A stretch of DNA of 64,000 bases from Clostridia bacterium (GTDB taxonomy: Bacteria > Bacillota > Clostridia > Oscillospirales > Acutalibacteraceae), in NCBI GenBank assembly GCA_017626295.1, contig JAGAJB010000003.1, positions 1 to 64,000 on the forward strand, in the 5' to 3' direction. A program made the translations under genes and the position numbers. The notes below the pieces were generated by a model that was not told where the DNA came from, searched no databases, and worked only from the letters and a program-made list of their open reading frames with translations. Position 1 is the stretch's first letter; every line of letters begins with the position of its first letter. Positions 1-64,000 of the stretch are shown here, in pieces.

Positions 1-840
1 TCCCTTGCAATTGAGGCTAACTCTCTTTCATTGGGTGAGGTTAAGGATGTTATTAACGGCAAAACAGTACTTGGTGCAGAAAAAGAAATCCAAGAAGTGA
101 AAAATGCTTATGCCGCTTATGAGGAAATATCAACTGTTGATGTATATAGCATTAAAGAATTGAAACGCCTTCACGGGATTATGACAAAATATCTTGTGGA
201 TATGAGTGGTGACTTCCGCCTTGGTGAAGAAGGTGTTTTTGCCGGTGATAAATGCATATTTATGGCACCGCCTGCAAAATTTGTTCCTGAACAAATGGAA
301 AGTTTATTCGGTTGGATGAGAAAAAATAAAGATACAGTTCATCCTTTAATTCTTGCTGCAGTCTTTCATTATGAATTTGTTTTTATTCATCCATTTACAG
401 ATGGAAACGGAAGAATGGCAAGGCTCTGGCATTCTGCAATTCTTGCAAAATGGCAACCGATTTTTGAATTCGTCCCTATAGAAAGCCAGATAGAAAAATT
501 CCAAAGCGGTTATTATGATGCAATTTCAAAATGCCATATTGACGGAACAAGTACGGTGTTTATTGAATTCATATTAGAACAGATAAATGCAATTCTTGAT
601 GAAGTTGGCAGTGCTATTACTTCACCGGAAAGCAACATTTCCGAATATGTTACAAAGCTCCTTAATGTAATGGAATTTGATACACCATATACAGCTAATG
701 AAATTTTATCACTTTTAGGATTGAAATCAAAAGAAGCGTTGAGAAAGAATTATCTTAATCCTGCAATCAGAGACGGTTTTGTTATTATGACTGAACCCGA
801 TAAACCCAATAGCCGAAACCAACGATATATAAAAAAATAG
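1..840 (+). CDS. Fic family protein (AMP transferase), 5' end cut by window edge
   Basis: The frame is open to base 1, so the true start lies left of the window. The Fic motif is complete: HPFTDGNGRMAR at bases 388-423, with the catalytic His and the phosphate-binding GNGR. Ahead of it, bases 1-30 encode SLAIEANSLS, which matches the inhibitory helix (S/T)xxxE seen in autoinhibited Fic proteins, although Ala follows the Glu where Gly or Asn is usual. The C-terminal part (from about base 640) looks like a winged-helix domain. Members of this family usually transfer AMP to Ser, Thr or Tyr of a target protein; the target here cannot be read from sequence. It sits next to an HTH-MntA/HepT pair at a probable island end. 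Confidence 0.88.
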   Translation, partial: SLAIEANSLSLGEVKDVINGKTVLGAEKEIQEVKNAYAAYEEISTVDVYSIKELKRLHGIMTKYLVDMSGDFRLGEEGVFAGDKCIFMAPPAKFVPEQMESLFGWMRKNKDTVHPLILAAVFHYEFVFIHPFTDGNGRMARLWHSAILAKWQPIFEFVPIESQIEKFQSGYYDAISKCHIDGTSTVFIEFILEQINAILDEVGSAITSPESNISEYVTKLLNVMEFDTPYTANEILSLLGLKSKEALRKNYLNPAIRDGFVIMTEPDKPNSRNQRYIKK

Positions 841-854
841 AAGCAGCTTTGTTA

Positions 855-892
855 TCGAAAAAATTAGAGAACAAGGAGTTCTCCCTGTTCTC
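855..892 (-). terminator. Terminator of the HepT operon, between convergent genes
   Basis: The arms GAGAACAAGGAG (867-878) and CTCCCTGTTCTC (881-892) pair at 11 of 12 positions. On the minus strand the hairpin is followed by TAATTTTTTC, a good U-tract for the HepT transcript. The plus-strand side has a weaker, more distant T-rich stretch that may serve the fic gene. Confidence 0.6.
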
Positions 893-900
893 ACATTATC

Positions 901-1230
901 TTATTTTTCAAATAATTCTATCAATGCAGGGACATCATCAACTAATGTTGAATAGACTATCTTCAAATCAACACTGCCATAATCATAGACTACACGATTA
1001 CGCAAACCTGAAATATCTCGCCAAGGAATATCAGTTCTACTCAATTTATATTCATCCGACATTCTCTTTGCATTTTCAGAAACTTGAATCAAGCGAAACA
1101 ACATTGAATCTAAAAGCACTTCGTTTTGTTCAAACTCGTCTTTAGATACATTTGACATATGCTTTGAAATAAACTTAAGGTCAGTTAATATTTTTTCAAT
1201 ATAATAAGCATCATTTTTCAGATTGTTCAT
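901..1230 (-). CDS. HepT-like HEPN ribonuclease toxin (DUF86) with altered catalytic motif
   Basis: A 109-residue all-helical protein of the DUF86/HepT family, the toxin half of MNT/HEPN modules; characterised members are RNases silenced when MntA adds AMP units to a Tyr in the RX4HXY motif. Here residues 77-84 read RNRVVYDY: the Arg and the modifiable Tyr (Tyr84) are kept, but the catalytic His is Tyr82 (codon TAT at 987-985; a single T-to-C change would give His). The flanking DIPWRDISGLRN and VDL segments match the family well, so this is not a frame error. It overlaps the MntA gene upstream by 20 bases, implying coupled translation. The change suggests an inactive or altered toxin; this is inference. 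Confidence 0.85.
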   Translation of the reverse strand: MNNLKNDAYYIEKILTDLKFISKHMSNVSKDEFEQNEVLLDSMLFRLIQVSENAKRMSDEYKLSRTDIPWRDISGLRNRVVYDYGSVDLKIVYSTLVDDVPALIELFEK

Positions 1231-1696
1231 ATACTCTTATACCATCCTTTAATATTTCATCAATTAATGCCTGATTATCTGCTAATTGTCGTAGGTCTAA
1301 CAAATCAACTTTTTTGTGTAATGTTTCTCTGAGTCGTTCTGCAATACCAAAAAATTTTAAGCCTACAATTTCTGTTGATACAAGCAAATCAACATCGCTT
1401 TTCTCTGTTGCTTTTCCTTTAGCGTACGAGCCGAACAGGATACAATATTTAACGTCGTATTCATCCAATACAGCTTTACAGCCTTGTTTAATTTCATCCA
1501 TTGTAAGTATACCATGTTCTTCATCCAAGACCAAATGCTTTTCAAGTTCGCTTACCATAGAACGATATTTAAGTGTTCCAACTTTGACTTCATTATTCTC
1601 ATACTCTTTATATGAACGCAAAGACACACCTAAAATTGTGGCTGCTTCTTGTTGAGTGAGTTTTTTTGATAACCTTAGTTGTTTTAAAGTAGACAT
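1211..1696 (-). CDS. Xre-type HTH fused to MntA-like nucleotidyltransferase (antitoxin)
   Basis: Residues 1-55 form an Xre-type helix-turn-helix (LTQQEAATILGVSLRSYKEYE). Residues about 62-161 form a minimal nucleotidyltransferase with the signature G89-S90, ten residues, D101-V-D103, the metal- and nucleotide-binding motif of MNT antitoxins. Standalone MntA proteins lack DNA-binding domains, so here autoregulation and toxin modification appear joined in one chain. The start at 1696 has AAAGGAG 8 bases upstream. The gene precedes and overlaps hepT. Palindromes just upstream (1730-1823) are likely bound by its HTH. Function as an AMP-transferring antitoxin is inferred from the family. Confidence 0.85.
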   Translation of the reverse strand: MSTLKQLRLSKKLTQQEAATILGVSLRSYKEYENNEVKVGTLKYRSMVSELEKHLVLDEEHGILTMDEIKQGCKAVLDEYDVKYCILFGSYAKGKATEKSDVDLLVSTEIVGLKFFGIAERLRETLHKKVDLLDLRQLADNQALIDEILKDGIRVYEQSEK

Positions 1697-1725
1697 TATC
1701 CCATCTCCTTTAAATATTTTATATC

Positions 1726-1823
1726 ATTTTTGCACTTTTAAGTCAAGATAAAAGTGCAAAATTTGCACTTTTGGTTTTAGCAGAGTGCAAATTATGCACA
1801 TTATAATTTGATTGAAGTGCAAC
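1726..1823 (-). promoter_or_regulatory. Cluster of TTGCACTTTT operators upstream of HTH-mntA
   Basis: Four copies of a TGCACTTTT/AAAAGTGCA word occur in 98 bases: TTGCACTTTT at 1730-1739; a perfect palindrome at 1750-1772 with 11-base arms AAAAGTGCAAA and TTTGCACTTTT around a central A; GTGCA-AATTA-TGCAC at 1785-1799; and a half site GAAGTGCAAC at 1814-1823. The array lies directly before the antitoxin gene and is a natural binding region for its Xre domain. Confidence 0.65.
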
Positions 1824-1893
1824 ATAAATTTAGCGTATATATTTTTATAGTATGCCGAATTATAACTTGACAACCTAATTTTTCTATATTATT

Positions 1894-2073
1894 ATGCAGA
1901 TAGTTCGAAAACCTGAAAAACTGAAAAGCCGAGAACCCTTGATTCTACCGGGTTTGTGGCGTATCACCCAGGTCTTGTTACCATCAGGTTCTAGTGAAAG
2001 CAATTTCATGTGGGTTCAAGTCTCATTCTCTGCACCAAAATGAAGGAATCGCCTTGTGCGGTTCCTTTATTTT
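1894..2073 (+). other. 3' end of a class II tRNA with its terminator; probable island attachment site
   Basis: Bases 1995-2037 fold as the 3' half of a class II (Leu/Ser/Tyr-like) tRNA: variable arm TGAAA-GCAA-TTTCA (1995-2008), T-arm GTGGG-TTCAAGT-CTCAT (2010-2026), acceptor strand TCTCTGC (2027-2033), discriminator A and CCA (2035-2037). No anticodon arm or D-arm fits upstream. GCAGATA near 1895 could pair with the acceptor strand, but the span would be about 144 bases, too long for a tRNA. A Rho-independent terminator follows at 2043-2073. A 3' tRNA fragment that keeps the native terminator is what integration into a tRNA gene leaves at one end of an island, here the fic/mntA-hepT side. 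Confidence 0.5.
2043..2073 (+). terminator. Rho-independent terminator behind the tRNA fragment
   Basis: Ten-base-pair stem AAGGAATCGC (2043-2052) and GCGGTTCCTT (2058-2067), loop CTTGT, then TATTTT. It starts six bases after the tRNA-like CCA. Confidence 0.75.
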
Positions 2074-2213
2074 AATGTAAAAACAAAGTAATCGGGACTT
2101 GAACCCCCTCGCGCAATTAGGTGTTCTCATACCCACTCTACGATTCATAGGTTGACCGAGGTTTTTGTTTTTGTTACTATAAATGCAGATAAAACTTACG
2201 GACGGTGGAATAT

Positions 2214-2945
2214 ATGACAGCTAAAGATTGCGGTGCGTTCATTGCCGATTTAAGAAAAGAAAAAAATCTCACCCAAAAGCAGTTAGCAGAAATTCTCAAG
2301 GTTTCCGACAAAGCAATTTCCCGTTGGGAAACAGGAAAAGGATTTCCGGATGTTACTTCTTTGGTTGCATTAAGTGAATTCTTCGGTATCAGCGTAAATG
2401 AATTATTGGCAGGCAAAAAAGCAGAAAACGAAATATTTGCGGAACTTGCGGACAACAACGTGATAAATGCAATTGAAAACACTCAAAAACAAGTGAAAAA
2501 AAGAAAAATCCAGACCATAATATGTTCAATTCTTTTTTCTCTGGCTTTGTTACCGTCGGTAATTCCTGCTTTTATTTATTTTGCAGATGAATTTATTTTA
2601 GTATTAAAAAAATATCTGTCTTTTGATAATCTTAATGAATTTATAATTACGGTGACTGTGTCCGTTCTTCTGGTGGCATCGGGTTTTGCCATAAGCAAAG
2701 GTCACATATCGCTTTTACATTCATACCATTACAAAAACGTGGTAGACCGAGATGGCTATTGCAAGGCTATGGGGAAAACGATGATGTTAATGGGAATTCC
2801 GACTTTTGTAAGCAGTTTTACTACTTTATTTCCCACAATTTATTTTATAGAAGTTTTGGGAAACGCTATTTTATTTTCCGGCTTACTGGTTGGCTGTGCT
2901 TTTCTTTTTAAGCACCAGTATAAATATAACGGTGGGTTGTTTTAA
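2214..2945 (+). CDS. Xre-family regulator with four membrane segments
   Basis: A 243-residue protein with an Xre helix-turn-helix at about residues 8-62 (LTQKQLAEILKVSDKAISRW) followed by a linker and four hydrophobic segments near residues 95-125, 145-163, 185-207 and 215-235. Membrane-anchored HTH proteins of this layout are common in clostridia, often of unknown signal. The ATG at 2214 is preferred over the in-frame GTG at 2205 because GGTGG at 2204-2208 then lies at proper spacing. A terminator follows (2957-2988), so it looks monocistronic. No target genes can be named from sequence. Confidence 0.8.
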   Translation: MTAKDCGAFIADLRKEKNLTQKQLAEILKVSDKAISRWETGKGFPDVTSLVALSEFFGISVNELLAGKKAENEIFAELADNNVINAIENTQKQVKKRKIQTIICSILFSLALLPSVIPAFIYFADEFILVLKKYLSFDNLNEFIITVTVSVLLVASGFAISKGHISLLHSYHYKNVVDRDGYCKAMGKTMMLMGIPTFVSSFTTLFPTIYFIEVLGNAILFSGLLVGCAFLFKHQYKYNGGLF

Positions 2946-2956
2946 TAAGTTTTTAC

Positions 2957-2988
2957 AAAAGCATACTCAGGTATGCTTTTTCTATTTT
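2957..2988 (+). terminator. Terminator after the membrane Xre gene
   Basis: AAAAGCATAC (2957-2966), loop TCAG, GTATGCTTTT (2971-2980), then TCTATTTT. Confidence 0.8.
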
Positions 2989-2998
2989 GAAAAACCGA

Positions 2999-3027
2999 TT
3001 GAAAAATACCGACAAATATGTTACTCT
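2999..3027 (+). promoter_or_regulatory. Sigma-A-like promoter for the GPH transporter
   Basis: TTGAAA (2999-3004), 17-base spacer, TACTCT (3022-3027), about 30 bases before the transporter start. The -10 box is imperfect. Confidence 0.45.
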
Positions 3028-3057
3028 TACTGTATAACTTTTTATTGGAGGTATAAT

Positions 3058-4560
3058 ATGGCTGATACCAAAGTAATTAAAACGGAAGATAAAAAATATG
3101 TTCCGAAAAAAGAAACCCAAGCCTATGCCATTGCCGCATTAGGTCAGGGACTTGTTTACAGTTGTATGTCAAGTTACATAACAGACTACTATATGAACGT
3201 TCTTACGCTCAATGCTATGTTTGTTATTATGCTTATGCTCCTTGCACGTGTGTGGGACGCTATCAACGACCCAATGATGGGTATGATCGTTGACAGACAC
3301 TCTACAAAGCGTGGCAGAATGAAGCCCTACCCCCTTATTACTGCAATTCCTATCGCGGCACTTACAATACTTATGTTTGTGAATCCGGGCTTTGACACGC
3401 AGAATAAATCTATCTGGCTTTATGTTTTCGTTTCTGTAGTTTATGTTGCCTGGGGTATGATTTACACTGCAAGTGACGTTCCCTTCTGGAGTATGCCCAA
3501 CGTTATGACCCCCAACCCCAAGGAGAGAGGTAATCTTATCTCTTATGCAAAAACCGTTGGCGGTATAGGTTCCGCAGTTACTGTTGCACTTCCCATTATT
3601 GTAGGTTACTTTGTTGCAGGGCTCCCCAATGCTGATATTGTTAAATATGCGGTTATGGCTGTTTCAATGTCACTTATCGGTATGCCCTTATTCACTCTTT
3701 CTACTTTCAAAACAAAAGAAAGAATTCAACTTCCCGATGCAAAAAAGAAACAAAAGGGTGAAGTTGGTACACTTAAAAGAATTTTCACCTGTAAACCCCT
3801 TATGCTTGTTGTTCTTTCTGGTGTTCTTTCTTTCGGAAGATATATGCTCCAGGCAGCAGCACCCCACGTTGCACGTTATTCCGGTATGTACGTTGGTCAA
3901 AAACCCACAACTGCAGCGGAGTATAACTCAAACATTTCAACAGTTGCTCTTATAATTCAGATTTGTGCTGCTATCGGTATGTTCGGCGCAATGCTTTTCC
4001 TCCCCAAACTTTACAAGAAATTTGAATATAAGCAGATTATGATAGTTTCCTGTATAGGCGGTTTCCTTGCAAGTTGCCTTACTCTTGTAATCGGCTGGAC
4101 TACCAAAAATCTTCTTATATGCATTCCCTTTATGCTTATTTCAAGTATTCCCCTTGGTGTTATTAACAACGTTTCTTTCGCTATGGTTTGCGACTGTCTT
4201 GATTTTATGGAATGGAAAACAGGTTTCAGAAACACAGGTCTTGGTTCCGCTTGTCAGTCCTTTGTTAATAAAATCGGTAATGCCTTTGCAACGGTTATGA
4301 TTATCGGAATGTATATGTTCATTGATCTTGATGTTGCAACCCTTAACAGCAAGGCTGAAAGCATAGTTAACGTGGCTATGAACCTTGAGCCGTTCAAACA
4401 ATTCGGTATGTTCTCACTTGTAACAATTGTTCCCGGTATCAGCCTTCTTCTTTGTGCAATTCCCTTATTCTTCTATGACCTTACAGGTAAAAAGAAACAG
4501 CAAGTTTTCTCTGAACTCGCTGTTCTCAGAAAAGAAAGAGGCATAGAAATCGACGAATAA
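3058..4560 (+). CDS. MFS transporter of the GPH (glycoside-pentoside-hexuronide:cation) type
   Basis: A 500-residue protein with about 12 hydrophobic segments. The N-terminal region has the GPH-type signature WDAINDPMMGMIVDRHSTKRGRMKPYP, in which Asp residues and the RGRMKP loop correspond to the sugar- and cation-coupling region of MelB-like symporters. The open frame extends upstream to 2890, but the ATG at 3058 follows TTGGAGG at ideal spacing and is the true start. It probably imports a glycoside or sugar with a cation; the substrate is unknown. It is a single-gene unit with its own promoter and a bidirectional terminator shared with cysK. Two more GPH-like proteins occur in the window (5,533 and 46,284). 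Confidence 0.85.
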   Translation: MADTKVIKTEDKKYVPKKETQAYAIAALGQGLVYSCMSSYITDYYMNVLTLNAMFVIMLMLLARVWDAINDPMMGMIVDRHSTKRGRMKPYPLITAIPIAALTILMFVNPGFDTQNKSIWLYVFVSVVYVAWGMIYTASDVPFWSMPNVMTPNPKERGNLISYAKTVGGIGSAVTVALPIIVGYFVAGLPNADIVKYAVMAVSMSLIGMPLFTLSTFKTKERIQLPDAKKKQKGEVGTLKRIFTCKPLMLVVLSGVLSFGRYMLQAAAPHVARYSGMYVGQKPTTAAEYNSNISTVALIIQICAAIGMFGAMLFLPKLYKKFEYKQIMIVSCIGGFLASCLTLVIGWTTKNLLICIPFMLISSIPLGVINNVSFAMVCDCLDFMEWKTGFRNTGLGSACQSFVNKIGNAFATVMIIGMYMFIDLDVATLNSKAESIVNVAMNLEPFKQFGMFSLVTIVPGISLLLCAIPLFFYDLTGKKKQQVFSELAVLRKERGIEIDE

Positions 4561-4564
4561 TCTC

Positions 4565-4613
4565 AGAATAAAAAATGACCGACACCCACTTGAGTGTCGG
4601 TTATTTTTTATTC
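4565..4613. terminator. Bidirectional terminator between the GPH transporter and cysK
   Basis: ACCGACAC (4578-4585) pairs with GTGTCGGT (4594-4601), and the flanks AGAATAAAAAA and TTTTTTATTCT extend the stem and supply U-tracts on both strands. Confidence 0.85.
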
Positions 4614-5540
4614 TGAAAACATTTCGGTTGAAAGGTATCTGTCACCTGTATCGGGTAAAAGAACTACAATATTTTTACCCTCATTTTCAGGTAATTTTGC
4701 AAGTTCTACCGCGGCAAATGCAGCTGCACCGGAAGATATTCCCACAAGAACACCTTCTTTTTTCCCTATCATTCTGCCCATTTCAAAGGCATCTTCATCC
4801 GATACGGTGATAATTTCATCGTATATTGAAGTATTTAAAACTTCGGGAACAAATCCTGCGCCTATACCCTGAATTTTATGGGCGCCCGCTTTCCCTTCCG
4901 AAAGGAACGGAGAGGACTCAGGCTCAATGGCAATTATCTTGATTTTTGGGTTTTGGGATTTTAAGTATTCCCCTACCCCTGTAATCGTACCGCCTGTGCC
5001 AACACCTGCTACAAAAATATCAACGTTTCCGTCAGTATCTTCGTAAATTTCGGGGCCTGTGGTTTCCCTGTGTGCCTTGGAGTTTGCAGGGTTTACAAAC
5101 TGACCGGGGATAAAACTGTCGGGTATTTCCTTTGCCAGTTCTTCCGCTTTTTCAATAGCGCCCGACATACCCTTTGAGCCGTCGCTTAATACCAACTCAG
5201 CGCCGTAGGCTTTCATAATCTGTCGGCGTTCAACGGACATAGTTTCGGGCATTACGATTATTACTCTGTATCCTCTCGATGCCGCAACACAAGCGAGACC
5301 TATACCTGTATTGCCCGAAGTAGGCTCAATTATAACGGACTCGGCAGTTAATTCCCCTGTTTTTTCCGCTTCATCAATCATCGCCTTTGCTACGCGGTCT
5401 TTGGCGGAGCCTGCAGGATTAAGATACTCGAGTTTTGCAAGAACTTTTGCTTTTAAATCTAAAGTTTTTTCGATATTTGTTAACTCCAGAAGCGGAGTTC
5501 TGCCGATAAGTTCATCGGCTGATTTATAAATTTTAGGCAT
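4608..5540 (-). CDS. cysK: Cysteine synthase (O-acetylserine sulfhydrylase)
   Basis: A 310-residue PLP enzyme of the CysK family, which makes cysteine from O-acetylserine and sulfide. The PLP lysine is Lys47 in GSAKDR, the phosphate/substrate loop TSGNTG is at residues 74-79, and the C-terminal LPDTGDRYLS binds the cofactor as in the family. Length is typical. Its ATG overlaps the end of the MFS gene upstream by 8 bases, so it is the last gene of the polysaccharide operon, an unusual place for cysteine synthesis. It could also be a paralogue acting on another O-activated serine; the sequence does not show this. Confidence 0.92.
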   Translation of the reverse strand: MPKIYKSADELIGRTPLLELTNIEKTLDLKAKVLAKLEYLNPAGSAKDRVAKAMIDEAEKTGELTAESVIIEPTSGNTGIGLACVAASRGYRVIIVMPETMSVERRQIMKAYGAELVLSDGSKGMSGAIEKAEELAKEIPDSFIPGQFVNPANSKAHRETTGPEIYEDTDGNVDIFVAGVGTGGTITGVGEYLKSQNPKIKIIAIEPESSPFLSEGKAGAHKIQGIGAGFVPEVLNTSIYDEIITVSDEDAFEMGRMIGKKEGVLVGISSGAAAFAAVELAKLPENEGKNIVVLLPDTGDRYLSTEMFSE

Positions 5541-6993
5541 TCTTCACACTCTCTAACTCTTCACGCTGTTTAAGAACTTTTTCGTGAACTTCTCCCTTAG
5601 TTTTACCCGTAAGTTTATAGAATATGAAAGGTACGCCTGCAAGGAACATCATAATACCGTGGAAAATGGTGTAGAAGAAAAGCATAGCAATTTTTGTTTC
5701 TTCACTCTGAACAGGGTCGGGAACAAGTTTAGTAGGCTGAATATAACCTATAATTGAGCCCTCACCGTAAAGAATCTGAGGAGAAAGCACAGTTGCCACA
5801 GTACCGCTAATCATAGTACCCACACCGATAACAAAGGGGAGTGCCGCGTCAAGACGTTTGCCCTTTGTCTGAAGTTCAATATCTTCAAGTACATCAGCCT
5901 GGAACATAGAGGGAAGAAGATTTGAAGCACCGAACTGAAGACCGATAAGGAAAAGGAATACTATAAATAATATCTGTAAAATGCCCGTGCCTGTTTTAAA
6001 GTAAGAGTAACCGATTACAAATGCCGCAACGTTAACGGTAACGGAATAGATACCCGATGCAATGTAAAGTTGCTTTGAATTAAACTTTTTGAGAAGTGCA
6101 TTTATAACCAGCATACCCACTGCCGTACCGATACCTGTGGGAAGACCGAAAAGTAAGAATTTATCTGTACCGCCGAGAAGCGCAGCAGCAAGGAACGGCC
6201 CCATATAGTTAGCAATTCCGCGGAAATTCTTAAGAGTTTCGCTTATAATAATTATCCAGGCATATTTGTTTTTTACAACGTCAATAAAACCGACAAGGGG
6301 ATTTTTCTTTTCTTCGCTGTATGTAATTCGCTCTTTTAAGAAACGCATACCCATAAGGGTAATTATAGTACCGATAACACTTATAAGAGAAGCACCGATA
6401 ATATATTCCAAATACTCTTTATTGGGATTATCGGGGGAAACTTTATCAATTATAAGACCGATAACAAGCACTACAACAAGTGGTGCAGAGTTACCGACAG
6501 CACTTGAAATACTTCTGAATGAAATAACTTTATCGCGTTCTTTGTTGTTAGGTGAAACAACATAAGAAACTAAGTTAATAGCATTGCCCAGACTTGTGCA
6601 AGCACCGTGGAGCATACCTATTGTAATAAGGTAAATCATAAGAAGTGTGCCTGCAAGACCTTCGGGGGTGTAGAAAAGAAGTATTGTAACAAGACCGATA
6701 GGAATTGCAATAGCATTAACTATGGGTATAAACTTACCTCTTTTGCTGATTTTGTGATTATCAATGATAATGGCATACACAAAACTCATAATAAAGCCTG
6801 CTATGCTCAAAAATCCGTTATAAAATGACACCTGATTATCAGAAAGCGCCAGAACATTTACAAGATATGCCTGACGGTAACTTCCCACAATACCCGTCAT
6901 CATTGTATAAAAGAATATCGCCGCAAGATAAAAAGCAAATTCTTTTGTTTTCACGTGGTTTTGCTGATTAAGGTTTTTAATATTTTCACCCAT
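5533..6993 (-). CDS. MFS transporter, GPH-like
   Basis: A 486-residue, 12-segment membrane protein related to the GPH sugar:cation group. The usual first signature is altered: the loop after segment 2 reads IIIDNHKISKRGKFIP rather than the DPxMGxxxDRTxxRxGxxRP form. It lies 11 bases after the Wzx-like flippase gene and overlaps cysK by 8 bases. In this setting it may move a precursor or sugar for surface-polysaccharide synthesis, but substrate and direction are unknown. Confidence 0.75.
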   Translation of the reverse strand: MGENIKNLNQQNHVKTKEFAFYLAAIFFYTMMTGIVGSYRQAYLVNVLALSDNQVSFYNGFLSIAGFIMSFVYAIIIDNHKISKRGKFIPIVNAIAIPIGLVTILLFYTPEGLAGTLLMIYLITIGMLHGACTSLGNAINLVSYVVSPNNKERDKVISFRSISSAVGNSAPLVVVLVIGLIIDKVSPDNPNKEYLEYIIGASLISVIGTIITLMGMRFLKERITYSEEKKNPLVGFIDVVKNKYAWIIIISETLKNFRGIANYMGPFLAAALLGGTDKFLLFGLPTGIGTAVGMLVINALLKKFNSKQLYIASGIYSVTVNVAAFVIGYSYFKTGTGILQILFIVFLFLIGLQFGASNLLPSMFQADVLEDIELQTKGKRLDAALPFVIGVGTMISGTVATVLSPQILYGEGSIIGYIQPTKLVPDPVQSEETKIAMLFFYTIFHGIMMFLAGVPFIFYKLTGKTKGEVHEKVLKQREELESVKNA

Positions 6994-7004
6994 AAAAACA
7001 CGCC

Positions 7005-8537
7005 TTATCTTTTTATAATTTTAAGTACCTTATTTAAAATACTTTTAATCATATTTTTTTCTGTTTCGTTTTTTCCGATAATTATAAAAGAACCTAAAGA
7101 AATAACAACAAAAATAACGCCACTCACGAGGAACGAAAGATAAATATTTGTTATGTTTTGTCCTACCATAAATGCAACAACCGCCCCTATTAACTGGAAA
7201 GGTAAAATACCCTTAAATGTTTTGCGGTACATATAAAACACTTTGATTTTTATTGCTTTTGAATAATAAATATTCATTACAAACACTTGTCCTATCAAAG
7301 TGCATATCGCTGTTGAGGCAGCCGCGCCTACAATACCATACTTATCTATCCAAAACAGGGTTAAGAAAATATTTGCAACAGTGGTTACAAGCAAAGCAAT
7401 TGATCTTGACATTCGTTTATTCATAGCATCAAGGACATTTATTATTACACCGTTTGCCATATTTATAAACATTGGTGCCATAATTATAATTGCAATAAGC
7501 CATGCTTGCAGATATTTTTCTCCATACACTACCGATACAAATTGTCTACCTACAGCAAAGAAGCCAAAGAAAACTGTGCCACCTATTAAAACTATAAGAC
7601 GACTGGGTTGAATCATATAATCAGTAAGTTCTTTGCCCCTCAAGCCATTTACAACACTTTTTGTAATCTGTGGTGCGTACATTGAAATCGGGATAGTAGT
7701 AAGTGACGAGAAAATATTGTATACATAAAGACCAACCGAATAAAGAGCAACTGTTTCGGGATCAAGTTTAATACCTATTATGAATTTTGCAACATTACTG
7801 TTTGCCTGATTTACAAGTGCCTGCAAGAATATTGCCATACAAAGAGGAAGCGATGCTTTAAGTATGGATTTGTCAAAACCTGTGATATTTATCTTAATTT
7901 TAAAATTACGTTTACAATAAATATAGGCATAAACAACGAGACAAATACCCACCGCTGCATCTACAGCAGCAATAATCAACGCTTTTTTTATGATAGGAAC
8001 AAGAACAATAAGTAAAACCGTTCTTGACACTACCTTCATTATTGAAGTTTTTGAGGTAAATGTGTAGTGTTCAAATGCAAGAGTGATACCATTAAGAGTC
8101 TGCAAATAGAAAGAAACTAATAAAAATACTGTTATTACTACAAATATTTGTTTTGCATATTCTATCTGACCTGCATCAAGCGAATTAGAATAGATTGAAC
8201 CTAATGACAAGTAAAAAAGAGCTGAAACAGCGATAATCACAAGTGAAAGAACATTCGTAATTGTCCAAATTGTTGAAACATTCTTTTCAATTTCATCCTT
8301 AGTTGCATTTCTTGCCCTGCAAGCAGAAAGGTTTCGGGTCATAACTGTACCCGTACCAAACTCCAGCAACACAAGATAGTTTGCAAAAGAACTTACCGTC
8401 TGGTAAACACCATAATCAGTGTCACCTAAAGACCGCAACAAAAACGCGGAGAGAAAAAGTCCGCAAATCATATTAAGAAAGGTATTTACATAAGAAAGGG
8501 TTATACCCGCACCACGAGACTTTTTTAATTTACTCAT
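7005..8537 (-). CDS. Wzx-like polysaccharide flippase (MOP superfamily)
   Basis: A 510-residue membrane protein with 12-14 hydrophobic segments and an N-terminus typical of oligosaccharide flippases (SYVNTFLNMICGLFLSAFLL followed by LGDTDYGVY). It would flip the undecaprenyl-linked repeat unit to the outer face of the membrane, where the EpsG-type polymerase acts. It lies five bases after the pyruvyl transferase fusion gene, within a 15-gene operon. The family assignment is firm; the substrate is inferred from context. Confidence 0.88.
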   Translation of the reverse strand: MSKLKKSRGAGITLSYVNTFLNMICGLFLSAFLLRSLGDTDYGVYQTVSSFANYLVLLEFGTGTVMTRNLSACRARNATKDEIEKNVSTIWTITNVLSLVIIAVSALFYLSLGSIYSNSLDAGQIEYAKQIFVVITVFLLVSFYLQTLNGITLAFEHYTFTSKTSIMKVVSRTVLLIVLVPIIKKALIIAAVDAAVGICLVVYAYIYCKRNFKIKINITGFDKSILKASLPLCMAIFLQALVNQANSNVAKFIIGIKLDPETVALYSVGLYVYNIFSSLTTIPISMYAPQITKSVVNGLRGKELTDYMIQPSRLIVLIGGTVFFGFFAVGRQFVSVVYGEKYLQAWLIAIIIMAPMFINMANGVIINVLDAMNKRMSRSIALLVTTVANIFLTLFWIDKYGIVGAAASTAICTLIGQVFVMNIYYSKAIKIKVFYMYRKTFKGILPFQLIGAVVAFMVGQNITNIYLSFLVSGVIFVVISLGSFIIIGKNETEKNMIKSILNKVLKIIKR

Positions 8538-8541
8538 TTTT

Positions 8542-10860
8542 TCACCAATTAAATAATTTTGCTTTAATACGGCGTATTTTAGCCTTTTTGCCGTTTCCGT
8601 AAAAATCTTTTACTGTATTCTCAACATTTTTCTTTGTCACTTTTTCAAAAAATTCTTTTCGTAAAAGTGAATGGGAAGTTGACTTTAAAAGAGAAAGATT
8701 TTCTTTAACCGCAGCATTGAAATCTACTTTTTGCAACTTAGTATCATTCTCATTTTTAAGTAAACGGTTACCTTTATCAGTGTGTACAAGTATAAGAGAA
8801 GTTCCTTTTTTATCGTCATACTCAGGAAACATCTTTTCCACACCCCAAAAATCTGCCATAGTAATATCAGATTGACGATGGAGTTGTTTAAAGGAACACT
8901 CAGAACAAGCAGGTCTTAAATACAAATTTTGTATAAAACCTTTAAGGAACATATCATTTCCTGAAAGTTCTCTATATTCCTTGCCGTTTTCAAAAACGAA
9001 TTTCATTGAGTATGTCTGCCAACCCTCAGTTTTATCACGGAATGATACAGACTTCACTTTTGATTGTGCTGCTTTTTCGCGTTCTTTTACATAACTTTCC
9101 CAGATTTTAGGAGAAGGAACACCGTGACATATAAAATCAAGTGTATAAAGATTTTCGTACTCTTTACCCAAATATGCAAAAAGACCACCTATTTGGCATG
9201 CTGTACCTGAAAAAAGAACCTTTCTGCCATTTTCAAGAAATTCTTCTGCTATTTTGTAACTGTTACCTATTTGGCTTTGGACATATTTACTTCCTCGAAG
9301 TTCTTGAAGACCATCTACAGTTTCGCAATATTTATGAACAACTTTCATATTTTCATCATATCCTGCACCGAAAACTACGCCGTTTTCAGCAATAATTTTC
9401 TCAGCAAAATAAGTAAACATACCGCCTGAAGAACTGTTTTTACGAATATCCTCATTCAAATTTACTGCTGCATAAGCAGTCGGCTCTTTTTCTGTATCTT
9501 TGTATTTATTTGCAACAGGGCAAATGTTGCGACAAATACCACAATTTATACATTTTTCAAAATCAATTGTGGGATATAAAAAGCCCTCGGAGTCAGGTTG
9601 AATTGTAATTGCATTTTTGGGGCATTTCTGCTCACAAGCACCACAACCTGAACAAATATTTTTACTGCATATTGTAAAAGGCTTTTCCTCTTGTTCCTCT
9701 TTCATAATGTATTTTTTTACATTATCAGAAAGGCTTTTTCTGTATTCAGGTAAGAACTCTTTGAGTCTTTTCTTTATTTCGTTTTCTTTTTCAATAATGA
9801 CCTTAAAAGCCTTAAGAAGTTCATTTTTTTCTGTAAGTTCTGTATAGGGGATAACATAACCGTCATATGTACCGAACAAATCTATTGCGATACCTTTTGA
9901 TTTCACAGAATAGCCTATAACAAGTGTAGGCACTTCAGTTGAATACGCAGCTATTGTTGAATGTGTTCTTGCACCTATGAAGAAACGGCAATTTGAAATA
10001 ATATATTTTAACTGCTCACAGTTATATTCTTTATCGACAATAGAAACGCGACTATTATTAACTTCATCATAAATCTTTTTTAATATAGGATAATCGTTTC
10101 TGTTTTCTTCAATACTGTAAACATGAGGAATAAGGCAAACTGACATATCCGTGTTATCAAGTATGTGGCGGATAACTGCCAAAACATTTGCATAAGTATA
10201 TGGTGTATCAGGTTTAATTGTCATTTCGCTGACATTTATACCTACGGTATTACCCGAAACAAAACCATCCGGAAACGGCACCTCTTGCATATTAAGGAAG
10301 AAAGCAGGGTCGCAACATTTCACAACATTTTCCTCAGGTATACCCGCTGTAATCAAAGAATCATATGTAATAGGATCTCTTGCAAAAATATATTTATATC
10401 TCTTTAAATCCTCAAGAATCTCGCCTTTAATATTATCCTTTTCAATAGAGCAGCACCATAAAATGTTGTCAATACCATTTTTACTTGTATATTTATTCAG
10501 CGCAAGACTGGGAACAGGCCTGCCGTAGCAATATGTATCGCCACCGATATTAAGGCAAATATCCCCTTTTTCTATTTGAGAGAAAAGCGGTTTTTGAATT
10601 ATTCCCTGCCCGGCAAAAGACTTTTTATTAAATTTTCGTAAACCGGCAGAAGCATATCTGTGAATCGGTGTAGGATAACTGTTATATGGTATCATATTTA
10701 TACCTAATTCACGACACATTGCTCTGTCTTGCCACGGAGAAAATGTGGCTATATTTATATCACCGGTTCTACCACCTAAAACTTTTACAGTTGAACGAAC
10801 TATGGCTTCACAACCGCGGTTGATTACACCCGTTTGTCCGCACAAAAAAATTTTTTTCAT
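8542..10860 (-). CDS. Polysaccharide pyruvyl transferase fused to ferredoxin/FrhB-like domain
   Basis: A 772-residue two-part protein. Residues 1 to about 390 match the polysaccharide pyruvyl transferase family (N-terminal GQTGVINRGCEAI; GARTHSTIAAYSTEVPTL), which puts pyruvate ketals on cell-surface sugars. From about residue 397 come two 4Fe-4S motifs (CSGCGACEQKCP and CINCGICRNICP), then a coenzyme-F420 hydrogenase beta-subunit (FrhB)-like domain with SSGGMF and LFSGTACQIGG. The frame is continuous, so the fusion is real in this sequence. F420 need not be the cofactor; FrhB-like domains are often found in glycan loci. The chemistry of the C-terminal half is unknown. Confidence 0.87.
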   Translation of the reverse strand: MKKIFLCGQTGVINRGCEAIVRSTVKVLGGRTGDINIATFSPWQDRAMCRELGINMIPYNSYPTPIHRYASAGLRKFNKKSFAGQGIIQKPLFSQIEKGDICLNIGGDTYCYGRPVPSLALNKYTSKNGIDNILWCCSIEKDNIKGEILEDLKRYKYIFARDPITYDSLITAGIPEENVVKCCDPAFFLNMQEVPFPDGFVSGNTVGINVSEMTIKPDTPYTYANVLAVIRHILDNTDMSVCLIPHVYSIEENRNDYPILKKIYDEVNNSRVSIVDKEYNCEQLKYIISNCRFFIGARTHSTIAAYSTEVPTLVIGYSVKSKGIAIDLFGTYDGYVIPYTELTEKNELLKAFKVIIEKENEIKKRLKEFLPEYRKSLSDNVKKYIMKEEQEEKPFTICSKNICSGCGACEQKCPKNAITIQPDSEGFLYPTIDFEKCINCGICRNICPVANKYKDTEKEPTAYAAVNLNEDIRKNSSSGGMFTYFAEKIIAENGVVFGAGYDENMKVVHKYCETVDGLQELRGSKYVQSQIGNSYKIAEEFLENGRKVLFSGTACQIGGLFAYLGKEYENLYTLDFICHGVPSPKIWESYVKEREKAAQSKVKSVSFRDKTEGWQTYSMKFVFENGKEYRELSGNDMFLKGFIQNLYLRPACSECSFKQLHRQSDITMADFWGVEKMFPEYDDKKGTSLILVHTDKGNRLLKNENDTKLQKVDFNAAVKENLSLLKSTSHSLLRKEFFEKVTKKNVENTVKDFYGNGKKAKIRRIKAKLFNW

Positions 10861-10864
10861 ATTT

Positions 10865-12001
10865 TCACCATTTTTCTTTTACTACTTCTGCTTTTGAACA
10901 GGGACCATACTCATAACGAGAACTTTCGCCTTTTTCATTTATATCTTCAATAAGATTTAAAAATCGCTCGGTTGCTGTGTCAACATTCCAGTTTTCACAA
11001 ATTGAGGCGTATGCATTTTTTTGAAGTTCTTTTCTTTTTTCGGGGTTATCTAGAAGATATTTAATTTTGTTATAAAGGTCATCAACATTACCATTTTTAT
11101 AAATAAGACCTGTTTTTCCATCGTCAATAAGAAAGCGGGTAGAGCCGATTATGCTATTTGAAACTACGGCACACCCACCATTCATAGATTCATTAAGTAC
11201 TGCTCCCCACCCCTCTTTACGATTTGATGTAAAAAAGAATATTTCGGACTTTTCCATATATTCCCTTACCTTTTCAGGAGTAACGCTACCTACAAGACAT
11301 ACCTGTTTTGATAAATTGTGCTTTATTATTTCTTTTTCTAATTGAGCCTTTAGAGGACCATCACCAACTACATTTAAGTGGAATTGATAACCCTCTTTTT
11401 TTAATCTTTTGGCAACTGAAATAATAGTTTCAGGATGCTTTAAAGCAATAAGCCTTGCAACCCACAATATAGAATTCGGTTCTTTTTTAGATATTATATT
11501 GTCAATATCATCATACTTTTTTACTTCCGGGAAGTAACCCCATTTATAAAATTTATTTTCAGGAAAACCTAATAATTTCATATCAAGGGGTAAGTATGCA
11601 CTTGCACAAAGAATATGAATATTTTTATCTTTATACTGAATAATTCTGTCTTTTACACCTTTACGAGTCTGGGGAATAAATCTTCGCCATGTACCTTTTT
11701 TAAAAAATCTTTCGGCATAAAAAAAAGATAATTTATTCTTGTCCATCCTCAACTTAATTAGACTGTTCGGACAAGCGCCAAAAATAGCGACATCAGCATC
11801 GACAATTAACTTTTCTGCGAGTTGTTTTTCTTCATCCTTAAACCAATGGACAATATAATCTCTCTCTGTAGATGTTTGATAGCCTGCATTTGCAATATTT
11901 TCGGTAGCAATAAAACTAAAATCATTACCACGGGATATTATGTTTTCACAAAATTTCAATTGATGATGATTTAAAAAATTTGAAACAAATACTATTTTCA
12001 T
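10865..12001 (-). CDS. GT4-type glycosyltransferase
   Basis: A 378-residue GT-B fold enzyme: N-terminal Rossmann start (KIVFVSNFLNHHQLKFC), C-terminal donor domain with ILWVARLIALKHPE, VVGDGPL and the E-x7-E-type segment KEGWGAVLNESMNGGCAVV. It probably adds one sugar to the lipid-linked repeat unit at the inner face of the membrane. It overlaps the polymerase gene upstream by 4 bases (ATGA). Donor and acceptor sugars are not evident. A short polar tail after residue 355 is not part of the usual fold. Confidence 0.85.
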   Translation of the reverse strand: MKIVFVSNFLNHHQLKFCENIISRGNDFSFIATENIANAGYQTSTERDYIVHWFKDEEKQLAEKLIVDADVAIFGACPNSLIKLRMDKNKLSFFYAERFFKKGTWRRFIPQTRKGVKDRIIQYKDKNIHILCASAYLPLDMKLLGFPENKFYKWGYFPEVKKYDDIDNIISKKEPNSILWVARLIALKHPETIISVAKRLKKEGYQFHLNVVGDGPLKAQLEKEIIKHNLSKQVCLVGSVTPEKVREYMEKSEIFFFTSNRKEGWGAVLNESMNGGCAVVSNSIIGSTRFLIDDGKTGLIYKNGNVDDLYNKIKYLLDNPEKRKELQKNAYASICENWNVDTATERFLNLIEDINEKGESSRYEYGPCSKAEVVKEKW

Positions 12002-13059
12002 AACGTACTCCAGAAAAATTCGTATGGTAAAAAGTCACTACCGCGTAATCTGTATAAAAATAACCCTATACAAAGAACATAAACTGCTGCATTTATTATT
12101 TTTTTGGGTTCTTCTTTAAATGTTGAAATTGTGTTTGGAAGAAGTAATAATTGACCAAAAATAAAATAGAAACTGATTCGCTCTGACGCCTGTGCACCTA
12201 TATAGCGCATAATGTAACTTATCATTCCTAATATAGTTATAAACATAATTGCCGATTGTGTTTTATCTTGTCTTTCATATCTAACTTCTCTGTTATATAG
12301 CATTGCAAAAACAATAATAAGAACATAAATTGCCGTTGCTATAAAACCGCCTGAGTCAATAGATTGTGAATAATCTGTTTCAAAAATCTCATTGGCAACT
12401 GTTATAATTTTGTCAGCATTTGCAAAAACAATAATCGAACCCAAACAAAGCAAGCACAAATTCCACCATCTGTATGCAAGCAAGGAAATAAAATAAACCG
12501 CTATAAACAGAAAAGCTGTTCTGTGGAACTGGGCTGCAAGTATAACAACAAAAAGAAAAGGTACAAATTTTTTCTTCTTAACAAATTCAAAAGACAAGAT
12601 ACACAAACTCATAGCAATCGATTGCCGCATACCTTGCATTTCAAATTGCATAAGACCAAGTGTTATGTACATCACCACACTCATTACAACATTATCTGAG
12701 TTTTTATATATACAATAAAAAATACAAATAACGTATATTGCAGAAGATATAACAATTATCCATTGGGGTGACGTAAAAATTCTTGAAAGACAAAACAGGA
12801 AGAACTGAAAACCGGCTTCTACATAATCACTTCTGTAATATTCAATCCAAGAGTTTGATACAATTGCACGATTCATCATGTTATAGTAATTCGCAGTATC
12901 AGTACTTCCGATAAATCTACTTCTAAGTCCCATAAACAATATGAGCACTATTCCACATAAAATAAGATATTTGCGTTTTCTTTTATCCACTTCATTCATT
13001 CGCGGAAAGAAAATGCTCAGCACTAACGGTGCTATTGCCACTAAAGCATAAATAATCAT
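11998..13059 (-). CDS. EpsG-family membrane protein, probable repeat-unit polymerase
   Basis: A 353-residue protein with about ten hydrophobic segments. FMGLRSRFIGSTDTANYYNM, MQGMRQSIAMSLC and QFHRTAF are the conserved blocks of the EpsG family, which take the place of Wzy in many Gram-positive exopolysaccharide loci. It would link repeat units outside the membrane after flipping by the Wzx-like protein. It directly follows one glycosyltransferase gene (stop and start adjacent) and overlaps the next by 4 bases. Confidence 0.85.
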   Translation of the reverse strand: MIIYALVAIAPLVLSIFFPRMNEVDKRKRKYLILCGIVLILFMGLRSRFIGSTDTANYYNMMNRAIVSNSWIEYYRSDYVEAGFQFFLFCLSRIFTSPQWIIVISSAIYVICIFYCIYKNSDNVVMSVVMYITLGLMQFEMQGMRQSIAMSLCILSFEFVKKKKFVPFLFVVILAAQFHRTAFLFIAVYFISLLAYRWWNLCLLCLGSIIVFANADKIITVANEIFETDYSQSIDSGGFIATAIYVLIIVFAMLYNREVRYERQDKTQSAIMFITILGMISYIMRYIGAQASERISFYFIFGQLLLLPNTISTFKEEPKKIINAAVYVLCIGLFLYRLRGSDFLPYEFFWSTL

Positions 13060-14322
13060 TTATCTCTCATTTCCCTCATCGTAAATATCGTTATACATAT
13101 TTATATAACTATCAGTATTGGCTTTTCTATCGTGTGCCTTTTCTGTCTTTTCAATTGCCTTTTTTGATAAACTTTTGCAAAGCTCAGGATTATCGAAAAG
13201 TTCCTCAAGTCTTGCCGCAAGGTAAGGATATTCCTGAAAATCATATAAATATCCGTCAACTTTATCACTGATAAAGTCAGCCATACCTCCCCTGAATGTT
13301 GCTATACACGGGCAACCAAGGTACATTCCCTCCCTTAAAACAAGAGAGGCGCCCTCAATAGCCGAAGGAATAACAACTACATGTGATTTGAGCATTCTCT
13401 CAACCATTTCAGATTCCTTAAGCCTGCCCAAAAACACAACATTTTTTTCTAAACCGTGTTTTTTAATAAGTTTATCAATATATTTGGCATAAGCACTTGT
13501 CAGAGCAAGTTTACCGTTACCACCGGACATTCCCGGAACATAGACCTTAATTTCAGGATATTTATTTTTGATGAGACTTATCGCCAACAAGAGATTATGC
13601 AAACCTTTAAGAGGAACTCCGCCGGGATTTGTAAAAATACTGTATTTTTCAATTTTTTCTATATCCCACTTCGATGAACTGTAAAAACTTTCTCTTAAAT
13701 TATACTCTAATTTAAAGCATTTAAGTTTGGGATTTATACTCTTGCAAAGGGAGGTATCCCAGGTAGAAACACCGTTTATATATTTTACCCTTCTTAAAAT
13801 TTCCTGTTCATATTTAGCATTCTTTTTATGTATAAAATGTAGTTCTATTTCACCGTTTAAATGAAGATTCTGTTTTAAAGTGCGGTTAAAAATAAATTCC
13901 TTTAAGGGTATACCGCCGAAATCTACATCCTTTATTCTTGTAAGTATACCCTGAATAGAAACAACTGATTTTACATCGGGACACATACGTAAATAAGAAA
14001 GACCATGAGAATATTCTGTTCCGTGGAGATGAACAATATCCGGTTTAAAATCGTCATTTATTTTTTTCCATAGTTTTTCATAAGACTTAGTATAACTAAG
14101 CATATTCTTTCCGGTGCCGGGTAAAAGATAATATGTTATACCCTTGTGTTCAAATTTTTTGTATTCGCTGCCATAAATACAGGCAACTGCCAAATCAACA
14201 TCTTCTTTTTCTGCAAGGTTCTTTGAGATATCAATCATCCAAGTGCCGCTTGAACCTGTCTGAACATCTAAATGTTCAGCAGCATCAGGAAGAAGCATGT
14301 TCACAATCCATAAAATCTTCAT
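13060..14322 (-). CDS. GT4-type glycosyltransferase
   Basis: A 420-residue GT-B enzyme starting MKILWIVNMLLPDAAEHL, with an N-terminal acceptor domain and a C-terminal donor domain containing NPGGVPLKGL, VVFLGRL and the AIEGASLVLREGMYLGCP sugar-nucleotide motif. The frame opens at a TTG at 14334, but the ATG at 14322 has GGTG six bases upstream and begins the natural Rossmann strand, so it is used here. It is one of four glycosyltransferases in the operon; its sugar is unknown. Confidence 0.84.
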   Translation of the reverse strand: MKILWIVNMLLPDAAEHLDVQTGSSGTWMIDISKNLAEKEDVDLAVACIYGSEYKKFEHKGITYYLLPGTGKNMLSYTKSYEKLWKKINDDFKPDIVHLHGTEYSHGLSYLRMCPDVKSVVSIQGILTRIKDVDFGGIPLKEFIFNRTLKQNLHLNGEIELHFIHKKNAKYEQEILRRVKYINGVSTWDTSLCKSINPKLKCFKLEYNLRESFYSSSKWDIEKIEKYSIFTNPGGVPLKGLHNLLLAISLIKNKYPEIKVYVPGMSGGNGKLALTSAYAKYIDKLIKKHGLEKNVVFLGRLKESEMVERMLKSHVVVIPSAIEGASLVLREGMYLGCPCIATFRGGMADFISDKVDGYLYDFQEYPYLAARLEELFDNPELCKSLSKKAIEKTEKAHDRKANTDSYINMYNDIYDEGNER

Positions 14323-14343
14323 TCGTTTCACCAACTAAACAAC

Positions 14344-15645
14344 TTAATTTTTTGACGCCTTTACAAAGGTTTCAATGAAAAGTCTCTTTATATCTTTTTC
14401 ATTATGATTCTTTTTACCGCATTCAAAGGCTTTCCTTCCGTATTCCTTAATTTTTTCGGGATTTTCAAGAAGTTTTTTTAACTGCGGTGCAATTTCTTCG
14501 TATTCATTTGCTATAACTGCACAGTCTTTTTCTCTGAGATAGATTATCGGTGCAATATCCTTATCGCCTATTGCAAAAATGCATTTACCGCTTTTGAAAT
14601 AGTCGGTAATTTTTGTAGAAAATGAAAGACGCGCATCAAATCTATGATTTTTCTCAAGTGATTCTGCAAAAATTACTATATCTGCAGACTGCTGAATAGC
14701 ATCCACTTCACTTTTAGGTACACAACCTTTAAAATGACATCCGTTTGAATTGAGCATTTCTAAAGTCGTACCCTCAATAACAGTGGGGGAATATACATCA
14801 AGAGTTATTTTCTCACCGTTTTTATTTATTTCCGCCATTGCTTTTGAAATCTCAACCAAGGATTCCGCACGACCCAAGAAAAGTTTTCCTGTATATACCA
14901 TTTTTATAGGGTCTGATGTGGGTCTGTCATCATATTCCCTGTTTTCGTAATCAATACCTTTTGTGAGAACTATGCTGTTTGTACCGAATTCCGCATCCGT
15001 TTCTCTCTTTTGCGTTTCAGTAATAGTAAACATTTCAGTACAATTTACCGCAAGTTTCTTTACAACCCTACGCAAAAGGAATCTATGAACATATGCTAAA
15101 GGTTTACCCTTACAGGGTTTATAGGAATAATTATCATCCCATAAATAACAAACATATGGTTTGGGGAATTTTTTTAATATATGCAACTGAAGTTTACCCA
15201 TATAAACAACAGGATAAATGGGAACAAAATAAACGTCGGGATTTTCTTCTTCAATAAAACTATCAAGTGCTTTAGTTTTCCATTTACCAAATGCCCATAC
15301 GACTTCACGCATTATTGTCATAAACCAGGATTTTTTCTTGTGTGCCTGAGTATAAAGGGCAGTTTCTGCTTCCATAGCCTTCAATGTTGCTTCATCGGCT
15401 TTTTGTCCGTTTTTCACACGGCAACCAACGGGATTTCTTTTAATAACGCTTTTAATAATTTCATTTTCACTGATTCTGAAAAAGTTATTACAGACAGGTG
15501 TATCGGGTAAATCTGACTTTGTATAAATCTGAGCAACTTTATTAACGTCATAAAACTTAAACAAATCTGTTTGTGTATGTATACCGCTGTCGCTGCGCCA
15601 TGTACTTAAAGAAATTGCTAAAACTTTTGGCAATTCTTTTTCCAT
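14344..15645 (-). CDS. Glycosyltransferase, GT-B fold
   Basis: A 433-residue protein with a GT4-like layout: KVLAISLSTWRSDSG at the start, a central acceptor region with YLWDDNYSYKP, and a C-terminal donor domain including MVYTGKLFLGRAESL and the FSTKITDYFKSGKCIFAIG block, the position of the donor-binding glutamates. The match to the classical E-x7-E motif is weak, so the subfamily is uncertain. It sits between two other glycosyltransferase genes with short gaps. Confidence 0.75.
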   Translation of the reverse strand: MEKELPKVLAISLSTWRSDSGIHTQTDLFKFYDVNKVAQIYTKSDLPDTPVCNNFFRISENEIIKSVIKRNPVGCRVKNGQKADEATLKAMEAETALYTQAHKKKSWFMTIMREVVWAFGKWKTKALDSFIEEENPDVYFVPIYPVVYMGKLQLHILKKFPKPYVCYLWDDNYSYKPCKGKPLAYVHRFLLRRVVKKLAVNCTEMFTITETQKRETDAEFGTNSIVLTKGIDYENREYDDRPTSDPIKMVYTGKLFLGRAESLVEISKAMAEINKNGEKITLDVYSPTVIEGTTLEMLNSNGCHFKGCVPKSEVDAIQQSADIVIFAESLEKNHRFDARLSFSTKITDYFKSGKCIFAIGDKDIAPIIYLREKDCAVIANEYEEIAPQLKKLLENPEKIKEYGRKAFECGKKNHNEKDIKRLFIETFVKASKN

Positions 15646-15658
15646 TTATATCATCCCT

Positions 15659-16813
15659 TTATTTATCTTCTAAAAGTTTTTTATATCTTTCAAGTTGGTT
15701 ATTGAGCATTATGCTTCTTTCGTAATTTTCTTCTACGAATTTTCTTGCGTTTTCGCCCATTTCTTTTACTTTTTGGGTGTCATTGCAAATTTCATTCATT
15801 TTTTCATAAAGTGATTCTGAATCCGCAGGCTTTACAAGTAAACAGGAAACTTCGTTTTCCAATACTTCCGAAGCACCGGGAATATCCGTTGTTATTACGG
15901 GGCAAGCCATTGCGCCCGCTTCCTGTATAACCATACCGAATCCCTCACGGTATGTGGGGTGAACAAGCACGTCCATTGCCGCATAGTGCAAGCACATTTC
16001 TTTATTTTCTATCTGACCTGTAAACACAACTTTTGGGGAATTTTTTGCCCAATTGAAAATCTCATCATCGGAACCGCTTTTATCGTCAATTGGCCCTGCT
16101 ATCATAAGTTTAACATTCTCGTTATTTTCAGAAACTTTTTTAAATGCTGTAAAAAGTTCTTTGCAACCTTTATCAGCAGAAACTCTACCTGAAAAACCGA
16201 ATACAAAATCATCTTTACTTATGCCGTTTTTGTTTCTTATTATTTCTCGCCATTCCGCTTTCTTTGATATATCATAGTTTGATAAATCAACACCAATTGT
16301 TCCGCCACGACCTACAACATCGGCTTTTGAATCTTTATAAAGTCCTTCCTTAACGGCAAAATTTTTATTTAAAAAACTTACCGCGTTTACGTCCGTTGCA
16401 TTAGCGCAAACGATTTTTTCAAGGAACTTAAATATTTTTCTGGCTACACCGCTGAAACCAACATACCTTATACCCCATTGGCAATAAAGTCTTATGGGCA
16501 CACCGCAGATTTTAGCCGCAATACTTGCCGCCAATGATGCGTTAGGCGTCGAAAACTGTACTAAATCGAATCTTTCTTTCTTGAATATCTTTATAAAATC
16601 AATAATTGATGAAAAAACAGAAAGGTCAACGCCTCTTGCCATTGATACAGGAATAAACCTTATGTATTCCGGCAAAGAGTCGCTGAATTCTTTATCGTCA
16701 TTGCAAATAAGGGTAATATCATATCCGCATTTATTATGTAAATATTTTGCAGTTTCAACCACAAAGGCTTTCATTGTAAGTGAAACCGTTGTAACGATAC
16801 ATATCTTTTTCAT
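15659..16813 (-). CDS. GT4-type glycosyltransferase (EpsD/PglA-like)
   Basis: A 384-residue GT-B enzyme. The C-terminal donor domain is classical: FGFSGRVSADKGCKELF, LMIAGP, VVFTGQI, and EGFGMVIQEAGAMACPVI with the two donor-binding Glu. The acceptor half contains LVQFSTPNASLAASIAAKI. In loci with PglC, PglD and PglE relatives, such an enzyme often adds the second sugar to the lipid-linked first sugar; that role is inferred. A 31-base gap separates it from the PglD-like gene upstream. Confidence 0.85.
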   Translation of the reverse strand: MKKICIVTTVSLTMKAFVVETAKYLHNKCGYDITLICNDDKEFSDSLPEYIRFIPVSMARGVDLSVFSSIIDFIKIFKKERFDLVQFSTPNASLAASIAAKICGVPIRLYCQWGIRYVGFSGVARKIFKFLEKIVCANATDVNAVSFLNKNFAVKEGLYKDSKADVVGRGGTIGVDLSNYDISKKAEWREIIRNKNGISKDDFVFGFSGRVSADKGCKELFTAFKKVSENNENVKLMIAGPIDDKSGSDDEIFNWAKNSPKVVFTGQIENKEMCLHYAAMDVLVHPTYREGFGMVIQEAGAMACPVITTDIPGASEVLENEVSCLLVKPADSESLYEKMNEICNDTQKVKEMGENARKFVEENYERSIMLNNQLERYKKLLEDK

Positions 16814-16844
16814 TTGATATTTCCCTTCTTGCTTGTGTTCTTAT

Positions 16845-17450
16845 TTATATTTTTTTAATCGGCACGCCTACATATGTTCCGGGTTCGGTAATATCTTTTG
16901 TAACCACGGCACCGGAGCCCACTGTCACATTGTCGCATATTTTAACAACCGGATTAACTGAACTTCCTGCACCCATCCACACTTCATTGCCGACTTTTAC
17001 ACAACCGCATAATGTAGCATGGGGTGCAATTAGAGAAAAATCACCGACAACGCAATCATGCTCCACAACAGCACCGCTGTTTATTACACAAAACTCGCCC
17101 ACCGTAGCGCAAGCATTTACAACTGTCATAGGCATTACAACAGTACCTCTTTTAATTTCGGCATTTAAACCTATACTTGCGGTTGGGTGTATCAGTGTCA
17201 CATAGTTTAAATCGGAATATTTTTCAAAAATATTTTTTCTAACGGAGTTATTTCCGATTCCTATTGCAAAATCGTGTGTATCCTTATATTTTACGCAGTC
17301 CGAAATTTTACCCAGCCTTTTAAAGCCGATAACTTCGGATATAGCGTCATTATCATCCAAAAAACCTGCTATTTCATAGCCGTTTTTCATTGCAATATCC
17401 GCAATTACTTTAGCGTGACCGCCTGCACCGAATATAATTAAATTACGCAT
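16845..17450 (-). CDS. PglD/NeuD-type sugar O/N-acetyltransferase
   Basis: A 201-residue protein with an N-terminal Rossmann-like domain (LIIFGAGGHAKVIADIA) and a left-handed beta-helix of hexapeptide repeats (about residues 90-195), the PglD/NeuD layout. The catalytic His is likely in VEHDCVVGDF. PglD acetylates the 4-amino group of UDP-4-amino sugars in bacillosamine synthesis. The neighbours, a PglC-like phosphoglycosyl transferase and a PglE-like aminotransferase, support that pathway. The gene begins immediately after the stop codon of its upstream neighbour. Confidence 0.85.
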   Translation of the reverse strand: MRNLIIFGAGGHAKVIADIAMKNGYEIAGFLDDNDAISEVIGFKRLGKISDCVKYKDTHDFAIGIGNNSVRKNIFEKYSDLNYVTLIHPTASIGLNAEIKRGTVVMPMTVVNACATVGEFCVINSGAVVEHDCVVGDFSLIAPHATLCGCVKVGNEVWMGAGSSVNPVVKICDNVTVGSGAVVTKDITEPGTYVGVPIKKI

Positions 17451-18089
17451 TTATATCTCCTCAGCTGTTACGGAGCCTTTAAACTCTTCCATTGTGGCGT
17501 TGTTTTCTTGTGATATACCTTCTCTTTTAAGAACAGACGTTACAGTTCCGAGAATTATTTTTATATCGCCTATAAGAGTTATGTTGTTTACGTACTCTAC
17601 GTCAAGTTTGAATTTTTCTTCCCAGGTAATGCTGTTTCTTCCGTTAACCTGGGCATACCCTGTAAGACCGGGGCGTACATCGTGACGGTGACGCTGTTCT
17701 TCGGAATACAAGGGAAGATATTTTACCAACAAAGGTCTCGGACCTACAATAGACATATCGCCTACTAAGATATTTATAAGTTCGGGAAGTTCATCAAGGG
17801 AAGTTGACCTTAAAAATTTACCGTAAGAGTTAAGTCTGACTTCATCGGGAAGTAAATTACCGTCAGCATCTTTACGGTTATCCATAGTCCTTAACTTTAT
17901 AAGTTTAAATATCTTTTCCTCGCCTGTTTTTGCATTGATTTTGCCCGGCCTTTCCTGGCAGAAGAAGGGGTTGCCCTTCATAAAAACTGCACCGAGAATC
18001 ATCAACACAATAATAATCGGGGATAAACATACCAGCGCTATTAAAGATAAGAAAAAATCAAAAACTCGTTTAAAACATTTTGCGTACAT
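17451..18089 (-). CDS. PglC-like monotopic phosphoglycosyl transferase
   Basis: A 212-residue initiating sugar-phosphate transferase with an N-terminal re-entrant helix (KRVFDFFLSLIALVCLSP) and the conserved core FKLIKLRTM, SLDELPELINIL (Asp-Glu catalytic dyad), GDMSIVGPRPLL and VRPGLTGYAQVNGRN. It transfers a sugar-1-phosphate, perhaps diacetylbacillosamine-like, to undecaprenyl phosphate. The TTG at 18101 could extend the frame, but the ATG at 18089 is preferred because GAGG lies six bases upstream and the usual short N-terminus results. It is the second such transferase in the operon (see 20,133). Confidence 0.88.
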   Translation of the reverse strand: MYAKCFKRVFDFFLSLIALVCLSPIIIVLMILGAVFMKGNPFFCQERPGKINAKTGEEKIFKLIKLRTMDNRKDADGNLLPDEVRLNSYGKFLRSTSLDELPELINILVGDMSIVGPRPLLVKYLPLYSEEQRHRHDVRPGLTGYAQVNGRNSITWEEKFKLDVEYVNNITLIGDIKIILGTVTSVLKREGISQENNATMEEFKGSVTAEEI

Positions 18090-18090
18090 A

Positions 18091-19236
18091 TTAAACCTCA
18101 AAACAAGATTTTATAACGGAAATTACTCTTTCCTGCTCTTCTTCTGTCATTTTTATATCTGAGGGAAGACACAAACCTCTTGAGAAAACATCCTCGCCTA
18201 CGGATTTTTCACCAACACTTATGAAGTCGTTGTCTTTAAATATGGGCTGCATATGCATAGGCTTCCATATTGGACGGGAGTCTATTTTATCTTCCGCAAG
18301 TTTATTGATAACTGTCATAGGGTCAACTTCGCAACCCTCATCAATTATCATACAGGAAAGCCAGAAGTTAGGTTTGGTATCTTTTAAATAAGGATTCATT
18401 TTAACAGGTAATCCCTTTAAGCCTTCCTCATAACGTCTGTAAATCTTTTCTTTCAAATCCCTGTGCTCGTCAAGATGCAAAAGCTGACCTCTGCCGATAC
18501 CCGCAACAACGTTGGACATACGGTAGTTGTAGCCGATTTCCTCGTGTTGATACCAAGGGGCAGGTTCTCTTGACTGTGTAGCCCAGAAGAAAGCCTTATC
18601 TCTGTCTTCTTTTGATTCTGTCAGCAACATCCCTCCACCCGATGTGGTAATAATTTTGTTACCGTTGAAACTTATTGCGTTATATTTACCGAAAGTTCCG
18701 CACTGTCTGCCGTGATATGTAGCTGAAAGTGCCTCAGCAGCATCTTCAATAAGAATTGCATTATGTCTTTCGCATACTTCAAGGATTTCATCCATCTTTG
18801 AAGGTGTACCGTAAAGATGCGCTAAAACTACCACCTTTGCTTCGGGGTACTTTTGGAACGCCTTTTCAAGTGCAACAGGGTCCATATTCCAGGTTTCTTC
18901 TTCTGAATCAACATAGACCTGAACACCGCCCTCATAACTTACGGGGTTAACGGTTGCAGCGAAAGTCATATCCGAACAAAGAACTATATCTCCGCGTTTT
19001 ACTCCTGCAAGTTTTACGGCAAGATGCAAAGCAGATGTACACGATACAAGCGAAAGTGCGTGGCATTCTTTATCTAAATCTTTATAAAGATAATCGCACA
19101 TCTCTTTTTCTAATCCGTCGCAATTAAAACCGAGAGGTGCTATCCAGTTTCTGTCGAATGCCTCCTGCACAAATTTTAACTCGTCACCGTGCATTGTAGG
19201 TGTAGCAAGCGGAATCGGTTTTCTCATATCTCCCAT
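18091..19236 (-). CDS. DegT/DnrJ/EryC1/StrS aminotransferase (PglE-like)
   Basis: A 381-residue PLP-dependent sugar aminotransferase. Visible motifs are VSCTSALHLAVKLAGV, EDAAEALSATYHGRQCG and SFNGNKIITTSGGGML, where the Lys of GNK forms the PLP Schiff base. PglE-type members aminate a UDP-4-keto sugar. The PglD-like acetyltransferase is two genes downstream. The partner 4,6-dehydratase (PglF) is not in the window, so it must be elsewhere or the substrate differs. A second ATG at 19227 is less likely as start because its GGGAG is too close. Confidence 0.87.
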   Translation of the reverse strand: MGDMRKPIPLATPTMHGDELKFVQEAFDRNWIAPLGFNCDGLEKEMCDYLYKDLDKECHALSLVSCTSALHLAVKLAGVKRGDIVLCSDMTFAATVNPVSYEGGVQVYVDSEEETWNMDPVALEKAFQKYPEAKVVVLAHLYGTPSKMDEILEVCERHNAILIEDAAEALSATYHGRQCGTFGKYNAISFNGNKIITTSGGGMLLTESKEDRDKAFFWATQSREPAPWYQHEEIGYNYRMSNVVAGIGRGQLLHLDEHRDLKEKIYRRYEEGLKGLPVKMNPYLKDTKPNFWLSCMIIDEGCEVDPMTVINKLAEDKIDSRPIWKPMHMQPIFKDNDFISVGEKSVGEDVFSRGLCLPSDIKMTEEEQERVISVIKSCFEV

Positions 19237-19277
19237 TTTAAAAATTTCTTCCCTTCTGAAATCTATCTGTATGCTGT

Positions 19278-20120
19278 CTATTTCTGAATTTTATCCGCAA
19301 TTAAATCAACAAGACGTGAAGTTTCTTTTTGATTTTCCAAGAAAAACTCTTTATCTTTAAGTTCAAGTTCCTTTTCGTAATCCCGAATTCTGACCATTTC
19401 TTGTTTGAAAAGTCGTTCGATTTCCGAAATATCATCCATTTTGTATATATCACAAAAACTTCTTGAAAGTATTGCCATTGAAGAACCCAGCCTGTAATGC
19501 TCTGCTATAACATACTCTGCAGGCAACATTCCGAAACCGATTCTTGCTATACCGCCGAAACCGTACGGAATACCGTAACTTGAAATTATTTTTATAAGAT
19601 TTTCAACAGTTCCGTCAGTAAGAAGTTGGAACATAAACTTTTTCTTATATGCCAAATGCAAGTCGTTAAGACCGATATGTACCATATCAAGACCGCCCAC
19701 ATCAAGCATTTCTTTTATATTCTCTTTAGCCTCGGCAGTTTCAAGCAATAACATTGTTTTTGTTCTGCCGCCCACATATTTTACAAACTTCTTTATTTCA
19801 TCAACAGTCTTAGCCATAGGAAGCATTATTATATCTGCACCCGCTTCTACTACGGCGTTAATTTCCTCCTCGGAACTGCACCAGTTTTCCCCTGCTTCGT
19901 GTATGGGGTTAACTCTTACAAGAAGTTCCGTTTTGTCGAGAACTTTACGAAGTTTTTTAACATCCTCAACGGTATGGTGACTTTTTACGGTATCAAGTCC
20001 GCCCTGGCGTTCTTCTTTACCGATATACTCCATATCAACAAACAACCTGTCAACACCGCAACTTTGCGCTATCTGAGCAACATCAGGGTTGTTTGTTATG
20101 TACATAAGTTTCAATGACAT
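19278..20120 (-). CDS. HpcH/HpaI aldolase-family enzyme
   Basis: A 280-residue TIM-barrel protein of the HpcH/HpaI aldolase/citrate lyase family. The family blocks are DRLFVDMEYIGKEERQG, VRVNPI, ADIIMLPMAKTVDEI, LLLETAEA (metal-binding Glu) and HIGLNDL (metal-binding Asp). Such enzymes make or break carbon-carbon bonds with pyruvate or similar keto acids. Placed second in a polysaccharide operon, it could help make an acidic or branched sugar or a pyruvate-derived substituent; this is inference. The last 45 residues are charged and probably helical. Confidence 0.8.
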   Translation of the reverse strand: MSLKLMYITNNPDVAQIAQSCGVDRLFVDMEYIGKEERQGGLDTVKSHHTVEDVKKLRKVLDKTELLVRVNPIHEAGENWCSSEEEINAVVEAGADIIMLPMAKTVDEIKKFVKYVGGRTKTMLLLETAEAKENIKEMLDVGGLDMVHIGLNDLHLAYKKKFMFQLLTDGTVENLIKIISSYGIPYGFGGIARIGFGMLPAEYVIAEHYRLGSSMAILSRSFCDIYKMDDISEIERLFKQEMVRIRDYEKELELKDKEFFLENQKETSRLVDLIADKIQK

Positions 20121-20132
20121 AACTTTATTCCT

Positions 20133-20762
20133 TTACTCTGCTATATTTTGGCTTTCAAGTTTTTCTTTAAGTTCGTCTGTACTTCCCTCTGCAAAACCTT
20201 CGCTTTTAAGAACGCTTTTTATTGTCTTTAAAAAGCACTTGCAATCGAATGTAAAACTCATTTTATTCACATATTCGCCGTCGAGTTTTGCTTTGAGGAA
20301 AATTTCCAACTCATCTCTGCCGTTAATCTGTGCTAAGCCTGTAAGACCGGGCCTTACACTGTTGGCGTTATATTTATCACGTTCTTCTATAAGATCGAAC
20401 TGATTCCACAATGCCGGTCTCGGACCGATAACACTCATTTCACCTTTGAAGATGTTAAAGAGTTGGGGTAATTCATCAAGACTTGTTTTTCTGAGAATTT
20501 TACCGACTTTTGTTATCCACTTCTGCGGATTTGAAAGTTCATGTGTAGGAACATCGTGCGGAGTATCAATTCTCATAGTTCTGAATTTTAATATTTCAAA
20601 ATATTCTTTATTCAAACCAACCCTTTTTTGTTTGAAAAACACAGGGCCTTTACTGTCTGCTTTTATAGCAACCGCAATTATTCCCATAGGGACTGCCAAA
20701 ACGATAATTCCCGCTGATGCCAACAGAATATCAAGCAGTCTTTTAAGGATTTTTTTGTACAT
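20133..20762 (-). CDS. Initiating sugar (phosphoglycosyl) transferase, first gene of operon
   Basis: A 209-residue monotopic phosphoglycosyl transferase with the re-entrant helix KRLLDILLASAGIIVLAVP, FEILKFRTM, TSLDELPQLFNIFKGEMSVIGPRP (Asp-Glu dyad) and VRPGLTGLAQINGRD. It starts repeat-unit assembly by loading a sugar phosphate on undecaprenyl phosphate. It is the promoter-proximal gene of the operon and has a clear GGAGAG ribosome site. A second enzyme of the same class lies at 17,451; having both in one operon is notable. Confidence 0.88.
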   Translation of the reverse strand: MYKKILKRLLDILLASAGIIVLAVPMGIIAVAIKADSKGPVFFKQKRVGLNKEYFEILKFRTMRIDTPHDVPTHELSNPQKWITKVGKILRKTSLDELPQLFNIFKGEMSVIGPRPALWNQFDLIEERDKYNANSVRPGLTGLAQINGRDELEIFLKAKLDGEYVNKMSFTFDCKCFLKTIKSVLKSEGFAEGSTDELKEKLESQNIAE

Positions 20763-20865
20763 TTAATTCTCTCCGTTTATCTTCAGTGGAAGGTTTTGTT
20801 TGTATTTCTTGCCCGGAAACACATTTAAAACCGCGCACTTTTGGTATTAAATCATATATATAGAA

Positions 20866-20894
20866 ATCATATCATATATTACATTTAAAGTCAA
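20866..20894 (-). promoter_or_regulatory. Sigma-A promoter of the polysaccharide operon
   Basis: On the minus strand: TTGACT (20894-20889), exact 17-base spacer, TATGAT (20871-20866). The leader to the first start codon is about 97 bases, with no obvious riboswitch or terminator. Confidence 0.8.
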
Positions 20895-21011
20895 CAAAAC
20901 AAGGGTGTCTTTAACAGGTGCATTTAGCACAAAATTTTTGACATTTTTTCAGTAGTAATTGAATATCAGACATTATTTTTTATTTATGTTTGTCTTTTTA
21001 AGGGAGTTTTT

Positions 21012-21059
21012 GGCAAATATGGGTAAACTCTTGACATTTGCCATATTTTATGGTACATT
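21012..21059 (+). promoter_or_regulatory. Promoter with nested inverted repeats ahead of the 49-residue gene
   Basis: TTGACA (21031-21036), 17-base spacer, TACATT (21054-21059). Two inverted pairs straddle the -35 box: GGCAAAT (21012-21018) with ATTTGCC (21036-21042), and AAATATGG (21015-21022) with CCATATTT (21041-21048). This is operator-like symmetry and suggests control by a dimeric regulator. The stretch 20,895-21,010 shows nothing else recognisable. Confidence 0.7.
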
Positions 21060-21084
21060 AAAATCCAATTAGGAGGCGATATAA

Positions 21085-21234
21085 ATGGATGCAATTTTAG
21101 ATATTCTTTTCAACCTTTTTGAGGGTGCAGATCTTGCTGCTATTCTCCAGTCTATCGAAGGCTCTCTTGTTGAATATGATGTCAGCGCAGTTGTTGATAC
21201 ATTCCAGAGCTTCTTCGGCGGTCTTTTCGCATAA
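21085..21234 (+). CDS. Small acidic protein, 49 residues, unknown function
   Basis: ATG at 21085 follows a perfect AGGAGG at seven-base spacing. The peptide MDAILDILFNLFEGADLAAI (1-20) continues LQSIEGSLVEYDVSAVVDTF (21-40) and QSFFGGLFA (41-49). It has no Lys, Arg, His or Cys and about eight Asp/Glu; the pattern of Leu, Ile and Phe suggests two amphipathic helices. A consensus promoter and a 15-base-pair terminator bracket it, so it is a complete one-gene unit and probably well expressed. An ABC transporter follows from its own promoter. It could be a membrane-associated or secreted peptide or a transporter partner; I recognise no family. Confidence 0.75.
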   Translation: MDAILDILFNLFEGADLAAILQSIEGSLVEYDVSAVVDTFQSFFGGLFA

Positions 21235-21245
21235 TTACTTGCACA

Positions 21246-21284
21246 AAAAACTCCCCTTTTCTTCACTGAAAAGGGGAGTTTTTA
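21246..21284 (+). terminator. Strong terminator after the 49-residue gene
   Basis: AAAAACTCCCCTTTT (21246-21260), loop CTTCACTG, AAAAGGGGAGTTTTT (21269-21283). Confidence 0.9.
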
Positions 21285-21296
21285 ATATATAGTATC

Positions 21297-21325
21297 TTGA
21301 CTTAAACACATATTAAGTGTAAAAT
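21297..21325 (+). promoter_or_regulatory. Sigma-A promoter of the ABC transporter genes
   Basis: TTGACT (21297-21302), 17-base spacer, TAAAAT (21320-21325). Confidence 0.75.
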
Positions 21326-21395
21326 ATATAATTAGTTAATTTTCGGTTATTTTTAATTTAATTCCTAAAGAATAACCCATACAGGAGGCTTTAAA

Positions 21396-22094
21396 TTGGC
21401 TATTATAACTGCTGACGGTCTTACGAAAGCCTATGGCAACCATATTGTTTTAAACGATATGTCTTTCACTCTTCCCGAGGGTGAAATTATAGGCCTTTTC
21501 GGTCCTAACGGTTGCGGTAAAACTACACTTATGAAGATTCTCACGGGTCTTATCCACGATTACAAAGGTAACGTAACGGTAAATGGCAGTGTACCCGGCG
21601 AACTTACAAAAGCCGTTACTGCATATCTCCCCGAGCAGACCTTTGTTCACGACTGGATGAGAAACATTGATGCAGTTGATTATTTCAATGATTTCTTCAA
21701 AGATTTTGATAAGGCTAAAGCCCTCGAAATGCTCAAGCGTTTCGGTCTTTCCGAGAAGCAAAAATCCAAAACAATGTCCAAAGGTATGCAGGAAAAACTC
21801 CTTCTTTCCCTTGTAATGTCAAGAGAAGCATCCCTTTATATTCTGGACGAGCCTATGGGCGGTGTTGACCCTGCAACACGCAGTTCTATACTTGATTTCA
21901 TTATGCAAAACTACGCTCAGAAATCAACACTTCTCATTTCAACACATCTTATAAATGACCTTGAATCCGTTTTCACCCACGCTATTTTTATAGGTAACGG
22001 CAAGGTACTTCTTAACGACAGCGTTGAGAAAATTACCGAAAACGGTAAATCTATCGAGGATGTTTTCAAGGAGGTTTTCAGCAATGTTTGGTAA
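21396..22094 (+). CDS. ABC transporter ATP-binding protein
   Basis: A 232-residue nucleotide-binding subunit. Walker A is FGPNGCGKTT, the signature loop MSKGMQEKL is a divergent form of LSGGQ, Walker B is LYILDEPMGG, and the switch His is in LLISTHL. It starts with TTG at 21396, supported by AGGAGG at seven-base spacing. It overlaps the permease gene by 11 bases. The layout matches the one-ATPase, one-permease ABC-2 exporters used for peptides, drugs or lantibiotic immunity. The substrate is not shown by sequence; the small acidic peptide gene just upstream is a candidate. Confidence 0.9.
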   Translation: MAIITADGLTKAYGNHIVLNDMSFTLPEGEIIGLFGPNGCGKTTLMKILTGLIHDYKGNVTVNGSVPGELTKAVTAYLPEQTFVHDWMRNIDAVDYFNDFFKDFDKAKALEMLKRFGLSEKQKSKTMSKGMQEKLLLSLVMSREASLYILDEPMGGVDPATRSSILDFIMQNYAQKSTLLISTHLINDLESVFTHAIFIGNGKVLLNDSVEKITENGKSIEDVFKEVFSNVW

Positions 22095-22908
22095 ACTTCT
22101 AAAAAATGACCTTAAAGCACAGTGGTATTCGGTTGCACCGATTTTCCTTTGCATATTTGTTATTGCTGCAGTTTCTGAAATTTTTGTTTTAGTAAGCAAA
22201 AATAATGTAGTTTCTGCATTGGGCGGTTTACTTGTTTCATTAGTTCTGCTTTTCGCTTGCTTTGTTATAATAATTGCCGTTGCAATGATGTTTTCAAAGA
22301 CAGTTTTCGGCAGAGCAGGTTATCTTACTCTCACTTTACCCGTAAAAACCCGTTCGCTTATATGGTCAAAAACCTTATCGGGTCTTATCTGGACTTATAC
22401 GGTATATATCTTATTCTTCGCTTCACTTTTCCTTTGTATACATCAGGTAGGCGAAAATATGGGTGCAGATTTTCAGGATATGGCGGACCAGATTTTTACA
22501 CTTCTCTTAGGTAAATCCATATCCACTATGATTTCAATGCTCACATATTACCTTATCTGGTTTGCGATTATAATGTTTATAATCATTCAGTGCCTGTATC
22601 TAGGCATAACTTGTTCTCACGTTTCACCTGTATCAAAATTAGGTGTTCTCGGTGCAGTTATTGTTTTCTTCGGTGCATTTGCACTTACTGTCGGTTTAAC
22701 AGGCATTGTTACTGAGGTTTTACCTTTCGGAATGGTTATATGCGAGGAAACAGTTACACTTACAAGTAATGTTGTAAGAACACAAACTGAATTAGGCGAT
22801 TATGCATACGGATTTAATTTTGCAGGTCCTTTGGTTATGGTTATAATCTCCGTAGTCCTTAATTTCCCTATAACACATTTAATCAGAAATAAGGTTAATA
22901 TTAAGTAA
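22084..22908 (+). CDS. ABC-2-type permease
   Basis: A 274-residue membrane protein with about six hydrophobic segments and no catalytic motif, encoded directly after and overlapping its ATPase. The frame is open from 22024, but the ATG at 22084 is the start: AAGGAGG lies about eight bases upstream inside the ATPase gene and the protein then begins MFGKLLKNDLKAQW, typical for these permeases. About 28 bases separate it from aspS, so the three genes may be cotranscribed. Confidence 0.85.
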   Translation: MFGKLLKNDLKAQWYSVAPIFLCIFVIAAVSEIFVLVSKNNVVSALGGLLVSLVLLFACFVIIIAVAMMFSKTVFGRAGYLTLTLPVKTRSLIWSKTLSGLIWTYTVYILFFASLFLCIHQVGENMGADFQDMADQIFTLLLGKSISTMISMLTYYLIWFAIIMFIIIQCLYLGITCSHVSPVSKLGVLGAVIVFFGAFALTVGLTGIVTEVLPFGMVICEETVTLTSNVVRTQTELGDYAYGFNFAGPLVMVIISVVLNFPITHLIRNKVNIK

Positions 22909-22935
22909 TTTCCCCTTTGGAAAGGATGTTTATAT

Positions 22936-24714
22936 ATGGATAATATGAACGGTCTTAAACGTACCGTTTACTGCGGTGAACTTCGTTCTGAAAATATCGG
23001 CAATGAAGTTACCGTTTGCGGTTGGGTTGCAAAACAACGCGACTTAGGCGCGCTCATTTTCGTTGATTTACGCGACAGAACAGGTATTGTTCAACTTGCA
23101 TTCGATGAAAATACAGATAAAGAAATATTTGATAAAGCCTTCTCGGTAAGAAGTGAATTTGTTCTTATGGCAAAGGGTATTGTTCGCGAGCGTTCATCAA
23201 AAAACAGCGAAATTCCCACAGGCGATATTGAAATTGATGTTAAAGATTTAAGAGTTCTCTCAAAGAGTGAAACTCCCCCCTTTGACATCGTTGAAAACTG
23301 CCAGACATCTGAACTTACAAGGCTTAAATACCGTTACCTTGACCTCAGACGTCCCGATTTACAGAAAAATATTCTTTTCCGTCACAAAGTAACCAAGATT
23401 ACACGTGACTATTTTGACGAAAACGGCTTCGTTGAAATTGAAACTCCTATGCTTATTAAGTCAACTCCCGAAGGCGCACGCGATTTCCTCGTTCCAAGCC
23501 GTATTCATCAGGGCTCTTTCTATGCTCTTCCTCAGTCACCTCAGCTTTATAAACAGCTTTCAATGGTTGCAGGTTTTGACAGATATATGCAGATTGCACG
23601 TTGCTTCCGTGATGAAGATTTACGTGCTGACCGTCAACCCGAATTTACACAGATAGACCTTGAAATGTCTTTCGTTACTATGGAAGACGTACTTTCCATC
23701 GGTGAAGGTTATATTGCAAGAGTTTTCAAAGAGGCTCTCGGTGTTGATATTCCTCTTCCTCTCCCCCGACTTACATATAAAGAGGCTATGGAACGTTACG
23801 GTTCCGATAAACCCGACACCCGTTTCGGTATGGAAATCTTTGACCTTACAGACATTGTTAAAGACTGCGGATTCTCTGTATTCTCAAGTGCGGTTGCAGG
23901 CGGCGGCTCTGTAAGAGGTATTACTGCTAAAGGTGCAGTTACAACATACACAAGAAAAGAAGTTGACAAACTTACGGAGTTTGCAAAAGGTATCGGCGCA
24001 AAGGGTCTTGCCTGGATTCGACTTACTGATGACGGTATTGCTTCAAGTTTTGCAAAGTTTATGACTGAGGACGAAATGAAAGCAATTCTTGAAAGAGCAG
24101 GCGCAGAAAAAGGCGACGTTGTATTTATTATTGCTGATACTAAAAATAATTCCGTACTTTCTGTACTCGGCGCACTTCGTAACGAGGCTGCAAAGAAACT
24201 TGATATTATCGGCGACGGATTCAATCTTTTGTGGATTGTAGAGTTCCCCTTCTTCGACTGGGACGAAGATGCACAGCAGTTTGTTGCTATGCACCATCCT
24301 TTCACATCTCCTCTTCCCGAATGTTTACCCTATCTTGAAACAGATAAGGCTGCAGTTCGCGCTGAGGCCTATGACCTTGTTCTTAACGGAATCGAACTTT
24401 CATCCGGTTCTATAAGAATTACTGACCCCGAACTTCAGAACAGAATGTTTAAACTCCTCGGTCTTTCCGAAGAAGAAGCGCATCAGAAATTCGGCTATCT
24501 TCTTGACGCATTCAAATTCGGTCCCCCTCCCCACGGCGGTATGGGTATCGGTCTTGACAGACTTGTTATGCAACTTGTTAAAGCAGACTCGCTTCGTGAC
24601 GTTATTGCTTTCCCGAAAGTTCAGAATGCAAGTGAGCCTATGACAGAATGTCCCTCAAAAGTTGACTGCGTTCAACTTGATGAACTGGGCATCGGTTTAA
24701 AAGAGGAAAATTAA
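22936..24714 (+). CDS. aspS: Aspartyl-tRNA synthetase
   Basis: A 592-residue class II synthetase of the bacterial type: N-terminal OB fold for the anticodon (residues about 10-110), catalytic core with RYLDLRRPDLQ, motif 2 FRDEDLRADRQPEFTQ, a GAD insertion, and motif 3 GGMGIGLDRLVM. It charges tRNA-Asp, and also tRNA-Asn if the enzyme is of the non-discriminating kind, which I cannot decide here. AGGATG precedes the ATG at standard spacing. No T-box leader is seen. Confidence 0.96.
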   Translation: MDNMNGLKRTVYCGELRSENIGNEVTVCGWVAKQRDLGALIFVDLRDRTGIVQLAFDENTDKEIFDKAFSVRSEFVLMAKGIVRERSSKNSEIPTGDIEIDVKDLRVLSKSETPPFDIVENCQTSELTRLKYRYLDLRRPDLQKNILFRHKVTKITRDYFDENGFVEIETPMLIKSTPEGARDFLVPSRIHQGSFYALPQSPQLYKQLSMVAGFDRYMQIARCFRDEDLRADRQPEFTQIDLEMSFVTMEDVLSIGEGYIARVFKEALGVDIPLPLPRLTYKEAMERYGSDKPDTRFGMEIFDLTDIVKDCGFSVFSSAVAGGGSVRGITAKGAVTTYTRKEVDKLTEFAKGIGAKGLAWIRLTDDGIASSFAKFMTEDEMKAILERAGAEKGDVVFIIADTKNNSVLSVLGALRNEAAKKLDIIGDGFNLLWIVEFPFFDWDEDAQQFVAMHHPFTSPLPECLPYLETDKAAVRAEAYDLVLNGIELSSGSIRITDPELQNRMFKLLGLSEEEAHQKFGYLLDAFKFGPPPHGGMGIGLDRLVMQLVKADSLRDVIAFPKVQNASEPMTECPSKVDCVQLDELGIGLKEEN

Positions 24715-24776
24715 CAATTTTTCCGTATTTTTGATTTATTAAGTGTTATATAAAGTGTTAAAATATTAAAAAACAC

Positions 24777-24803
24777 TTGAAAATAACACCGAAGTAGTAT
24801 AAT
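24777..24803 (+). promoter_or_regulatory. Possible promoter of efp
   Basis: TATAAT at 24798-24803 is perfect; the best -35 is TTGAAA at 24777-24782 with a short 15-base spacer. AAGTGTT/AACACTT words upstream can pair, but no U-tract follows, so the hairpin is not called a terminator for aspS. Confidence 0.5.
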
Positions 24804-24848
24804 ATTATTATGTAAAAAAATGAAAATCATTTTCGGAGGATTTTATTT

Positions 24849-25406
24849 ATGGTAACAGCAGGCGATTTTAAAAACGGTGTTACATTTGAAATGGACGGCA
24901 AAGTTTATTCCATTATCGAATTCCAGCACGTTAAACCCGGTAAAGGTGCGGCTTTCGTACGTACAAAAATCAGAGACGTAATCAACGGAAGCGTTACTGA
25001 AAAAACTTTCAGCCCTACCGACAAATATCCCACAGCATTCATTGAGAGAAAAGATATGGAATATTCATATGAGGACGGCGGTCTTTACTACTTTATGGAC
25101 CAGGAAACATATGATATGATTCCTGTTGACGCTGCAAACCTTGGCGACAACTTCAAATTTGTTAAAGAAAATATGGTTTGTAAGATTCTTTCTTACAAAG
25201 GCAATGTTTTCGGTGTTGAGCCCCCCACATTCGTAACTCTTCAGGTTACAAAAACTGACCCCGGTTTCGCAGGCAACACAGCAACTAACGCTACTAAGCC
25301 CGCTACTGTTGAAACAGGTGCAGAAATTAAAGTTCCCCTTTTCATTGATGAAGGCGAAATGATCAACATTGATACAAGAACAGGTGAATACCTCTCCAGA
25401 GCATAA
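24849..25406 (+). CDS. efp: Elongation factor P
   Basis: A 185-residue three-domain protein that relieves ribosome stalling at polyproline stretches. The KOW-like N-terminal domain carries the tip loop [12 protein letters not shown], whose Lys after PG is the site modified in other bacteria; the modifying enzyme is not in the window. The C-terminal motif [24 protein letters not shown] region is typical. TCGGAGG precedes the ATG. It is followed 49 bases later by the CD1247-like gene. Confidence 0.97.
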
Positions 25407-25455
25407 TTGTTCTGAGTGTTTCAAATAATATATTCCTAAACAGGAGGAGTTTAAA

Positions 25456-25893
25456 ATGACACTTACAGAAAAAGTCGCATATCTTAAAGGTCTTGCAGAA
25501 GGTCTTGACCTTGACAAAGATACAAAGGAAGCAAAGATTTTTGATGCAATGTTCGATATTCTCGAAGATATGGCTCTTACAATAAGCGATATTGATGAGG
25601 ATCTCAGCGCTTGCGAAGATCTTGTTGATGCTATCGACGAAGACCTTGATGAACTCGAAGAATATGTATTCTGCGATGATGACTGCTTTGATGATGACGA
25701 TTGTTGCTGCTGCGACGATGACGAACTCTACGAAGTAGAATGTCCTCTTTGCGGTGAAGAAATTCTTCTTGACGATGAAATGCTTGATGAAGAAGTTATC
25801 GAGTGCCCCGGTTGCGGTGAAAAACTTGAACTCGACATCGACTTTGACGATTGTGACTGCGATTGTGATTGCGGTTGCTGCGACGAAGACTAA
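25456..25893 (+). CDS. CD1247-type acidic zinc-ribbon protein
   Basis: A 145-residue, very acidic protein. Residues 1-70 form a helical domain starting MTLTEKVAYLKGLAEGLDLD, which I recognise as the CD1247 N-terminal domain found in clostridia. Then come a Cys/Asp tract (FCDDDCFDDDDCCCCDDDE), a zinc ribbon with two CPxCG knuckles (CPLCGEE and CPGCGEK), and a C-terminal DDCDCDCDCGCCDED tail. The function of the family is unknown; the Cys/Asp tails could bind several metal ions. AGGAGG precedes the start. It ends in a bidirectional terminator. Confidence 0.85.
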   Translation: MTLTEKVAYLKGLAEGLDLDKDTKEAKIFDAMFDILEDMALTISDIDEDLSACEDLVDAIDEDLDELEEYVFCDDDCFDDDDCCCCDDDELYEVECPLCGEEILLDDEMLDEEVIECPGCGEKLELDIDFDDCDCDCDCGCCDED

Positions 25894-26174
25894 TTCAGAT
25901 TTAAAAATAACAGCGTATCCGTAACGGATACGCTGTTATTTTTTTGTATAGGTCTTTCTGAAATTTCGAGACAAACGGATGTTACAACAAATGTTACAAC
26001 AAACAATAATACAACAAGTATTGCCATAATTATTCTGTTTATTATTTCTCTACGTCTTACTGCAAGACTATCGCCTATTACATATCTGTTTGCACCGAGT
26101 TTACCGGGATAATTTTTTGCAAAACCGTAATAACTTTTACGCTTTTTTACATATTCACTTTCGCGTTTGTTCAT
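25890..26174 (-). CDS. Small single-pass membrane protein of unknown function; frame runs through a terminator
   Basis: A 94-residue protein with a basic N-terminal half (MNKRESEYVKKRKSYYG) and one membrane segment (about residues 48-68). It starts within the stop codon of the LCP gene (TGATG), so it is the last gene of the gyrA-LCP unit. Its last 17 codons lie inside the bidirectional hairpin at 25903-25945, meaning a transcript stopped there would lack the stop codon. A run of seven A precedes the hairpin; one more A would give TAA exactly at the hairpin edge. The natural protein may therefore end near residue 78. Confidence 0.65.
   Translation of the reverse strand: MNKRESEYVKKRKSYYGFAKNYPGKLGANRYVIGDSLAVRRREIINRIIMAILVVLLFVVTFVVTSVCLEISERPIQKNNSVSVTDTLLFLNLN
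25903..25945. terminator. Bidirectional terminator between the zinc-ribbon gene and the LCP operon
   Basis: AACAGCGTATCCG and CGGATACGCTGTT form a 13-base-pair stem around TAA, with A-rich and T-rich flanks that serve both strands. Confidence 0.9.
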
Positions 26175-27841
26175 CAGGCTTCACCCTCTCCTGTAGGTGT
26201 GTCGGAACCTGTATCACCCGAAGAATTTACGGTTTCTTCCTCGTTTCCCGATGAACCGCCATCCCCTGCCGTTTTGGTAGTATCCGGCACGTCTGCACCT
26301 TGTGTACTATCCTCAACCGGTGGATTTTCAGTTTCATCAATTTCAGTGTTATCTGTTACGTTATTATTCTCGGAAGTTTCGGGAATAACCTGATTATTTT
26401 CCGTTGAAAGCGGTACGGTTGTTGTAATATTGTCAGTAGTTGCAGGAATTATTGTGTCAGGTACTTCAGTTTCGTCTGATGAATTGTTGTTATTAACAGA
26501 GTTTCCGCTACCTGTATAATTCGCACCCCTGTAAACATCAATAATTGAAGTTCTGCCATCTTCAATACTTATATTTGACTGACCGTAAATTTCCATTTGC
26601 AGTTTGTGGGCTGCTAACTGATAATCAACTACCCATATCCACATATTAGCACTGCCGCTTGTTCGGCAGTCCTCAGGTGGCATCTGAAGTTGTGTTCTTT
26701 CATAATTTGCCCAACCGCCTGTAACGGCTTTAATACCCAATGAAAGAATCTGACCTTCACTGTAACCTGTTTCAACATAAGGTAAAAGAATATCAATATA
26801 TTTGTTTAAATCACTTATTGAGGCTTCTTTTACTCTGCTTATTATGGAATCAATTACCTGTCGCTGACGTCTTGTTCTGCTTACATCACCATCGGAATCA
26901 CAACCTCTTATACGGCAGAAACAAAGTGCCTGTTCACCGTTAAGTGTAACTCCTTCGCCTACGGGGAGTTCAATTTTAAATTTTTTATAGTTATAATCTG
27001 CCTCATACTGTTGCACATCAACAGTAACGCCGCCCATAGCATCAATAATTGACTTAAATGACTCAAAGTTAACTATAACGTAGTTGTCAATATCAATTTT
27101 ATAGTTATTTTCAATGGTCTGCACAAGTGTTTCGGGTCCGCCCATTGAAAATGCGGCATTAAGTTTAGTACAATATGAGTTATCTTTTCCCTCAATGTAA
27201 AGATAACTGTCTCGTAAGAATGAAACTAATTTAAGTTCTTTCGTTTTTCTGTTAAGAGAAAGAAGCATCATAACATCAGTATTGCCTGAGTTTGTGCCTT
27301 TTCTACTGTCAGCACCTATAAGAAGAACGTTTATAACATTTTTACTTGTCATATGTTTGTCATTTCCGATAGTTGCCCAGTCTATAAGTGCCTGCTTGAA
27401 ACCTGCTGAACCTATATCTATCTCAATATCCTCAAACTCACCATCGTCGTAAATAATATCATCGGACGAAGTATCGTTAAAGTTATCGCCTAACAGACCG
27501 AATTTATGAATAACAAAAATACCGAATACAGTACTCAAAGCTAAAAGTATGGCGAGAAATACAGCAATAACTTTTACAAGTATTTTCTTTTTCTTAGGAA
27601 GAGCATTGTACCAATCAGAAATTTTCTTTATAAATTTATTCTGATGTGTTTTGTTTTTTATTTTCCCTGAAAAGGGAGGAGGTGCTATCTTTTTTCCCTC
27701 ATTGGTATCAAAAACATCAAGATTTATTTTATTTGAAGAAACAGATTCTTTTTCTTCCTCTTTTATATCTTTTTGGGCATACTCATCCAATAAATCAAGA
27801 TAATCCTGCATTTCGTCGTTATGATTATTACCGTCAGACAT
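26174..27841 (-). CDS. LytR-CpsA-Psr (LCP) family glycopolymer ligase
   Basis: A 555-residue membrane protein: cytoplasmic acidic N-terminus, basic stop, membrane segment at about 88-110, LCP domain at about 160-385 with NVLLIGADSR, SFLRDSYLYI, NAAFSMGGPE and ALCFCRIRGCDSDGDVSRTRRQ, where the Asp and Arg residues bind pyrophosphate. LCP enzymes move lipid-linked glycopolymers onto peptidoglycan. A Ser/Thr/Glu-rich tail follows residue 440. It begins two bases after gyrA, so replication and wall genes share a transcript. It may anchor the glycan made by the polysaccharide loci in this window. Confidence 0.92.
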   Translation of the reverse strand: MSDGNNHNDEMQDYLDLLDEYAQKDIKEEEKESVSSNKINLDVFDTNEGKKIAPPPFSGKIKNKTHQNKFIKKISDWYNALPKKKKILVKVIAVFLAILLALSTVFGIFVIHKFGLLGDNFNDTSSDDIIYDDGEFEDIEIDIGSAGFKQALIDWATIGNDKHMTSKNVINVLLIGADSRKGTNSGNTDVMMLLSLNRKTKELKLVSFLRDSYLYIEGKDNSYCTKLNAAFSMGGPETLVQTIENNYKIDIDNYVIVNFESFKSIIDAMGGVTVDVQQYEADYNYKKFKIELPVGEGVTLNGEQALCFCRIRGCDSDGDVSRTRRQRQVIDSIISRVKEASISDLNKYIDILLPYVETGYSEGQILSLGIKAVTGGWANYERTQLQMPPEDCRTSGSANMWIWVVDYQLAAHKLQMEIYGQSNISIEDGRTSIIDVYRGANYTGSGNSVNNNNSSDETEVPDTIIPATTDNITTTVPLSTENNQVIPETSENNNVTDNTEIDETENPPVEDSTQGADVPDTTKTAGDGGSSGNEEETVNSSGDTGSDTPTGEGEA

Positions 27842-27843
27842 AT

Positions 27844-30453
27844 TTATTCCTCCGTATTGTCTACAGCATCATCATTAGGTGTGCCTTCATCCTCGTTATC
27901 ACCGGATGTATCGCCTGCACCCTCTGTTGCAGTACCGTCATCTTCAACAGTACCATTTACTTCTTCTTCATCATGTTCAGTTGTAGAAAGAGTAACTACC
28001 TTGTCACCCTCACCGAGTTTCATAACACGTACACCCTTTGAAGGACGGGCACAAATTCTTACTGCACTTGCAGGAATTCTTATGATAATACCGTCTTGTG
28101 AAATAAGGATAATGTCATCTTCTTCTGAAATATCACTTATTGCAGCAATATCACCGTATTTATCAACGTGATAGTTTTTAAGACCTTTACCGCCTCTTGA
28201 CTGTGTACGGTAATTATCATTATCGCTGATTCTTCCGTAACCGGTTTCGCTGACTGTGAGAAGTTTACCGTCCTCTTTCATAACGCTCATACCGATAACT
28301 TCATCGCCGTCATTAAGGGTAATTGCTTTAACACCGCTTGCCGTTCTGCCCAAGGGTCTTGCATCATTTTCATTGAAACGAATACACATACCTTTCTTTG
28401 TGGCAACAAGTAAATCGTCATTACCCGATGTGAGTTTAACCCAAGCCAACTCATCATCTTCTCTGAGGCTTACTGCGATAATACCGTTTCTTCTGGTATT
28501 TCTGTAAATGTCAAGTGAAGAACGTTTTATAAGACCCTTACGGGTGACCATGCAAAGATACATACCTTCATCATCTTTAGGAATCTGAATCATTGCAGAT
28601 ACTTTTTCGCCGTTTTCAAGGGGAAGGATATTAACAATATTTGTACCTTTACTTGTTTTACTTCCTTCGGGAATTTCATATCCTTTAAGTCTGTATGCTC
28701 TGCCCCTTGTGGTGTAGAACATAATTGCATCGTGAGATGATGCAATGAACATTGTTTCGGCAACATCATCTTCACGGCGGGTCATACCCTTGACACCTCT
28801 GCCACCGCGGTTCTGGATTGAGAACATTTCAACGGGCTGACGTTTGATATAACCCATATTCGTGTAAGTATATACACATTTTTCTTCGGGAATAAGGTCC
28901 TCTATATCTACTTCGCCGCTGACATTTTCAATAGCAGTTCTTCTTTCATCAGAATATTTATTTTTGATAACTTTAAGTTCATCACGAACAATTGTAAGAA
29001 CTCTGTCGTGAGAAGCAAGAATCTCCTGAAAATCTTTGATTTTTTCTTTAAGGTCATTAAGTTCATTAGTTATTTTAAGAATTTCAAGACCTGCCAACTG
29101 ACCTAAGCGGAATGCGACGATTGCTGCTGCCTGAGGCTCGTCAAAATCAAATTTTTCCATAATAGCAGTTTTCGCTTCTGCCTGACCGCCTTTACAAGCA
29201 CGGATAGTTGCAATAATATCGTCCACAATATCAATTGCTTTTGCAAGACCTTCTAATATATGTGCTCTTTCCTGTGCTTTTTTAAGGTCAAACTGTGTTC
29301 TTCTTACAATAACTTCGCACTGATGGTCAATATAGTGCTGAAGAATTTCTTTAAGAGTAAGAATTTTAGGTTCACCTTTAACAAGTGCTAAGAGAATAGT
29401 ACCGCAGGTGGACTGCATCTGAGTATAAGTAAATAATTTGTTAAGTACTACCTGAGCATTGGCATCACGTTTGATGTCAATTTCAATGTGCATACCTGTT
29501 TTGTCGGAAGAATAGTCGTTAATATCGGAAATACCTTCTATTCTCTTATCTTTAACAAGGTCAGCAATTGACTCAATAAGACGTGCTTTGTTGACCATAT
29601 AGGGAATTTCGGTAACAATGATTTTAAATCTACCGTTTTTACCCTCAACAATTTCGGTTTTTGCACGTACTATAATTTTTGCTCTGCCTGTTGCGTATGC
29701 GGCACGGATAGCGGATCTACCCATAATAATACCGCCTGTGGGAAAGTCGGGACCTTTAATGTGTTCCATAAGATCCTCGAGTTCTGCTTCGGGGTTTTCA
29801 ATAAGGCAGTCGATGGCATCACATACTTCGCCGAGATTGTGGGGAGGTATATTTGTAGCCATACCGACAGCAATACCCTGTGAGCCGTTTACAAGAAGGT
29901 TAGGGAATCTTGAAGGTAAAATTGTAGGCTCTTTAAGTCGGTCATCATAGTTAGGAACAAAATCTACTGTATTTTTCTCAATATCGGTAAGCATTTCAAG
30001 TGACATTTTGCTCATACGAGACTCTGTATAACGGTATGCAGCAGGGGGGTCACCGTCAATAGAACCGAAGTTACCGTGACCGTCAACAAGCATATATCTC
30101 ATTGAGAAATTCTGTGCAAGACGTACCATTGCATCGTAAACAGATGCGTCACCGTGAGGATGGTATCTACCGAGAACAGAACCGACTGTATCGGCACACT
30201 TACGGTATGCTTTATCGGGAGTAAGATTATTTTCGTACATTGTGTAAAGAATACGTCTGTGAACAGGTTTAAGACCGTCACGGACATCGGGCAATGCACG
30301 GGATGTAATAACCGACATTGAATAATCAAGGAAAGCAGTTCTTACCTCTTTGTTGATGTCAATATTAACTATTTTTTGGTTTGTATACGGGTCGGGAAGA
30401 TTATTAATTCCCTGAGTAACGCCCGTATTTTCTACATTATTTATTTCGTCCAT
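27844..30453 (-). CDS. gyrA: DNA gyrase subunit A
   Basis: An 869-residue type II topoisomerase subunit that, with GyrB, introduces negative supercoils. The catalytic Tyr is Tyr142 in [10 protein letters not shown]. The quinolone-contact helix reads [14 protein letters not shown]: Ala103 occupies the position of E. coli Ser83, with Asp107 matching Asp87. The C-terminal beta-pinwheel carries the GyrA box [11 protein letters not shown], which fits gyrase rather than topoisomerase IV. The acidic tail (last 45 residues) is long. It lies 23 bases after gyrB. Confidence 0.97.
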
Positions 30454-30476
30454 TTAATTAACCTCTCTAAACTTAA

Positions 30477-32537
<2,061 letters not shown>

Positions 32538-32541
32538 TTAA

Positions 32542-32811
32542 TTAAAAAATTGCCTTTTTTGAAGATTCTATTCGTTTTAAAATAGTTCCCACGGAAACAG
32601 GGGAGATATAAATAACTTTCCCCGTAGGTTCTTCGCATACTATAAAGGATTTAGGCAATTCAAAAGGTGCAACGTTTCGTACTATCTTTTGTTTTTCTGC
32701 ATTATTAAGATAGTCTATTGTTTTCTTCATAACCGTTGTATTTTCCATATCAAAAATACCGATTATTTCTTTATCTATAATAACGGTATCGTGACCGATG
32801 TGAATAAACAT
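32542..32811 (-). CDS. remB: RemB/YaaB-like protein (DUF370 group)
   Basis: An 89-residue protein starting MFIHIGHDTVIIDKEIIGIF, related to B. subtilis YaaB (RemB), encoded between recF and gyrB as in that species. RemA/RemB proteins affect matrix and osmotic-stress genes; here only the family can be stated. The ATG at 32811 overlaps the recF stop by one base (TAATG), with GGAGG upstream. The open frame extends further upstream, but that part lies inside recF and lacks a good start. Confidence 0.85.
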   Translation of the reverse strand: MFIHIGHDTVIIDKEIIGIFDMENTTVMKKTIDYLNNAEKQKIVRNVAPFELPKSFIVCEEPTGKVIYISPVSVGTILKRIESSKKAIF

Positions 32812-33908
32812 TAAACTATTTCTCCTCCGTTTATCAAGAAGGACTTTCCGCCGCAAAGTCTTAATACTTGTGACGGATCACAACAGGTTAAAAATACCTG
32901 TCTGTCATTTATATGGTTAAGAACGTAGTCCTGGCGTTTTTCGTCAAGTTCGCTCATAACGTCATCAAGTAATGCAACAGGAGTTTCTCCTGTTATTTTT
33001 TTTATTATTTCAGATTCACCCAATTTAAGTGCCAACGCACAAGAACGCTGTTGACCTTGTGAACCGAATGAACGGGCACTGACGTTATTTATTAAAATAT
33101 CAATGTCATCTCTGTGAGGGCCTATTGTGGTTGTTTTATACAAAACGTCCTCTTTTCTTGCATTTTTTATTCTTTCAAGTTCCAGATTATATAAATCGCT
33201 GACTGAAATATTTATATCAGTTATATCGTTTCTTGAATATGTAACACTGAAATATTCTTTATTTTCGGAAATACCCGCATATATTTGTTTGCTGTATTGT
33301 GATAATATCTCAATATATTTTAATCTTTCTGAAATAACTGCCGCTGAATACCGTGATAATTGGTCATCCCAACTGTCAAGAATATCGTATAACTGCGGAC
33401 TTAAATGTAAATCTTTAAGTAAAGCGTTTCTTTGAAGTAATGCTCGTCTGTAACCTGCAAGATGCTCTGCATAAGACGGTTTTAATTGACAAAGAGCCGT
33501 ATCTAAAAATCTTCGTCTACCGGAGGGCCCATCCTTAATTAATGAAAGATGTGACGGCGAAAATATTACTGCATAAAAAGAACCTATAAGTTCCGAAGAA
33601 GAACGAAGAGAAACTCCGTTCAAAGAAACATTTTTCTTTTTATTACCTATAATTATTTCTGATTTTTTATTTCTTACATTATCAGAAAAATCGAGGTTTA
33701 TTTTTGCAATATCTTCATTGAACTTTATAAATTCATTGTCTTTAGAGCCTCTGAAACTTTTACATCCAGTAAAAAGCCATATTGCTTCAAGTATATTTGT
33801 CTTTCCCTGTGCATTTTCACCGTATATAACGTTTACGCCATCTGTTGCGTGTAATTCCATAGAGGAAATATTTCTGAAATTATTCAATTTAACTGAATTT
33901 ATTTTCAT
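32811..33908 (-). CDS. recF: DNA replication/repair protein RecF
   Basis: A 365-residue SMC-like ATPase. Walker A is YGENAQGKTNILEA, the signature region is GSQGQQRSCALALKLGES, and Walker B is PVALLDDVMSELDEKRQ. RecF helps load RecA at gaps and acts with RecO and RecR. It sits in the conserved dnaN-yaaA-recF-remB-gyrB order. Confidence 0.95.
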   Translation of the reverse strand: MKINSVKLNNFRNISSMELHATDGVNVIYGENAQGKTNILEAIWLFTGCKSFRGSKDNEFIKFNEDIAKINLDFSDNVRNKKSEIIIGNKKKNVSLNGVSLRSSSELIGSFYAVIFSPSHLSLIKDGPSGRRRFLDTALCQLKPSYAEHLAGYRRALLQRNALLKDLHLSPQLYDILDSWDDQLSRYSAAVISERLKYIEILSQYSKQIYAGISENKEYFSVTYSRNDITDINISVSDLYNLELERIKNARKEDVLYKTTTIGPHRDDIDILINNVSARSFGSQGQQRSCALALKLGESEIIKKITGETPVALLDDVMSELDEKRQDYVLNHINDRQVFLTCCDPSQVLRLCGGKSFLINGGEIV

Positions 33909-33941
33909 ATATTCCTCCGAGAATTACGGCTTACTAAAAAT

Positions 33942-34181
33942 TTATTTTACATCGTAAATTATGCGTTCGTATTCGGCACAGTCACCTTGGCGAAGTTTTT
34001 TGCCTCGCATTGTGCAGACTTCACCGTTTACTTTTACTTCGCCTTCCTGAATTACAATTTTTGCGTGACCGCCCGTGTTTACAACACCAACATTTTTTAA
34101 AAGGTCATCAAGTCTTATATAATCACCTTTTAAAATAAACTCTTTATGCTCTTTTGGAGCAATTTTAACTTTTATTTTCAT
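33942..34181 (-). CDS. yaaA: S4-domain RNA-binding protein YaaA
   Basis: A 79-residue S4 protein: IRLDDLLKNVGVVNTGGHAKIVIQEGEVKVNGEV is the S4 fold with the Gly-rich turn. YaaA is encoded between dnaN and recF in most Firmicutes and has been linked to ribosome assembly. Length and place fit. Confidence 0.92.
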   Translation of the reverse strand: MKIKVKIAPKEHKEFILKGDYIRLDDLLKNVGVVNTGGHAKIVIQEGEVKVNGEVCTMRGKKLRQGDCAEYERIIYDVK

Positions 34182-34222
34182 ATTTTTTGAACATTCTTTC
34201 AGAAAATTGTAGATTACTTTTA

Positions 34223-35338
34223 TCAGCCTATATTTTCATTTTTTAATCTCATGGGAATAATTAAGAAAATGAAACTGTCACCTTCTATGGGTCTGATAAT
34301 AATAGGTGAAACAGGACTTGAAAGTTCAATTTTAACTTCGTCAACGTCAACTGTTCTCAAGCAGTCTGTAAGATATGTGTTGTTAAAGCCGATTTCAACT
34401 CTTTTTCCTTCAATTGAAGCAGGAATTTTATCGTTAGCAGCACCGAGAGAAGTTGCACTTGAAACTCTTATTGTATTATCATCAAAAACACAACGGATAG
34501 GACTTTTAATTTTACTTGTAATAAGAAGTGAAGTTCTTTCAACGCTGTCAAGGATAAGTTTAAGGTTAACTCTTGCTTTTGTTGAACTTTCGGCGGGAAT
34601 AGCATTCTTATAATTAAAGAATTCACCTTCTAAAAGGCGGGAAATTATTCTGTAATTACCGATTTCAAAAAGAATAAACTTCTTGCCGATGGAGAAAGTA
34701 ACGTTTTCATCGTCATTATCAGCAAGTTTAATAACTTCTGAAAGAGTTTTTGCAGGAACGACAAATGTCATGTTATCGCCTGAGTATTCAATTACTTCGT
34801 TTCTTATGGCAAGACGGAAACCGTCACAGGAAATAAGTCTTAAATTTTTGTTTTCAACTTCAAATTTAATGCCTTTGTGAACGGGTTTAATATCCTGTAC
34901 TGCAACTGCGAAGATAGTTTGCTTAACCATATCGCGTAAAACATTTTGTTTAATTGCAAAGGGAAGTCCGCCTGAAACAGTGGGAAGTTCAGGATAATCG
35001 TTTGCAGGAATTCCTACAAGTGAAAATTCAGATTCGCCTGATGAAATTTTGCATAGATTATGAGAGTCAACGTTGATTGTAACGGAAGCAGCAGGTAATC
35101 TTCTTAAAATATCACAAAGAAGTCTTGCGTTAAGAACAATACTGCCTTCTGTTTCTGTTGAGCAGTCGATAGAAGTTGTAATACCTACCTCAAGGTCGTA
35201 ACCTGTGAGAGTAAGTCTGGAATTTTTAGCCTGCATGAAGATACCTTCAGTAGCAGGAATTGTACTTTTTTGAGGAACACCTCTTTGGACGATATTGCAG
35301 GCTTCTGCAAGAATAGATGTGTTACAGGTAAATTTCAT
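34223..35338 (-). CDS. dnaN: DNA polymerase III beta subunit (sliding clamp)
   Basis: A 371-residue clamp with three repeated domains. Recognisable blocks are ATEGIFMQA, TGYDLEVGITTSI, ANDYPELP and the C-terminal PIRPIEGDSFIFLIIPMR-like end (residues about 350-367). It tethers DNA polymerase III to DNA. A GGGAGG site precedes the ATG. It follows dnaA after a 259-base AT-rich region that may be part of the origin. Confidence 0.96.
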   Translation of the reverse strand: MKFTCNTSILAEACNIVQRGVPQKSTIPATEGIFMQAKNSRLTLTGYDLEVGITTSIDCSTETEGSIVLNARLLCDILRRLPAASVTINVDSHNLCKISSGESEFSLVGIPANDYPELPTVSGGLPFAIKQNVLRDMVKQTIFAVAVQDIKPVHKGIKFEVENKNLRLISCDGFRLAIRNEVIEYSGDNMTFVVPAKTLSEVIKLADNDDENVTFSIGKKFILFEIGNYRIISRLLEGEFFNYKNAIPAESSTKARVNLKLILDSVERTSLLITSKIKSPIRCVFDDNTIRVSSATSLGAANDKIPASIEGKRVEIGFNNTYLTDCLRTVDVDEVKIELSSPVSPIIIRPIEGDSFIFLIIPMRLKNENIG

Positions 35339-35597
35339 AATTTAACCTCCCGATGTGGAATAAAATAAATTTTTATGTCAAAAATAATATATTAAACAGT
35401 AGTCTTAGTAGTGTCTGTTCAAATTGTATAAAAGTGGCACGCAGGTTGATTTTACTGGTGTTGTCATATTTAATCTCTTTGTTTAAAAAATGTTTAAATA
35501 TGTCAGTAGATTTTTATGAATAAAGTGCAGTGTTAAAATTGTTTATAACTCTTTGAACATCTGTGTTTAAATTGTAGAAAGATTGCGTGCTGTAGAG
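35339..35597. other. dnaA-dnaN intergenic region, candidate part of oriC
   Basis: A 259-base AT-rich region without a gene. No canonical DnaA box (TTATCCACA) is seen on either strand, only degenerate forms. Instead the 12-base word TGTTNAAATTGT occurs three times in the same orientation: 35416-35427 (N=C), 35531-35542 (N=A) and 35564-35575 (N=T). Two partial copies (TGTTTAAA) lie at 35480 and 35491. The outer copies sit in a longer imperfect repeat that also includes a GCGTGC/GCACGC word. This pattern could be a lineage-specific initiator binding array. Confidence 0.55.
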
Positions 35598-36953
35598 TTA
35601 TTCATTTCTCTCGTCTTTAATACTTTTCATAATATCGTAGACGGTGCTCTTAAGTTGGGGGTTGTCCTCCATTTTGCTTTCAGATGCCTCAATTGAGTAA
35701 ATAACCGTCGAGTGTTTTTTACCGCCGAACTGAGCACCTATTTCCTCGTAAGTGAGGTTTGTTACCTCTCTCATTATATACATTGCAAACTGTCTTGCGT
35801 TGGAAATTTCCGCCTTTTTCTTTTCTGAACGTATATCATCAGAAGAGACACCGAATGCTTTAGCGACCTTATCAATAATATTATTTATTGTAACCTCCGT
35901 GGGTTGAGCATAATAGATAATATCTTTTATAATATCGTTTGCAACGCCTATTGTGGGCGGATTACCGTCAATGGAATAAACCGCGTAAAGTTTATTTACA
36001 ACGCCCTCAATCTGACGAACATTATTTTTAAGTCTTTCTGCAATAAATTCAACAACATCATCAGGTATATTCATTTCAAATGCCTGTGCTTTTCGACGGA
36101 TGATAGCAATTCTTGTTTCAAGCATAGGCGGTTGAATATCAGCAAGAAGTCCTTGAACGAATCTGCTGCGAAGTCTTTCTTCAAGTGTCGGAATATCTTT
36201 CGGAGGACGGTCAGATGTGAGAACAATTTGTTTTCCCTGGTTTATAAGAGCCTCAAAAGTATAGAAAAATTCTTCCTGTGCAACGCTTGTTTTACCGATG
36301 AACTGAATATCGTCCATAAGTAAAATATCTGCATTCCTGTATTTATTATGAAATTCACCCATATTTTTTTCACCCATATGGTTTATCATTTCATTAAGGA
36401 AGTTTTCACCGCTTGTAAAAAGAATATTCATTCCCGGACGGTTGTGTTTAAGTTCAGCCCTTATTGCTTTAAGAAGATGAGTTTTGCCGAGACCCGATTC
36501 GCCGTATATAAACAACGGATTATGTACACTGCCGGGATTATTTGTAACGGCAACCGCCGCAACGTATGCAAACTGGTTTGTGGAACCTACAATAAAGTTA
36601 CTGAATGTGGGTTCAAAACCTTTATGGTCAATATCTCTGCTCATAGGAGTCTGAACAGGTGTCGCTGAAGCGTCCTGAGCGATTTTTTCCTGCATTTCAT
36701 TTACTTGCTCGTCCACGGTAATTCTGACATTTATATCAAAGCCGAGAACAGCGGTAGCCGCATTCTGAATTTCGAAAGTAAAACGCCTGTCAATAATATT
36801 CTTTTTAAATTCTGAAGAAGTTTCAAGCACAAGGCAGTCGTCGTCAAAAGAAACTGGGACTAATGTTTTAATCCAGGTTGACATAACTGCTGTTGAAACA
36901 GAACCGGTGAGTTCCTGCAAAACTGCTGCCCACAGTTCATAAATGTTATCCAA
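35598..36953 (-). CDS. dnaA: Chromosomal replication initiator DnaA
   Basis: A 451-residue AAA+ initiator. Walker A is YGESGLGKTHLLKAI, Walker B ILLMDDIQF, and sensor/arginine-finger regions follow. The C-terminal DNA-binding helix reads FGGKKHSTVIYS; in most DnaA proteins it is GGRDHTTVxHA, so the Asp that contacts the DnaA box is Lys and one Thr is Ser. The frame opens at a GTG (36962), but the TTG at 36953 aligns with the start of B. subtilis DnaA (MENILDLW versus MDNIYELW) and is correctly spaced from GGGGTG. It is the first gene of the left-going replication cluster. Confidence 0.96.
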   Translation of the reverse strand: MDNIYELWAAVLQELTGSVSTAVMSTWIKTLVPVSFDDDCLVLETSSEFKKNIIDRRFTFEIQNAATAVLGFDINVRITVDEQVNEMQEKIAQDASATPVQTPMSRDIDHKGFEPTFSNFIVGSTNQFAYVAAVAVTNNPGSVHNPLFIYGESGLGKTHLLKAIRAELKHNRPGMNILFTSGENFLNEMINHMGEKNMGEFHNKYRNADILLMDDIQFIGKTSVAQEEFFYTFEALINQGKQIVLTSDRPPKDIPTLEERLRSRFVQGLLADIQPPMLETRIAIIRRKAQAFEMNIPDDVVEFIAERLKNNVRQIEGVVNKLYAVYSIDGNPPTIGVANDIIKDIIYYAQPTEVTINNIIDKVAKAFGVSSDDIRSEKKKAEISNARQFAMYIMREVTNLTYEEIGAQFGGKKHSTVIYSIEASESKMEDNPQLKSTVYDIMKSIKDERNE

Positions 36954-37015
36954 TAAATTCACCCCAAAATTTTACAATAATATGTATATAAAATAAACAA
37001 TATATATGCCATTAA

Positions 37016-37044
37016 ATTATAGCATACAAGTGTTTTTATTTCAA
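37016..37044 (-). promoter_or_regulatory. Sigma-A promoter of dnaA
   Basis: Minus strand: TTGAAA (37044-37039), 17-base spacer, TATAAT (37021-37016). The start would be near 37009, about 55 bases before the TTG start codon. Confidence 0.82.
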
Positions 37045-37108
37045 TATAATTCATTAAATAACTGACAAAAAATGTTCAAAAATTAAGGAAAATTTCATTA
37101 TTACCGTA

Positions 37109-37137
37109 TTGCATTTTACAAACGTATACTGTAATAT
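37109..37137 (+). promoter_or_regulatory. Probable promoter of the RING-like gene
   Basis: TTGCAT (37109-37114), 17-base spacer, TAATAT (37132-37137). Confidence 0.55.
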
Positions 37138-37198
37138 TTAAAGTAGAAAAATAAAACTATAATTTGTTAATAAAAAACAATAAAAGAAAGAGATTAAA

Positions 37199-38128
37199 AT
37201 GGATTTTAAAAAGTATATTTGCCCTGTTTGTACTAAGCAATTTAATGAAAATGATGATGTTGTTGTGTGTCCCGAATGCGGTACTCCTCATCACAGAGAG
37301 TGTTATAATAATTTAGGAAAATGTTTTAATGAAACTACGCACGGAACAAATGAATCGGTTGAGTTTACATTTAAAAACACAGTACTTCCGGAAGAAAATT
37401 TAAATAACACAACAGATGAAATTCCCGATGAAATAAAAGAAAACGAGTCCTTTAAAAAAATAGTTGAAGAAATTCCTAATTTTATAAAATTGAGCCCTGC
37501 TCAAAATGCTCTTATTGATGGAAAACACGCTTATCTTTACGAACTTGCAATAGGTAAAAATAAAGAATACTATATACCCAGATTTATGTTAATGAATAAT
37601 TTAAAAAAGGGTATTTCCTGGAATTTTTTCGCATTTTTAACTCCTCTTGCCTGGACGTTATACCGTAAGATGTATAAGTTTTCTGCTTTGGTTTTAGCAA
37701 TGTATGTTCTGATTTTCGGTTTAACAGGTTTTTATATTGCATCAAATGAAGAATTTATAGATTTAAATATTGCCTGTGCCCAGGAAGACCCTAATTATAT
37801 GTCAAATATTCTGATTTACGATTCCGGTTCCGGTGACGTTACATTAACTGTAAAACAACAGGAACTTATGGAAGTTATGAATAATATGACAGTTCCTTTA
37901 TACGTAAGTATTATTTCAAGCGTTCTTCCTTTCGTTTTACGAATTTATTTAGGTCTTTTTGCTAACAAAAAGTATATGCAAAAGATAAAGAAGAATATAG
38001 AAAAAGCCGAAAAAAAAGGCTTGCAAGGTGATAACCTTAAAAAGTATCTTTATAAGAAATACGGCACTTTACCGCTGATTTTAGCAGGTATTATAGGATT
38101 TTTTGAACTGTTTTCTATTTATTACTGA
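37199..38128 (+). CDS. Prokaryotic RING-finger-like membrane protein (DUF2628-like)
   Basis: A 309-residue protein. Residues 8-42 hold a metal-binding CPVC...CPECGTPHHRECY cluster of the prokaryotic RING family 1 type. After an acidic linker, the C-terminal half has a WNFFAFLTPLAWTLYRKMYKFSA block and further hydrophobic segments, like DUF2628 membrane proteins. It is the first rightward gene from the origin. The ribosome site (AGAAAGAG) is weak. Function is unknown; ubiquitin ligase activity should not be assumed for this family. Confidence 0.75.
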   Translation: MDFKKYICPVCTKQFNENDDVVVCPECGTPHHRECYNNLGKCFNETTHGTNESVEFTFKNTVLPEENLNNTTDEIPDEIKENESFKKIVEEIPNFIKLSPAQNALIDGKHAYLYELAIGKNKEYYIPRFMLMNNLKKGISWNFFAFLTPLAWTLYRKMYKFSALVLAMYVLIFGLTGFYIASNEEFIDLNIACAQEDPNYMSNILIYDSGSGDVTLTVKQQELMEVMNNMTVPLYVSIISSVLPFVLRIYLGLFANKKYMQKIKKNIEKAEKKGLQGDNLKKYLYKKYGTLPLILAGIIGFFELFSIYY

Positions 38129-38165
38129 TTTTAGAAAAGTATTTTGAAATTTAAAAGGTGATTCG

Positions 38166-39443
38166 ATGCATACACCGCTTGCGGACAGAATCCGTCCGCA
38201 GTCAATTGATGAAATTGTAGGGCAAAAACATCTTGTAGGCGAGGGAATGCCCTTAAGAAATATCATAGAATCAGGGGAACTTCCCAATATGATATTTTAC
38301 GGCCCCTCCGGTACGGGCAAAACCACACTTGCAAGAATGATTGCCAAAAAGACGGACAGAACTTTAAGAAAACTTAACTGTACAACTGCAGGAACACAGG
38401 ATATAAGAGATATTGTTGAAGATTTAAATGCATTTACAGCGCCTAACGGTATTCTTTTATATCTTGATGAGATTCAGTATTTCAACAAGAAGCAACAACA
38501 GACACTTCTTGAATACATAGAGGATGGGTCAATTACCCTTATTGCTTCCACAACTGAAAACCCTTATTTTTATGTTTACAGCGCAATACTCAGCCGTTCT
38601 TCTGTTTTTGAATTTAAATATGTGACTCCCGACGATGTGGAGTCAGCAGTAAACAGAGGCTTTAAACTTCTTGAAGAAGAAAAAGAAGAAGTTTTTCAGA
38701 TTGAGGACGGTGTTTCAAGGCATATTGCTGCGGCTTGCGGCGGTGATGTGAGAAAATCACTTAATGCAGTTGAATTGTGTGTCTTAGCCGCAAAAAAACC
38801 TGAACAGAATGAAAAAAGAATCATCACCTTGGATAGTGCAAAGTCGCTTACACAAAAAAGTGCAATGCGTTATGACCGAGAGGGTGATGAACATTACGAT
38901 ATTTTATCAGCATTTCAAAAATCTATGCGCGGTTCCGACCCTGATGCAGCCATACATTACCTTGCAAGGCTTTTAGAGGCGGGGGATATGACTTCCGCTA
39001 TACGAAGGTTATTAGTATGTGCGGCTGAGGATGTTGGTCTTGCATATCCTATGATTTTACCAATAGTAAAGGCAGCAACGGATATTGCTCTGCAGGTAGG
39101 TATGCCCGAAGCAAAACTTCCCCTTGCAGACGCGGTAATTTTAGTATGTAATTCCCCTAAATCCAATACTGCACATAATGCTGTAATTGCGGCAATGGAT
39201 GACCTTAAAAAAGGAAAAAGCGGCCCTATACCCCGTCAACTTCAGAATAAACACTTTGACGGTGACGATGCTGAGATAAAAGGGCAGTTTTATAAGTATC
39301 CACACGATTACCCTAATCGTTGGGTAGAACAACAGTATCTTCCTGATGTTCTTAAAGATACAAAATATTATTGCTACGGCGATAATAAACAGGAACAGGC
39401 GGCTAAAGAATATTGGGAAAAAATTAAAGGAGGCAAAAAATAA
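38166..39443 (+). CDS. rarA: Replication-associated recombination protein RarA (MgsA)
   Basis: A 425-residue AAA+ ATPase. Walker A GPSGTGKTTLARMIA, Walker B ILLYLDEIQYFNKKQQQ, sensor 1 STTENPYFYV and the C-terminal tetramerisation region (LLEAGDMTSAIRRLLVCAAED) fit RarA/MgsA/WRNIP1, which acts at stalled forks. Its end overlaps the next gene by one base (TAATG), with the ribosome site for that gene inside rarA. Confidence 0.94.
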   Translation: MHTPLADRIRPQSIDEIVGQKHLVGEGMPLRNIIESGELPNMIFYGPSGTGKTTLARMIAKKTDRTLRKLNCTTAGTQDIRDIVEDLNAFTAPNGILLYLDEIQYFNKKQQQTLLEYIEDGSITLIASTTENPYFYVYSAILSRSSVFEFKYVTPDDVESAVNRGFKLLEEEKEEVFQIEDGVSRHIAAACGGDVRKSLNAVELCVLAAKKPEQNEKRIITLDSAKSLTQKSAMRYDREGDEHYDILSAFQKSMRGSDPDAAIHYLARLLEAGDMTSAIRRLLVCAAEDVGLAYPMILPIVKAATDIALQVGMPEAKLPLADAVILVCNSPKSNTAHNAVIAAMDDLKKGKSGPIPRQLQNKHFDGDDAEIKGQFYKYPHDYPNRWVEQQYLPDVLKDTKYYCYGDNKQEQAAKEYWEKIKGGKK

Positions 39444-39928
39444 TGAGAAAAGCAACAGTAATTTTATCAATGGTACTGATACTTATTTTAAGTTTCGGTA
39501 CTGTAACCGCTTTTGCAAGCGGAGCAGAGTTTGAGGAAATTCCTTATACTCATGATACGCAGGATATTTATGGCGACGAAGATATCGAAGCAATGCTGGA
39601 AGGTACTTTCGGAGAATATGCAAGCAGTCTTGTAGGAATTATAGTTGTATCATCAATTTGTATGATACTTTTTGTTCCGGCTCTCGCTGTTATGATTGTA
39701 TTTATCGTTCTTAACAATAAAACCAAGAAAAAATTAAGAGAATATCAAAAAATGCAAATGTATGCGCCTGTTGCACCTGTTAATGTTTCCGGTATTTTTT
39801 CTCAGACAAATACAATGCAAAATTCTCAGTCTGTAAATACTAATGCTGCGCCTATGGGTGTTAAACCGGGCAGTATTCCCAATGCAGAGCCTCAAAATAA
39901 TATAAATGAACAGGGAGGTCAGTTCTGA
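39443..39928 (+). CDS. Signal-peptide single-pass membrane protein, unknown
   Basis: A 161-residue protein with a signal peptide (cleavage likely after TAFA, residue 25), an acidic outer segment of about 35 residues, a membrane segment (about 62-92) and a cytoplasmic tail starting NNKTKKKLREYQ and then rich in Asn, Gln, Pro and Met. It shares this membrane-to-tail module with the next protein, suggesting a pair that assembles in the membrane. It is translationally coupled on both sides (one-base overlaps). I recognise no named family. Confidence 0.75.
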   Translation: MRKATVILSMVLILILSFGTVTAFASGAEFEEIPYTHDTQDIYGDEDIEAMLEGTFGEYASSLVGIIVVSSICMILFVPALAVMIVFIVLNNKTKKKLREYQKMQMYAPVAPVNVSGIFSQTNTMQNSQSVNTNAAPMGVKPGSIPNAEPQNNINEQGGQF

Positions 39929-41040
39929 TGAAAAACATTAAAAAGATTTGTGTATTATTAGCAGCCGTTTTTGTTTTTTCTTCTGTCCTTTGCTGTACAG
40001 CATTTGCAACAGGGGTTTCGGAAGGTTATGTAATTGATACTGACGTAGTTTACGCAGAACTCCCCGACGATTATACGTTGGATTTTGTGGATAATTATTT
40101 TTATTTTTCAGATGATGATTTCAACAGTATCGTTGTTGAAGCAATAGAAAATAAAGCAGCGCCCGACGGTATTACAGAACTTACGGAAGAGTTTGTAAAG
40201 GACTTTTTCTTGAATGTTTATTTGCTTGAGGGCGATGAAACTTATGCTGATTATTATAAATTAGAAGATGTTACCGCTAAAAAAACAAAGGTAAACGGAA
40301 TTTCTGCCTATGAACTTATAGGAAAATACGCAGAAACAGACGATTGCGGAGATGAAAACTGCGAAGATGTCTATGTTTATCCGTTCTGTTCATATATTTT
40401 TGCAACTAAAGAAAATATCGTGATGGTTACATACGAAGAATGCGAAGATAAGGCAATTGATACCGAAGATATAAACCAAATTCTTGCAACTCTTGCAATT
40501 AACGGCACATATTTTGACGGTGATGTTCCCACTGTTACTCACGATTTTTCAACTGCTCCTGCTTACAAGGATGCTTTATTGAAAGCAGACGAGGAAATGT
40601 ATTTCGAAGACGGTGACTTATTCGGTGGTGATGAAGAATTTGCCGCAGAAACAATGTTTGTTACAAAATTTGTGATGATTATAATTTTCGTAGTTCCCTT
40701 TGTAATAGTTGCAGTTGTTGCAGTAATAATGATTATTGTATATGCTAAAAATAAAAAGAAATTGAATGAATACGAATTAAAATACGGTTCTTTAGATAGT
40801 TATAACCCTTATATGCAACAGAATATGGGTGCATATAACTATAACGCAGGTACTGCTACAAATAACGGCTATGTACCCTATGTACAAATCCCTGTTCAGC
40901 AAAACCCTGTTACTCCCAATATGCAAAACGGTGCACCAAATATGATGCCCGAAATGAATAACGGCGATACTCCTAAAACAGGTACATATCCCGCAACAGA
41001 AAATCACGTTCCCGTACAACCCGAGAACGAACAACAATAA
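39928..41040 (+). CDS. Signal-peptide membrane protein with acidic ectodomain, unknown
   Basis: A 370-residue protein with a signal peptide (cleavage near TAFA-TG, residue 28), an acidic ectodomain to about residue 245 containing a Cys pair in DDCGDENCED, a membrane segment (about 248-272), the juxtamembrane KNKKKLNEYELKYG, and a tail rich in Asn, Pro, Gln and Met. Its TM and tail resemble those of the preceding protein. It begins inside the stop codon of that gene (TGATG). The ectodomain may sense or bind something outside; no catalytic motif is visible. Confidence 0.75.
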   Translation: MKNIKKICVLLAAVFVFSSVLCCTAFATGVSEGYVIDTDVVYAELPDDYTLDFVDNYFYFSDDDFNSIVVEAIENKAAPDGITELTEEFVKDFFLNVYLLEGDETYADYYKLEDVTAKKTKVNGISAYELIGKYAETDDCGDENCEDVYVYPFCSYIFATKENIVMVTYEECEDKAIDTEDINQILATLAINGTYFDGDVPTVTHDFSTAPAYKDALLKADEEMYFEDGDLFGGDEEFAAETMFVTKFVMIIIFVVPFVIVAVVAVIMIIVYAKNKKKLNEYELKYGSLDSYNPYMQQNMGAYNYNAGTATNNGYVPYVQIPVQQNPVTPNMQNGAPNMMPEMNNGDTPKTGTYPATENHVPVQPENEQQ

Positions 41041-41055
41041 TTTGAGGTGTAAAAA

Positions 41056-41901
41056 ATGAAACAGTTTCCCATTGGTATTATCATCAACAGTTTTCGTACT
41101 GACATTCCCACATCAGTAAGAAAAGCGGCAGAATGCGGTGCACAGGGTATCCAGGTATACGCTACAAGCGGTGAAATGGCTCCCGAAAACCTTGTAGGCG
41201 CAAAAAGAAAAGAATTCCTTGACCTTGTTAAATCAAACGGTCTTGTAATTTCTGCTCTTTGCGGTGACTTAGGTGGCGGTGGATTTATCCACAAAGACCT
41301 TAATAAAGAAAGAGTTGAAAAATCAAAAAGAATTCTTGACCTTGCAAAAGAACTTGAAACAGATATTGTTACAACTCATATCGGCGTTGTTCCCAATGAC
41401 CCCAACCACGACCGTTATAAAATTATGCAAGAGGCTTGCCATGAACTTGCAGAATATGCTGATTCAATAAATGCTCATTTTGCAGTTGAAACAGGTCCCG
41501 AAACAAGTGCAGTTTTAAAAGGTTTCCTTGACAGTCTTGATTCAACAGGCGTAGGTGTTAACCTTGACCCTGCAAATCTTGTTATGGTAACAGGTGATAA
41601 CCCTGTAACTGCTGTTCACAATCTTAAAAAATACATAGTTCACACTCACGCAAAAGACGGTAAACAGATTTTCTTCAGAGATCCTGAAATCGTTTACGGA
41701 ATTAAGAAGGATGTTATCGTAACAGACGATTCATTTATTGAAGTTCCTCTCGGTGAAGGCAGTGTTCCGTTCCCCGAATACCTTAACGCTCTTGAAGAAA
41801 TCGGCTATAACGGCTTCCTTACTATTGAACGTGAAGTTGGTGACGACCCTGCAAAAGATATTCGCGCAGCAGTAGATTTCCTTAAAAAAACAATGGCATA
41901 A
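41056..41901 (+). CDS. Sugar phosphate isomerase/epimerase-family TIM barrel
   Basis: A 281-residue protein of the xylose isomerase-like TIM-barrel family. Metal-ligand positions are visible in TTHIGVVP, FAVETGPE, VNLDPANL, VHTHAKDG and LTIEREVG (His, Glu, Asp, His, Glu). Many such proteins isomerise or epimerise sugars or inositol derivatives; the substrate here is unknown. It starts 15 bases after the membrane protein pair and ends in a terminator. Confidence 0.85.
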   Translation: MKQFPIGIIINSFRTDIPTSVRKAAECGAQGIQVYATSGEMAPENLVGAKRKEFLDLVKSNGLVISALCGDLGGGGFIHKDLNKERVEKSKRILDLAKELETDIVTTHIGVVPNDPNHDRYKIMQEACHELAEYADSINAHFAVETGPETSAVLKGFLDSLDSTGVGVNLDPANLVMVTGDNPVTAVHNLKKYIVHTHAKDGKQIFFRDPEIVYGIKKDVIVTDDSFIEVPLGEGSVPFPEYLNALEEIGYNGFLTIEREVGDDPAKDIRAAVDFLKKTMA

Positions 41902-41906
41902 AATAA

Positions 41907-41941
41907 AGAAATCCACCTCAAAAAATGAGGTGGATTTTTTA
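41907..41941. terminator. Bidirectional terminator between the isomerase and yitT genes
   Basis: AAATCCACCTCA (41909-41920), five A, TGAGGTGGATTT (41926-41937) with A and T tracts outside. Confidence 0.88.
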
Positions 41942-42850
41942 TTAGTCTTTTTTCTGATGTTCTGATGTAAATACATCAGCGACTTCACTGATGGTTATAT
42001 ATGCGTGAGGGTCAACTTCGTGGACAATTGCTTTAAGTTTTGCAACTTGAAAACGGTTGACAATAAAGTAAACCATTGTTTTCGGTTTATTTGAGTATCC
42101 GCCACGGACTTCAATTTTTGTTGAGCCTGTTTCAAAGACTTCCGACAGAATGTAACAAACATCATCGGGCATAGTGGTTACAATCATAGCGCATTTTGAC
42201 CTGTCAAAACCTTCAACTATGAAGTCAACTGTTTTAAGAGCCGCACCGTATGCCACTATTGAGTATAAAGGTAAAATCCAACTGTTAATTACAATACCGC
42301 ATATAATATATAAAATAACGTTATATACCATCACAAAAGTGCCCACGGTTATACCTAATTTTTTCGCAAAGACAACCGCCATAACTTCTATTCCGTCCAT
42401 TGCACCGCCGAAACGTATGGCAAGACCGCTACCCACGCCCGAAATCATACCGCCGAACAAGGCACAAAGAAGTAAATCTGTTCCGGCAAGGGGAGAAGCG
42501 AGATTAACATCTATGGGTAAAACATCCGTTATAAGCCAAGCGGTTAAAGAATAAATCCCGACCGTATAAATTGCGTATACAGTAAAATGGCTACCCTGTT
42601 TTTTCAAACCGTATAAGAACAACGGTATGTTCAAAACAAGAAGAAATATTGAAAGGGTGAGATATTCGGGTGTTATCTGCGCCAAAAGCATAGATGTTCC
42701 CGAAATACCGCTGTCGTACAGTTTAACAGGGTTTAAAAATACGGTTATACCGAAAGCATTTATTATGCCGGCTAACGTAAGCATTATAAAGTTACGTATT
42801 TTGAATTTTTTTATGTTTTCAAGTATTTTTTGTTTTCTCGTCTTGTTCAT
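41942..42850 (-). CDS. YitT family membrane protein (DUF161/DUF2179)
   Basis: A 302-residue protein: five or six membrane segments in the first 210 residues (GIINAFGITVFLNPVKLYDSGISGTS is the typical opening), then a cytoplasmic DUF2179 domain (GGYSNKPKTMVYFIVNRFQ). The family is widespread in Firmicutes; function is unsettled. The ATG at 42850 is chosen over that at 42856 because GGGAG is six bases from the former and directly adjacent to the latter. Confidence 0.88.
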   Translation of the reverse strand: MNKTRKQKILENIKKFKIRNFIMLTLAGIINAFGITVFLNPVKLYDSGISGTSMLLAQITPEYLTLSIFLLVLNIPLFLYGLKKQGSHFTVYAIYTVGIYSLTAWLITDVLPIDVNLASPLAGTDLLLCALFGGMISGVGSGLAIRFGGAMDGIEVMAVVFAKKLGITVGTFVMVYNVILYIICGIVINSWILPLYSIVAYGAALKTVDFIVEGFDRSKCAMIVTTMPDDVCYILSEVFETGSTKIEVRGGYSNKPKTMVYFIVNRFQVAKLKAIVHEVDPHAYITISEVADVFTSEHQKKD

Positions 42851-42891
42851 AATCATCTCCCTTTAGGTTATATATTTAATTATATGCTGAA

Positions 42892-42920
42892 ATTATAACA
42901 TAAATTTAATTAAATGTAAA
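42892..42920 (-). promoter_or_regulatory. Sigma-A promoter of the yitT-like gene
   Basis: Minus strand: TTTACA (42920-42915), 17-base spacer, TATAAT (42897-42892). Confidence 0.7.
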
Positions 42921-42931
42921 ATAACAAGATT

Positions 42932-42985
42932 ATGCCAACGCCGTTCCGAAAATTTTGCATTCCGCATTTTGAATTTTGCATTTTA
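42932..42985. repeat. Dispersed intergenic repeat, GCCAACGC-GTTCCGAAA type
   Basis: Begins ATGCCAACGCCGTTCCGAAA and continues with short A/T-rich words around TTTTGCAT (GCATTCCGCATTTTGAATTTTGC-like). A close copy lies at 49178-49228 (GCCAACGCAGTTCCGAAA) and a shorter inverted one at 48968-48990. Confidence 0.65.
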
Positions 42986-43019
42986 AAAAACCGCCTGACC
43001 TTTTGGTCAAGCGGTTTTT
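42985..43019 (-). terminator. Terminator of nhaC-like gene
   Basis: AAAACCGCCTGACC (42987-43000), TTTT, GGTCAAGCGGTTTT (43005-43018); the minus strand ends in a T-rich tract. Confidence 0.82.
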
Positions 43020-43023
43020 GCTG

Positions 43024-44850
43024 TTATGCTTTTTTTGCTGTTACTTTTTTGATAATGAAGAGAGTTCCTATCATAAGTACCAATGCAATGGGTAATGCGA
43101 TTATCCAGTTGGGAACGAAACCTGCAATAATATAACTTACTGCGGAAACGCCTGCAACTGTCAATGCGTATGGTAACTGAGTTGAAACGTGGTTAAGATG
43201 GTCGCACTGTGCGCCTGCGGATGCCATAATTGTTGTATCCGAAATGGGTGAGCAGTGGTCACCGCAAACAGCACCGGCCATGCAAGCGGAAATGGAAACG
43301 ATTGTAAGGGGGTTGTCAGCAGAGAATACACTGAGTACGATGGGGATAAGAATACCGAATGTACCCCATGAAGTACCTGTTGCGAAAGAAAGACCAACTG
43401 CAATAACGAAGATTATTGCAGGAAGGAATGCCTGGAATGCACCTGCACTGCCTTCGATAAGTTGTGAAATGAATATCTTTGCACCGAGGGAGTCTGTCAT
43501 TGCTTTAAGAGTCCAAGCACAAGCAAGAATCATAATAGCGGGAACCATCGATTTGAAACCTTCGGGAAGAGAATCCATAATCTGTTTGAAAGAAAGAACT
43601 CTTCTTGCAAGATAGTATGCAATTGTAATAATAATTGAAACAAATGCACCGTATGCAAGGCCCACAGAAGCATCACTGTTTGAGAAAGCAACAATGAAGT
43701 TTTCACCTGAGAAGAATCCGCCTGAATAAATCATACCGATTACGCAACTGATAATAAGAATGATAATCGGGATAACAAGGTCAATAACTTTACCCTTCTC
43801 GTTAACTGTCATTTCCTGAATTGCCTGTTCGGTACCGCTTGTGAAAAGGTTGCCGTTTTCTTTAGCGTTCTTTTCGTGCTTTTTCATAGGACCGTACTCA
43901 AGGCCGGAAATTGCAAGGAATATCATCATTACGATAGTAAGTAAAGCGTAGAAGTTGTAGGGAATAGCCTGAATGAAAAGGCTTATACCGCTTTCTGCGC
44001 CTGCACCTCTTGCGAAACCTGCAACTGCGGCTGCCCAGGAAGAAATGGGAGCAATAATACAAACAGGTGCTGCGGTTGCGTCAATAAGGTATGAAAGTTT
44101 AGCACGTGAAACTTTGTGAGAGTCTGTAACGGGGCGCATAACCGAACCAACTGTAAGGCAGTTGAAATAGTCATCGATGAAAATAAGAACACCAAGAGCA
44201 ATTGTTGCAAGTTGAGCGCCTACTCTTGATTTAATGTGTGCTGTTGCCCATCTGCCGAATGCAGCGGAACCGCCTGCTTTGTTCATCATTGAAACAAGAG
44301 CACCTAATAGGATAAGAAAGAGAAGAATACCCATATTGTATGAGTCGGCAACGTTTGCAATAAAGCCGTCGCTTACTACGTGAACAAGAGTACCTTCAAA
44401 ATTACCGCCTGCATAAATTGCACCGCCCACGATAATACCGATTACAAGTGAGGAATAAACCTCTTTTGTAATAAGAGCAAGAACGATTGCAATAATGGGA
44501 GCAAGGAGTGCTGCGAAAGTAGCGTATGTAGGAATAGACTCGCGTACTTTTGCAATAGCACTATCTACGTGTGCTTCAAAGTTCGGGTCTGCTTCAAGGT
44601 TATCTGCATAACTTTCTACGTAAGACAATGCAGAGTCACCGTCAGACAAGTCATAGTCTTTATAACCTTCGGGGTCAGATTCGTCATAGACGACTGTGAA
44701 TTGATTTTCTGTCTGTACGGGGGCTTCAATAGCAGCAACATCGTTAGCAGGAACTGCTTCGGCTGATGCAGAGCAAATTGTACCCAATGTGAATGTAAAA
44801 ATACACATTACAAGCACAGCAAAAAATCTGCGTTTTCTTGTGTTTTTCAT
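43024..44850 (-). CDS. NhaC-family Na+/H+ antiporter with N-terminal signal and acidic outer segment
   Basis: A 608-residue transporter of the NhaC/ArsB-like ion transporter group with about 11-12 membrane segments. FIDDYFNCLTVGSVMRPVTD, ATGTSWGTFGILIPIV and GDHCSPISDTTIMAS are the conserved family blocks, with ion-binding Asp residues. Unusually, it starts with a signal-peptide-like stretch (RRFFAVLVMCIFTFTLGTI, then ASAEA) and about 80 acidic residues before the first family segment. The start at 44850 is preferred over 44859 because AGGATG then has normal spacing, as in aspS. Confidence 0.88.
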   Translation of the reverse strand: MKNTRKRRFFAVLVMCIFTFTLGTICSASAEAVPANDVAAIEAPVQTENQFTVVYDESDPEGYKDYDLSDGDSALSYVESYADNLEADPNFEAHVDSAIAKVRESIPTYATFAALLAPIIAIVLALITKEVYSSLVIGIIVGGAIYAGGNFEGTLVHVVSDGFIANVADSYNMGILLFLILLGALVSMMNKAGGSAAFGRWATAHIKSRVGAQLATIALGVLIFIDDYFNCLTVGSVMRPVTDSHKVSRAKLSYLIDATAAPVCIIAPISSWAAAVAGFARGAGAESGISLFIQAIPYNFYALLTIVMMIFLAISGLEYGPMKKHEKNAKENGNLFTSGTEQAIQEMTVNEKGKVIDLVIPIIILIISCVIGMIYSGGFFSGENFIVAFSNSDASVGLAYGAFVSIIITIAYYLARRVLSFKQIMDSLPEGFKSMVPAIMILACAWTLKAMTDSLGAKIFISQLIEGSAGAFQAFLPAIIFVIAVGLSFATGTSWGTFGILIPIVLSVFSADNPLTIVSISACMAGAVCGDHCSPISDTTIMASAGAQCDHLNHVSTQLPYALTVAGVSAVSYIIAGFVPNWIIALPIALVLMIGTLFIIKKVTAKKA

Positions 44851-44882
44851 AAAAAACATCCTTTTCCTTATTTAATATACAA

Positions 44883-44911
44883 ATTTTATATTGTTATTTA
44901 CCGTTTGTCAA
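44883..44911 (-). promoter_or_regulatory. Sigma-A promoter of the nhaC-like gene
   Basis: Minus strand: TTGACA (44911-44906), 17-base spacer, TAAAAT (44888-44883). Confidence 0.82.
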
Positions 44912-44970
44912 CCTAATAGGAATTTTTTGTCATTATTACATAAACAAAGGGGTCAGACTTTGTTTAAAAA

Positions 44971-45006
44971 AAATAAAACAAACGGCACACTACCGTTTGT
45001 TTTTCA
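44971..45006 (-). terminator. Terminator of the M23 peptidase gene
   Basis: AAAACAAACGG (44975-44985), loop CACACTA, CCGTTTGTTTT (44993-45003). A second hairpin, AAACAAAG with CTTTGTTT (44942-44965), lies just beyond. Confidence 0.75.
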
Positions 45007-45010
45007 TTTT

Positions 45011-45880
45011 TTATTTACCCATAAGTTCCAACGGGTCTACATTTTTACCTTTGTAAATTACTTCAAAGTGTAAGTGGCTTAAATCTGATTTTTCACAAGG
45101 AACACTGTCCAGATAGCCTATAACCGCACCTGCTTTTACCGTGTCACCTGCTTTTACTTCCAAAACGTCTTTATTAAGTCCGCAATATTTTGCAATTACT
45201 TCATTTCCGTGGTCAATTTCCACTACTGTTCCGTAGAGTGGGTCATTATATACTTTGCTGACTTTACCGTAGGAAATTGCTAAAACCTGTGCTCCGTCAG
45301 CGCCCTTGAAATCTATTCCGGCGTGTGTTCGCCAATCTCCCATTGTTGCGTTATATATAGGGGTTTCGGGACTATAATCTTTAGTAATATCAGTACCTAA
45401 GGGGAGAGTGTAGTAATCTGAATAAGGTACGGCATATTCAGATTTCTCCGTTGTGCTTTCGGTGGTTTCGGTTTTTGTCTCAGTTTCGGTTTCGGTTTCT
45501 TCCGTGCGTGTGTCGGGTACATCCGTTAAATTCTGACGCACTTCAAAGTCCGGCTCTTCTGTTACATTGTAAATATTGATGTTTGGGTTTTCTGTTGTTG
45601 CAGGTAAAGTAATTTCTTCATTGGGGAAAGTTGCATTAAAACCCTCTAATGCATTTTCTGTTGCAATTTTTGCAGTAAGTGCACCGCCGACTGCGAAAAG
45701 CAAAGCAACTGCGTATGCAATTTTTACTCCGCGCATTCTTTGGCGGTGTTTTGTTGCTTCGTCTGTACGGTTACTTTTTGATGCCCTTATGGGTTGTGTT
45801 TCCGATTCCGGCTCATTTGAGGGGATTTCCATAGGATTTTTTTGTTCGTCGGGGGAATGAATATCGTTTCTGTCATCCAT
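45011..45880 (-). CDS. Membrane-anchored M23 metallopeptidase (SpoIIQ-like layout)
   Basis: A 289-residue protein: basic cytoplasmic N-terminus, one membrane segment (about 52-72), a Thr/Glu-rich linker with TETETETKTETTEST, and an M23 peptidase domain. Zinc ligands are in place: His186 and Asp190 (HAGID), and His269/His271 (HLH). Such enzymes cut peptidoglycan cross-links. Size and order resemble SpoIIQ, but assignment to the forespore complex is only a possibility, since no sporulation genes lie nearby. Confidence 0.85.
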   Translation of the reverse strand: MDDRNDIHSPDEQKNPMEIPSNEPESETQPIRASKSNRTDEATKHRQRMRGVKIAYAVALLFAVGGALTAKIATENALEGFNATFPNEEITLPATTENPNINIYNVTEEPDFEVRQNLTDVPDTRTEETETETETKTETTESTTEKSEYAVPYSDYYTLPLGTDITKDYSPETPIYNATMGDWRTHAGIDFKGADGAQVLAISYGKVSKVYNDPLYGTVVEIDHGNEVIAKYCGLNKDVLEVKAGDTVKAGAVIGYLDSVPCEKSDLSHLHFEVIYKGKNVDPLELMGK

Positions 45881-45965
45881 AATTAAACGCTCCTTTTTAA
45901 AGTCAGTTTAATTATTAACAGAATTTACAAAAATATACGTCGATTTATGTAACAACATTTATTTT

Positions 45966-46121
45966 TCAAAAAAGAAAATACACCGACTGAGGGGACAGAC
46001 GGTGTATTTCCGGTACACGGTATAACACAATGCACCAAGGGTTTACTTGAGGAGGGGTTAGTTTCTGAAAAAAGAAACTAAGTACAAGTACTCGGGTGCG
46101 GCTCCCTTTCCAAGTACATTG
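45966..46121 (-). ncRNA. Candidate structured small RNA with C-rich loop and terminator (6S-like shape)
   Basis: The 403-base gap between the MFS and M23 genes holds a probable minus-strand RNA. A -10 TATACT lies at 46129-46124. The RNA can form one long hairpin: CAATGTACT (46121-46113) pairs with GGTGCATTG (46036-46028), then AAGGG with CCCTT; then a bubble, TACTTG with CAAGTA, and an outer TTAGTTTCT/AGAAACTAA stem. An unpaired CCCCTCC is complementary to Shine-Dalgarno sites. It ends in a terminator, AAATACACCG (45976-45985) with CGGTGTATTT (46000-46009) plus a U-tract. It could be 6S RNA, another sRNA, or an attenuated leader of the M23 gene 86 bases on. Confidence 0.5.
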
Positions 46122-46229
46122 ACAGTATACTATAAAAAAGAATACAAAAGATGAACATTTTGTGAATTATCCGAAAACTTTGTCGTATTTTATCAGAAAA
46201 ACAACAAATGTCGGAAAACATTACCATTG

Positions 46230-46245
46230 TGTTTCACGTGAAACA
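46230..46245. other. parS site 1 (ParB binding)
   Basis: TGTTTCACGTGAAACA, a perfect 16-base palindrome identical to the consensus parS of Firmicutes. It lies about 9 kb right of dnaA, next to the terminator of the MFS gene. Confidence 0.93.
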
Positions 46246-46276
46246 AAGAAATAACCGCACGATACATCGTGCGGTT
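46245..46276 (-). terminator. Terminator of the tailed MFS gene
   Basis: AACCGCACGA (46253-46262), TACA, TCGTGCGGTT (46267-46276), followed on the minus strand by ATTTCTTTGTTT, which runs into parS site 1. Confidence 0.75.
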
Positions 46277-46283
46277 GTGGTCT

Positions 46284-48821
46284 TTATTTCTTCGCGGCTT
46301 TTGCAGCAGCTTTTTCTGCTTTGATTTTATCATTCAAAGCTTTTTCTTCAGCAAGTCTTTTTTCATTTTCAATTCTTGCTTTTTCTACTGCTTCTTCGTG
46401 TCTTACCTTAGCCTCGTCATAAAGTGCTTCGATTTCTTCAAAGTGACTGTAATTTTCTTTCTGCTCTAAAATTTTCTTTGCATCAAGATAAGGCTTTGCG
46501 GCGCGGTTGAAGAATGCGTGCTTATCCATTTGAGCTTTTGAGTTTTTGCGTGCTTCATTGCGCTCTGCTTCCACAGATTTGATCTGAGCCTTGAGACCTT
46601 TGACTTTTTCATTGTCCTTAGCCTTTTTAGCAATTCTTAAATCGTTTGCAAGGTCTTTGAGTTTTGCATCGCATTCATCTTCGGCACCGAAGAATTTTTC
46701 GAGAACTGCGAAATCGGGCTGAACAAAATCCTGTCCGTTGCTAAAGTGCTTTTTAATAGCTTTGTAAGATGCTTTTTTATTCTTAGCAATTTCAACGGCG
46801 ATTTTTCGTATAGCCTTTTCTTCCTTAGTTGATTTCGGAAGAGCCTTTGCAACTCTGATTTCTTCTTTAATAGTTGCAATATCTGTGGTGAGAAGACCGT
46901 CAAGACCGTTTATGAATACTTTTCTGTTTTCTGCAACCTCAAGTTTAACGGCATCGGTTGAGAATTTATCAAGTTCTTCACAAACGAATTTTGCTATTTC
47001 TATTTCCTCATTAAACTCTTTGTCAGCAAGGTAAGCTTTTTTAGCAGCCTTGCGTGCAACTTTGTCTGAAATGCCTTTATAAGATTTCTTATCTAAACTC
47101 TTAGGTGTAGCAACAGCCATTTCTTTGGATGTACGAATTAGTTCTACGCCTTCAACAAGAGTTGCATCTGTAAGAACACCGTTACCGTAGTCCTCAAACA
47201 TAGCACGTATTTTAAGAACACGGACAATAGACTTTTGTTTTCTTTCGTTAAGGTCATACCAGAAGAACGGGATAACATTCATCAAAGCGCCAAATGCGGC
47301 TAAAACGATTAAAACATCAACAAGGCCTAAAAGAATATCGGGATCATAAAGTGCAGAATAAGCATTGGAGTAGTTATCCTGACCGCGTGCTAACTGTTCT
47401 TCAAGAATTTTTCCGACTGTGGTGAATTCATCTTTTCCCAAATTTATGACTCGATTGAGAATTTCGGGATCAGAAGTAACGAGTCTGGCATTTTTCTCAG
47501 TAATACCTCTTTGTTTGTAAATGAAGGGAAGAACAGAGGAGGTTGCGAGAGCCAATACAGTACCGATAGTATTTACTGCGGAGAACATACCGTCAATACG
47601 TTCGCCTGTTTTGTATTGCTGATAATCGCGGATGTCAGCCTGAATAGAGGGGTTGAGTATGTGAGCAAATGAACCCATAAGAGCATTAAGCCACAAGCAG
47701 GACATTATAAGAAGAATTGTGACATTATATGTAATCTCATCGGTAAAGAGAAGCATTGCCAGAATAAATACTATGTTAAACAGATTCGTTACAACGAGAA
47801 CGGCTTTTTTACCCCATTTACGAATGCAGAAAGGTGCTGCAAGCATACCCCAAAGAGATGCGTTTCCGTAAACGGTCTGGATAATTCCGAAGGTAGCACC
47901 TGAACACGCTCCGCCATAATCATAGAGCCATCTCATTATGTTACTGTAAGAACTTTCAAGGAAACCTATCCAGCCTGCAAGGGAAATAATCCAGAAATAT
48001 TTATTTTTGGCTACGGCTTTAAGAGCATCTGTAAACTTAATTTGTACTACGTGAGTTCTTGCCTGAACAATTTTTTCTTCCGTGTGTTTATAGACAACAA
48101 TGCAAAGAAGAATACCCAATACTGTAAGAATAGGGTAAAGTAATCTGTAAACACGGATATCCGTTGAGTTGGACTTGAACAAATATTGAGCAATAAGAGG
48201 AGTGAAAAGATTTACAACAGTTGGAGCAAAGGAGTAAACGATACTCTTAACTGAAGCAACGTCGGCTCTTTCCTGGGAGTTGGGGGAAAGTACGTGAATA
48301 AGATTCTCGTATCCGTCATAAAAGAAATAGTAAAAAAAGTGCAGGAGAAGGTTGAGAACCATAACAATAGCACATTTTGCAATATATGCTAACGATTTAC
48401 CTAAAATTACACGATCTCCGAAAATAGTGGTCAAAGCGTCGTACGGGAACCAAACCATAGTTACGCAGATAATAGCGGCAGGTATGGCCATAGTAACTAT
48501 GTAAGGACGGTATTTACCGGCTTTGTTTCGGGTATTGTCGATGATGTTTGCACGAACTGCTGTAAGAGGTATATTCGCAAGAACTGCAATAACGTACATT
48601 GCGTATAAATCCATAGGCGCAATACCCAATACACTTGAAAGCAAGGTATTGTTAGCGGAAAGTAAGCAAGCAGTACCCATTGTGATAATCATATAGGCAC
48701 CGATACCGCCACCGGAATATGCGGCAATTTCGCGGAAGGTCATATAGCGACCTGCCATAGGAGTTTTCCAATAGGTTTTTACCTTGGAAACACCCTCAAG
48801 GGCTTTTTCTTTTAAATTCAT
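46284..48821 (-). CDS. GPH-like MFS transporter with ~300-residue charged helical tail
   Basis: An 845-residue protein. Residues 1 to about 535 form a 12-segment MFS domain related to GPH transporters (loop ANIIDNTRNKAGKYRPYI; later RADVASVKSIVYSF). The remaining 300 residues are soluble, rich in Lys, Glu and Ala, and probably a long helical or coiled-coil domain (e.g. DDLRIAKKAKDNEKVKGLKA-like segments and the KAEKAAAKAAKK end). GPH proteins usually have 450-520 residues. The gene has its own promoter and terminator and lies exactly between two parS sites. The substrate is unknown. Confidence 0.82.
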   Translation of the reverse strand: MNLKEKALEGVSKVKTYWKTPMAGRYMTFREIAAYSGGGIGAYMIITMGTACLLSANNTLLSSVLGIAPMDLYAMYVIAVLANIPLTAVRANIIDNTRNKAGKYRPYIVTMAIPAAIICVTMVWFPYDALTTIFGDRVILGKSLAYIAKCAIVMVLNLLLHFFYYFFYDGYENLIHVLSPNSQERADVASVKSIVYSFAPTVVNLFTPLIAQYLFKSNSTDIRVYRLLYPILTVLGILLCIVVYKHTEEKIVQARTHVVQIKFTDALKAVAKNKYFWIISLAGWIGFLESSYSNIMRWLYDYGGACSGATFGIIQTVYGNASLWGMLAAPFCIRKWGKKAVLVVTNLFNIVFILAMLLFTDEITYNVTILLIMSCLWLNALMGSFAHILNPSIQADIRDYQQYKTGERIDGMFSAVNTIGTVLALATSSVLPFIYKQRGITEKNARLVTSDPEILNRVINLGKDEFTTVGKILEEQLARGQDNYSNAYSALYDPDILLGLVDVLIVLAAFGALMNVIPFFWYDLNERKQKSIVRVLKIRAMFEDYGNGVLTDATLVEGVELIRTSKEMAVATPKSLDKKSYKGISDKVARKAAKKAYLADKEFNEEIEIAKFVCEELDKFSTDAVKLEVAENRKVFINGLDGLLTTDIATIKEEIRVAKALPKSTKEEKAIRKIAVEIAKNKKASYKAIKKHFSNGQDFVQPDFAVLEKFFGAEDECDAKLKDLANDLRIAKKAKDNEKVKGLKAQIKSVEAERNEARKNSKAQMDKHAFFNRAAKPYLDAKKILEQKENYSHFEEIEALYDEAKVRHEEAVEKARIENEKRLAEEKALNDKIKAEKAAAKAAKK

Positions 48822-48862
48822 TACGTTTCTCCTTTTTATGAGATTTGTTTACACATATCATA

Positions 48863-48891
48863 AGTATACCATAATATATAGATTACTGCAA
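48863..48891 (-). promoter_or_regulatory. Sigma-A promoter of the tailed MFS gene
   Basis: Minus strand: TTGCAG (48891-48886), 17-base spacer, TATACT (48868-48863). parS site 2 lies 27 bases upstream. Confidence 0.72.
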
Positions 48892-48917
48892 GTAAAAAAA
48901 TATAGAGAAACATATGA

Positions 48918-48933
48918 TGTTTCACGTGAAACA
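48918..48933. other. parS site 2 (ParB binding)
   Basis: A second perfect TGTTTCACGTGAAACA, 2.7 kb from the first, upstream of the promoter of the MFS gene between them. Confidence 0.93.
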
Positions 48934-48939
48934 AAAATA

Positions 48940-49284
48940 AATTAGGAGTTAGGAATTAGGAATTAGGAGTTTCGGAACGCTTGCGCGTTGATTATATATT
49001 TCTTTCGCATAGAACAACTATTTACCGCTAAAAATTATTTTATACATAAAAAATTACCGTAGAACAACAAAACAGATTTCTGTTCTACGGTAGTTTTAAT
49101 TATCAGTAAATTTATTGTTGCGGTTCAGGCAAGCCGAGCCCTACGATAATTTGTTTTCTGCATAAATGATTTATAAATTGCCAACGCAGTTCCGAAATTT
49201 GCCATTTTCCATTTCCAATTTGCCATTATAATAGCCGTGCGCAGCACCCTTAACTCCTCATTCCTCACTCCTAATTCCTAATTA
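48940..49284. repeat. MITE-like composite repeat with inverted AATTAGGA arms
   Basis: The left arm (48940-48969) is a tandem of TTAGGAA/TTAGGAG words; the right arm (49250-49284) is the inverted form (TCCTCATTCC, TCCTAATTCC). Inside each arm lies an inverted GTTCCGAAA/CAACGC word (48968-48990 and 49178-49195). The middle holds a 12-base-pair hairpin, TACCGTAGAACA (49055-49066) and TGTTCTACGGTA (49081-49092). No ORF of note. Related pieces occur at 42932-42985 and 56411-56464, so this is a family. The layout is like a non-autonomous mobile element, but transposition is not shown. Confidence 0.6.
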
Positions 49285-49314
49285 AAAAACCGCCTGCAAC
49301 AGCAGACGGTTTTT
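49284..49314 (-). terminator. Terminator of the EF-G-like gene
   Basis: AAAAAACCGCCTGC (49284-49297), AACA, GCAGACGGTTTTT (49302-49314). Confidence 0.82.
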
Positions 49315-49318
49315 GGTT

Positions 49319-51361
49319 TTATTCATCATCGTCATCAAGTTTAGCATCTGCTATAACTTTTTCTGCGATATTGTTAGGAGCATCTTCGTAGCGTGCAAAT
49401 TCAAGGGTGAAGTGACCTCTGCCTGCTGTTACTGAACGAAGTGCAATAGCAAAGTCGCTCATTTCAGCCATGGGAACTTCTGCAACGAGTTCCTGTGTCT
49501 TTGCGTCTTCTGCAGGGCCCATACCTAAAACCCTGCCTCTACGTTTGTTAACATCGCCGAGAATATCTCCAAGGTTATCATCGGGAATATATGCTCTGAG
49601 AGTTCCGATAGGTTCAAGTATTGTGGGAGATGCTTCGGGGATAGCGGCTTTAAATGCTATACGTGCAGCCATTTTGAAAGCCATTTCGGAAGAGTCAACA
49701 GGATGGTAAGAACCGTCGTGGAGACAAGCCTTAATACCAACCATAGGATAGCCTGCAATAAGACCGCCGGCTACGCATTCGCGCAAGCCCTTTTCAACTG
49801 CGGGGAAGAAGTTCTTGGGAACTGCACCGCCTACAACTTCATCGGAAGTAAATACGAAATCCTCTTCGCCTGCATAGGGTTCAAAACGGATGAAAACGTC
49901 ACCAAACTGACCGTGGCCACCGGACTGCTTTTTATGACGGCCCTGTTTATCAACAGTTTTGCGGATAGTTTCTCTGTAAGCAACACGGGGAGCAGTGAGT
50001 TCAACTTCAACACCGTATTTATTTTTAAGTTTAGAAACAATAGATTCAAGGTGCTGTTCACCAAGACCGGAGATGATCTGTTCTTTTGTTTCTTTGTTGG
50101 TATAGAATTTCATTGCGCCGTCTTCTTCAGCAAGTTTATTAAGACCGGAAGCAACTTTATCTTCTTCACCTTTTTTAACTACGTTAACTGCCATTGAATA
50201 GCAAGCAATGGGGAAGTTAACGCCGTCAAGAGTAACGGGATTTTTGGCATCACACATTGTATCGCCTGTTTTGAAGCCGGAAAGTTTTGTAACAACACCG
50301 ATGTCACCTGCAACGATTTCGGCAGCATCTTCTTGTTTACCGCCTTTAACCATAACGATTTTGCCCATTTTATCTTCTTCTTCGGTGCGGGCGTTATAAG
50401 CCTTTGTAGCGGCAGTAATTCTACCGGAAACTACTTTGAAGAAAGACATCTTACCAACGAATGGGTCAGAAACGGTTTTGAAGCATATAGCAGCAAGAGG
50501 TCCGTTTTCGTCACATTCAATATCGCCTTCGCCCTTGGGTGAGGGTGCAAGTTTTGTAATACCGTTCATAAGAAGGTCAACAGCGTCAGTTGTAAGACCG
50601 GAGCAAGCATAAACAGGAACAACAGTACCGTCTGCAACACCCTGTGAAAGACCGAAAACTATTTCATCGTGTGTAAATTCTTCGCCTTCAAAGAACTTCA
50701 TCATAAGTTCATCGTCACCGGAAGCAACAGCCTCGGTAAATGAAGCGTGAATATCTTCAATGATACTGTCTTCGGGAATAGCAACTTCTGTTGCTTTGCC
50801 GTTATCATATTTAAATGCTTTATTCTGAAGGAAGTTTACGTAACACTCAACCTTACCGCCAACTATGTAGGGGATTACAACAGGGCAAACAGCGGTGCCG
50901 TATTTTTCTTTAAGAGCATTAAGAGTTTTGTAGAAGTCGCGGTCTTCGCCGTCACATTTTGAAACGGCTACGAATTTTGAAAGACCGTTTCTGTCAGCGG
51001 TACGCAATGCTTTTTCAGCGCCGACATCAACGCCGTGGCCCGATGAAAGAACAACTATAACAGTTTCGGCTGCGCGAATACCTTCGCTTCTGCCACCTTC
51101 AAAATCAAAAAGACCGGGAGTGTCAATAATGTTAATTTTTCTGTTGCGCCATTCAAAGTTGGCAACTGCTGAAGAAACAGAAACCTTTCTCTTTTTTTCT
51201 TCCGCATCGAAGTCAAGAACGGTGTTACCGTCTGTAACTTTACCGAGTCTGTCGGAAGCACCGGAAAGATAAAGCATAGCCTCTGCAAGAGTAGTTTTAC
51301 CTCTGCTGCCGTGACCAGCAATGACAACATTGCGGATATTTTCCTTAGTGTATGCTTTCAA
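49319..51361 (-). CDS. EF-G-like translational GTPase (FusA2 type)
   Basis: A 680-residue five-domain GTPase related to elongation factor G. G1 is GHGSRGKTT (residues 16-24) and G3 is DTPG (81-84); the G4 motif, normally NKxD, is SKCD (135-138). Domain IV keeps GGHGQFGDV and the C-terminal PVDSSEMAFKMA and RGRVLGMGP blocks. The G-domain divergence suggests a paralogue rather than the main EF-G. The start is TTG at 51361, with GGGAGG at good spacing. It ends in an acidic tail (DDDDE). It may act in ribosome release or under stress; that is inference from related paralogues. Confidence 0.88.
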   Translation of the reverse strand: MKAYTKENIRNVVIAGHGSRGKTTLAEAMLYLSGASDRLGKVTDGNTVLDFDAEEKKRKVSVSSAVANFEWRNRKINIIDTPGLFDFEGGRSEGIRAAETVIVVLSSGHGVDVGAEKALRTADRNGLSKFVAVSKCDGEDRDFYKTLNALKEKYGTAVCPVVIPYIVGGKVECYVNFLQNKAFKYDNGKATEVAIPEDSIIEDIHASFTEAVASGDDELMMKFFEGEEFTHDEIVFGLSQGVADGTVVPVYACSGLTTDAVDLLMNGITKLAPSPKGEGDIECDENGPLAAICFKTVSDPFVGKMSFFKVVSGRITAATKAYNARTEEEDKMGKIVMVKGGKQEDAAEIVAGDIGVVTKLSGFKTGDTMCDAKNPVTLDGVNFPIACYSMAVNVVKKGEEDKVASGLNKLAEEDGAMKFYTNKETKEQIISGLGEQHLESIVSKLKNKYGVEVELTAPRVAYRETIRKTVDKQGRHKKQSGGHGQFGDVFIRFEPYAGEEDFVFTSDEVVGGAVPKNFFPAVEKGLRECVAGGLIAGYPMVGIKACLHDGSYHPVDSSEMAFKMAARIAFKAAIPEASPTILEPIGTLRAYIPDDNLGDILGDVNKRRGRVLGMGPAEDAKTQELVAEVPMAEMSDFAIALRSVTAGRGHFTLEFARYEDAPNNIAEKVIADAKLDDDDE

Positions 51362-51588
51362 AAGAATTCCTCCCTAATAGCGTATTACCGCTATGGTTTT
51401 TATAAAATTTAGTACGCCTGAAACAAAAAATATTATAAAGGGTGACTATACTTTGGTATTTTAGCACATATTTTTCGCCGTTTCAATGATTTTTTTGAGT
51501 AAAATGCAAAGATTATTGATAATATATAATAACTAACGCCGTTTTTTATGTAATATGTTACGATTTTTGGAATGTTATGTTTTTACAA

Positions 51589-51617
51589 TTGAAAAATTAA
51601 AAAGGGTGTGCTAATAT
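51589..51617 (+). promoter_or_regulatory. Sigma-A promoter of the surface-protein/dnaD/dnaI genes
   Basis: TTGAAA (51589-51594), 17-base spacer, TAATAT (51612-51617). The rest of the 332-base gap 51362-51693 is AT-rich; on the minus strand a TATAAT box near 51431-51436 may serve the EF-G-like gene. Confidence 0.72.
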
Positions 51618-51693
51618 AGAGTGTAGTATGAGTTGTTATACTCTGATATAAGCGATTTGAATGAAAACATCTCAAATATGGAGGTTTTTTATA

Positions 51694-53646
51694 ATGAACG
51701 AAAATAATATGAACGGTAATTTAAATAACAATTCTGTACCCAAAAAGCCCGTAGCACCACCTTTAGTACCCAAGGGCGAGGCTAAGAAACCGGAAGTAAA
51801 GAAAACAGTTGCGCCTGTTGTTACCGATAAGAAAGAAAAGGGAAAAGACAAAAAATTTCTTTACATACTTATTCCCGTTATTGCGATTATTCTTGTGGCA
51901 GCAATTATTATTGCGGTCGTTCTCAAAAAAGATAAGACAGAAAAAACTGATCCCACAACAACAAAAGTAATCGTTGCCACAGATGAAAACGGTGTTGCAA
52001 TTACTGATGCAAACGGTGTTCCTGTTACGATTGTTCCCGAAACAGAGGTTGTTAATGTTACCGATGCAAATGGTGTTCCCGTAACAGATAATAAAGGTAA
52101 CAATGTAACAACCGTCGTATATAAAGAGGTTGATGTTACGGTTAATGTGGCAGTTACTAATGAAAACGGTGAAGAAGTGACTAACAGCAAGGGTGAGGTT
52201 GTTACACAGCAGGTAGTAGTGCCTCAGGATCCTAATCAAGCGGGTAACGGTAGTGTTGTTTTAGGAACAACTGCCGTAGCTATTACCGACGGCCAGGGTA
52301 ATACTGCAGTTGACAACGAGGGTAATCTTTTCACAACTATTGTTGAACTTACAAGTAACCCCATCGCAGTTGAACCTGCAGCACTTGACTGGAAAGCATC
52401 AATGGGTGGTACAGCCGCTGACTATTTCTCAAGCATTGCAACAGATACAGACGGTAACTACATTGCCGCTAATGTTACAAACTCAAAAGACGGTAATTTT
52501 AAAGAGTATGCTGAACTTAAGTACGCTGCTCCGTACACCGTTCTTGTAAAATACGATAAATCAGGCAACATCAAATGGCAGAAACCTATCGGAAGCACAA
52601 GGGGTATGCTCGCACTTACAGATGTTATTCCTACTGATGACGGCGGATTCTATGCAGTAGGTTATGGTAAAAATGTGGGCGGTAAAACCGGTATTGGTTA
52701 CTATGACTGTGTAGTTTACAAATTTGATAAAAATTGTAATGAAGTTTGGTGTAAGATTTTCGGTACATCTACTGTTGATATGTTTAACGGTGCAACTCTT
52801 ACTTCCGACGGCGGAATAGTTGCAGTAGGTTCAGTAGGTAACAATGACGGTGATGCAGAAGGTTTCGGTAAAGAAGAACTCCAGTCTGCTGCATGTATTG
52901 TTAAGTATGATGCAAACGGTAACCTTGTATGGAAAAACATTCTTGGCGGTAACCAGGATTACTTCAACAATGTTGTTGAAGGTACGGACGGTGGTTTTTA
53001 CTGTGTAGGTAACTTCTATTCAGGTGTCCTTTTCAAAGGCTTAGGTTCTTCTGATTCCGCTGTTGTAAAAATTGACAATAACGGTAAATATGTCGGTGTT
53101 GCTCCTGTTGCGGGTAGAGGTATTGAGTCATTTACAGGCATTACTGCTTGTAAGGACGGTGGCGTTGTTATTGTAGGTAAATCCAATTCTTCTGATTCGG
53201 GTAACACAGAAAGTACATTCGTTTCAGACCTTGCTTCACGCGGAGGTTTTGACGCATATATTATGAAATTCAACAATGATTTGACTTTCGGTTTTGCGAA
53301 GCCTTTCAGAGGTCAGTATGACGATGACCTTGTGGATGTTGTTGAAAAATCAGACGGTACGTTTGTTGCCACAGGTAAATCAAATTCATCCTCACGTGAC
53401 CTTAAAGGTATTACTACACGCGGTGGCGATGATATGGTTATTGCTTCCTTTGATAAATACGGAAATCTCACTTGGGCACGTTCTTTCGGCGGAACCCAGA
53501 ATGAAAGCGCAACCGCAATTTGCTTGGCAGAAAAAGACGGTTATGTTATTGCAGGTCGCACACTTTCAAAGGATATTGATATGAAAGGTATCTCGCAGTA
53601 TGTTAACGGAAAATCTGTTGGTGTTATTGCAAAGTTCCCCGAATAA
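51694..53646 (+). CDS. Membrane-anchored surface protein with Gly/Asp repeats and propeller-like region
   Basis: A 650-residue protein. The cytoplasmic N-terminus (about 1-55) is rich in Asn, Pro and Lys; one membrane segment follows (about 57-80). Outside come short repeats of the form (T)DxNGVPVT (ITDANGVPVT and VTDANGVPVT among them), then from about residue 230 a set of blades with DGGxxxVG and WxKxxGG motifs, as in outer beta-propeller proteins. The frame opens at 51661, but the ATG at 51694 follows TGGAGG. It ends three bases before dnaD. No enzyme motif is seen; binding to a ligand or wall component is plausible. Confidence 0.78.
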   Translation: MNENNMNGNLNNNSVPKKPVAPPLVPKGEAKKPEVKKTVAPVVTDKKEKGKDKKFLYILIPVIAIILVAAIIIAVVLKKDKTEKTDPTTTKVIVATDENGVAITDANGVPVTIVPETEVVNVTDANGVPVTDNKGNNVTTVVYKEVDVTVNVAVTNENGEEVTNSKGEVVTQQVVVPQDPNQAGNGSVVLGTTAVAITDGQGNTAVDNEGNLFTTIVELTSNPIAVEPAALDWKASMGGTAADYFSSIATDTDGNYIAANVTNSKDGNFKEYAELKYAAPYTVLVKYDKSGNIKWQKPIGSTRGMLALTDVIPTDDGGFYAVGYGKNVGGKTGIGYYDCVVYKFDKNCNEVWCKIFGTSTVDMFNGATLTSDGGIVAVGSVGNNDGDAEGFGKEELQSAACIVKYDANGNLVWKNILGGNQDYFNNVVEGTDGGFYCVGNFYSGVLFKGLGSSDSAVVKIDNNGKYVGVAPVAGRGIESFTGITACKDGGVVIVGKSNSSDSGNTESTFVSDLASRGGFDAYIMKFNNDLTFGFAKPFRGQYDDDLVDVVEKSDGTFVATGKSNSSSRDLKGITTRGGDDMVIASFDKYGNLTWARSFGGTQNESATAICLAEKDGYVIAGRTLSKDIDMKGISQYVNGKSVGVIAKFPE

Positions 53647-53649
53647 GAT

Positions 53650-54642
53650 ATGATTAAAATTAAATGTGACTATTTGGGCGGCGCAGTCGCCGTACCTACT
53701 GATGTTATTGATAAGCACTTAAAGCTTGCACCTGTTGCAAGCTTTAAGGTTTTGCTTTTTATTTTAAGAAATCCCGAGGGCACTGCCGATGCTGAGCAAA
53801 TTGCAATGTGTACGGGTCTTGCAAAACTTGATGTTACAGACTGTCTTAACTACTGGGAAAGTAACGGTGTTATATCCATTGACGATGAAATTAACGAAGA
53901 AGCGGTAAAAACGGCAATAGGTAACGCAAAATGCGTTAAAACTCCTGAAGAAAAAACGGACAAGTCCGAAAATAAAAATGTAAATGTAAGATCTTTGCCT
54001 GTTAAAAAACCAACGCAGCGAGAAATTGCTATGCGACTTTCCGAAGAACCGGAACTTACTTTAATCTGTAATGAAGCGCAGACTATTCTCGGTACATTCG
54101 GTTATGATACCCAGGCACTTATCGTAATGATTTATGATTTTTTCGGTTTTCCGCCCGAAGTAATTATTACACTTCTCCAACATCAGAAATTTGAAAAGAA
54201 AACATCTTCTGCTGCAATAAAAAGCAGAGCAGAGGATTGGGCTAAACGAGGTATCGATACACTTGAAGCAGTAGAAAAAGAACTTCTTGTGCTTGAAAAA
54301 ATAAATGAAGTTTATAATATCGTAAAAGATACGGCAGGTTTTACAAGCGAGTCGCCGTCACCCCGTGTTGCTAAATATCTGCGCCAATGGGCAGGTGAAT
54401 GGAACTGTTCGTCTGAACTTATAAATTTTGCTCTCGAAGAGGCAAACAAAGTTCTTACCGATGCAAATAAACTGCTTAAAAAGTGGGCAAATTCGGGCAT
54501 CACTACACCCGAGGAAGTTAAAATTCAACAGAAAAAATCTTTACCTAAAGAAGTAAAGAAATCATACGACACAGAAAAAGTCGGCAGAAACAGTGTTCTT
54601 GATTGGGCTAAGAGATATGCCGCAGAGGAGGAGAATGAATGA
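53650..54642 (+). CDS. dnaD: DnaD-domain replication initiation protein
   Basis: A 330-residue protein with an N-terminal winged-helix-like domain (about 25-90: FKVLLFILRNPEGTADAEQI) and two DnaB_2/DnaD C-terminal domains (about 130-205 and 215-290; the second has the YIRQW-like KYLRQWAGEWNCSSELINFA block). In Firmicutes DnaD helps load the replicative helicase after DnaA. It starts only three bases after the surface-protein gene without a clear ribosome site and overlaps the helicase-loader gene by four bases. Confidence 0.87.
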   Translation: MIKIKCDYLGGAVAVPTDVIDKHLKLAPVASFKVLLFILRNPEGTADAEQIAMCTGLAKLDVTDCLNYWESNGVISIDDEINEEAVKTAIGNAKCVKTPEEKTDKSENKNVNVRSLPVKKPTQREIAMRLSEEPELTLICNEAQTILGTFGYDTQALIVMIYDFFGFPPEVIITLLQHQKFEKKTSSAAIKSRAEDWAKRGIDTLEAVEKELLVLEKINEVYNIVKDTAGFTSESPSPRVAKYLRQWAGEWNCSSELINFALEEANKVLTDANKLLKKWANSGITTPEEVKIQQKKSLPKEVKKSYDTEKVGRNSVLDWAKRYAAEEENE

Positions 54643-55604
54643 AATTTTCCGAAATAATTTATCAGAGAGCAGAAAATGAACTCAGAAACAGGCGCGAGCA
54701 GGCTGAAAAACTTGCATCTGTGCGCCGTAAAGAGTTTATTGTGAAAAATCCCGAACTTCTCGATATTGAAAACGAAATGAAAAATGCGGCACTTGAAGTT
54801 ATACGCAGTGTTGGTGCAGACGGTAAAAAGGTTGATATTTCACAGATTGCAAAAAGAAATCTTGAGGCGCAGGAAGCAAAACGCTCTTTAATAAAGGCAG
54901 CGGGCTATCCCGAAGATTACCTTGATATTCCCTATACTTGCAAAAAGTGTAAAGACTCGGGTATTTTCAACGGTAAACTTTGCGAGTGCCATCTGGCACT
55001 TTTGCAACAGTTATCAGTAGGCGAACTCGCTTGCAGTCCTATGCTTGCGCGCTCCACTTTTGCAACTTTTGATATTAAATATTACAGCGATATAAAAGAT
55101 ACCGATTTAGGTTTTTCACCCCGCGAATATATGCGCGGTTGTTTTGAAATGCTTAAAGCATATGCCGAAAACTTCACTGTGCAGAGCAACAGTTTCTTCT
55201 TCAGCGGCGGTACGGGACTTGGAAAAACACACCTTGCACTCGCTATTCTTAACCGACTTACTCAACGCGGTTTCAGCGTTTACTATAATTCTGCATCAGG
55301 CATTATAAAACAACTTGAAAAAGAGCGTTTCGGCAGAAGTGTTGACAGCGTGGAGGAAGAAATCGAAAAAAGTGACCTGGTTATTGTTGATGATTTAGGT
55401 GCAGAATTCGCAACACCTTTTGCAGAGGCAACGGTAAATGAACTTGTTAATAATGCGATACTTTCAGGTAAACCTATGATTATGATTTCAAATCTTTCCG
55501 TAGACGAACTTGAAGAACGATACGGTCAGCGTGTAGTTTCGCGGCTTAATTCCTTTGAAGTTATTGAATTCATAGGTGAAGATATAAGACAGTTGAAAAA
55601 ATAA
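54639..55604 (+). CDS. dnaI: DnaI/DnaC-like helicase loader (AAA+)
   Basis: A 321-residue ATPase. An N-terminal Cys cluster (CKKCKDSGIFNGKLCECHLA, residues about 101-120) may bind zinc, as in B. subtilis DnaI. Walker A is FSGGTGLGKTHLALAIL, Walker B LVIVDDLGAEF. It would load the replicative helicase together with DnaD, encoded in the overlapping gene upstream. GAGGAG at the end of dnaD serves as ribosome site. Confidence 0.9.
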   Translation: MKFSEIIYQRAENELRNRREQAEKLASVRRKEFIVKNPELLDIENEMKNAALEVIRSVGADGKKVDISQIAKRNLEAQEAKRSLIKAAGYPEDYLDIPYTCKKCKDSGIFNGKLCECHLALLQQLSVGELACSPMLARSTFATFDIKYYSDIKDTDLGFSPREYMRGCFEMLKAYAENFTVQSNSFFFSGGTGLGKTHLALAILNRLTQRGFSVYYNSASGIIKQLEKERFGRSVDSVEEEIEKSDLVIVDDLGAEFATPFAEATVNELVNNAILSGKPMIMISNLSVDELEERYGQRVVSRLNSFEVIEFIGEDIRQLKK

Positions 55605-55625
55605 TTTAACCACGGAGGTTTTTAT

Positions 55626-56051
55626 ATGTTAAAAGGTATTCCCAATATTATTTCACCCGAACTTCTCAAGATTCTTGATGAAATGGGTCACGGTGACGAA
55701 ATTATTATCGGTGACGGAAATTTCCCCGCAGCATCTAACGCACAGCGCCTTATTCGTTGCGACGGACACAATGTTCCCGAACTCCTTGATGCTATTTTGA
55801 AACTTATGCCCCTTGATTCTTATGTAGACAGTCCTGTTATGTTAATGCAGACAACAAAGGGAGACCCCACACCTACTATCTGGGCAGAATATCAGGAAAT
55901 TGTAAATAAACACAACGGCGAAACAAAAATGTCTGAAATTGAGCGTTTTGCTTTTTATGACAGAGCAAAAACTGCTTATGCTATTATCGCAACAAGCGAA
56001 ATGGCATTGTATGCAAACATAATTCTTAAAAAAGGTGTTGTGACAGAATGA
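55626..56051 (+). CDS. fucU: RbsD/FucU-family sugar mutarotase
   Basis: A 141-residue protein of the RbsD/FucU family, which speeds anomer exchange of ribose or fucose. His22 in DEMGHGDEIIIGDGNFP is the conserved catalytic position, and the C-terminal ALYANIILKKGVV is typical of FucU more than RbsD. It is the last gene of the dnaD-dnaI unit (21-base gap, CGGAGG ribosome site), an odd partner; no fucose genes are nearby. Confidence 0.85.
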   Translation: MLKGIPNIISPELLKILDEMGHGDEIIIGDGNFPAASNAQRLIRCDGHNVPELLDAILKLMPLDSYVDSPVMLMQTTKGDPTPTIWAEYQEIVNKHNGETKMSEIERFAFYDRAKTAYAIIATSEMALYANIILKKGVVTE

Positions 56052-56052
56052 G

Positions 56053-56085
56053 AAAAAACCGTCTGCGACTGCAGGCGGTTTTTTA
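56053..56085 (+). terminator. Terminator after fucU
   Basis: AAAAAACCGTCTGC (56053-56066), GACT, GCAGGCGGTTTTTT (56071-56084). Nearly the same stem is used at 49284-49314. Confidence 0.88.
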
Positions 56086-56159
56086 ATGACTTGCAATTTT
56101 TGTAATAATATGCTACTATATACTAGAACATTTGTTCATAAAATGATTTCGGTGAGAAA

Positions 56160-56447
56160 ATGACAGAATATATTCTTATTTACATACTATGTATATCCAT
56201 AGTTACTGCAATTATAACCGCATACGATAAAAGGGCTGCAAAGAAATATCCAAAACACCGTGTTCCTGAAAATGTGCTTTTGATGTTAGCAATATCAGGT
56301 GGTAGTGTAGCAGAACTTTTAACAATGCTCAAAATCCGACATAAAACAAAACACAAAAAGTTTATGATAGGACTGCCTGTAATCATAGTTTTGCAGATGA
56401 TTGTGATTACAATCGGCGCTTTGCGCCCCTTAATTCCTAATTCTTAA
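56160..56447 (+). CDS. DUF1294 small membrane protein; 3' end formed by a repeat
   Basis: A 95-residue protein with three or four hydrophobic segments and the DUF1294 motif YDKRAAKKYPKHRVPENVLLMLAISGGSVAELLTM. Function is unknown. The last codons (RPLIPNS and the stop) are encoded by the TTAATTCCTAATTC repeat at 56430-56464, so the repeat has shaped the C-terminus. Confidence 0.82.
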   Translation: MTEYILIYILCISIVTAIITAYDKRAAKKYPKHRVPENVLLMLAISGGSVAELLTMLKIRHKTKHKKFMIGLPVIIVLQMIVITIGALRPLIPNS

Positions 56448-56464
56448 TTCCTCATTCCTAATTC
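56411..56464. repeat. Dispersed repeat copy (GCGC hairpin plus TTAATTCCTAATTC words)
   Basis: GGCGCTTTGCGCC followed by CCTTAATTCCTAATTCTTAA and further TTCCTCATTCC/TAATTC words. It matches the right arm of the composite repeat at 49232-49284 (GTGCGCAGCACCCTTAACTC, then TCCTCATTCC). Confidence 0.65.
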
Positions 56465-56483
56465 AAAAAAGGTGGTGATAACC

Positions 56484-58514
56484 GTGGTAGATCTTGATAC
56501 AAGAGTACAGTTTCTGAAAGGCGTAGGTGAAGCAAGAGCCAAAACCCTTGCAAAACAAGGAATATTCAGCGTAGGAGATTTATTGAGAAATTACCCCAGA
56601 GCCTATGAGGATTGGAATAATGTAACCTCTATTCGCGATGCCGGGATAAATGAAAGTGTCTGTTTAAAGGCCGTAATTGCCGAACGCCCTGCAGTCGTGC
56701 GAATAAACGGTGGGAAAATGCTTGTAAAAACCGCAATTGCAGACGGCACAGACTATATGCACATAGTGTTTTTTAACAACAAATATGTAAAAGACCAACT
56801 TATAGAAAATGAAGAATATTTATTTTTCGGAAAAATATCACAGGATAAATACGGCGCAAAAACTATGCTTTCACCACGGTTTGAAAAGTCACCCGAAAAG
56901 CAGAGAATACGCCCTGTTTATAAGGCAACCTCTGCCTTATCTTCTAAGACAGTTGAGCGACTTACAGAAAACGCACTTCGTGAGATAAAAGGAAATATCC
57001 CTGAAATTATTCCTGATTATGTTATTAAAAAATATAAACTTATGGGATTTGAAGATGCTTTAAGAACTGTCCATTTTCCCGAAACCGAAAAGGACCTTTC
57101 CCTTGCAAAAAGAAGGCTTATTTTCGAAGAACTTCTTCTTTTGCAAATGGGGCTTTTAAGCGAAAAATCTACGGGAGGCAGCAGAGTATCAAAACCTGTA
57201 GAAAAAGATTTTTCCGAGGAGTTTTACAGAACTTTACCTTTTGAGCCGACCAACGCCCAAAAAAGAGCCGTTTCGGAAGCAATAGACGATATGCAGAAAA
57301 GAAAGCCGATGAACAGACTCTTGCAAGGGGATGTGGGCTCGGGTAAAACTGCAGTTGCTGCAGCACTTATGTACAGCGCAATGAGAAACGGTTTCCAAAG
57401 CGCTCTTATGGCGCCTACGGAAGTTCTCGCAAATCAGCACTATAAAACCCTTGTGAATTTCTTCGGTGAAGATATAAAAGTTGAACTTCTTACAGGTTCG
57501 GTTACTGCTAAAAACAAGCGACTTATACGCGAAAGACTTGAAAGTGGCGAAAGTTTTATTGTTGTGGGAACTCACGCAATAATTCAGAATGATGTGGCTT
57601 TTAAGAATCTGGGTCTTGTAATTACCGATGAACAACACCGATTCGGTGTAGGTCAAAGGGCGAATTTATCCGCGAAAGGCGAAAACCCCCATACGCTTGT
57701 TATGTCTGCAACACCTATTCCGCGAACGCTTGCAATGATGATTTACGGCGACCTTGATATTTCTGTTCTTGATGAACTTCCCAAGGGCAGACAGCCTGTA
57801 AAAACATACTGTGTGCCTACAAGTTATCACGAGAGAATATATAAATTTTTAAGAAAAAATATCGCATCAGGCAGGCAATGCTATATAGTTTGCCCGCTTG
57901 TTGAAGAAAGTGACAGTGACCTTGTACCCGCTACGGAGTATTATGATTACTTAAAAAGCACATATTTTACCGACTGCACCTTAGGGCTTCTTCACGGTCA
58001 GATGAAACCCAAACAAAAGGACGAGGTAATGCGCCGTTTCTACGCAGGCGAGATAGATTTACTAGTTTCAACTGTCGTTATTGAAGTGGGTGTGGATGTA
58101 CCTAATGCTACTGTTATGGTTATTGAAAATGCCGAAAGATTCGGACTTTCGCAACTTCATCAGTTAAGAGGTCGAATCGGCAGAGGTACAGAGGAGAGCA
58201 CCTGTGTGCTTTTGTCCGATGCTCAAAATGACGAGGCAAAAGAGCGTTTTGATATAATGTGCAAAACTACCGATGGTTTTGAGATTGCAAAGAAAGACCT
58301 TGAACTTCGCGGTCCCGGAGATTTTTTTGGTTCCCGTCAGCACGGTTTACCTGATATGCGAGTAGCAAATCTCATGACAGACACACGAATACTTTACGAA
58401 GCACAGAAAACTGCTAAGGAAATAGTTGATGGCGATATGGTTCTGAGTGAAGAGGAAAAATCCGCATTGGAAAAAGAAGTAAATAAACTGTTTGTAAGAG
58501 TGAGTATGAACTAA
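56484..58514 (+). CDS. recG: ATP-dependent DNA helicase RecG
   Basis: A 676-residue superfamily 2 helicase. The wedge domain (about 1-200, with an OB fold) is followed by motif I QGDVGSGKTAVAAALM, motif II ITDEQHRFG (DEQH), motif III MSATPIPRTLAM and motif VI QLRGRIGRG, then the RecG C-terminal hook. It remodels stalled forks and Holliday junctions. A GTG at 56472 is possible, but GTG 56484 is eight bases after AAGGTGG and gives the usual N-terminus. Confidence 0.95.
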   Translation: MVDLDTRVQFLKGVGEARAKTLAKQGIFSVGDLLRNYPRAYEDWNNVTSIRDAGINESVCLKAVIAERPAVVRINGGKMLVKTAIADGTDYMHIVFFNNKYVKDQLIENEEYLFFGKISQDKYGAKTMLSPRFEKSPEKQRIRPVYKATSALSSKTVERLTENALREIKGNIPEIIPDYVIKKYKLMGFEDALRTVHFPETEKDLSLAKRRLIFEELLLLQMGLLSEKSTGGSRVSKPVEKDFSEEFYRTLPFEPTNAQKRAVSEAIDDMQKRKPMNRLLQGDVGSGKTAVAAALMYSAMRNGFQSALMAPTEVLANQHYKTLVNFFGEDIKVELLTGSVTAKNKRLIRERLESGESFIVVGTHAIIQNDVAFKNLGLVITDEQHRFGVGQRANLSAKGENPHTLVMSATPIPRTLAMMIYGDLDISVLDELPKGRQPVKTYCVPTSYHERIYKFLRKNIASGRQCYIVCPLVEESDSDLVPATEYYDYLKSTYFTDCTLGLLHGQMKPKQKDEVMRRFYAGEIDLLVSTVVIEVGVDVPNATVMVIENAERFGLSQLHQLRGRIGRGTEESTCVLLSDAQNDEAKERFDIMCKTTDGFEIAKKDLELRGPGDFFGSRQHGLPDMRVANLMTDTRILYEAQKTAKEIVDGDMVLSEEEKSALEKEVNKLFVRVSMN

Positions 58515-58545
58515 AAAGTCGATGCAAATGCATCGGCTTTTTTAA
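58514..58545 (+). terminator. Terminator after recG
   Basis: AAGTCGATGCA and TGCATCGGCTT (58516-58539) with a T-tract; it overlaps the stop codon region. Confidence 0.8.
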
Positions 58546-58564
58546 TTTTCGTTTAAAACATCTA

Positions 58565-58594
58565 TTGACTTTGTTTACTATACAGTTGTATAAT
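58565..58594 (+). promoter_or_regulatory. Sigma-A promoter of the second polysaccharide locus
   Basis: TTGACT (58565-58570), 18-base spacer, TATAAT (58589-58594), 82 bases before the first start codon. Confidence 0.8.
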
Positions 58595-58676
58595 AAAGTG
58601 ATTTAATGTAGATTATTGTCGGAAAGTGTTTTTTGAAAACATTTTTTTGCGTTTTTCTTCTTCGGAGGGGTAAAAA

Positions 58677-59408
58677 ATGATTGATATACATTGTCATATA
58701 TTACCGGGATTGGATGACGGTGCGGGTAATATGAGCGATGCAATTGAGATGGCGGATCTTGCCGCTTCCTCGGGAATAAAAAGTATAATAGCGACACCTC
58801 ACAGCAATATTCCGGGTGGTTACCGTAATTATTGGAGTTTATCGTTGGAAGATGATATAAAAATTTTGCAGTCGGAAATTAACAATCGAAATAACCCACT
58901 GACAATTTACTGTGGGCAGGAAGTTTTTCTTGCATCAGGTTTTATGGAACTTTTACATAAAGGAAACTTTATAACACTAAACCGTTCCAGATACATACTT
59001 GTTGAGTTTGATATGCTCGAACAGGCAAATGTGGCATACAGAAAATTGGAACAACTTATATCAGAAGGCTATGTTCCTATTGTTGCACATCCCGAACGCT
59101 ATGGATTTGTTTGGGAACAAAAAGAATCGGTTTACAGAATGAAAGACCTGGGCGCATTGCTTCAGGTAAATAAAGGCAGTCTTAAAGGCCGTTTCGGAAA
59201 AAATGAAATGGATGTTGCTATTGAAATCGTAGAAACTTTTCAAGCGGATTTTATTGCGAGTGACGCTCACAGTCAGTATAGCAGAACGCCTTATCTTGCA
59301 GATGTTCATGAGTTTATTTCAGAAACATATTCATCGGATTACGGTGATTTACTTTTAAAAGTAAATCCACAAAAAGTTCTTAATAACGAAACCATTTACA
59401 GTTTCTGA
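58677..59408 (+). CDS. CpsB/YwqE-type protein tyrosine phosphatase (PHP fold)
   Basis: A 243-residue metal-dependent phosphatase. The opening MIDIHCHILPGLDDGA carries His5 and His7; further ligands are in ATPHSN, GQEVFL, VAHPERY and SDAHS. CpsB-type enzymes remove phosphate from BY-kinases, which are encoded two and three genes downstream, closing a phosphorylation cycle that tunes polymer length. A strong CGGAGGGG site precedes the ATG. Confidence 0.93.
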   Translation: MIDIHCHILPGLDDGAGNMSDAIEMADLAASSGIKSIIATPHSNIPGGYRNYWSLSLEDDIKILQSEINNRNNPLTIYCGQEVFLASGFMELLHKGNFITLNRSRYILVEFDMLEQANVAYRKLEQLISEGYVPIVAHPERYGFVWEQKESVYRMKDLGALLQVNKGSLKGRFGKNEMDVAIEIVETFQADFIASDAHSQYSRTPYLADVHEFISETYSSDYGDLLLKVNPQKVLNNETIYSF

Positions 59409-59432
59409 CAATTATAAAGGAGAACATTTTTC

Positions 59433-60254
59433 ATGTTAAAAGTGCTTCGCATAGCAACACTTTTTTTGTTCGTTGCAACAGTAGGTATTTTTGCTCTGTT
59501 TTTTGTCCATGAAAAAAAGAATACCGATACAACTTACCCGGAAATCAAAATCGTTGGAGATGTTATTGAAGTCAGCATTGATGCAACTGAAGAAGATTTT
59601 CTCAAAGGTGTTACCGCATATGACGGAAAAGACGGAGATATTACCTCCAATATTGTGGTTGAGACAATATCTAAGTTTATAGAGCCGGGTGTTTGCAAAG
59701 TTACTTACGCAGTGGCGGACAGTGACAATCACGTTGTCAAAAATTCGCGGACAATCAAATATAACGATTACACACCGCCTAGATTTATAATGAATCGTGC
59801 TTTGGTATTTAATGTAAATGAAACGGTTGATATCAGCAGCGCCATAGGTGCGGTTGATTCAATAGACGGTGACATCAGCGATAAAGTGGTAATTACAGCT
59901 ACTGATTATACCGCCGATACTGTGGGTGTGTTTTCCGTTTCCGTTCAGGCAACGAACAGCAACGGTGATATAATTTATATTGATATGCCCTTGCATATTG
60001 AAGATACAAGCGTTTTAGCTCCTGTTATCGAATTGAGCGAGTACCTGATATATGTTAAAAAAGGTCAGGAACCTGATTTTAATAAATATATTGAAAGTGT
60101 AACTACCATTAACGGACAACCTATTGAATACGATATGATAGTTTCAACGAATTTCGATAGTAATATCCCCGGTGTATATAGCGTTAATTTTTATGCTACC
60201 ACTACGGAGGGCTATCAAAGTCACAGTGTTTTAACAGTTGTGGTAGAGGAGTAA
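59433..60254 (+). CDS. Membrane-anchored Ig-like domain protein (DUF5011-like repeats)
   Basis: A 273-residue protein with an N-terminal membrane segment or signal (residues 5-27) and three Ig-like domains of about 75 residues, the first two with the DGDITSNIVV and DGDISDKVVI motifs of DUF5011 repeats. It faces outside and has no catalytic motif. In a locus for chain-length control it may bind the growing polymer or peptidoglycan. AAAGGAGAAC precedes the ATG. Confidence 0.8.
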   Translation: MLKVLRIATLFLFVATVGIFALFFVHEKKNTDTTYPEIKIVGDVIEVSIDATEEDFLKGVTAYDGKDGDITSNIVVETISKFIEPGVCKVTYAVADSDNHVVKNSRTIKYNDYTPPRFIMNRALVFNVNETVDISSAIGAVDSIDGDISDKVVITATDYTADTVGVFSVSVQATNSNGDIIYIDMPLHIEDTSVLAPVIELSEYLIYVKKGQEPDFNKYIESVTTINGQPIEYDMIVSTNFDSNIPGVYSVNFYATTTEGYQSHSVLTVVVEE

Positions 60255-60259
60255 AGACA

Positions 60260-61768
60260 TTGAAACAAGAAAGAATAAATATCCTTGAAATAATAGAATG
60301 GCACAGTCTGTTGCGTGACGTAATACGAAACTTCTGGGCAATTATCCTTGCAGGCATAATTGCGTTTTTAGGTATATATATTGCAGAACATAGCGTATAT
60401 TCACCTACATACGAAAGCAAAGCAACTGTAGTTGTCCGTGCAAAATCTGCTACTACGGGCGCGTATACAAACCTTGCAGCGTCAACAGAAATGGCAAATA
60501 TATATACAAAGGTATTTACTCAGCCGTCTATGAAAAAACTTGCTGCAGAAAATATCGGCCTTGACAGTTTTAACGGAACGATAAAAACCTCTGTGTATAA
60601 TTCCACAAACTTAATGAATATATCCGTAACATCATCTGATCCCGAGACAGCATATAAATTACTGAAATCAGTGTTGGTAGTCTATCCCAATGTTTCCGAA
60701 GCAGTTTTCTCAAACAGTGTTATTGATGTTATAGTGTCTCCGGAAATGCCGGTATCCCCGTCAAACACAATTTCAAATTCCCGACGTATTCAGCTATCTT
60801 TGTTGGTTGCAGCGGCACAGTTTGCACTTATTCTTGTGCTTTCTTTTTTAAGAGGAACGGTTAAGAACGAAAGAATTTTTGAAAGAAAGATAGACGGCAA
60901 ACTGTTGGGTACTGTTGCTCATGAAAAAAGGCCGTTATCATTTATTCAGAAACTCAGAGGAAAGAAAAGAGCGATACTTATAGATACTGCCTTTGCAAGT
61001 CTTGAATTTACCGAGAACTATAATCAGATCGCAACCAAAATGGAATATATGCGCAAAAACAATAACAGTAGGGTTTTTACCGTTACAAGTATTGCAGAAA
61101 ATGAAGGAAAGTCTACAACTTCTGCAAATATCGCTATTTCTTTGGCAAACCGAGGGTACAATGTTGTTTTAATGGACCTTGATTTACATAAACCATCTAT
61201 GTATAAGATTTTCAAACATCGCGAATCATTGGTTAACGAGTTAAGTGATGTTTTATCAGGAAAAATACCGCCAAAAGATTATGAGTTTTTCAGGTATAAA
61301 AAATCAAGTCTGTATTTAGCGTTTAACAGGAAACCTTGTTCGGATGCATCCGAGTGGCTTGGTTCAGGTGCGGTTAAAGAATGTATTGATGCTATAAAAG
61401 AAAAAGCAGATTTTATAATAATAGATACACCTCCAACATCTGTTTCTGCTGACGCTATGAGTATTATAAAGATTTCTGATAAGGCTATTCTTGTTGTGAG
61501 AACAGATGTGGTAGATGCTCCCGATATTAACGATACCATAATGACTATCAGCAATATAGGCGGAAGTTTTGCAGGATGTGTTCTGAATGATGTATATAAG
61601 CCATTTACATTGTTCGGACAATTAGGGACTGATGCAAGAGGATATCATACCTACAGATATAGTTCTTATAAACGTTATAAAGGAAATGGAAAAAAGAATC
61701 TTTCAGAGCATTTGTTGGATATGGAAGTTCTTACTTCCGTAAAAGGAAACCCAAAAGTAGAGGATTAA
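60260..61768 (+). CDS. Polysaccharide co-polymerase/BY-kinase fusion, Tyr-tailed
   Basis: A 502-residue protein joining a Wzz-type domain (two membrane segments, about 24-46 and 178-196) to a BY-kinase. Walker A is AENEGKSTTSANIA, Walker A' VVLMDLDLHKPS, Walker B FIIIDTPPT. The Tyr cluster (YHTYRYSSYKRYK) lies about 40 residues before the end, followed by an acidic segment. It starts with TTG at 60260, eight bases after AGGAG. It should control polymer length and export and be reversed by the CpsB-type phosphatase. Confidence 0.9.
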   Translation: MKQERINILEIIEWHSLLRDVIRNFWAIILAGIIAFLGIYIAEHSVYSPTYESKATVVVRAKSATTGAYTNLAASTEMANIYTKVFTQPSMKKLAAENIGLDSFNGTIKTSVYNSTNLMNISVTSSDPETAYKLLKSVLVVYPNVSEAVFSNSVIDVIVSPEMPVSPSNTISNSRRIQLSLLVAAAQFALILVLSFLRGTVKNERIFERKIDGKLLGTVAHEKRPLSFIQKLRGKKRAILIDTAFASLEFTENYNQIATKMEYMRKNNNSRVFTVTSIAENEGKSTTSANIAISLANRGYNVVLMDLDLHKPSMYKIFKHRESLVNELSDVLSGKIPPKDYEFFRYKKSSLYLAFNRKPCSDASEWLGSGAVKECIDAIKEKADFIIIDTPPTSVSADAMSIIKISDKAILVVRTDVVDAPDINDTIMTISNIGGSFAGCVLNDVYKPFTLFGQLGTDARGYHTYRYSSYKRYKGNGKKNLSEHLLDMEVLTSVKGNPKVED

Positions 61769-61770
61769 CT

Positions 61771-63312
61771 ATGGCTGTTAACGAAAACAGGAAAACTGAA
61801 GTTACCGAGAATAACGAAGTGGTTGACGAAAGATATCTTGATTTTTATATCAGCGATTTCTGGAGAGGCTTTGTTAAGTTTTGGTGGGTAGGCGTTGTGT
61901 TTGCCATACTTTTCGGCGGAACGATGTTTTATATAAATTATTCAAACTATACTCCCAAGTACACTGCATCTGCTACGTTTACGGTACATACCCAGAACGC
62001 CACTCTTTCAGGAGATGGCGGTGTCTCGGCATATTCTTTTTACTATGATCGTGGAACAGCAGATCAGTTGGCATCGGTTTTTCCTTATATACTTCAGAGC
62101 GAAATTCTTCAGAAACAGGTATGTGAGGAGTTGGGTGTTGACAAAATGCCCGCATCTGTTTCGGCAAGTTCTGTGCCGGAAACTAATATGATTACTCTCA
62201 CAACTACCGGAAGTGACCCTCAGTTGACATATGATACGCTAGTTTGTGTAACTGAAAATTATTCTTCAGTTTCAGAATATATTGTAGGACAGACAAAACT
62301 TGTTATGATTTCTCCGCCGGTTGTACCGACGGAGCCTACTAACCTCCTTGATTGGCGTTCGGATACACTTACAGGTGTATTTTTCGGGTTACTTATAGGT
62401 GTTGTATGGATAATTTCATATGGTATGTTGCGTCGTACTGTTCGTACAAAGGATGATATAAGGCGTGAACTTAACCAAAAATGTATAGGTGTGTTGCCCC
62501 ACGTATTTTTCAAAAAATATAGAAGCAAAGTAGATTTAAGTATACTTTTAACGAATCCCCTTATAGGAAATGCGTTTTTAGAGGCTTTACGTCTGTTAAG
62601 AGATTCGGTGCATAACAGATTGGAACCCGAAGATAAAGTTGTTATGGTTACAAGTACGGCTCCCGGGGAAGGCAAATCTGTTACTGCACTGAACCTTTCG
62701 GCAATGTTTGCAAAGAATAATGATAGAATACTCATAATCGATGCTGACCTTAGAAATTCAGGCATATCAAGACTTTTAAAAGAAAAAACCACAGAGGTTA
62801 AAAAGGAAATTCAAAATGAAAACGGTGAAAACATTTACAGTATCAGCAGGGTTGAATCTCTGAAACTTGATTTACTTAGTTTTAACACTTCAGCAAACCG
62901 TTTGCATAAGTTGATGCGTACATCAACATTCAAGAAAATAATTGACGTGCTTCGTAAAGATTACGATATGATTTTTATAGATACACCCCCCTGTGGTATG
63001 CTTTCGGACGCAGGTATTATTGCGGGCGCTGCTGATGCCGCAATATATGTTATAAAGCAGGATACGGTTATGGATGTAAGTATCCGTGAGGGTCTCGACT
63101 CTTTAGTTTCAACTGATATTAAATTACTCGGCTGTGTCCTGAACGGTACTGTGGGAGGTATCGGCGGTTACGGTAGTAACTACGGCTATGGCTACGGTTA
63201 TGGCAGATATAAAAAATATTATAAATACGGTAAATATTACGGCAAGTACGGCTATGGCTACGGTTACGGAAATAACCGCAGAAGACATAAGAGGAAAGAA
63301 GTGCAAAAATGA
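61771..63312 (+). CDS. Second co-polymerase/BY-kinase fusion with Gly-Tyr-rich tail
   Basis: A 513-residue protein of the same layout as its neighbour: outer Wzz domain between segments at about 37-58 and 194-214, then a kinase with Walker A TAPGEGKSVTALNLS, Walker A' ILIIDADLRNSG and Walker B MIFIDTPPCG. The tail is remarkable: about 15 Tyr in some 40 residues in GYGYGYG and YKYGKYYGKYG words, then a basic end (NNRRRHKRK). It begins two bases after the first kinase. The two may phosphorylate each other or act at different polymer steps. Confidence 0.9.
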   Translation: MAVNENRKTEVTENNEVVDERYLDFYISDFWRGFVKFWWVGVVFAILFGGTMFYINYSNYTPKYTASATFTVHTQNATLSGDGGVSAYSFYYDRGTADQLASVFPYILQSEILQKQVCEELGVDKMPASVSASSVPETNMITLTTTGSDPQLTYDTLVCVTENYSSVSEYIVGQTKLVMISPPVVPTEPTNLLDWRSDTLTGVFFGLLIGVVWIISYGMLRRTVRTKDDIRRELNQKCIGVLPHVFFKKYRSKVDLSILLTNPLIGNAFLEALRLLRDSVHNRLEPEDKVVMVTSTAPGEGKSVTALNLSAMFAKNNDRILIIDADLRNSGISRLLKEKTTEVKKEIQNENGENIYSISRVESLKLDLLSFNTSANRLHKLMRTSTFKKIIDVLRKDYDMIFIDTPPCGMLSDAGIIAGAADAAIYVIKQDTVMDVSIREGLDSLVSTDIKLLGCVLNGTVGGIGGYGSNYGYGYGYGRYKKYYKYGKYYGKYGYGYGYGNNRRRHKRKEVQK

Positions 63313-64000
63313 GAAAACCCAAGGAATATACATCGCTTTTTCGTAGTATGAGTGGTGAATGGAAATGGCTTTTACGATATGTGTCACGCTATCGTAAAGA
63401 AATATTTCTGTACGTTGTAATTGGTCTTTTAGGTATAGGTATGGGCTTAGGGTCAACGGTTGCCTCAAAATATCTTATAGATGCAGTTGTTTCACACAGT
63501 AACGATACCATTGCTGTTACCGCTGCAATGGTTATAGGTCTTGCCGTTTCACAAATTCTCATAAGCGCGGGAACATCGCGTATTTCTTCGGTTGTGGGTA
63601 CACGTATCAATAATGAAATAAGAAGTAATATTTATGAACATATAGTTTTATCCCGATGGGAAGATATAAACAAATATCATTCCGGAGACCTTATAAACAG
63701 ACTTGAAGGAGATGCTAATACTGTTTCAAACAGCATAATTTCCTTTATCCCCAATGTATTTACAAGATTTGCTCAGTTTTTCGGTTGTTTGATAATAGTT
63801 TTATATTATGATCCCACAATGGTATTTTTTGCACTTATGAGTGCGCCGTTTTTATTCTTTTCATCAAGATTTTCGGCTAAAATGATGCGAAAATTTAATT
63901 TACAAAGCAGAGATATGAACGGTAAAATTATATCTTTCGGCGAAGAATCGATGCAGAATCTTCAAACTATAAAAGCATTCGATTTAACACGCAGATATAC
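63309..64000 (+). CDS. ABC exporter (type 1 transmembrane domain), cut by right edge
   Basis: ATG at 63309 overlaps the previous stop by four bases. The frame stays open for 230 codons to the window end. The visible part, starting MRKPKEYTSLFRSMSGEWKW, shows a six-segment ABC_membrane domain of MsbA/lipid-exporter type (IYEHIVLSRWEDINKYHSGD and LINRLEGDANTVSNSI are the coupling-helix region; EESMQNLQTIKAFDL follows). The ATPase domain should lie beyond the window. In this operon it could export a glycolipid or peptide. Confidence 0.85.
   Translation, partial: MRKPKEYTSLFRSMSGEWKWLLRYVSRYRKEIFLYVVIGLLGIGMGLGSTVASKYLIDAVVSHSNDTIAVTAAMVIGLAVSQILISAGTSRISSVVGTRINNEIRSNIYEHIVLSRWEDINKYHSGDLINRLEGDANTVSNSIISFIPNVFTRFAQFFGCLIIVLYYDPTMVFFALMSAPFLFFSSRFSAKMMRKFNLQSRDMNGKIISFGEESMQNLQTIKAFDLTRRY

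Follow-up and report, generated by a model that had tools for sequence, protein, structure and literature searches.

It is known that DnaA of E. coli reads a box of the type TTWTNCACA, in which C at position 6 belongs to the consensus and C at position 5 is preferred (PMC5835720). Boxes with C5 are bound best by the E. coli protein, and among TTTT boxes far better than those with other bases (PMC5835720). Residue 433 is among the base-contacting residues of DnaA (PMC7561715, PMC5043019), and the contacts of D433 and L438 have been assigned to position 7 of the box (PMC8235120). In B. subtilis and many other bacteria the BUS lies in the dnaA-dnaN gap and is made up of paired co-oriented boxes, a short spacer, DnaA-trios and an AT-rich stretch (PMC8287927, PMC10721633). 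A diverged box, ACCTACCAC, has been described for Thermotoga maritima (PMC10316083), and in the epsilonproteobacteria, whose box has a TTCAC core, the box and residues of helix 5 are both known to have changed in a lineage-specific way (PMC5043019). In the open-licence literature, which leaves most subscription papers outside, no report was found of a replaced Asp433 with a matching box, or of the repetition of such a change in a second clade.

The present study deals with the dnaA region of the window, by which we mean the whole stretch of 64,000 nucleotides that was analysed. Its dnaA-dnaN gap is read here as an ordinary BUS-type origin in which, as predicted from sequence, the specificity of the initiator and that of its box have both been switched at box positions 5-6, and we give this reading a probability of about three in four. 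dnaA (35598..36962, minus strand) codes for 454 amino acids with a GTG start as called, TTG at codon 4 being an alternative. Its product contains the DnaA_N, AAA+ Bac_DnaA and Bac_DnaA_C domains (35.3, 197.9 and 90.3 bits, all above the Pfam cut-off) and is thus a member of the DnaA family by domain content. The start is uncertain, as the GTG sits within GGGGTGAATTTATTG (36951-36962), and this sequence could be the ribosome-binding site of a start at the codon-4 TTG. dnaA adjoins dnaN (34223..35338, minus), which codes for the sliding clamp with three DNA_pol3_beta domains and forms the border of the origin. The first-pass annotation had named the GC-skew switch as a check; within the 64-kb window the skew has opposite signs in the 32-36 kb bin and in the 36-40 kb bin, in an origin-like manner. 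After dnaA the same strand carries dnaN, a small S4-domain-like ORF, recF, a RemA-like gene (25.6 bits, slightly below the Pfam cut-off of 26), gyrB and gyrA, the names of recF, gyrB, gyrA and the S4 ORF being assigned by reading the translations. rpmH is the usual neighbour of dnaA in Firmicutes. The gene adjacent to dnaA here (37199-38128, plus strand, divergent) is not rpmH; its protein matches Prok-RING_1, a prokaryotic RING finger (77.9 bits), and shows membrane segments by eye.

The gap itself (35339..35597, minus strand, 259 bp) contains boxes, spacer, trios and an AT-rich stretch. It holds nine NTWTNNACA sites on the dnaA strand and one on the opposite strand, and six of its boxes form three directly abutting pairs. 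Counted from dnaA, and on the minus strand unless stated, the first pair consists of the variant boxes CTTTCTACA (35573..35581) and ATTTAAACA (35564..35572), and the second of TTATAAACA (35540..35548) and ATTTTAACA (35531..35539), with the opposite-strand variant box CTTTGAACA (35551..35559, plus) lying between them. Single variant boxes ATTTAAACA (35491..35499) and TTTTAAACA (35480..35488) come next. The remaining pair is formed by the BUS distal box TTTTATACA (35425..35433) and the BUS proximal box ATTTGAACA (35416..35424), followed by the spacer GACA (35412..35415) between box and trios and by the DnaA-trio run CTA CTA AGA CTA CTG of the dnaA strand (35397..35411), which reads 3'-GAT GAT TCT GAT GAC-5' on the other strand; the trios were assigned by the rule given in PMC8287927. 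The order is therefore TTTTATACA directly followed by ATTTGAACA, then GACA, CTACTAAGACTACTG and TTTAATATATTATTTTT. In the third trio, AGA as read on the dnaA strand, the middle base of the trio strand is C; one close relative (L038) shares this, the run being clean in several others. The BUS rule asks for three or more NAN trios no farther than 16 bp from one or two boxes. Judged by eye, the gap agrees with it only if the variant boxes (the pair at 35416-35433) are admitted, and the first uninterrupted series of three NAN starts with the fourth trio, at a distance of 13 bp from the box. The AT-rich stretch past the trios (35357..35396), delimited by eye, is likely to be the unwinding region; a box-like site, TTTTTGACA, whose meaning is uncertain, lies beyond the trios at 35376..35384. 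It was observed that the gaps of two relatives are long (461 bp in L035 and 577 bp in L039, about 255 bp in near relatives) and that an additional block, in which GGAAACCC ... GGGTTTCC form inverted repeats, separates dnaA from the boxes in them; it is possibly a small mobile or repeat element.

The absence of canonical boxes from the gaps flanking dnaA, reported in the first-pass annotation, was borne out, as TTATCCACA does not occur at 0 or 1 mismatch anywhere in 35339-37198. The annotation was also right about the altered signature of the recognition helix. DnaA chains of E. coli (1j1v) and B. subtilis (8btg) carry GGRDHTTV, and in the alignment to them the window DnaA carries GGKKHSTV (residues 413-420; 35703..35726, minus). 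Instead of the canonical Asp433 there is a lysine, Lys416 of the window protein (35715-35717, minus), and the mapped E. coli numbering is used from here on. Of the Asp and the Thr that were named there as changed box-reading residues, it is the former whose replacement, Lys433, tracks the box type; Ser435 is ordinary and is found in 27 of the 32 counted Asp433 origins of the family. Ser435 as the driver was ruled out: gaps with Asp433 and Ser435 keep CC at 52 and CA at 65 of 184 sites, and the retention of these boxes shows that residue 435 does not drive the switch.

For the comparison, searches for DnaA covered 60 family genomes (59 matched) and 22 of the window genus (21 matched), a few of the former and some of the latter by weak AAA+ matches only; the best 80 of 543 genome-contig loci were kept. 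The genus in which a second Lys433 clade was found, and its order, were sampled with 58 genomes each (48 and 56 matched), and further loci were added. The 292 loci gave 260 readable dnaA ends, 221 of those with a dnaN start, and 198 distinct dnaA-dnaN gaps of 90-1100 bp were counted, L293-L298 entering no count. Sites were counted on both strands as TTWTNNACA with positions 5 and 6 free, against dinucleotide shuffles; the outer letters being fixed, boxes that deviate there are missed. Unconstrained motif EM was rejected because on the Asp sets it ended up modelling base composition, and thresholded matrices with a per-gap background were used in its place. The BUS finder was usable (score at least 10) in 92 of the 198 gaps (Asp 40/90, Lys 32/56, His 10/16, Asn 8/26, Ser 2/3, Thr 0/7) and placed the distal box one base off for L001, L039 and L040.

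Lys433 was found in two clades. In the window genus it is present in 17 of the 19 genomes with a readable domain IV (window included), the other two having Asn433 (L046, L047). The second clade is a distant genus (g118, of family f42). Outside the window genus 47 family gaps were counted; Asp433 goes with 32 of these, and His, Asn or Ser with the remainder. A codon-pattern search for Lys433 matched 26 of 391 genomes of the class at 27 places, with DnaA at seven of these, namely in the window genome and six genomes of the distant genus; in the order 1 of 297 genomes matched, the window genome itself. Of 348 genomes from the phylum to which an Enterococcus genome belongs, 5 matched, none with DnaA similarity, and eight single genomes gave no match. 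The pattern misses cases, genome G302 of the class sample being unmatched although its locus L198 has Lys433, so these counts are not a firm measure of how rare Lys433 is.

The residue at 433 and the middle of the box were found to vary together. CC or CA occupies positions 5-6 in 194 of 302 sites of Asp433 origins and in 3 of 225 sites of Lys433 origins, in which GA and AA dominate (135 of 225, giving TRAAC at positions 4-8). The 302 sites of the 90 Asp433 gaps compare with 38.5 expected, and here CC was found 107 times (1.1 expected), CA 87 (2.5), GA 6 (2.0) and AA 28 (6.1), with 29 TA. In the 56 Lys433 gaps 30.8 sites were expected, and the 225 found include CC 1 (0.4 expected), CA 2 (1.7), GA 97 (2.3), AA 38 (4.0), AT 25 (2.2) and CT 17 (0.9), besides 10 GC and 7 AC. 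His433 gaps (16, with 60 sites) have CC 23, CA 20 and TA 11; Asn433 gaps (26, with 106 sites) have CA 29, TA 21, TC 14 and CC 12; Ser/Thr433 gaps (10, two of them outside the second Lys433 genus, with 52 sites) have GA 18, AA 10, CA 2 and no CC. A at position 6 was ruled out as a new feature, because many Asp433 origins have boxes of the A6 form (TTWTNAACA) too.

The same shift is seen in both Lys433 clades. The window genus (17 gaps, 67 sites) has AA 22, GA 18, CT 10, CC 1 and CA 1, and the second clade (39 gaps, 158 sites) has GA 79, AT 23, AA 16, CA 1 and no CC. In TTWT-type sites a purine stands at position 5 in 42 of 67 and 143 of 158 sites, respectively. C at position 6, as in canonical TTWTNCACA, is found in only 3 of the 67 sites of the window genus. 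The BUS slots have changed as well: in the second clade they read TTTTGAACA directly followed by ATTTGAACA, and in the window genus position 5 of the BUS pair is often C or T with T or G at position 6, C6 being found in 0 of 17 for each box. The rule is thus one of positions 5 and 6 jointly, a loss of C-C and C-A. The Asn433 origin L047 of the window genus has TTTTCCACA, TTTTCAACA twice and TTATCAACA alongside TTTTGAACA and TTATGAACA; in L046, the second Asn433 origin, there is a single site of this kind, TTTTAGACA. In the 350 bp upstream of dnaA, 16 origins of the window genus have GA or AA 11 times (2.2 expected), AT or CT 13 times (1.4) and CC or CA 3 times (0.7), versus 5 (2.1), 0 (1.0) and 10 (0.7) in 31 Asp433 origins of the family; hardly any sites were found there in 38 origins of the second clade.

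It could be argued that the repeated sites are targets of another protein, such as a regulator of dnaA and dnaN, and that DnaA uses something else. One site, TTTTGAACA at 37073..37081 (minus), does lie upstream of dnaA in a repressor-like placement. However, the sites fill the two box slots by the trios with the 4-nt spacer, have the TTWT and ACA ends that mark DnaA boxes and covary with residue 433 of DnaA itself, and we consider this explanation very improbable. Taking the sites as DnaA boxes, a 12-mer repeated three times at the origin, to which the first-pass annotation had drawn attention, can be placed. Exact same-strand copies of TGTTNAAATTGT do lie at 35416, 35531 and 35564, and when the 259-bp gap was shuffled 20,000 times with its dinucleotides kept, two or more copies never occurred; a fourth exact copy in the window is far off at 12121, and across the whole window 1-mismatch copies are not enriched (8 found, 5.7 expected). 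On the dnaA strand the 12-mer, ACAATTTNAACA, is the terminal ACA of one 9-mer box together with the next abutting box (ATTTNAACA), and its copies lie at the junctions of TTTTATACA with ATTTGAACA, TTATAAACA with ATTTTAACA and CTTTCTACA with ATTTAAACA. It is exact in 6 of the 17 Lys433 origins of the window genus (window included), in 0 of 39 of the second clade and in 1 of 90 Asp433 origins. The copies are genuine, but the 12-mer as a unit or a new element was ruled out in favour of box-pair junctions. A lack of conservation in related genomes, which the first-pass annotation had named as a counter-argument, applies in part: the 12-mer is poorly conserved, whereas the 9-mer inside it is shared. 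As judged from the origins compared, the shared unit is the 9-mer box TTWTRAACA with RT and CT variants at positions 5-6.

A second possibility is that AT-rich origins lost C by mutation bias and that Lys433 is coincidental. The gaps of the window genus are indeed AT-rich (median GC 0.26 against 0.35 in the Asp433 gaps of the family), and A6 boxes are common in Asp433 relatives. However, the dinucleotide shuffles already allow for composition, the rise of G at position 5 (the excess of GA given above) is unlike a drift towards AT, and the shift recurs in the second clade. Asp433 gaps with GC of at most 34% retain C5 in 32 of 58 sites in the family and in 59 of 108 elsewhere. A matrix for which the second Lys clade and the non-family Asp433 gaps served as training sets was applied to the window genus and the Asp433 gaps of the family and separated them with an AUC of 0.985, placing 15 of 17 Lys433 gaps (all except L037 and L040) and 32 of 32 Asp433 gaps on the correct side of zero. 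With 60 sets of shuffled test gaps the AUC had a mean of 0.57 and a maximum of 0.74. Shuffled gaps of the window genus fell on the Lys side in 9 of 17 cases on average and at most in 13, a point in favour of drift, and the AUC is for this reason the stronger figure. Drift of composition is, on this evidence, improbable, and a joint switch of initiator and box remains the preferred reading.

Box types were defined after the counts had been seen, as old (CC, CA) and new (GA, AA, AT, GT, CT, CG), and 169 rows were compared, 29 with no or tied sites being left out. In the 128 Lys433 and Asp433 origins, set on a tree built without the recognition helix, 55 of 56 Lys433 origins are of the new type and 66 of 72 Asp433 origins of the old type. 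When Lys, Ser and Thr are set against Asp, Asn and His the figures are 65 of 66 and 96 of 103, with three independent pairs. The tree-aware test of Lys against Asp has two independent pairs, mostly in the expected direction in 200 pairings, and with only two independent Lys origins found it cannot reach significance. Relatives with the same helix and normal boxes, named in the first-pass annotation as evidence that would speak against it, occur only as exceptions to these post hoc types: among Lys433 gaps L040 has TTTTCAACA and L037 one TTTTCCACA. Six Asp433 gaps lean the other way (L074, L079, L097, L133, L265, L285). Counted by clades, C or T predominates at position 5 in 14 of the 15 Asp, His or Asn clades that have sites (the other being a tie), and four separately arising Lys, Ser or Thr clades lean to A/G, two of which, Ser433 (L021) and Thr433 (L119), rest on four sites each; Fisher p is 0.0003 with the tie left out and the grouping chosen post hoc. 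Five Ser/Thr clades that lie inside the second Lys clade, four with a purine majority and one tied, do not enter this count.

Several observations on residue 433 stand by themselves. His433, in some cases with Tyr434, makes up six clades on the tree and accompanies C/T at position 5 (L003, L004, L006, L009, L018, L260, L261, L273 and L277 in the family; L243, L246-L249 and L251; L129), and these clades are a possible second set of natural specificity variants. Ser or Thr433 is found in some species of the second Lys433 genus (L186, L187, L189, L192-L194, L200, L236). One genome of that genus also has a diverged second DnaA-like match (L235; G472, contig 5) with 38% identity, an E value of 1.3e-69 and an open frame of 625 amino acids.

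The switch may be real and yet be due to other changes in domain IV, such as Lys399 with its basic-loop neighbours or helix-5 residues 438-439, with residue 433 hitchhiking. The window genus has K399, K400, E402 and N405, at which most Asp433 rows of the family differ (399 is K in 17 of 17 rows of the genus and R in 22 of 32 of the Asp433 rows), and PMC5043019 implicates 435 and 438-439 in the change of the epsilonproteobacterial box. Against this, the second Lys433 clade has R at 399 in all but one of its 39 rows, and the separate Ser433 and Thr433 rows also lean to purine. In four DnaA columns at least 85% of each Lys clade has the same residue, one that no more than 25% of the remaining 113 rows carry; 433 is the only one of them in domain IV, and its residue is found in 0% elsewhere. 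In a plain ranking of columns by how well they predict box type, 433 came third (0.75), after two AAA+ columns (window residues 183 and 165), and in the cluster-weighted ranking it fell outside the top 12; the weights came from clusters at 50% identity, where single linkage gave 17, one of them with 65 rows. Hitchhiking of 433 is unlikely, though less so than drift, and the switch is more probably due to residue 433 itself.

Co-evolution of DnaA and its box in this lineage, which the first-pass annotation had inferred, is well supported by the covariation and by its repetition in a distant clade, the pattern resting on only two Lys origins; the unit that changes would be the 9-mer, and it is 433 and not 435 that tracks it. 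Lys433 DnaA would bind boxes of the type TTWT-R-A-ACA, often paired, and also those with RT or CT at positions 5-6, and would no longer use the CC/CA boxes of its Asp433 relatives. The head-to-tail BUS pair would load DnaA onto the adjacent trios, and DnaA on the trios would open the AT-rich stretch. On general grounds of protein-DNA chemistry, a contact at the tip of the helix may have been swapped, with Asp accepting a hydrogen bond from cytosine and Lys donating one to a purine. The assignment of the D433 contact to position 7 counts against this swap, because position 7 stays A here (PMC8235120). The C5 preference of E. coli DnaA fits with the pairing of Asp433 and C5 (PMC5835720). A broader and more tentative proposal, to which we give slightly less than even odds, is a one-residue code in which 433 is predicted to read the middle of the box and the whole origin has been rewritten to follow it, at least twice for Lys. 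Asp would go with C5, His and Asn with C/T, and Lys, Ser and Thr with A/G. If so, the initiator of a Lys lineage would not recognize a standard origin, and a standard initiator would not recognize that of a Lys lineage.

By parsimony on one quick tree, Lys433 of the window genus lies within Asn433 relatives (five rows; CA in 10 of 21 sites), and these within His433 and Asp433. It is probable, as far as that tree can be followed, that A6 came first, since A6 boxes are common in Asp433 relatives, and that the change to Lys then accompanied the loss of C5-C6. The A6 boxes and the Asn433 relatives could be the intermediates. The locus offers a direct test case of how an initiator shifts its specificity when many sites must follow. 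It is also a candidate orthogonal initiator-origin pair, and it may provide an improved box model for the prediction of origins in Lys433 lineages.

Compared with the known systems, the gap resembles the BUS of B. subtilis and many other bacteria in all its parts and in its place, but its boxes deviate at positions 5-6 and the trio strand of its third trio is C in the middle (PMC8287927, PMC10721633). It shares with T. maritima the divergence of the box; there the entire box differs, whereas here the change is confined to the middle, between an unaltered TTWT and ACA (PMC10316083). The E. coli-type box has the same outer letters of the 9-mer, but it has C6 in its consensus and prefers C5, while in the window genus C6 is rare and a purine is commoner at position 5 of TTWT sites (PMC5835720). 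The epsilonproteobacteria are similar in that helix-5 residues and the consensus of the box have both changed in that lineage (PMC5043019). Their TTCAC at positions 4-8 is found in just 3 of the 225 TTWTNNACA sites of Lys433 origins. In them the 433-434 dyad is reported to be highly conserved and the change is assigned to 435 and 438-439, whereas here 433 itself is replaced and it is positions 5-6 of the box that change (PMC5043019).
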